From the IMG/VR virus record IMGVR_UViG_3300027659_002888, positions 1-21,341 of that record: a stretch of DNA of 21,341 nt, one strand, 5' to 3'. A program made the translations under genes and the position numbers. The DNA is from a virus. A model generated the notes under the pieces. The model was not told the origin of the DNA. It made no database searches and saw only the letters and a list, made by a program, of their open reading frames with translations. Positions 1-21,341 of this stretch are shown here, piece by piece (positions within the stretch are counted from its first letter, which is position 1; each line of letters begins with the position of its first letter).

Positions 1-2
1 CC

Positions 3-341
3 AACCAAAAAAAAGTAAATGAAGATGCGGATACATTGATCCGCATACTTCTATCTCTAAAATCAAGAGCAAACTCACGTGGCGTTCCAGCGCAATTTAG
101 CTGGAATGCCATTTCTAATATGTTACAGAACGTTTCTGGTACACAAATGGACTACGAAACATTCAAAGCAGAGTTTGATCAACTACCACAATTGAAAAAC
201 ATTGTAGCTCAATTTGACGGGCGTGGCATTACACTGAAAACTAAAGAGAAACCAGAAGCTACTCGTTCTGATAACAGCGCAGGTAGCAATGATGCTGCCG
301 CTAGTAGAGCAGCGGCTAAGACACTCAAACAACCTGGTTGA
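3..341 (+). CDS. C-terminal part of an unknown phage protein (5' end outside window)
   Basis: The frame is open from the left edge to the TGA at 339-341 and holds no ATG or GTG, so the true start lies upstream. A TTG at 36 has no ribosome-binding site and reads like interior sequence. The visible part begins NQKKVNEDADTLIRILL and has a compact mixed domain (about the first 85 residues) followed by a low-complexity Ser/Ala/Asn tail ending KTLKQPG. I do not recognise the family. The stop codon lies inside the -35 hexamer of the promoter for the next gene, so the gene ends where a new transcription unit begins. Confidence 0.7.
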   Translation, partial: NQKKVNEDADTLIRILLSLKSRANSRGVPAQFSWNAISNMLQNVSGTQMDYETFKAEFDQLPQLKNIVAQFDGRGITLKTKEKPEATRSDNSAGSNDAAASRAAAKTLKQPG

Positions 342-366
342 CCTAGGGGTCTAAATACTATATAAT
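338..366 (+). promoter_or_regulatory. sigma70-like promoter
   Basis: TTGACC at 338-343, a 17-base spacer and a perfect TATAAT at 361-366. The stop codon of the preceding gene is inside the -35 box. The expected start site, about 7 bases after the -10 box, falls on or next to the ATG at 372, so transcripts from here would be nearly leaderless. A late-like TCTAAATA (350-357) lies in the spacer. Confidence 0.75.
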
Positions 367-378
367 AGTATATGACCC
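347..378 (+). promoter_or_regulatory. hairpin enclosing the exonuclease start codon, with late-promoter-like core in its 5' arm
   Basis: GGGTC (347-351) can pair with GACCC (374-378). After a 3x2 internal loop, ATACTAT (355-361) pairs with ATAGTAT (365-371) around a 3-base loop. The ATG at 372-374 sits between the two stems. TCTAAATA (350-357), 7 of 8 matches to the T4 late consensus, is in the 5' arm. RNA reading through from upstream could hide the start codon; RNA started here could not form the full structure. Folding was judged by eye. Confidence 0.5.
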
Positions 379-1061
379 TACTAATAAACAAATTTAAATA
401 CGAAAAACTCTCTAGGGACGACAGCTCTGGTAAGCGTTTATACGCTACACCACAAGGGCATAAAGTCCCTAGTGTTACGACTGTACTGGATAAAACTAAA
501 CCAGAAGAAAGTCGTATAGCACTGGCCAACTGGCGCAAAGCAGTGGGTGAAAAGAAAGCACAAGAGATCACTACAGAAGCTGCCAACCGCGGCACACGTA
601 TGCACAAGTTCCTAGAGGACTATGTCAAGGGTGAGCCCATGAACGAAAGTGTTACTAATCCCTTTGCACAACAAAGTCAGAAGATGGCTAAAATTGTGAT
701 TGCAGAAGGTATGAAGAATGTAACGGAAGTATGGGGCAGTGAAGTACCCTTGTACTTTCCAGAACTATATGCGGGCACTACTGACTGTGTGGGCGTACAC
801 AATGGTGACGAAAGTATCCTGGACTTTAAGCAGACTAACAAGCCCAAGAAACTAGAGTACATTAGCGACTACTTCTTACAGCTAACCGCCTATGCACTGG
901 CACACAACGAAGTACACGGTACAAACATACGCAAGGGCGTTATTCTAATGTGTAGCAAGGACTTTGAATATCAGGAGTTTATCCTGGAACCCAAGGACTT
1001 TGACTACTGGACAGAAGAGTGGTGCAAGCGAGTGGAGCAGTACTACCGTTTGAACAGCTAA
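372..1061 (+). CDS. PD-(D/E)XK (RecB/Cas4/MGME1-like) exonuclease
   Basis: The 229-residue protein carries the ordered motifs of RecB-type nucleases. N-terminal VPSVTTVLDKTKP (about 32-44) resembles the MGME1-like subgroup. GTRMHKFLED has the motif I His (H78). YAGTTDCVGV has the metal-binding Asp (D138). ILDFKQT has the D-x-K pair (D151, K153). YFLQLTAYALA has the Q-x3-Y motif (Q170, Y174). Such enzymes degrade or process DNA ends during phage replication or recombination, and similar proteins are common in T4-like marine phages. The ATG at 372 has no Shine-Dalgarno sequence and lies about where the upstream promoter should initiate, so translation may be leaderless. No other upstream or nearby start fits better. 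Confidence 0.85.
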   Translation: MTLLINKFKYEKLSRDDSSGKRLYATPQGHKVPSVTTVLDKTKPEESRIALANWRKAVGEKKAQEITTEAANRGTRMHKFLEDYVKGEPMNESVTNPFAQQSQKMAKIVIAEGMKNVTEVWGSEVPLYFPELYAGTTDCVGVHNGDESILDFKQTNKPKKLEYISDYFLQLTAYALAHNEVHGTNIRKGVILMCSKDFEYQEFILEPKDFDYWTEEWCKRVEQYYRLNS

Positions 1062-1083
1062 ATATCGTATAACGAGGATATTT
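1058..1083 (+). promoter_or_regulatory. late-promoter-like motif within a hairpin over the tail-fibre ribosome-binding site
   Basis: GCTAAATA (1057-1064) has the TAAATA core of T4-type late promoters and includes the preceding gene's TAA stop. AAATATC (1060-1066) is a perfect 7-base inverted repeat of GATATTT (1077-1083), with a 10-base loop. The Shine-Dalgarno GAGGAT (1074-1079) is partly in the 3' arm. A start near 1070-1071 would remove the 5' arm and leave the site open. Confidence 0.5.
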
Positions 1084-1085
1084 CA

Positions 1086-2726
1086 ATGGCTGTCGTACAA
1101 ATAAGCAGAATTCAACTACGTAGAGGTAGAGCAAACGAAACCCCTATTCCACAGTTAGCCAGCGGAGAACTAGCGTGGGCAATAGATACACAAGAGTTGT
1201 GGATTGGCAGCGGCAGTGTAGGAGAAGGTGCTCCTGCTGTAGACAACATCAAAGTGCTAACAGACGCTGATAATTTGTTAGACTATGGGACTTACACATA
1301 TACAAACGACACTGCTCCTATTCAAACAGGTGCAGATGCTAATTTTCCTGTAGTACGTACATTACAAAGCAAACTCGACGATCACGTCTCATCTGCAGAT
1401 TATGATATAGTATCTGGATCATCAAACCAAGCAGTTAAAATTCAACGTGCTATCGACAACTTGTTTTTAGACAATGCAACCAATGGTGTAAAAAGTCGTG
1501 TAACATTGATGTTTTCACCAGGCGAGTATACATTCAATACCACTATCTATTTGCCTAGCTATGTGAGCATTCAAGGCAGCGGCAAGGAAAAGACTAAGTT
1601 TACCTATACAGGTACCGGCACTGCTTTTGAATTTGTTAACGATACATCAACAAAGACTCTGCGCAGTACACTTGGATCAACAACCTATAACAATCAACCT
1701 AAGTTTTGCAGACTAGCAGACTTTACTCTAACTGCGTTATCTTCTAGTGCTATTGGCATTAAGATGAATGCCGTAAGAGATTCTATCATTGAAGATGTTA
1801 AAATTGTTGGTGATTATCCCACAGCCACTAATGCCAATGCTATTGCCATGTATGCGGTCAGTTCAGTAGTGACTTGTCAAAGAAATAAATTTGTCAATGT
1901 CTCTGCCAGTGCTGTCAAACACGGGGTATATGCTGAGCAAGATATTTTTAACAACCACTTCTCTGCTTGTGAATTCATAAGTTCGCAGTATGGTGTAAAC
2001 TTTGGTAACTTTGTAATGGCAACATTACCAGAAGATCGTCCTAGTGCTTATCAATATGGTCCAAGAAAGAACCTAATTGAAAACTGCTACTTTGACACCA
2101 TTGATAATGAGGGTGTTATCATCACCAACGGTACTGGCAACAAGACTAGAGGCAACACATTTGTTAATGTGGGCAATGAAGGTGCAGGCAATGACAACAG
2201 TGTCTATAGCCAAATTAAATTTGTACCAGTGGGTAATACATCAGTTCAAGATAATTTTGATAGAGCAGTTGATATCTATTACGATATTAGCGGATCTTTA
2301 ATAGACAAGTCATTGTCTTATAATTTAACTGCAGACTATGTTCCTGAAATTACAGGCAAAGCTAATTGGAGTGATCTAGAATCTAGAACGTTAAGTTTAA
2401 TTTATACTCCAACACCAAGTTATACTAATTTATTTAGAATACCTTTTACTAGTAGCTGTGGCATTGAAGTAACTTATATTTTAGAAAACTCTACTAATAC
2501 ACAAATGCGACGTGGTAAATTAACCGTAGCAGTTGATAGTGGCACTAGTGCTTTGCAAATAGTAGACGACTATGACTATACAGGAAATTCAGCTGAAGAC
2601 ACAAGAATCGATTTTGATGCAGCGATTGTCAACGGATGTGTAGTATTCAAATATCATAATGACAATACACTTGACACTACTATTGCTCCTTCGAGACTAA
2701 CCTACACATACTCAATTATTAGTTAA
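1086..2726 (+). CDS. tail fibre / receptor-binding protein with beta-helix domain
   Basis: The protein has 546 residues. The first 60 or so (QISRIQLRRGRANETPIPQL..., then LASGELAWAIDTQELWIGSG) match a short N-terminal module found on many phage tail and structural proteins. Residues about 110-430 read as a right-handed parallel beta-helix of the pectate-lyase type, with FSPGEYTFNTTIYLP and VSIQGSGKEKTKFTY followed by Asn/Gly-rich turns such as NKFVNVSAS and NGTGNKTRGNTF. The C-terminal 120 residues are beta-rich and may be a trimerisation or tip domain. The likely role is host-surface recognition or glycan binding at the virion. GAGGAT precedes the ATG with good spacing. The stop overlaps the next start by one base. 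Confidence 0.75.
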   Translation: MAVVQISRIQLRRGRANETPIPQLASGELAWAIDTQELWIGSGSVGEGAPAVDNIKVLTDADNLLDYGTYTYTNDTAPIQTGADANFPVVRTLQSKLDDHVSSADYDIVSGSSNQAVKIQRAIDNLFLDNATNGVKSRVTLMFSPGEYTFNTTIYLPSYVSIQGSGKEKTKFTYTGTGTAFEFVNDTSTKTLRSTLGSTTYNNQPKFCRLADFTLTALSSSAIGIKMNAVRDSIIEDVKIVGDYPTATNANAIAMYAVSSVVTCQRNKFVNVSASAVKHGVYAEQDIFNNHFSACEFISSQYGVNFGNFVMATLPEDRPSAYQYGPRKNLIENCYFDTIDNEGVIITNGTGNKTRGNTFVNVGNEGAGNDNSVYSQIKFVPVGNTSVQDNFDRAVDIYYDISGSLIDKSLSYNLTADYVPEITGKANWSDLESRTLSLIYTPTPSYTNLFRIPFTSSCGIEVTYILENSTNTQMRRGKLTVAVDSGTSALQIVDDYDYTGNSAEDTRIDFDAAIVNGCVVFKYHNDNTLDTTIAPSRLTYTYSIIS

Positions 2727-3151
2727 TGCTATTAGACGAGCGAGTAATTAAACGCCAATTAGCTGCCTGGTATCAACTTAGGCAGCAGTTGGAAACATCC
2801 AATAATCCATTAGAAGATACTTCAAGATTTTTTCTACGACTTCCTCGTGTCAAAGTATACACTGACCCTTATGACTCATCCACTTGGCCAACACCTTGGG
2901 AATTGATTAGTGAAAATGAGTATTGTGAATTCAATTTAATTTTAGGAATGTGTTATACTCTACAGTTAACTGAGCGTTTTAAAGATATACAACCAAAGAT
3001 AAATGTATCAATTGACACAGTCAATAAAACAGTGTATTATTTGTTGTTTATAGACGATAAAGTATATTACAATGAAGATTGGACGGATGTTAAAAATTTA
3101 CCTAAGTCTTTGAAAACACAAAAGATTTATACAATTAAGCAGCTCCACTAA
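2726..3151 (+). CDS. conserved phage protein of unknown function, coupled to tail fibre
   Basis: The 141-residue protein begins at an ATG sharing one base with the tail-fibre stop (TAATG), which implies translational coupling. Visible features are a charged N-terminal helix (RVIKRQLAAWYQLRQQLE), an aromatic stretch DPYDSSTWPTPWELI followed by EYCEFNLILGMCYTLQLTERF, and a beta-rich C-terminal half (INVSIDTVNKTVYYLLF). There is no signal peptide and no clear membrane segment. The position suggests a tail-fibre partner or assembly factor, but that is inference from location only. The TAA stop forms part of the CTAAATAC motif before nrdA. Confidence 0.75.
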   Translation: MLLDERVIKRQLAAWYQLRQQLETSNNPLEDTSRFFLRLPRVKVYTDPYDSSTWPTPWELISENEYCEFNLILGMCYTLQLTERFKDIQPKINVSIDTVNKTVYYLLFIDDKVYYNEDWTDVKNLPKSLKTQKIYTIKQLH

Positions 3152-3154
3152 ATA
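3147..3154 (+). promoter_or_regulatory. late-promoter-like motif upstream of nrdA
   Basis: ACTAAATA contains the TAAATA core seen before several genes here, and the preceding stop codon TAA is embedded in it. The expected start site near 3160 would leave an 18-base leader. No clear Shine-Dalgarno sequence precedes the nrdA ATG. An 8-base match alone is weak; support comes from recurrence at gene boundaries. Confidence 0.35.
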
Positions 3155-3178
3155 CGTCCTAGACAATAATTTAATAAC

Positions 3179-5500
3179 ATGACAACAATAACTGTAATCA
3201 AAAGAGACGGAAAAAAAGAGCCATTAATGATTGAAAAATGGCAGACACAGATTGCAAAGGTATGTAGTGGGATTGCAGATGTTAGTCAATCAATGATTGA
3301 AATCAAAGCCCAACCGCATTTTTATGACGGAATCACTACTAGAGAAGTAGATGAGATCACGCTTAGAGCCATTGTTAATCTTATTGATGTAGAAGCTAAT
3401 CCTGATATTGGACACACTAATTATCAATATGTAGCAGGCAAGCAACGACTATCAATGTTGCGTAAGGATGTATATGGCAGTTACGAGCCTCCCCACCTTT
3501 ACGAGATTGTAAAAACAAATATAGCTACTGGCTTATACACGGCAGAACTGCTTGAGTGGTATGGTGAAGAAGATTGGAACAAGATGAATGACATGCTGGA
3601 TCATGAGAAAGATGAACAGTATAGCTGTGCAGCCATTGAACAATTAATTGAAAAATACCTAGTTAAGAATCGCAGTACAAAGCAAACTTATGAAACACCG
3701 CAGATTAGATATATGATTGCGGCAGCAACTGTGTTCCATAAGGAAGAGCCAAATACGGCTCGTATGCGCTATATTAAGGAATATTACAATGCAGCCTCTG
3801 ATGGTCTATTTACTCTTGCTACACCTGTGCTGGCTGGGCTCGGCACTCCTACTAAACAGTTTTCTAGTTGTGTTCTTATCCGCAGTGACGACGATCTGGA
3901 TAGCATATTTGCTTCTGGTGAGATGATGGCTAAGTACGCCAGTAAGCGAGCGGGGATTGGATTGGAAATCGGTCGACTACGCCCATTGGGCTCCCCGATC
4001 CGTGGCGGAGAAATCATGCACACTGGCATGATTCCCTTCTTGAAGAAGTGGTTTGGAGATTTGCGCTCATGTTCACAAGGAGGTATTCGTAATGCAAGTG
4101 CTACTGTTTTTTATCCTATTTGGCATCATCAGTTTGATGATCTTATTGTCCTTAAGAACAACCAAGGAACAGAAGAAACCCGAGTCCGTCATATGGATTA
4201 TGGGGTTGTGCTTAGTGCTTTCTTCTGGAGACGATTTAAAAACAAAGAAGACATAACCTTCTTTGATCCTAACGAAGTACCAGACTTATATGAAGCTTTC
4301 TACAGCAATACAGAAAAGTTTGAAGAACTTTATGTTAAGTATGAGCAACGTAAAGACCTGCGTACTAAGACAATGAGTGCTGAAGAAGTATTCAAATCAG
4401 GCATATTGAAAGAGCGCACTGATACAGGCCGCATCTATCTAGTGTTTATTGACAATGTCATGAACCAGGGACCGTTTGACCCTGAGTATGACACCATTTA
4501 CCAGAGTAACCTTTGCTGTGAAATACTTTTACCTACTAAATCCTTTAAACGTCTGGATGACAGCGATGGTCGTATCGCACTTTGCACATTGGGCTCAATC
4601 AATTGGGGTGCGTTCCGTAACCCAGAAGACATGCGCCGTGCTTGCCGCATACTGCATCGTAGCCTCAATAACATTCTTGACTATCAAGACTTTCTTTCCA
4701 TCCAGTCTAAATTATCCAACGATGAAATCAGACCACTGGGAATCGGTATCACCAACCTTGCCTACTGGCATGCCAAGCGAAGCCTCAGGTACGGAGAACG
4801 AGACAGCTTGGCTGAAGTCAAGGCGTGGATGGAACATCAAGCCTACTACCTAACTGAAGCTAGTGTTGAACTTGCTAAAGAACGTGGACGATGTGAACAC
4901 AGTGATCAAACACGTTATGGCCGAGGCGTGTTTCCATGGGAACTACGTGCCAAGGGTGTAAATGAATTGACAAACTTTGCTCCTGAACTTGATTGGGAAA
5001 CTCTACGTGCTCAAATGAAGGAATACGGAGTTCGTAATGCTACACAAATGGCTGTTGCGCCCGTGGAGAGTTCCAGTGTTGTTATTAACAGTACTAATGG
5101 TATCGAAATGCCAATGAGTTTAATTTCAACTAAAGAAAGTAAAGCAGGATCGTTTACACAGGTTGTTCCTGAGTACGCTAAACTTAAAAATAAATATCAA
5201 CTAATGTGGGAACAAAAAGACTGTGACGGATACTTAAAGACAGCGGCTGTGATTGCAGCCTATGTTGATCAAAGTATTAGCACTAACACATTTTACAATC
5301 CTGCACATTTTGCGGACCGTAAGGTGCCAACTACATTGATTGCCAAGAACTTGATGCAGGCACACATGTGGGGATTGAAAACATTCTACTACAGTTTGAT
5401 TAACAAAGCAGGCAGCAAGGCAATTGCTGATGACGCTCCGGCTATGTTAGAACCGATTAACTTTGACAACGAAGAAGACTGCGAAAGCTGTAAATTGTAA
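3179..5500 (+). CDS. nrdA: class Ia ribonucleoside-diphosphate reductase, large (alpha) subunit
   Basis: The 773-residue protein is full length for NrdA and converts NDPs to dNDPs with NrdB. An N-terminal ATP-cone (ITVIKRDGKKEPLMIEKW, about 4-95) is present, so allosteric activity control is possible. The active-site set is intact: C231 in QFSSCVLI and C469 in ALCTLGSINW (redox pair), plus N444, C446 and E448 in SNLCCEIL (radical cysteine and partners). The radical-transfer tyrosine pair is Y737-Y738 in KTFYYSL. The C-terminal tail ends EEDCESCKL; its Cys pair (C768, C771) is the site a glutaredoxin or thioredoxin reduces, here spaced CX2C rather than the CX4C of E. coli. NGIEMP replaces the usual NGIEPP. 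No clear Shine-Dalgarno precedes the ATG. Confidence 0.97.
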   Translation: MTTITVIKRDGKKEPLMIEKWQTQIAKVCSGIADVSQSMIEIKAQPHFYDGITTREVDEITLRAIVNLIDVEANPDIGHTNYQYVAGKQRLSMLRKDVYGSYEPPHLYEIVKTNIATGLYTAELLEWYGEEDWNKMNDMLDHEKDEQYSCAAIEQLIEKYLVKNRSTKQTYETPQIRYMIAAATVFHKEEPNTARMRYIKEYYNAASDGLFTLATPVLAGLGTPTKQFSSCVLIRSDDDLDSIFASGEMMAKYASKRAGIGLEIGRLRPLGSPIRGGEIMHTGMIPFLKKWFGDLRSCSQGGIRNASATVFYPIWHHQFDDLIVLKNNQGTEETRVRHMDYGVVLSAFFWRRFKNKEDITFFDPNEVPDLYEAFYSNTEKFEELYVKYEQRKDLRTKTMSAEEVFKSGILKERTDTGRIYLVFIDNVMNQGPFDPEYDTIYQSNLCCEILLPTKSFKRLDDSDGRIALCTLGSINWGAFRNPEDMRRACRILHRSLNNILDYQDFLSIQSKLSNDEIRPLGIGITNLAYWHAKRSLRYGERDSLAEVKAWMEHQAYYLTEASVELAKERGRCEHSDQTRYGRGVFPWELRAKGVNELTNFAPELDWETLRAQMKEYGVRNATQMAVAPVESSSVVINSTNGIEMPMSLISTKESKAGSFTQVVPEYAKLKNKYQLMWEQKDCDGYLKTAAVIAAYVDQSISTNTFYNPAHFADRKVPTTLIAKNLMQAHMWGLKTFYYSLINKAGSKAIADDAPAMLEPINFDNEEDCESCKL

Positions 5501-5513
5501 ATTGGAGATAAAA

Positions 5514-5927
5514 ATGAACTTATACATAAAATACGTTAATAACGAAATAGTAAATCATCCTATTTTAGAAAGCAACTTGTATTATACAATTGTAAATTTT
5601 AATCCGGATGCATTGCCCGGTGATTTAAAGAAATTTGAAAGAATCCCTACGCCTAGTCCTAGTGGGCCGTATGTTCGAATTGAAACAACCTATACATTAG
5701 GCGATGATGACATAGTACGTGATGTACATTTTGAAGTTGAACTTACCGCCGAAGAAAAGGCAGCAAAGATTGCAACCTTTAAAGCAATTGAACATCCTGC
5801 TAGTTGGACATTTGATGAAACAGTCTGTGCATGGGTACCTCCAGTAGCTTACCCAACTGACGGTAAGTATTATACATGGAATGAGGAAACTACTAGCTGG
5901 GTAGAAATTACACCAATTACTGAGTAA
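5514..5927 (+). CDS. phage protein with aromatic W-x-W-type repeats, probably tail-associated
   Basis: The start is the ATG at 5514, preceded by TTGGAG at 7-base spacing; an in-frame ATG at 5463 inside nrdA lacks such a site. The 137-residue product opens MNLYIKYVNNEIVNHPI and ends in two related aromatic segments, HPASWTFDETVCAWVPPVAY and PTDGKYYTWNEETTSWVEIT. Modules of this kind (aromatic, Asn/Asp-Glu-Glu/Thr, Trp-Val) recur in small proteins of marine and freshwater T4-like phages, often near tail genes, but their role is not established. It lies between nrdA and the aldolase with no metabolic motif of its own. Confidence 0.8.
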   Translation: MNLYIKYVNNEIVNHPILESNLYYTIVNFNPDALPGDLKKFERIPTPSPSGPYVRIETTYTLGDDDIVRDVHFEVELTAEEKAAKIATFKAIEHPASWTFDETVCAWVPPVAYPTDGKYYTWNEETTSWVEITPITE

Positions 5928-5940
5928 TTGAAATACAATA

Positions 5941-6591
5941 ATGTTAGAAACAATATGTGACATAATGGTAGACGCTTACAAGCGTAATTGGATTACCAGT
6001 CGTGATGGCAACGTAAGTATACGTCATCACGACCGTGATCACTTTTACATTACACCTAGCGGTGTGCGTAAACAAACCCTACAGCCTGATCAGTTTAAGA
6101 AGATAGGCATTGAGAAAGGTTATTTTGATCAACCTCCTCGTCTGTATCATGTCAGCAAAGAACTACCTTACACTGAAATCAGTGCCAATCTAAAGCCCAG
6201 TGGAGAGCTACCACTACACTTTGGCTTACAACGAGAAATGGGACAACATACAGGTGAGGTTCGCGTGGTAGTACACGTTCATCCTACTTACTGTATTGCG
6301 GCTATGCATGCCGGGATTGAGTTGAGTACTATTAGCGATGCGTTTCCAGAACTTAATCGTTATACCAAAGTAGCACCCAATGTAGGAGATGTACCTCCTA
6401 TCAGCCAAGAGCTTGCTGATGAGTGTCATAAGAATTTAAAGTTAGATAAACAAGGTAACATTGCTTACGACATTGTAGGCATTAAAGGCCACGGAGTAGT
6501 TGCCATTGATACAACACCATGGCGGGCTTTTGAACACATAGAAAGATTAGAACACATTTGCAAGATAGTACTTGCATCAGGAAAATATTAA
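5941..6591 (+). CDS. class II aldolase/adducin-family protein
   Basis: The 216-residue protein has the family motifs in order: NVSIR (about 24-28) in the phosphate-binding region, ITPSGVRKQTL, then KPSGELPLH with the putative catalytic acid E89, VVVHVHPTYC with zinc ligands H112 and H114, and GIKGHGVVAI with the third zinc ligand H184. The fold covers L-fuculose-1-P and L-ribulose-5-P aldolase/epimerase-type enzymes and methylthioribulose-1-P dehydratase, so the substrate cannot be named from sequence. It sits between the two ribonucleotide reductase subunits, and its TAA overlaps the nrdB ATG by one base. The cytoplasmic enzyme may act on a sugar phosphate or a methylthio sugar of the host; that is inference. 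Confidence 0.85.
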   Translation: MLETICDIMVDAYKRNWITSRDGNVSIRHHDRDHFYITPSGVRKQTLQPDQFKKIGIEKGYFDQPPRLYHVSKELPYTEISANLKPSGELPLHFGLQREMGQHTGEVRVVVHVHPTYCIAAMHAGIELSTISDAFPELNRYTKVAPNVGDVPPISQELADECHKNLKLDKQGNIAYDIVGIKGHGVVAIDTTPWRAFEHIERLEHICKIVLASGKY

Positions 6592-7691
6592 TGAGTAAAG
6601 CACAATATAATTTAAACACAAAGACAGACTATCTTAATCGCAAAATGTTTCTAGATCCAGCAGGTCCGGTTACTATCCAACGCTTTGAAGAAGTTAAATA
6701 TAAAAAAATAGCAGACTTTGAAGCAACAGCACGTGGCTTCTTTTGGCAACCTGAAGAGATTAGTTTGACTAAAGACAGCAATGACTTTAAAGATGCTAGT
6801 GATGCTGTTAAACACATCTTTACCAGCAACTTGTTACGTCAGACAGCACTAGATAGTTTACAAGGTCGTGGCCCAAGCCAAATCTTTATGCCTGTGATAT
6901 CATTGCCAGAGCTAGAAGCGTTGGTATACAACTGGACATTCTTTGAAACTAATATTCACAGCAAGAGTTACAGCCATATAATCCGCAACATCTACAATGT
7001 GCCAAAGGATGTGTTTAATACAATCCATGATACTAAAGAAATTGTGGAAATGGCATCAAGTGTTGGAGAGCACTATGAAAAGTTACACAGAATTAACTGT
7101 ATGAAAGAAATGGATGGTTCAGTCAACGAGAAGGAACACATCAAAGCAATCTACATGGCACTGCATGCCAGCTATGCACTAGAAGCGTTTCGCTTTATGG
7201 TTAGCTTTGCTACAAGTTTGGCCATGGTAGAGAACAAGATCTTTATTGGTAACGGTAACATCATCAGTTTAATTCTACAAGACGAACTGCTACACAAAGG
7301 TTGGACGGCTTTCTTAATCAATCAAGTTGTTAAGGAAGATCCTCGCTTTGCTCAAGCTAAGGTTGAGTGTGAAACTGAAGTATATGCCCTCTACATGGAT
7401 GTAATTCGTGAGGAAAAGGCATGGGCAGACTATTTGTTTAATAAAGGTCCAGTAATTGGTCTTAATGCTAACATCCTTAAAGAGTTTGTTGATTATACAG
7501 CAGTAGGAGCATTAAAGGATATAGGTATTAAATATCAAAGTCCTGCGCCAAAGTCTACTCCCATTCCTTGGTTTAACAAGCACAGCGACACAAGTAAGAA
7601 ACAAACAGCATTGCAAGAGAATGAAAGCACTAATTATGTCATCGGAATTATGGGTGAAGGTATTGACTATGATGCCTTGCCTGTGCTATAA
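6591..7691 (+). CDS. nrdB: class Ia ribonucleotide reductase, small (beta) diiron subunit
   Basis: The ATG at 6591 overlaps the aldolase stop and gives 366 residues, the usual NrdB length; an in-frame ATG at 6558 would only extend into the aldolase gene. Ligands aligned to E. coli R2 are D88 (ALDSLQGRGP), E119 and H123 (FFETNIHSKSY), E198 (YALEAFRF), E232 and H235 (LQDELLHKG). The radical tyrosine is Y127. The C-terminal NYVIGIMGEGIDYDAL resembles the tail that docks on NrdA and carries the radical-relay tyrosine. One oddity: E119 to H123 is E-T-N-I-H, one residue longer than the usual E-T-I-H, while the rest of the alignment is in register. A promoter for grx overlaps the end of the gene. 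Confidence 0.96.
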   Translation: MSKAQYNLNTKTDYLNRKMFLDPAGPVTIQRFEEVKYKKIADFEATARGFFWQPEEISLTKDSNDFKDASDAVKHIFTSNLLRQTALDSLQGRGPSQIFMPVISLPELEALVYNWTFFETNIHSKSYSHIIRNIYNVPKDVFNTIHDTKEIVEMASSVGEHYEKLHRINCMKEMDGSVNEKEHIKAIYMALHASYALEAFRFMVSFATSLAMVENKIFIGNGNIISLILQDELLHKGWTAFLINQVVKEDPRFAQAKVECETEVYALYMDVIREEKAWADYLFNKGPVIGLNANILKEFVDYTAVGALKDIGIKYQSPAPKSTPIPWFNKHSDTSKKQTALQENESTNYVIGIMGEGIDYDALPVL

Positions 7692-7692
7692 T
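7663..7692 (+). promoter_or_regulatory. sigma70-like promoter for grx and downstream genes
   Basis: TTGACT (7663-7668), an 18-base spacer and TATAAT (7687-7692) followed by AAG. The nrdB TAA stop lies inside the -10 box. A start near 7699 leaves a short leader with GGAG before the grx ATG at 7710. Confidence 0.6.
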
Positions 7693-7709
7693 AAGACATC
7701 GGAGAAATT

Positions 7710-7964
7710 ATGACAAACCCAGTTATCTTATGGTCAAAGTACCATTGCCCTTATTGCGATCAAGCAAAGGCATTATTAACACAACAAGGTGTTAAATTTG
7801 AAGAACGTAAAATCGGAGATGGATATACCAAAGAAGAATTGTTAGAAGCAGTACCAAATGCTCGAACAGTCCCTCAAATTATCATCAATGGAACATCCAT
7901 TGGTGGATTTACAGAATTAAGAAAATACATTGACGAAACCGGATTCAATGGTACCGGATACTAA
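7710..7964 (+). CDS. glutaredoxin
   Basis: The 84-residue thioredoxin-fold protein has the redox motif CPYC at 13-16 (KYHCPYCDQAKALL), a TVPQI segment carrying the cis-proline, and the glutathione-binding GGFTEL near the C terminus. Such phage glutaredoxins accept electrons from glutathione and reduce the C-terminal cysteines of NrdA, and its place right after nrdB fits that. GGAG precedes the ATG with good spacing. It has its own promoter, so it may be expressed apart from nrdAB. A thioredoxin-like role cannot be excluded, but size and CPYC favour glutaredoxin. Confidence 0.93.
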   Translation: MTNPVILWSKYHCPYCDQAKALLTQQGVKFEERKIGDGYTKEELLEAVPNARTVPQIIINGTSIGGFTELRKYIDETGFNGTGY

Positions 7965-7978
7965 TAAGGAAATTAAAA

Positions 7979-8269
7979 ATGTTAATTAATAAAGGCGTGG
8001 GCATAGGCGAAGTTATCACATTAAAGCTAACCAGCGGTGAAGAACTTATTGCTAAATTGGTAGAAGAAACTGATACCTATTATAAGTTATCAAGAATACA
8101 AGTAATTGGTATGGGTCCTAAAGGCCCTGGTCTAATGCCCTACTTGTTTACTGTTAGTCCAGATGCAGATGTTCGTTTGCAAAAGTCCACAGTTACAGTA
8201 GCAGAAGCAACTGATGAAGCGTTTGCTAAACAGTTTCTTGAATCAACTACTGGCATTGCCTTAATCTAA
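7979..8269 (+). CDS. small conserved phage protein, possibly Sm/Hfq-like fold
   Basis: The 96-residue protein begins GVGIGEVITLKLTSGEELIA and continues KLVEETDTYYKLSRIQVI. This hydrophobic-alternating strand pattern with a G-E/D turn resembles the Sm1 part of Sm-like beta-barrels (V-x-L-x-L-x-x-G-x-x). A middle loop MGPKGPGLMPYLF and a helical C terminus (EATDEAFAKQFLESTTGIAL) follow. Proteins of this type are common in T4-like marine phages without assigned function. The Sm-like reading is fold-level inference; RNA binding is untested. AAGGAA precedes the ATG at suitable distance. It is co-directional with grx, 14 bases downstream. Confidence 0.7.
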   Translation: MLINKGVGIGEVITLKLTSGEELIAKLVEETDTYYKLSRIQVIGMGPKGPGLMPYLFTVSPDADVRLQKSTVTVAEATDEAFAKQFLESTTGIALI

Positions 8270-8273
8270 CATC

Positions 8274-8486
8274 ATGCATAAGTTTGTAATAAAACGTAAT
8301 GGTGTTTTAGAAACTTACACACAATATGAAGACATACCAGACGACTTTGATCATGTGATTGAGTTCCTTCCACACATCCCAGATGGGCCGCACACAGATG
8401 AAGAGCATGATGAATTGGCAAAATGGAATGATCGATTACAAGAATTAATGAGGAAAGAATATGCCCGCAGTAACAAGAATAGGTGA
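8274..8486 (+). CDS. small acidic phage protein of unknown function
   Basis: The 70-residue product opens MHKFVIKRNGVLETYTQYEDIPDDFDHVI, a short beta-strand pair, then turns acidic and His-rich (HIPDGPHTDEEHDELAKWND) and ends in a basic helix (RKEYARSNKNR). It starts four bases after the previous stop and overlaps the PAAR gene by 26 bases in another frame; the PAAR ribosome-binding site lies within it. No domain is recognised. Position alone could hint at a PAAR/spike accessory role, but that is weak. Confidence 0.65.
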   Translation: MHKFVIKRNGVLETYTQYEDIPDDFDHVIEFLPHIPDGPHTDEEHDELAKWNDRLQELMRKEYARSNKNR

Positions 8487-8754
8487 TGCAGACGTAGCAC
8501 ATTGTAGTGGAATGACCAGAGCCGTCGGTTCAGGCAATGTATTTGCTAACAGTATTGCTGTTAGTCGCCAAACTGATGTGAACACTGGACATTTGCTTCC
8601 AGGTGGAAGCTCTTGCCCGTCACATGCCGCGCCAATTACCACTGGTTCTCCTACTGTTTTTATAAACAACTTAGGCTGTGGTAGAGTGGGAGATGCTATT
8701 ACTAGTTGTACCAGTGTGGCCGCTGGCTCACCAAACGTATTTGCCAATTCATAA
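8461..8754 (+). CDS. PAAR-domain spike-tip protein
   Basis: The 97-residue protein is a single PAAR domain. It starts MPAVTRIGDADVAHCSG and has the repeated G-S-x-x-V-F-(A/I)-N motif three times (24-30, 63-69, 90-96), which builds the pyramidal beta-tip. Likely zinc ligands are H14, H44 and H55 with a cysteine such as C83. PAAR proteins cap the membrane-piercing spike of contractile tails (T4 gp5.4), so this is probably a virion component. GAGGAAAG precedes the ATG. It overlaps the upstream small gene by 26 bases. Confidence 0.92.
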   Translation: MPAVTRIGDADVAHCSGMTRAVGSGNVFANSIAVSRQTDVNTGHLLPGGSSCPSHAAPITTGSPTVFINNLGCGRVGDAITSCTSVAAGSPNVFANS

Positions 8755-8757
8755 TTA

Positions 8758-9270
8758 ATGAAAATTTATCTAGACATGGACGACGTTGTCGCCGATTGGA
8801 TGGGATATGCTCGTGCATACTTACGTATGGAATGGAAAGAAGGCGAGATGGTTCCAGACGACAAGTGGCGAAGTCTCAGAGATGATCAGCGTATGTACAG
8901 CAAACTTCCTTTAAAAGAAGGTGCCCGGAAATTAGTTGACTGGTGTGAACGTTATGTTGGCCGTAACCCAGATACTGAACTTTACTTTTTAAGTGCAATT
9001 CCACATAATAACGACATGCCTTGGGCAATTCAAGATAAAGTATTTTGGGCATACAAACATTTTCCAGGTATTCCAGTTTTTCTTGGACCATACAGTCATG
9101 ACAAATGGGTACGTTGCCAGCCTGGTGACATACTGATTGATGACCGTACAAGTAACTGCGAAGAATGGATTAGGGCCGGTGGACATGCACATATCTATAG
9201 AAATTGGCCAGACTGTAAAGTTTGGTTAGAATCACTTCTGCAGACGTCTACAACAACAAACAATAACTAA
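8758..9270 (+). CDS. HAD-superfamily 5'(3')-deoxyribonucleotidase
   Basis: The 170-residue protein has the HAD motifs of the 5'-nucleotidase C family: YLDMDDVVADW with nucleophile D6 and general acid D8, LSAIP with motif II Ser (S79), a conserved Lys in HDKWVRC (K116), and ILIDDRTSNCEEW with metal-binding D128-D129. It would dephosphorylate (deoxy)nucleoside monophosphates in the cytoplasm, fitting the nearby ribonucleotide reductase and MazG genes in adjusting nucleotide pools. It starts three bases after the PAAR stop. The Ser/Thr/Asn-rich end is probably disordered. Exact substrate preference cannot be read from sequence. Confidence 0.85.
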   Translation: MKIYLDMDDVVADWMGYARAYLRMEWKEGEMVPDDKWRSLRDDQRMYSKLPLKEGARKLVDWCERYVGRNPDTELYFLSAIPHNNDMPWAIQDKVFWAYKHFPGIPVFLGPYSHDKWVRCQPGDILIDDRTSNCEEWIRAGGHAHIYRNWPDCKVWLESLLQTSTTTNNN

Positions 9271-9292
9271 TATAACAAAAGGAGACCATAAC

Positions 9293-9493
9293 ATGGCAAC
9301 AAACAAATATTCAGAATTCACAAAAATCGTTGAGGCAATGGAAGCAGACTTTGAAAAGTTCTACGACAAAGAGGTAGGTGCCGCAGGTACTCGTGTTCGT
9401 AAGGCTTGCCAAGATTTGGCTAAGTTGTGCAAAGAAACTCGTAACGATGTTACCGCAGTTAAGAACGAACGTAAGCCAGCGGACAAGAAATAA
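9293..9493 (+). CDS. histone H1-like (Hc1-family) DNA-binding protein
   Basis: The 66-residue protein has the signature of the bacterial Hc1 family: an initial helix with MEADFEKFYDK followed by AAGTRVRKACQDLAKLCKE and a basic C terminus (AVKNERKPADKK). Hc1 proteins of chlamydiae and some other bacteria compact DNA. A phage copy may coat phage DNA or perturb the host nucleoid. The long Lys/Ala-rich tail of chlamydial Hc1 is missing, so this is a short version. A strong AAAGGAG precedes the ATG. The call rests on motif recall rather than an alignment. Confidence 0.7.
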   Translation: MATNKYSEFTKIVEAMEADFEKFYDKEVGAAGTRVRKACQDLAKLCKETRNDVTAVKNERKPADKK

Positions 9494-9502
9494 GTCAACG
9501 AA

Positions 9503-9537
9503 ACCCCTGGTAAATACGTTATATACTTACAAGGGGT
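9503..9537 (+). promoter_or_regulatory. late-promoter-like motif within an RBS-masking hairpin
   Basis: ACCCCT (9503-9508) pairs with AGGGGT (9532-9537). Inside, after a 1x1 mismatch, GTAA (9510-9513) pairs with TTAC (9527-9530), then a further TA/TA. The Shine-Dalgarno AAGGGG (9531-9536) of the gene at 9543 is in the 3' arm. GGTAAATA (9509-9516) is in the 5' arm. A start near 9522 would drop the 5' arm and leave the ribosome-binding site single-stranded. Confidence 0.55.
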
Positions 9538-9542
9538 ATAAT

Positions 9543-9848
9543 ATGAAAAAACTTTTAACTGTTCTTTTACTAACTGTCAGTGCTACAGCATTTGCTCAAC
9601 ATAATCATGGTTGGAGACATCATGGTCATCGTCCGCATGGTCCTAGCTTCGGCTATTGGCTAGCGCCTGTAGTTATTGGCGGAGTAGTTGGCGCGGCCAT
9701 TGCTAATAATAATCGTCGTGAAACTGTTGTCATAGAACAACAGCCTATTGTTGTACAACCATTACAACAGAATTGTACAGCATGGAAAGAAGTACACACC
9801 TCAGAAGGCAATACTTACAGAGAGAGAACTTGTTATGGCTTACAGTGA
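9543..9848 (+). CDS. His-rich exported protein of unknown function
   Basis: The ATG at 9543, six bases after AAGGGG, gives 101 residues; a longer in-frame ORF from 9378 only extends through the previous gene in another frame. A classic signal peptide is visible (MKKLLTVLLLTVSATAFAQ, cleavage likely after AFA). The mature N terminus is a His cluster with nine His within 18 residues (HNHGWRHHGHRPHG) that could bind metal. A Gly/Ala/Val hydrophobic stretch (VVIGGVVGAAIANN) follows, then a tail with two cysteines (NCTAWKEVH... ERTCYGLQ) that could form a disulphide. Export to periplasm or outer membrane is likely. It overlaps iscU by 14 bases, so the two are probably co-translated. Confidence 0.75.
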   Translation: MKKLLTVLLLTVSATAFAQHNHGWRHHGHRPHGPSFGYWLAPVVIGGVVGAAIANNNRRETVVIEQQPIVVQPLQQNCTAWKEVHTSEGNTYRERTCYGLQ

Positions 9849-10221
9849 TAAGGTAGTTGACCACTATGAAAATCCCAGGAATGTCGGATCTTTTGATAAG
9901 AGTGATCCTGATATTGGTACTGGTATGGTTGGCGCACCTGCTTGCGGCGATGTGATGAAATTACAGATAAAGGTTGATCATGATACAGGTATTATTACAG
10001 ATGCAAAATTTAAAACGTATGGCTGCGGATCGGCTATCGCGAGCTCGAGCCTCATTACGGAGTGGGTCAAAGGAATGCACATCGACAAAGCCGGAGAAAT
10101 TAAAAACTCCGAAATCGCCGAAGAACTAGCCTTACCGCCAGTTAAAATACATTGTTCAATATTGGCTGAAGATGCCATCAAAGCAGCCGTAAATGATTAC
10201 CGTAACAGACACAGCGGCTAA
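9835..10221 (+). CDS. iscU: Fe-S cluster assembly scaffold IscU
   Basis: The ATG at 9835 after AGAGAGA gives 128 residues, the normal IscU length, beginning MAYSDKVVDHYENPRNVGSF as in proteobacterial IscU. Cluster ligands are all present: C37 and D39 (APACGDV), C64 (YGCGSA), H106 and C107 (KIHCSI). The LPPVK motif recognised by HscA-type Hsp70 is at 100-104. By recall it is very close to beta/gammaproteobacterial IscU, suggesting acquisition from a host. IscU receives sulphur from IscS and iron and builds [2Fe-2S] clusters. No IscS, HscA, HscB or ferredoxin gene is in the window, so host partners would be needed. GC content jumps to 60% at 10021-10080 from 27% in the preceding 60 bases. It overlaps iscA by 29 bases. 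Confidence 0.96.
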   Translation: MAYSDKVVDHYENPRNVGSFDKSDPDIGTGMVGAPACGDVMKLQIKVDHDTGIITDAKFKTYGCGSAIASSSLITEWVKGMHIDKAGEIKNSEIAEELALPPVKIHCSILAEDAIKAAVNDYRNRHSG

Positions 10222-10519
10222 AAAGATCAAACAACAGTTAACCAAACGAGGCCGCGGTATAGGTATCAGGCTAGGTGTAAAAACTACAGGATGCAGTGGG
10301 TTAGCCTATGTGTTAGAATTTGTGGATAGCTACGAAGCTGAAGTAGGTGTAACCAACTACGCTCATCCAGATTTTGCCTTATTAGTTGATGCTAAATCAG
10401 AAGTCTATTTAAAAGGCCTAACAGTTGATTGGATCCGTAACGGCCTCAATGAAGGATTTGAATTCCGCAATCCTAATGAACGAGATAAATGCGGATGTGG
10501 TGAAAGTTTTAGGGTATGA
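10193..10519 (+). CDS. iscA: A-type Fe-S carrier IscA
   Basis: The 108-residue protein has the A-type fold and the three ligand cysteines C34 (TTGCSGLAYV), C100 and C102 (DKCGCGESF). The sequence LEFVDSY and GLNEGFEFRNPNE match IscA rather than ErpA or SufA by recall. IscA carries clusters from the scaffold to apoproteins. Its ATG lies 29 bases inside iscU, so translation is probably coupled, and its TGA overlaps the next ATG (ATGA). iscU-iscA adjacency copies the bacterial isc operon order, which suggests the two were acquired together. Confidence 0.93.
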   Translation: MITVTDTAAKKIKQQLTKRGRGIGIRLGVKTTGCSGLAYVLEFVDSYEAEVGVTNYAHPDFALLVDAKSEVYLKGLTVDWIRNGLNEGFEFRNPNERDKCGCGESFRV

Positions 10520-10845
10520 AAAAAGTGTGGGATAGAAAAGCAACTCGAGATTGGATTGCTCAATTAGAGCATAGAATTGAAGATATTCGATACTACATGG
10601 AACGTACTATTCAATGGTGTGAAGCCAACGAAGTGTATAGTGACAGAACTGTATTTGCCTGTATCATTATGACATCAGTTTGGGTTAGCCATATGCGTAA
10701 CGAACCTATAACCAAAAAAGAATTATTTGAAATGCTGGGTGTAAAAGGTTGGGAAGGTATCGATGATGCCATATATGAGTTCAACGAGGAATATGAATCG
10801 TATGAACATGAAGAACTACTAGAAATGGTAGCGGGCTCATTTTAG
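10516..10845 (+). CDS. unknown helical protein co-translated with iscUA
   Basis: The 109-residue product starts at an ATGA overlap with iscA. It is mostly helical: RDWIAQLEHRIEDIRYYMER, then TVFACIIMTSVWVSHMRNEP, then KKELFEMLGVKGWEGIDDAI, with an acidic Glu/Tyr-rich end. It has two cysteines. It is neither IscX (66 residues, different motifs) nor HscB (no HPD loop), and no zinc or cluster motif is obvious. The overlap implies a shared job with the Fe-S genes, but I do not recognise it. The stop is followed directly by a promoter. Confidence 0.75.
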   Translation: MKKVWDRKATRDWIAQLEHRIEDIRYYMERTIQWCEANEVYSDRTVFACIIMTSVWVSHMRNEPITKKELFEMLGVKGWEGIDDAIYEFNEEYESYEHEELLEMVAGSF

Positions 10846-10874
10846 TTGACTATCAAGTAATTAGACTGTATAAT
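10846..10874 (+). promoter_or_regulatory. sigma70-like promoter
   Basis: TTGACT (10846-10851), a 17-base spacer and TATAAT (10869-10874) followed by AAG. It abuts the TAG stop of the preceding gene. A start near 10881 leaves a leader of about 23 bases before the ATG at 10904. Confidence 0.8.
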
Positions 10875-10903
10875 AAGTCTATGTTAACTACTAGAAAGCT
10901 AAT

Positions 10904-11293
10904 ATGAGTATGCATCTTGAAGGCCCGTGGCTTAGTACCACAGGTAAACGAAAAGGCAAACAAAAGTTTGCATCTGCAGACGCCAAACGTAAGAGTGAAC
11001 AATTGGACAAAGAGTGGCAAGAGTTACAGAAGCGATGGGGCGTTGAAGCTGATGAGCGCAAACGTCGACGTGCAATGGAAGCAGAGCCTTTGTCTTACTC
11101 CCTATCAGTTCCCGCTGGTCGTAGCACTGCTCATATTAAGAGTCTGGGTCAAGACAGCGGTGTAGCTACCCTAGCACAACCTAAGGTCTATACAGGCACT
11201 AAGGTTAAGGGTATTGCCACTATGCATAAGAGCAATGCAGTGCCGGTATTCAGTGATGAACAGGCCATAGATATTTCTAAAATGCGTAGATAA
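10904..11293 (+). CDS. conserved phage protein of unknown function
   Basis: The 129-residue protein begins MHLEGPWLSTTGKRKGKQKF, has a basic helical segment (KRKSEQLDKEWQELQKRW, then ADERKRRRAMEAE), a linker, and ends with KVYTGTKVKGIATMHKSNAV followed by PVFSDEQAIDISKMRR. These start and end motifs occur in small proteins of many unrelated tailed phages, without assigned function as far as I recall. The high charge and lack of membrane segments suggest a cytoplasmic or nucleic-acid-linked role. It follows a strong host-type promoter, consistent with early expression. Only a weak AGAAAG lies before the ATG. Confidence 0.8.
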   Translation: MSMHLEGPWLSTTGKRKGKQKFASADAKRKSEQLDKEWQELQKRWGVEADERKRRRAMEAEPLSYSLSVPAGRSTAHIKSLGQDSGVATLAQPKVYTGTKVKGIATMHKSNAVPVFSDEQAIDISKMRR

Positions 11294-11323
11294 GTAAGTA
11301 ACTATCATAAAAAGGAGAAGTAA

Positions 11324-11854
11324 ATGATTAAACTCATTAAAATCTTACTTGTATTGATTGGTCTAGCACTTGTTGGATGGATTGGATACAAAGCGGTCAT
11401 GTATAAACTTGACCCAAACAAGCAGTTGGTTATGAATAACTCATCAATAACTGCCGAAGTTAGAAACAAGCAATTAGAATGCTTGGCTCGTAACATCTAT
11501 TACGAAGCAGGCAATCAACCATTTGAAGGTAAGGTTGCTGTAGCACAGGTTACTATTAATCGTGCAGAAAGCGGACAGTTCCCCAAGGATATTTGTCAAG
11601 TAGTTTATCAAAAGAATGTGGTCTACGAACGTGTACTATGTCAGTTTAGTTGGTACTGCGAAACAGCTACTATAATGAGGCCAAAAAACACAGCCGTATT
11701 CAAAGAAAGTGAAATGGTTGCACGTCAGGTTCTCTTAGAAGGTTTCCGTTTACCTAGTCTCCAAAAGGCGTTATACTTCCACGCTACTCATATCAATCCA
11801 AAATGGAATCGAGAAAAAGTAGCTGTTATTGCAGGTCATGTGTTTTACAAATAA
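11324..11854 (+). CDS. SleB-like cell-wall hydrolase with N-terminal membrane anchor
   Basis: The 176-residue protein has an N-terminal hydrophobic segment (LIKILLVLIGLALVGWIGY, about 3-22) that could be a signal anchor, then a hydrolase_2/SleB domain. Key pieces are CLARNIYYEAGNQPFEGKVA with the likely catalytic Glu (E61), VAQVTINRAESGQFPKDIC, QFSWYCE, and a C-terminal YFHATHINPKW with GHVFYK. The family cleaves peptidoglycan glycan strands (lytic transglycosylase type). As a phage gene it may be the endolysin, with the anchor delivering it to the membrane. GGAG precedes the ATG. The small membrane protein next to it could be its holin. Confidence 0.85.
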   Translation: MIKLIKILLVLIGLALVGWIGYKAVMYKLDPNKQLVMNNSSITAEVRNKQLECLARNIYYEAGNQPFEGKVAVAQVTINRAESGQFPKDICQVVYQKNVVYERVLCQFSWYCETATIMRPKNTAVFKESEMVARQVLLEGFRLPSLQKALYFHATHINPKWNREKVAVIAGHVFYK

Positions 11855-11863
11855 AGGAAAGTT

Positions 11864-12184
11864 ATGCAAGTTAGTTTACGAGAGTTAGTTAATCTTAAAA
11901 AGATGAGAGATAGTATTACTGAGAACATCGGACATCTTAGTGCAGAAACTCTAGGATGGATTGCTGTTATCCTAGTACACTTGGCCACTATACCTACACT
12001 GGTTGCAGTACTCACTGGGCTCACTGAAAAGTTGCCACCAGTTGATATGGTTGCCTTAATGTGGTTGGGCTTGTTTACATTCTTTGTTAGAAGCGTAATT
12101 GCTAAAGACTTATTGAACATCATCACAATTGGCTTTGGCTTCTTTGTACAAGCTATGTTAATGGCACTGATAATCTTCAAGTAA
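11864..12184 (+). CDS. three-helix membrane protein, possible holin
   Basis: The 106-residue protein has a charged N terminus (LRELVNLKKMRDSITENIG), then hydrophobic segments at about 31-52 (GWIAVILVHLATIPTLVAVL), 58-78 (VDMVALMWLGLFTFFV) and 84-105 (NIITIGFGFFVQAMLMALII). Size and topology suit a class I holin, and it follows the SleB-like lysin by nine bases with AAAGGAAAG before the ATG. No holin family motif is recognised; it could equally be another inner-membrane protein. Confidence 0.7.
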   Translation: MQVSLRELVNLKKMRDSITENIGHLSAETLGWIAVILVHLATIPTLVAVLTGLTEKLPPVDMVALMWLGLFTFFVRSVIAKDLLNIITIGFGFFVQAMLMALIIFK

Positions 12185-12191
12185 TTATGTG

Positions 12192-12225
12192 GGTATAATA
12201 ATACCTGTAAAAAATGTAATAAATA
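12192..12225 (+). promoter_or_regulatory. small hairpin and late-promoter-like AATAAATA
   Basis: GGTAT (12192-12196) pairs with ATACC (12201-12205) around AATA. AATAAATA (12218-12225) matches the late consensus at 7 of 8 positions. Its expected start, about six bases downstream, is at the ATG at 12232, which has no Shine-Dalgarno sequence, so a leaderless message is possible. The TATAAT at 12194 lacks a -35 partner. Confidence 0.4.
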
Positions 12226-12231
12226 TACTCT

Positions 12232-13578
12232 ATGAAGATAACATTAGCTGATAAATCTATTGCATGGTTTGCACTCTTAAGTGGCCTAACTATTTCTGCT
12301 GTGGCCATTTGGTATAGTGTAGCAGGACTAGTTAGTATCTTTGCAGCCGCAGTAATACCGATTATCGTAATGGGTGTAGTGTTAGAAATTAGTAAACTAA
12401 TTGCCACAGTATGGTTAAAGTTAAATTGGCACCGTGCTCCGTTTTTTATCAAAGGTTATCTGTTAGCCGCTATTGCTATTCTAATGATAATCACCTCAAT
12501 GGGTATCTTTGGATTCCTAAGCAAAGCACATAGTGATGCCGGTCTAGTATCAGGTGATGTACAGGCTAAGATTGCAGTATATGACGAAAAGATTAAAACA
12601 GAAAAAGAAAACATAGATGCTAATCGCAAAGCTCTCAAACAAATGGATGAGGCTGTGGACCAAGTTATGGGTCGCAGTTCAGATGAAAAAGGGGCGGACA
12701 AGGCAGTTGCCATACGCAGAGCCCAACAGAAAGAACGTGGTCGCCTCCTTGCAGACATTGCAGAAGCTCAAAAAAGGATCACTGTACTCAATGAACAACG
12801 TGCGCCCGTTGCCGCAGAAGTACGCAAAGTGGAGGCAGAAGTAGGGCCAATCAAATATATTGCTAATTTTATCTACGGTGATAATCCCGATGCTAATGTA
12901 TTAGAAAAAGCTGTCACCTGGGTAATCATTATTATTGTTATTGTGTTTGACCCACTGGCTGTTATCCTATTGTTAGCAAGCCAATACTCATTCCAATGGT
13001 TCCGTCAAGCCAAAGAAGAAGAGTCAGTTACACCTGCATACGAACCTGATGACGGCCCATTAACGAAAGACCAAGTTGAGCAGATTATAGAAACTACACT
13101 AGATAATCCGCACCCACCAGGTTGGATGTTTGACAATACTGCTAAAGAACCTATGAAGTTTGTAGACCCAGGCGAACATCCTGCTGACAATCTTGAAGCG
13201 GAACTTGAAGAGCCAAAGCCTGTAGCAGAAGAAAAGTCAATACTTGAAAGCCACCCATATTTGTTAACACCGTTTAATCACTTTACAGGTACTACTCCTA
13301 TGGTTCATAAACCAGAAGAATCTGCACCTGAGATGATAGCCAAGGTGGACGATGAAATGGTAAATGTTGCGTGGACTGACGAGTTACAAAACTGGAAAAA
13401 AGATAATCCAGATGTTAATATCTACGAACAACAACGCAAGTACAATGCAGGCGAAATAGATAATTTGCCTTGGGAAATTATAGAGCAGTTTGATGAAGCT
13501 GCCTCAGAAGAATCAAAAAAAAAGAGCAGTTACATGATCAAGGATCAGGAACAACAAGTGAAGAAGTTCAAAGAGTAA
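12232..13578 (+). CDS. coiled-coil membrane protein of unknown function
   Basis: The 448-residue protein has probable membrane segments near 10-30, 32-60 and 73-96, then a long coiled coil (about 105-205, with runs like YDEKIKTEKENIDANRKALK and ADIAEAQKRITVLNEQ), a fourth membrane segment (about 227-252, TWVIIIIVIVFDPLAVILLL), and an acidic, Pro-rich C-terminal domain ending KSSYMIKDQEQQVKKFKE. An intermembrane coiled coil held by anchors at both ends suggests a scaffold, superinfection-exclusion or lysis-control protein; none of these is shown. Similar proteins occur in marine T4-like phages. The first ATG lacks a ribosome-binding site. Confidence 0.8.
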   Translation: MKITLADKSIAWFALLSGLTISAVAIWYSVAGLVSIFAAAVIPIIVMGVVLEISKLIATVWLKLNWHRAPFFIKGYLLAAIAILMIITSMGIFGFLSKAHSDAGLVSGDVQAKIAVYDEKIKTEKENIDANRKALKQMDEAVDQVMGRSSDEKGADKAVAIRRAQQKERGRLLADIAEAQKRITVLNEQRAPVAAEVRKVEAEVGPIKYIANFIYGDNPDANVLEKAVTWVIIIIVIVFDPLAVILLLASQYSFQWFRQAKEEESVTPAYEPDDGPLTKDQVEQIIETTLDNPHPPGWMFDNTAKEPMKFVDPGEHPADNLEAELEEPKPVAEEKSILESHPYLLTPFNHFTGTTPMVHKPEESAPEMIAKVDDEMVNVAWTDELQNWKKDNPDVNIYEQQRKYNAGEIDNLPWEIIEQFDEAASEESKKKSSYMIKDQEQQVKKFKE

Positions 13579-13581
13579 GCT

Positions 13582-13650
13582 ATGTGCAAAATAGCGAACA
13601 AACTACTAACTCTCTTTGGAACCGTATTAAACACAGAGACAGCTAATTAA
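13582..13650 (+). CDS. possible 22-residue peptide
   Basis: An ATG at 13582, four bases after the previous stop, opens MCKIANKLLTLFGTVLNTET ending AN, five bases before the next gene. It is partly hydrophobic and amphipathic. The only ribosome-binding-like sequence is AAAGAG in the end of the previous gene. It fills the gap tightly, which is the main reason to list it; it may be untranslated. Confidence 0.25.
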   Translation: MCKIANKLLTLFGTVLNTETAN

Positions 13651-13655
13651 TACAT

Positions 13656-14084
13656 ATGAACGAAAACATGAACCTTGGAAGAATCAATTTAATCACGCCA
13701 CCGGATAAGCTGTTTAATCTTAATCCCGGATATCTGTTAATCAAACCAAGTACTAAGGTAAAAATGCAGTTCCAACAACTGTTAAGCCAAAGTATGGATG
13801 ATTTAAATGTCTATATCTACGATACAGACGAATCAAATGTAGAGTGGATGCTGAGTGTTAGTCAACAGGCTGACTTTATCATTATAGATATTGATAACTG
13901 CGATCCAACTACTAAACAATTTGTTAGTTTTTTACTAGCACAACCTAATACATTCTATTTGACCAGCGATGAAATCACACCTTGGGGGCTGATTAGTCGC
14001 AATAGGATATATAATTTAGACTGGATTTTAGAATCCCTAAACCAAGCAAATGATGAACCAGAAGAGGAAACTGATGAGGAATAA
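13656..14084 (+). CDS. conserved phage protein of unknown function
   Basis: The 142-residue protein opens MNENMNLGRINLITPPDKLF and has alternating strand and helix pieces: GYLLIKPSTKVKMQFQQLLS, LNVYIYDTDESNVEWMLSV, ADFIIIDIDNCDPTTKQFV, NTFYLTSDEITPWGLI, then NRIYNLDWILESL and an acidic tail. This suggests a small alpha/beta fold with a Rossmann-like order. Similar sequences occur in T4-like marine phages. The FIIIDIDNCD strand ends in acidic residues that could bind metal, but no enzymatic motif is clear. It overlaps bS21 by 11 bases. Confidence 0.78.
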   Translation: MNENMNLGRINLITPPDKLFNLNPGYLLIKPSTKVKMQFQQLLSQSMDDLNVYIYDTDESNVEWMLSVSQQADFIIIDIDNCDPTTKQFVSFLLAQPNTFYLTSDEITPWGLISRNRIYNLDWILESLNQANDEPEEETDEE

Positions 14085-14307
14085 TCATATCAAAGGAACA
14101 GTAATTGTTCTAAAAGAAGGCGAAGACGTTAATCGTGCTCTACGCCGCTTCAAAAATAAAATTGAAGATTTGGGCACACTTAAAACTCTTCAATCAAAAG
14201 AGTTTTATGAGAAACCAACTACTGAACGCAAACGTAAAAAAGGTGCAGCCAAGGCTCGTTGGCGAAAACAGTTAGAAAAAGAGTCATTACCTAAAAAAAT
14301 GTATTGA
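14074..14307 (+). CDS. rpsU: ribosomal protein bS21
   Basis: The ATG at 14074, seven bases after AGAGGAAA, gives 77 residues; in-frame ATGs at 14050 and 14053 lack this spacing. The sequence is a clear bS21: VIVLKEGEDVNRALRRFKNK, then EFYEKPTTERKRKKGAAKAR (43-62), ending PKKMY, in line with bacterial S21 ending in RLY-type residues. bS21 sits on the 30S platform near the anti-Shine-Dalgarno end of 16S rRNA and affects initiation. A phage copy could replace host bS21 and bias ribosomes to phage mRNA. It is translationally coupled to the upstream gene. Its TGA lies inside the -35 box of the next promoter. Confidence 0.93.
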   Translation: MRNNHIKGTVIVLKEGEDVNRALRRFKNKIEDLGTLKTLQSKEFYEKPTTERKRKKGAAKARWRKQLEKESLPKKMY

Positions 14308-14332
14308 CCTAATAGTCTGTATATGTTATAAT
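14304..14332 (+). promoter_or_regulatory. sigma70-like promoter
   Basis: TTGACC (14304-14309), a 17-base spacer and TATAAT (14327-14332) followed by AAG. The bS21 stop TGA (14305-14307) is inside the -35 box. A start near 14339 leaves about 19 bases before the exonuclease ATG. Confidence 0.8.
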
Positions 14333-14357
14333 AAGTTTCTTAAAGAAAGAAATTTAT

Positions 14358-14942
14358 ATGGCAAATACAGATATTATGATCGACTTAGAAACTTTGGCAA
14401 CATCTCCGGATGCTGCCATTCTTACGATCGGAGCAGTAAAGTTTGATCCCTTTGGCGACGATATAAAAGATCCAAAATGTGAAAAGTTCTATGTTCGCGT
14501 AGACTTGGACAGTTGTGATCGCATTGGACTAGCTACCAATGACGACACTATTGCTTGGTGGGCTAATCAAAGCAAAGAAGCTCAAGACGAAGCATTCAGC
14601 GAAGACAACAGAATTGACATTGTAGATGCATTTAATCAACTGTACAAATTTTGTTGGGGTGCTAAACGTGTATGGAGCCATGGTGCCGCATTTGACATTG
14701 TGATCTGCGAGCATGTGTTTAAAAAGATTGGCAAAGCAGTGCCTTGGAGTTTCTGGGAAGCACGTTGCACACGTACACTGTTTGACATTGGTATTAATCC
14801 AAATCGTCCACCTGTGCTAAAACATCATGCCCTAGAAGATGCGTGGAATCAAGCAGTGGGTGTGCAGAATGTTTTTAAAACACTCAAGACAAGTACTACT
14901 AGTGCCGGGCAATACATTAGCCCATTTGCAAGAGAGAGATAA
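14358..14942 (+). CDS. DEDDh 3'-5' exonuclease (Rv2179c-like)
   Basis: The 194-residue protein has the DEDDh catalytic set: D9 and E11 in IMIDLETLAT, D113 in WSHGAAFDIV, and H157 with D161 in LKHHALEDAWNQA. DDTIAWWANQSKEAQ is typical of the Rv2179c-like 3'-5' exoribonuclease subgroup. It could degrade RNA or DNA 3' ends; many T4-like phages carry such a gene but its in vivo role is unsettled. The leader contains AAAGAAAG before the ATG. Its strong host-type promoter suggests early expression. It is followed by mazG after one base. Confidence 0.9.
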   Translation: MANTDIMIDLETLATSPDAAILTIGAVKFDPFGDDIKDPKCEKFYVRVDLDSCDRIGLATNDDTIAWWANQSKEAQDEAFSEDNRIDIVDAFNQLYKFCWGAKRVWSHGAAFDIVICEHVFKKIGKAVPWSFWEARCTRTLFDIGINPNRPPVLKHHALEDAWNQAVGVQNVFKTLKTSTTSAGQYISPFARER

Positions 14943-14943
14943 T

Positions 14944-15228
14944 ATGGACGAACAAACATACGAAGTTATGGCTATCCTACAAGAAGAAGCCGCAGAAGTT
15001 ATCCAGGCTGTTAGCAAGTGCTACAGATTTGGCTTGGACAATTACAAGCCCGGAAAACCTAAAACCAACAGACAACATTTAGAAGAAGAAATTGGCGACC
15101 TAATGGCCATGATTGATATTCTTCAAAAAATGGACGAAGTTAGTTTTAACAACATTGAGGCTGCTAGAGAAGCTAAAATTCAAAAGCTAAAGCAGTGGTC
15201 CACAATTGAAATAGTTCACGAAATGTGA
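14944..15228 (+). CDS. MazG-like nucleotide pyrophosphohydrolase
   Basis: The ATG at 14944 follows GAGAGA and gives 94 residues; a longer in-frame ORF from 14839 runs inside the exonuclease gene and lacks family sequence there. The all-alpha NTP-PPase motif is complete: E14, E15 and E18 in LQEEAAEVIQA and E49 with D52 in LEEEIGDLMA, which bind Mg2+. Such enzymes hydrolyse (d)NTPs or (p)ppGpp-like nucleotides. In phages they have been proposed to change alarmone or nucleotide levels; the substrate here is unknown. Confidence 0.88.
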   Translation: MDEQTYEVMAILQEEAAEVIQAVSKCYRFGLDNYKPGKPKTNRQHLEEEIGDLMAMIDILQKMDEVSFNNIEAAREAKIQKLKQWSTIEIVHEM

Positions 15229-15310
15229 GATAAATAATTATGTACTAAAACGCCGTAAGGGTTTAGTATAGGACATGGTGTCCACAAAATCTTGCTTAAT
15301 TAAGGAGAAA
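15229..15310 (+). promoter_or_regulatory. dnaK leader: late-like promoter, two hairpins, shared RBS block
   Basis: GATAAATA (15229-15236) is 7 of 8 to the late consensus. The predicted start near 15242 is at the foot of a 9-bp stem (15241-15249 with 15262-15270, one G-U pair). A second hairpin GGACA-TGG-TGTCC lies at 15271-15283. A 21-base block at 15290-15310 contains TCTTGC, a palindromic CTTAATTAAG and the AAGGAG site, and matches the hsp20 leader at 20 of 21 bases. Confidence 0.6.
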
Positions 15311-15314
15311 CATT

Positions 15315-17186
15315 ATGAGCAAAGTCATCGGTATCGATTTAGGTACAACAAATTCATGCGTAGCGATTATTGAAAATGGAGTCGCAAAAGTAATTGAGAA
15401 TTCAGAAGGCGCACGTACTACACCTAGTATTGTTGCATACGCTAATGATGAAATTCTAGTAGGCGCAAGCGCAAAGCGTCAAGCAGTAACAAACCCCAAA
15501 AACACAATCTATGCTAGTAAGCGATTAATTGGACGTAAGTTCGATGAGCAGGCTGTACAGAAAGACATTGACCTAATGCCTTACAAGATTGTTAAAGCAG
15601 ACAATGGTGATGCTTGGGTAGAAGCAAATGGAGAGAAGTTGGCTCCTCCACAGATCTCAGCAGAAGTTCTGCGTAAGATGAAAAAGACAGCGGAGGATTA
15701 TCTTGGTACAACAGTTACGCAGGCAGTTATCACAGTTCCTGCATATTTTAACGACAGCCAAAGACAGGCTACAAAAGACGCTGGTAAAATTGCCGGCTTG
15801 GAGGTACTCCGTATTATTAACGAGCCTACTGCGGCAGCTCTTGCTTATGGCGTTGATAAAACTGATAAGCGTGATCGCAAAATTGCTGTTTACGATCTTG
15901 GTGGCGGTACGTTCGATGTTTCGATCATCGAAATCGCGAATGTAGACGGAGACAAACAAATCGAAGTGTTGTCAACAAATGGCGATACATTCCTAGGTGG
16001 TGAAGACTTTGACCAACGTATCATGGACTACTTAGTTGACGAGTTTAAGAAAGACAATGCAGTAGACCTGAAGCAAGACATGTTGGCATTACAGCGCCTT
16101 AAAGAAGCCGCTGAAAAAGCCAAGATCGAATTGTCCAGTTCGGCTAGCACAAGTGTTAACTTGCCATACATCACAGCAGATGCAAGCGGTCCTAAACACA
16201 TGAACGTGACTATTAGCCGTGCTAAGTTAGAACAACTAGTTGATGAACTAATTGAGCGTTCAATTGCTCCTTGCAAAATTGCTATTAAAGATGCAGGCAT
16301 AGATGTTAGTGAAATTGATGAAGTTATTCTTGTTGGCGGTATGACACGTATGCCTAAGGTACAGGAAGCAGTTGAGAAACTGTTTGGCAAAGCCCCACGT
16401 AAAGATGTTAATCCAGATGAAGCAGTTGCTGCCGGAGCCGCAGTACAAGGTGCTGTTCTAGCAGGCGATCGTAATGACGTGCTATTGCTTGACGTTACAC
16501 CATTGAGCCTAGGTATTGAAACAATGGGCGGCATTATGGCTAAGTTAATTCAAAAGAATACAACTATTCCAACCAAAGCCAGTCAAGTGTTTTCAACAGC
16601 AGATGACAATCAACCTGCGGTAACTATTAAGGCGTTCCAGGGTGAGCGTGAGCTTGTACAACATAATAAATTACTAGGTGAATTTAATCTTGAAGGTATT
16701 CCTCCAGCACGACGCGGTCAGCCTCAAATTGAAATTACGTTTGACATTGATGCTAACGGTATCATGCATGTCAGTGCCAAGGACAAGAACACAGGTAAAG
16801 AAAACAAGATCACTATTAAATCAGATAGTGGTCTAAGCAAAGAAGAAATTGAACGTATGGTGCAAGACGCTGAAGTAAATGCTGAAAGCGACAAAAAGCA
16901 ACGTGAAGTTATTGAAACTCGTAACACTGTTGAAGCACAAGTACACAGTATCCGTAAGGATATGGAAGAAGTAGAAGCAGACTTGTCACAAGAAGTGAAA
17001 GACAAAGTTAATGAGGCAATTGATGCTGTTAACACTACAGTCCTAACTGAAGACAAAGATGCTATTACACAAAAACTTAGCGATTTGATTGCAGCCGCTC
17101 AACCAGTAATGGAAGCTAAGAGCAAACGTGAAGAAACTAAGAAAAATGAAACTCCTGTAGACGCAGAGTTTACAGAAGTTAATTAA
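15315..17186 (+). CDS. dnaK: Hsp70 chaperone DnaK
   Basis: The 623-residue protein is a complete DnaK. The ATPase domain has [11 protein letters not shown] (5-15), catalytic K69 (ASKRLIGR), [12 protein letters not shown] with T199, and [12 protein letters not shown] (339-350). The hydrophobic linker VLLLD (389-393) is intact. A substrate-binding domain and helical lid follow, and the end DAEFTEVN (616-623) matches bacterial DnaK. The [16 protein letters not shown] segment (210-225) is of the beta/gammaproteobacterial type, and no HscA features are seen. DnaK refolds clients with DnaJ and GrpE, neither of which is in the window, so host co-chaperones are presumably used. Possible clients are virion proteins or replication complexes. 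AAGGAG precedes the ATG. It forms a chaperone pair with hsp20, which shares its leader block. Confidence 0.97.
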
Positions 17187-17199
17187 CACAGACACAGGT

Positions 17200-17261
17200 T
17201 ATAAATAATTGTAGGGTGCTCGGGTGAGGCCCTACTTGATTCTTGCTTAATAAAGGAGAAA
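17200..17261 (+). promoter_or_regulatory. hsp20 leader: late-consensus promoter, hairpin, shared RBS block
   Basis: TATAAATA (17200-17207) is a perfect T4-type late motif. The predicted start near 17213 lies at a hairpin GTAGGG (17211-17216) / CCCTAC (17230-17235), extended by a G-U pair. The block at 17241-17261 with TCTTGCTTAAT and AAAGGAG matches the dnaK leader at 20 of 21 bases, and both end four bases before the ATG. Confidence 0.65.
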
Positions 17262-17265
17262 TTTT

Positions 17266-17718
17266 ATGAATAGCACAGTAACACGTTTTGATACGAATAG
17301 TCTAGCTCAACTTAATAGAGCCCTTGTTGGTTTTGACCGAATGTTCGATGGGTTTGAAACTCGTTTTGCAAATCAGTTATCAACTAACTACCCTCCACAC
17401 AACATTGTAAAGACTGGAGAGAACACCTACTCAATTGAAATCGCAGTAGCTGGATTTAAAAAATCAGAGATTGCAGTGGAAGTTGAACAGGAGATTCTAA
17501 CAGTTCGTGGAGCATGCGAAACTCCAAACGAGTCAACTACTCGTCAATATTTACACAGAGGTCTAAGCAGTCGTGATTTTGAAAGGTCATGGCAACTTGC
17601 CGAACACATGGTTGTTAAGAATGCTGAGATAAAAGACGGTGTACTTAGCATTACTCTAGAATACATTATCCCTGAAGAAAAGAAAGCCAGGGTTATTGAC
17701 ATTGTAGAGGTTAAGTAA
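17266..17718 (+). CDS. small heat-shock protein (alpha-crystallin / IbpA type)
   Basis: The 150-residue protein has an N-terminal arm with GFDRMFDGFETRF, an alpha-crystallin domain from about residue 42 (PPHNIVKTGENTYSIEIAVA, GFKKSEIAVEVEQEILTVRG) and the end strand (IKDGVLSITLEYIIPEE). The order is typical of IbpA-like proteins, and Hsp20 is one of the most widespread accessory genes in T4-like marine phages. It would hold unfolded proteins for refolding, here possibly passing them to the phage DnaK just upstream. AAAGGAG precedes the ATG. Its end overlaps the promoter for clpS. Confidence 0.93.
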   Translation: MNSTVTRFDTNSLAQLNRALVGFDRMFDGFETRFANQLSTNYPPHNIVKTGENTYSIEIAVAGFKKSEIAVEVEQEILTVRGACETPNESTTRQYLHRGLSSRDFERSWQLAEHMVVKNAEIKDGVLSITLEYIIPEEKKARVIDIVEVK

Positions 17719-17724
17719 TATAAT
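17696..17724 (+). promoter_or_regulatory. consensus sigma70-like promoter for clpS-HO-pcyX
   Basis: TTGACA (17696-17701), a 17-base spacer and TATAAT (17719-17724) followed by AAG: both hexamers match the E. coli consensus exactly. It overlaps the end of hsp20, whose TAA directly precedes the -10 box. Confidence 0.85.
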
Positions 17725-17746
17725 AAGGGGAAGGAAACTTCCCCTT
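17725..17746 (+). promoter_or_regulatory. perfect 9-bp hairpin with GAAA tetraloop at clpS start site
   Basis: AAGGGGAAG (17725-17733), loop GAAA, CTTCCCCTT (17738-17746). The expected start of the clpS transcript (about 17731) falls inside the 5' arm. For hsp20 read-through RNA it would be a very stable 3' hairpin, but no U-tract follows, so termination by the intrinsic route is uncertain. Protection of the hsp20 3' end is another possibility. Confidence 0.6.
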
Positions 17747-17770
17747 ACATGTAATTATATGGAGAATGAC

Positions 17771-18073
17771 ATGAGCGCAACAGACGTAAAACTTGACGAA
17801 AAAATTAAATTAAAAGTCGAAGAGCCACATCGCTGGAAGGTTATCTTATTAAATGATGATCATACTCCAATGGATTTTGTTATTGGTATTTTAACAGAAA
17901 TCTTTAAGCATAGCCAAGAAACTGCCAAGGCAATTACAATTCAGATACATACTGAGGGCAGTGGAATTGCCGGCGTGTATAGTTTTGAAATTGCAGAAGT
18001 CAAAGCAGTTGAAGCAACTAACCTAGCTCGAGGAAATGGATTCCCACTCCAAATTAAAATGGAAGAAGAATGA
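17771..18073 (+). CDS. clpS: ClpS N-degron adaptor
   Basis: The ATG at 17771, six bases after GGAG, is preferred over 17759, which precedes that site. The 100-residue protein has the ClpS core: WKVILLNDDHTPMDFVIGIL with N28, D29, T32 and M34, and H60 in IQIHTEGSGIAGVYS; these align with the N-degron pocket of E. coli ClpS (N34, D35, T38, M40, H66). ClpS delivers proteins with bulky N-terminal residues to ClpAP. The N-terminal extension needed to engage ClpA is present but short (about 20 residues). A phage copy could redirect ClpAP. Its TGA overlaps the heme oxygenase ATG (ATGA), so the two are translationally coupled. Confidence 0.93.
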   Translation: MSATDVKLDEKIKLKVEEPHRWKVILLNDDHTPMDFVIGILTEIFKHSQETAKAITIQIHTEGSGIAGVYSFEIAEVKAVEATNLARGNGFPLQIKMEEE

Positions 18074-18615
18074 GCTTAAGAGAAATTACCAAAGACCTTC
18101 ATCATGAGGCAGAAACAACCAAATTTGCTAAAATGTTACTTGGTGGCAAAATTGAAAAACAAGATTACAAAAATTACCTGTATAACTTGTTAGCAATTTA
18201 TGATCCTATTGAATGGTATTGCAAGCGTCAAGGATTTCTTGATACAATGCCAGACCTTCCCCGTCTGAAGAGTATATATGCAGATTTTCTAGAACTAGAT
18301 GATGGGACATATTGTTACCTAACTCCTGCAACGTTAGAATACCAAGCATACCTACATGCATTAGGCAATGATGCAGAAAACAAACATTTAATTAAAGCTC
18401 ATTTATACTGCCGCCATATGGGTGATTTATTTGGTGGACAGATTATTAAGAAACAAGTAGCACACATTAGCAGTGGCAAGTTTTATGATTTTGAAAATGC
18501 CGATGCAATGAAAGGGGCTATTCGTGCAACACTTACTGATGATCTTGGTGATGAAGCTAAAATAGCGTTTGAATTTGCTATTGCTATGATGAGAGATCTG
18601 TATAATGGCGAGTAA
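18070..18615 (+). CDS. heme oxygenase
   Basis: The 181-residue all-alpha protein has DLHHEAETTKFAKMLL with the proximal heme ligand (H11, aligned to His25 of human HO-1) and RHMGDLFGGQIIKK (115-128), the distal helix signature G-D-L-x-G-G-Q. It cleaves heme to biliverdin IX-alpha, CO and Fe2+ using ferredoxin or another reductant. The product is the substrate of the enzyme encoded by the next gene, which overlaps by 11 bases. Heme oxygenase genes are known in cyanophages and in other oceanic phages next to pcyX. The Phe in GDLFGGQ replaces the usual Ser. Confidence 0.93.
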   Translation: MSLREITKDLHHEAETTKFAKMLLGGKIEKQDYKNYLYNLLAIYDPIEWYCKRQGFLDTMPDLPRLKSIYADFLELDDGTYCYLTPATLEYQAYLHALGNDAENKHLIKAHLYCRHMGDLFGGQIIKKQVAHISSGKFYDFENADAMKGAIRATLTDDLGDEAKIAFEFAIAMMRDLYNGE

Positions 18616-19288
18616 TGTTTGGGACACCCTAATTAACATTCAAGGCCTGCTAGAGAAAAAATTCAATGAAACAGGAACAGAGGTCTTTGAAGCGGGCATG
18701 GATCGCTTTAATCAGCCTGGTTGGGTTAATCGTGTTTGGACCAGTAACAGTTATCGTAGGGCTCACGTTGATGTTGTGGATGCTAGACAAACCAAAGGAC
18801 TCTGGATGATGCACTGCTGTGTGTTCCCCCATACAACAAACCCTGCTCCTATATTTGGATTTGACGTAATAGCAGGTAAAAACAAGATTACAGGTTGTTT
18901 CATTGATTATAGCCCAACATACGATAAGTTTCACCCTATGATTGATTACTTTGGCGAAGAAGTTGGTCAGTATGAATGGAACAAAAAGCGTAAGTTACCA
19001 GACTGGGCTGAGCGTATCTTTAGCCAACACATGATAGCTGCGGGCAATGTAAGCGACGAAACCGAGTTAGAACAGATCAGTTCATTGGCTAGTATATTGG
19101 TAAATCATTACTTAGAAACTGTGGGAGAAACACACGATTCTGTCATAGATACTACGTCTTACCAAAACTTCTACTGCGATAATCAAAAGCAAAACCCCCA
19201 TACTCCTAAGGTTATGGTCAGTTTAGGGCTCAGTGAAGATGATGTTCGCCATTTTATTCAGGAATGCCTGTTCCCGGAAATACGCTAA
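18605..19288 (+). CDS. pcyX: ferredoxin-dependent bilin reductase, PcyX-like
   Basis: The 227-residue protein has the FDBR fold signature: GLWMMHCCVFPH with H70, PIFGFDVIAGKNKITG with D87 (H-to-D spacing as for PcyA H88 and D105), and YCDNQKQNPHTPKVMVSLGL (190-209) near the C terminus. The PcyA catalytic Glu (E76) region has aspartates here (VDVVDAR, D56 and D59), in line with the Glu-to-Asp change described for phage PcyX, which makes phycoerythrobilin from biliverdin. PcyA or PebS-like activity cannot be excluded from sequence. It follows heme oxygenase directly, as in reported oceanic phage gene pairs. Ferredoxin must come from the host. The stop is part of a CTAAATAT motif. Confidence 0.85.
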   Translation: MASNVWDTLINIQGLLEKKFNETGTEVFEAGMDRFNQPGWVNRVWTSNSYRRAHVDVVDARQTKGLWMMHCCVFPHTTNPAPIFGFDVIAGKNKITGCFIDYSPTYDKFHPMIDYFGEEVGQYEWNKKRKLPDWAERIFSQHMIAAGNVSDETELEQISSLASILVNHYLETVGETHDSVIDTTSYQNFYCDNQKQNPHTPKVMVSLGLSEDDVRHFIQECLFPEIR

Positions 19289-19291
19289 ATA
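19284..19291 (+). promoter_or_regulatory. late-promoter-like motif just before a large phage gene
   Basis: GCTAAATA contains the TAAATA core and the pcyX TAA stop. The expected start, six or seven bases on, coincides with the ATG at 19299, which has no Shine-Dalgarno sequence, so leaderless initiation is possible. Confidence 0.35.
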
Positions 19292-19298
19292 TTAGACT

Positions 19299-20990
19299 AT
19301 GAGATACAGTGAATTTAAATCAGTCCTATTAGAGTTTGCCCCACCTACAGGTAAGAGTGCAAATGACTTACAACTTTTAATTAACATTATAGAGATGGTT
19401 CCTTCTGAGGATCCAGTGCATTCTGTAGCTAAAAGTATACTCCAAGGCTTACTAAGAGATGTAGTAGAGCCATCGCAACAGGCTACACAGAAACCTGCAC
19501 CACAACCTGCTACCCCGCAATCAACAGCACAGCCTGCACCACAACCTGCTACCCCACAATCTGAAGAAGAGCCGTTAGCCGAAGAAGTACAGCCAGGTGA
19601 TGAAAGTTGGTACGAAGCGGCTCTCGAGGCAATAAAAGATCCTACAATAGCAGCACGAATGTTGAATAAACTAAGAACGGATCCTGAGTATCGCGAAGAG
19701 ATGCGATATGTGCATAAAAACGGTGAGAAAAAAATTAAAGCCGCTTTTACAGCAGGTGGGACAGAAGCACTAGTAACAGTAGATCAATTCTTTAAACAAG
19801 TTAAAGAATCAGCAGACTTACTTGCTGGTAAGGCAGTAGGAGTATTAGATGACTTGCGCACGTGGTATCGAGACGAAGCAATAAGACAAAAGGTACCAAA
19901 TCAACCCTTGCCTGCGCCGAGACCGAAAGTAACAACAAATGCACTGTATCAAAAACTATTATACCCATTAGAAAATATTTTCCAAGATTTAGGATTTAAA
20001 GATCAGCCTCCTAACTTAAGAAACTTTAAGAAAGAAAGTCCTAAAATTTTAAACTTTATGAAACAATGCGAAGAAGGCATCATTGAGTTTACAGATTTGC
20101 TTGAAGTGTCTGAAGGTAATATTGCATTACTAATTAACGATCCGGACTTAGCCTACATATATGAAAAAATATTTGATAAGTTATTAGCATTAGATGCAGG
20201 TCAAGGAGGTGGTGCCTGGGGCCCTGGAGAACTTGGACTATCTATTCTTTGCAAACCTGTTTCAAAATCTAGAGGCAAAGGAGATTTAAGTAGTGTCTCC
20301 GCCGACGGCAGTCCAGTCGATGTTGAAGTTAAAGCTAGTCGAAATGCTAACAGTGGCGGCCGCTTAGGTGGTAGTGGTGTGCTTGCAGGATCAGCTGGCA
20401 AGAAAACATTTATCCCTGCACTAAAAGCACTATGTGAAACAGCAGGAGTTGATCCTAACAGTATTGGTAAAAACTACAGCGAAGTTGTTAAGTATAAGAC
20501 TGTTAAGGGTGTAAAAACTAAAGTAGGCACTGGTGAGAAGAAAGAAACCGGATCTGTTAAACCTACAAGCATGACAAGTCCTAAATGGTTTGATAGTTTT
20601 AATGCACAAGTACCGCCGGGCCTACAAGGCAAGCGTGGTGTAAATCCACAAGGTGCTGTGGCAGAATTCTTAATCACTGCCGTAGGTGCAGTTGTTTCAG
20701 AAAAAGGCAGACCGTTTTTTGACGAAGAGATGATTGCAAGCATTCCAAATGAAGATGGTACTATTGACTACGAAAAGTTTAAAACAATTCTAACAGCAGC
20801 ATGGTATCAAATTTACAGTCAAACTGACAACGTTGGCATTATCTTAGTTCTTAACCCAACTAACGGCAACTATACAGTTATTAACTCAGGTGACATGCTT
20901 ACATCTGGTGCCAGCAGTGTAGTTATTACAGGCGGCATTGACTTTGATGATAGCCAAGGTAAAGCTGGTCCACAGGTTGGTATTGCTTAA
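19299..20990 (+). CDS. large phage protein with possible PD-(D/E)XK-like domain, probably virion or DNA-linked
   Basis: The 563-residue protein starts MRYSEFKSVLLEFAPP, a start seen on many marine phage proteins. Residues 60-95 are a Pro/Gln/Ala-rich linker with two copies of a 13-residue repeat (PAPQPATPQS), then a helical region. Residues 305-360 hold GAWGPGELGLSIL with E311, KGDLSSV with D329, and VDVEVKASR with E343 and K345. This spacing E-(17)-D-(13)-E-x-K fits PD-(D/E)XK nucleases. Downstream sequence is Gly/Ser-rich and beta-like and ends GKAGPQVGIA. I do not recognise the whole protein. Structural roles are possible; the nuclease reading is motif-level inference. Confidence 0.7.
   Translation: MRYSEFKSVLLEFAPPTGKSANDLQLLINIIEMVPSEDPVHSVAKSILQGLLRDVVEPSQQATQKPAPQPATPQSTAQPAPQPATPQSEEEPLAEEVQPGDESWYEAALEAIKDPTIAARMLNKLRTDPEYREEMRYVHKNGEKKIKAAFTAGGTEALVTVDQFFKQVKESADLLAGKAVGVLDDLRTWYRDEAIRQKVPNQPLPAPRPKVTTNALYQKLLYPLENIFQDLGFKDQPPNLRNFKKESPKILNFMKQCEEGIIEFTDLLEVSEGNIALLINDPDLAYIYEKIFDKLLALDAGQGGGAWGPGELGLSILCKPVSKSRGKGDLSSVSADGSPVDVEVKASRNANSGGRLGGSGVLAGSAGKKTFIPALKALCETAGVDPNSIGKNYSEVVKYKTVKGVKTKVGTGEKKETGSVKPTSMTSPKWFDSFNAQVPPGLQGKRGVNPQGAVAEFLITAVGAVVSEKGRPFFDEEMIASIPNEDGTIDYEKFKTILTAAWYQIYSQTDNVGIILVLNPTNGNYTVINSGDMLTSGASSVVITGGIDFDDSQGKAGPQVGIA
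19494..19561 (+). repeat. in-frame tandem repeat in the Pro-rich linker
   Basis: A 29-base segment starting CCTGCACCACAACCTG at 19494 recurs at 19533 with one change, a 39-base period encoding 13 residues. It lies in the linker of the large protein, where copy number may vary by slippage or recombination. Confidence 0.8.
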
Positions 20991-21002
20991 TTAATAGCTG
21001 TA

Positions 21003-21051
21003 GATAAATCATCTCCCTAGAGTTGTAAATAATTTGCAACAACAGGGAGAT
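21003..21051 (+). promoter_or_regulatory. long RBS-masking hairpin with late-like promoter inside
   Basis: Outer stem ATCTCCCT (21011-21018) / AGGGAGAT (21044-21051), perfect 8 bp. A symmetric 3x3 internal loop follows, then an inner 8-bp stem GTTGTAAA (21022-21029) / TTTGCAAC (21033-21040) with one G-U pair and a 3-base loop. The Shine-Dalgarno AGGGAG is wholly in the outer stem. TGTAAATA (21024-21031), 7 of 8 to the late consensus, lies in the inner 5' arm; a start near 21037 would omit both 5' arms. A weaker GATAAATC is at 21003-21010. Confidence 0.65.
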
Positions 21052-21056
21052 TTCTT

Positions 21057-21194
21057 ATGAGTTGGTTCAAACATAAGCCTAGACTTAAAATACCCCCAAA
21101 GCAACATGCACATCACTCTAGCCCTATTGCAGAGAAGATGCTGAAAGAAGCTAAGGCTCGAGTTCAAACACCCAAACCTAAGAACGATCGATAG
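21057..21194 (+). CDS. 45-residue basic phage protein of unknown function
   Basis: The ATG at 21057 follows AGGGAG at seven-base spacing. The product starts MSWFKHKPRLKIPPKQHAHH and continues SSPIAEKMLKEAKARVQTP, ending KPKNDR. It is strongly basic with a Pro/His-rich front and one helix (IAEKMLKEAKARV). Small proteins with a P-P-K, H-H, S-P, K-M-L-x-E-A-K pattern appear in T4-like marine phages, function unknown. The coding call is supported by the ribosome-binding site, the elaborate leader structure and isolated placement. Confidence 0.65.
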   Translation: MSWFKHKPRLKIPPKQHAHHSSPIAEKMLKEAKARVQTPKPKNDR

Positions 21195-21239
21195 GTGTTA
21201 AAAAATTTACACCTATTGGGTGTTAAAAAATTTACACCT
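21193..21239 (+). repeat. two tandem near-palindromic repeats
   Basis: GGTGTTAAAA-AATTTACACC occurs at 21194-21213 and again, identical, at 21219-21238 (25-base period). Each copy can form a hairpin (GGTGT/ACACC plus AAA/TTT with a bulged T). The first overlaps the stop of the 45-codon gene. Possible roles are a protein-binding pair, an origin-like iteron or a transcript-end structure; there is no U-tract for a standard terminator. Confidence 0.75.
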
Positions 21240-21255
21240 AACAAAAAAATAACAT

Positions 21256-21279
21256 CGGAGTTTAATTTTAGAAACTCTG
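21256..21279 (+). terminator. hairpin, possible transcript end
   Basis: CGGAGTTT (21256-21263) pairs with AAACTCTG (21272-21279) over an 8-base loop, with one G-U pair. Only an A/T-rich stretch, not a U-run, follows, so it may be a weak terminator or an RNA-stability element. Confidence 0.35.
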
Positions 21280-21281
21280 TA

Positions 21282-21289
21282 TGTAAATA
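21282..21289 (+). promoter_or_regulatory. late-promoter-like motif
   Basis: TGTAAATA, 7 of 8 to the T4 late consensus, about 33 bases before the last gene's ATG and just after a hairpin. A start near 21295 would leave a leader containing TGGAG before the ATG. Confidence 0.4.
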
Positions 21290-21322
21290 ATATACAAATA
21301 ATTTCTCACATGGAGCGAAAAC

Positions 21323-21341
21323 ATGAAAAGAAAAGTAATAG
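21323..21341 (+). CDS. start of an unknown gene (3' end outside window)
   Basis: ATG at 21323, preceded by TGGAGCG at about eight bases and a late-like promoter further upstream. Only MKRKVI is visible. No product can be assigned. Confidence 0.5.

Follow-up and report, generated by a model that had tools for sequence, protein, structure and literature searches.

A conserved hairpin with an internal late-promoter-like motif covers the Shine-Dalgarno sequence of a small gene in a T4-like phage

Results

The locus and its genes

The window analysed here is a 21,341-nucleotide stretch of viral DNA (IMG/VR record IMGVR_UViG_3300027659_002888, positions 1 to 21,341). Near its right-hand end, a 45-codon gene follows a longer co-directional gene, and the short gap between them contains a hairpin. 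The features discussed below are as follows.

17696-17724, plus strand: perfect sigma-70-type promoter, TTGACA-17-TATAAT (12/12 match), immediately ahead of clpS and 3.3 kb away from the hairpin on its upstream side
19299-20990, plus strand: upstream co-directional gene (563 amino acids), whose read-through RNA would hold the whole hairpin
21011-21018, plus strand: 5' arm of the outer stem, ATCTCCCT, complementary to the Shine-Dalgarno (SD) region (folding)
21022-21029, plus strand: 5' arm of the inner stem, GTTGTAAA (folding)
21024-21031, plus strand: late-promoter-like element TGTAAATA, core TAAATA at 21026-21031 (motif counts, placement)
21030-21032, plus strand: terminal loop, TAA (folding)
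21033-21040, plus strand: 3' arm of the inner stem, TTTGCAAC (folding)
21037, plus strand: predicted late transcription start (from T4 late-promoter geometry)
21044-21051, plus strand: 3' arm of the outer stem, AGGGAGAT, including the SD AGGGAG at 21044-21049 (reading, folding)
21057-21194, plus strand: 45-codon gene, MSWFKHKPRLKIPPKQHAHHSSPIAEKMLKEAKARVQTPKPKNDR (open reading frame; N-terminus MSWFKHKP conserved across phages)

The first eight codons of the small gene encode the same MSWFKHKP peptide in dozens of phages, with silent variation only; the search pattern admitted silent changes only, and an independent protein search gave the same result. Compared with the nearest divergent relative (G005), the gene carries 4, 5 and 18 substitutions at codon positions 1, 2 and 3, a pattern indicating that it is translated. 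Pfam and PHROG searches gave no match for either the 45- or the 563-amino-acid protein, and a DNA search of phage records returned dnaK-level similarity only.

The surroundings of the gene vary. In four loci (L042, L044, L049 and L051) it lies directly behind a csgG (curli secretion) gene, and in G005 the genes that come after it encode an Asn-rich repeat protein and a collagen-like one. In the window (21192-21240) it is followed by GGTGTTAAAAAATTTACACCTA twice in tandem, and in G005 by a single copy. Further upstream in the window, heme oxygenase and ferredoxin-dependent bilin reductase genes, a phage bilin-synthesis pair, adjoin at 18070-19288 in a block with dnaK, hsp20 and clpS.

A two-storey hairpin pairs the SD

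Direct reading and folding of the window DNA placed two stacked 8-bp stems around AGGGAG, as the initial annotation had claimed. The outer stem consists of 8/8 perfect pairs between ATCTCCCT and AGGGAGAT, and the inner stem (GTTGTAAA/TTTGCAAC) of eight pairs including one G-U; the two are separated by two unpaired stretches of 3 nt each. AGGGAG stands 7 nt before the ATG at 21057. The late-like motif had also been located correctly in the inner 5' arm, although TGTAAATA additionally takes in two loop bases. The minimum free energy of 20980-21080 was -25.3 kcal/mol, against a mean of -15.6 for shuffled sequences (z -3.64), and 0/200 shuffles folded as well. Rfam covariance models gave 0 matches to the window at gathering score.

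Pairing is conserved among homologous leaders

The hairpin was compared with the leaders of homologous genes. In a relative whose neighbouring gene is 77% identical at the nucleotide level, the 41-nt hairpin differs at one unpaired base (97.6% identity), compared with 77% identity for the flanking gene and 70% for the downstream gap. More distant leaders have changed on both sides of the helix. In L039, changes in both arms have turned the internal loop into three pairs (-14 to -16), so that the helix spans 20 bp; in L076, the outer stem is kept and the inner stem extended. The outer stem of L056 (AATTCCTCCTATT/GATAGGAGGAATT) is largely new. Relative to the window, and counting from the ATG, it shows compensatory pairs at -10 (C-G to T-A), -9 (T-A to C-G) and -6 (A-T to T-A); its SD is AGGAGG instead of AGGGAG, and the pairing partner has changed too. 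The hairpin is real and conserved.

The gene order of L056 is that of the window (dnaK, hsp20, clpS, heme oxygenase, bilin reductase, then the upstream gene), and its upstream gene has no match to that of the window. In L056/L086 and L076 the gene upstream is from a different family, and the hairpin is still present. It is therefore the small gene, and not its upstream neighbour, that the hairpin accompanies.

Comparing homologous leaders for compensation had been suggested at the outset, with uncompensated loss of pairing in orthologues named as a result that would speak against the proposal. Pairing was kept in five leader types, with the three compensatory changes of L056, and the orthologues retain the hairpin; 14 more distant homologous leader types lack it. 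Among leaders with the late motif, the five hairpin types all stand behind a co-directional gene (5/5). Nine of the 14 non-hairpin types have a divergent upstream gene, so that no read-through would reach them, and five are co-directional (L063, L080, L081, L089 and L103); that these five do without the hairpin counts against the switch. This split fits a role against read-through, but falls short of proof because the leader types share ancestry.

Energetics of SD opening

ViennaRNA was used to calculate how much free energy it takes to open the SD. For the window, the cost came to about 10.6 kcal/mol when RNA reads through and to about 4.9 kcal/mol when it starts at 21037; the late-start RNA remains partly closed by weak pairing with CCCCC in the coding region. 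Without the outer 5' arm, the predicted cost was about 5 kcal/mol, compared with about 12 when the arm is present. The SD would therefore be released in RNA beginning anywhere past about 21019. For the five distinct hairpin leader types, the values were 10.5-15.6 kcal/mol in read-through RNA and 2.7-4.0 kcal/mol in late-start RNA. The 14 homologous types without the hairpin required 0.4-3.9 kcal/mol in read-through RNA.

C-rich stretches pair with any SD, and the complementarity might be the chance meeting of such a stretch with a G-rich SD. The duplex between the pre-start sequence and the SD region was better than shuffles of the same bases for all five hairpin types (p 0.001-0.013); for the window alone, against shuffles preserving its C-rich composition, p was just 0.013-0.046. 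Given the compensatory changes and the five distinct structured leader types, with L039, L056 and L076 all pointing the other way, we consider coincidence hardly credible.

SD sequestration was also tested over late leaders in general, and no overall trend emerged: 4/30 reached p<=0.05, two of them orthologues. In these genomes the device is thus confined to particular genes.

The late-promoter-like motif and a putative late sigma factor

With three copies against 1.9 expected, TGTAAATA is not a rare sequence in the window. Its core is distinguished by position: 10/14 plus-strand copies of TAAATA in the window are intergenic and directly before genes, with about 900 intergenic nt in 21 kb. In the 114,735-bp G005, 33/95 copies precede a gene start on the same strand by no more than 90 nt; the other 14 rearrangements of these letters gave 6-19 copies at such sites, all fewer than TAAATA, and the runner-up arrangements can overlap the same extended motif. 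TAAATA is present in all small-gene leaders compared, which were selected for it. A gp55-type late sigma gene was found in five jumbo records sharing the small gene (PHROG 'sigma factor for late transcription', E 1.5e-75 and 1e-72), where it adjoins an SbcD-like subunit gene; none was found in the fragments of near relatives or in the window's own 21-kb fragment. The concentration of TAAATA in short pre-gene gaps, together with the late sigma of the larger relatives, indicates that it is a real late-promoter motif in these phages.

In T4 late promoters, 5 nt separate TAAATA from +1. The same geometry puts the predicted +1 at 21037, downstream of both 5' arms (21011-21029), so that the predicted late RNA would lack them. 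The proposal that RNA begun near 21037 would be without the arms therefore agrees with the sequence geometry, the start itself being a prediction.

The inner dyad GTTGTAAATAATTTGCAAC is a near-palindrome centred on this promoter, and might be a DNA operator for a dimeric repressor, with the outer stem incidental; autorepression at its own late promoter is known for I-TevI (PMC2988022). An operator would leave unexplained the outer stem, which covers the SD and covaries. Moreover, the dyad has a T.G mismatch in DNA that is a G-U pair in RNA, and the inner 5' arm of L056 differs (GCAGATT) with pairing kept. We judge this reading very unlikely. Relatives of the inner motif TAAATAWTTTGCAA were also sought outside the small gene, and those obtained (L112-L122 and others) look like unrelated chance sites.

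A possible source of read-through RNA

The 17696-17724 promoter could supply the read-through RNA: the terminator scan of the window listed no plus-strand terminator-like site on the way from it to the hairpin. Counting sites of the sigma-70 type that match at 11/12 or more positions, the coding strand has seven and the other strand zero, with 0.6 expected per strand; such sites may be used early. In both L086 and L076 a perfect 12/12 site likewise lies about 3.3 kb upstream. In G005, as read by eye, the nearest perfect early-type promoter is separated from the hairpin by a terminator-like stem with a T-run. Strong TTGAC(A/C/T)-17-TATAAT sites occur on the coding strand only, at 338-366, 10846-10874, 14304-14332 and 17696-17724; the first overlaps a late motif at 352.

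The upstream 19299 gene has its own late motif at 19286, so read-through may be partly late, and the benefit would then be insulation and not timing. Late motifs also precede dnaK (15231) and hsp20 (17202), and all local transcription might be late, the structure merely freeing the small gene from its upstream neighbour. Against this stand the perfect host-type promoter before clpS, kept in relatives, and the lack of listed terminator-like sites between it and the hairpin. We think a purely insulating hairpin unlikely.

Alternatively, the hairpin might act mainly as a terminator of upstream RNA with a built-in late promoter, gating being by termination. After the stem comes TTCTTATG, with T at 5 of 8 positions, and a terminator placed before a late promoter gives equal late-only logic. 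However, the 3' arm is exactly the SD, and in L056 the stem extends into the T stretch, leaving CTTATG. Terminators at other sites in these genomes have runs of at least six T, such as GCAGGCTTTTTT before G005 69485. The hairpin is also absent from the terminator-like scan list, though the loop rule of the scan would exclude it anyway. Termination as the main function appears improbable.

Similar leaders elsewhere

IMG/VR was scanned with the pattern CTCCTT-N2..14-TATAAATA-N5..22-AAGGAG, which gave at least 120 matches; a control pattern with a rearranged motif gave 67 in all. The control motif TAATAAAT overlapped ATAAATA, and copies without the following A form the clean control. Among the matches listed, AAGGAG is the SD of an open reading frame in 90/111 distinct late-motif sites, and 62 of those 90 are left after removal of divergent pairs in which CTCCTT is the SD of the other gene. 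In the clean control, the figure is 4/19. Among the matches listed, the helices exceed the six demanded pairs by 3.5 on average. Downstream genes among the matches listed (L162-L281) encode a neck protein, tail tube and hub lysozyme, and HNH/GIY-YIG-like reading frames were recognised by eye. Since the count of matches is a lower bound and the scan includes related sequences, these numbers are a lead and not a measured frequency; they suggest that, in T4-like viruses, many late genes have a leader of this design.

Several other leaders were noted. A second leader of like design in the window (9503-9545: ACCCCT..GGTAAATACGTTATATACTTAC..AGGGGT) precedes a small secreted-protein-like reading frame (ATG 9543). 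It is near-identical in 30 loci, with proteins 50-100% alike, and L226, an apparent homologue, has a hairpin of different sequence (CTCCTTTGT/ACAAAGGAG); it is the weaker case because its predicted SD opening is small (1.9). At 1059-1088, a late motif overlaps a short SD hairpin (AATATC/GATATT) of a pectate-lyase-like tail gene, and the orthologous leader (G005 64447, in L023) has a perfect 8-bp version, AAATATCC/GGATATTT. Divergent gene pairs in L163, L177, L203, L213 and L216 share a palindromic TATTTATAAATA between both SDs; these sites are apparent bidirectional late promoters, with two SDs in one inverted repeat. Finally, the dnaK and hsp20 leaders (15229-15314 and 17187-17265) both have, besides a late motif and a hairpin, the element CTTGCTTAAT(T)AAGGAGAAA; this may be a shared RNA element of chaperone leaders.

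Discussion

In T4, gene e is reported to be repressed about 100-fold, and soc and gene 49 are listed among the leaders whose SD/AUG is sequestered in RNA helices (PMC3014915). For I-TevI, I-TevII, I-TevIII, segB and Aeh1 mobE, upstream transcripts form a ribosome-binding-site hairpin, and initiation from a late promoter within the leader relieves its effect (PMC2988022). The initial annotation had drawn parallels to e, soc and I-TevI. Those to e and I-TevI agree with this literature. T4 e, our positive control, carries a hairpin over its SD, with the late promoter TATAAATA lying in or ahead of the 5' arm, and its computed SD opening falls from 14.3 kcal/mol in read-through RNA to 4.2 in late RNA, much like that of the window leader. 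The parallel to soc did not hold by the same measure (1.9 vs 1.4, little sequestration): the predicted fold has the SD in a loop and the start codon in a stem, so the measure misses some leaders listed in the review.

The window leader also differs from these systems. Compared with T4 e, the gene is different, with no sign of a lysozyme since it lacks a family match; there are two stacked stems and not one, the motif is TGTAAATA and not TATAAATA, and the phage is not an isolate. The genes of the second group are homing endonucleases, three of them in introns, whereas the window gene is small and free-standing, with no homing-endonuclease match. At the level of sequence, the window leader nevertheless has the decidable features of a T4 e-type switch: a paired SD, a suitably placed putative promoter and compensated pairing.

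These results are best explained by a translational switch like that of T4 gene e, off early and on late, and we hold this view with considerable confidence. The switch had been proposed in the initial annotation, and gains support from the conserved pairing, the compensatory changes and the fall in predicted opening cost from 10.6 to 4.9 kcal/mol. Upstream transcripts from host-type promoters such as 17696-17724, running through the 19299 gene, would carry both 5' arms. In this read-through RNA the two-storey hairpin would form and deny 30S subunits access to AGGGAG. Once replication had begun, host RNA polymerase with a gp55-type late sigma would start from TGTAAATA at about 21037. The late RNA, with a 20-nt leader and neither 5' arm, would have AGGGAG largely free and be translated. 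The start site, the temporal classes and the repression are predicted, and we infer that there is a reason for making the 45-amino-acid protein only late.

How widely the device is used is the question that deserves further work. We lean towards the view that it is a general late-control layer of T4-like viruses, arising repeatedly, with differing sequences, wherever upstream RNA reads through. If so, promoter-containing SD hairpins would recur before neck, tail-tube, baseplate-hub, endonuclease and small accessory genes. The simple rule of an anti-SD, a late promoter and an SD predicts many further switches from DNA alone, and marks proteins that the phage apparently avoids making early. The window leader shows, in uncultured T4-like phages and for a gene without link to lysis or homing, that selection preserves, pair by pair, the hairpin behind this probable T4-style delay of a late protein.
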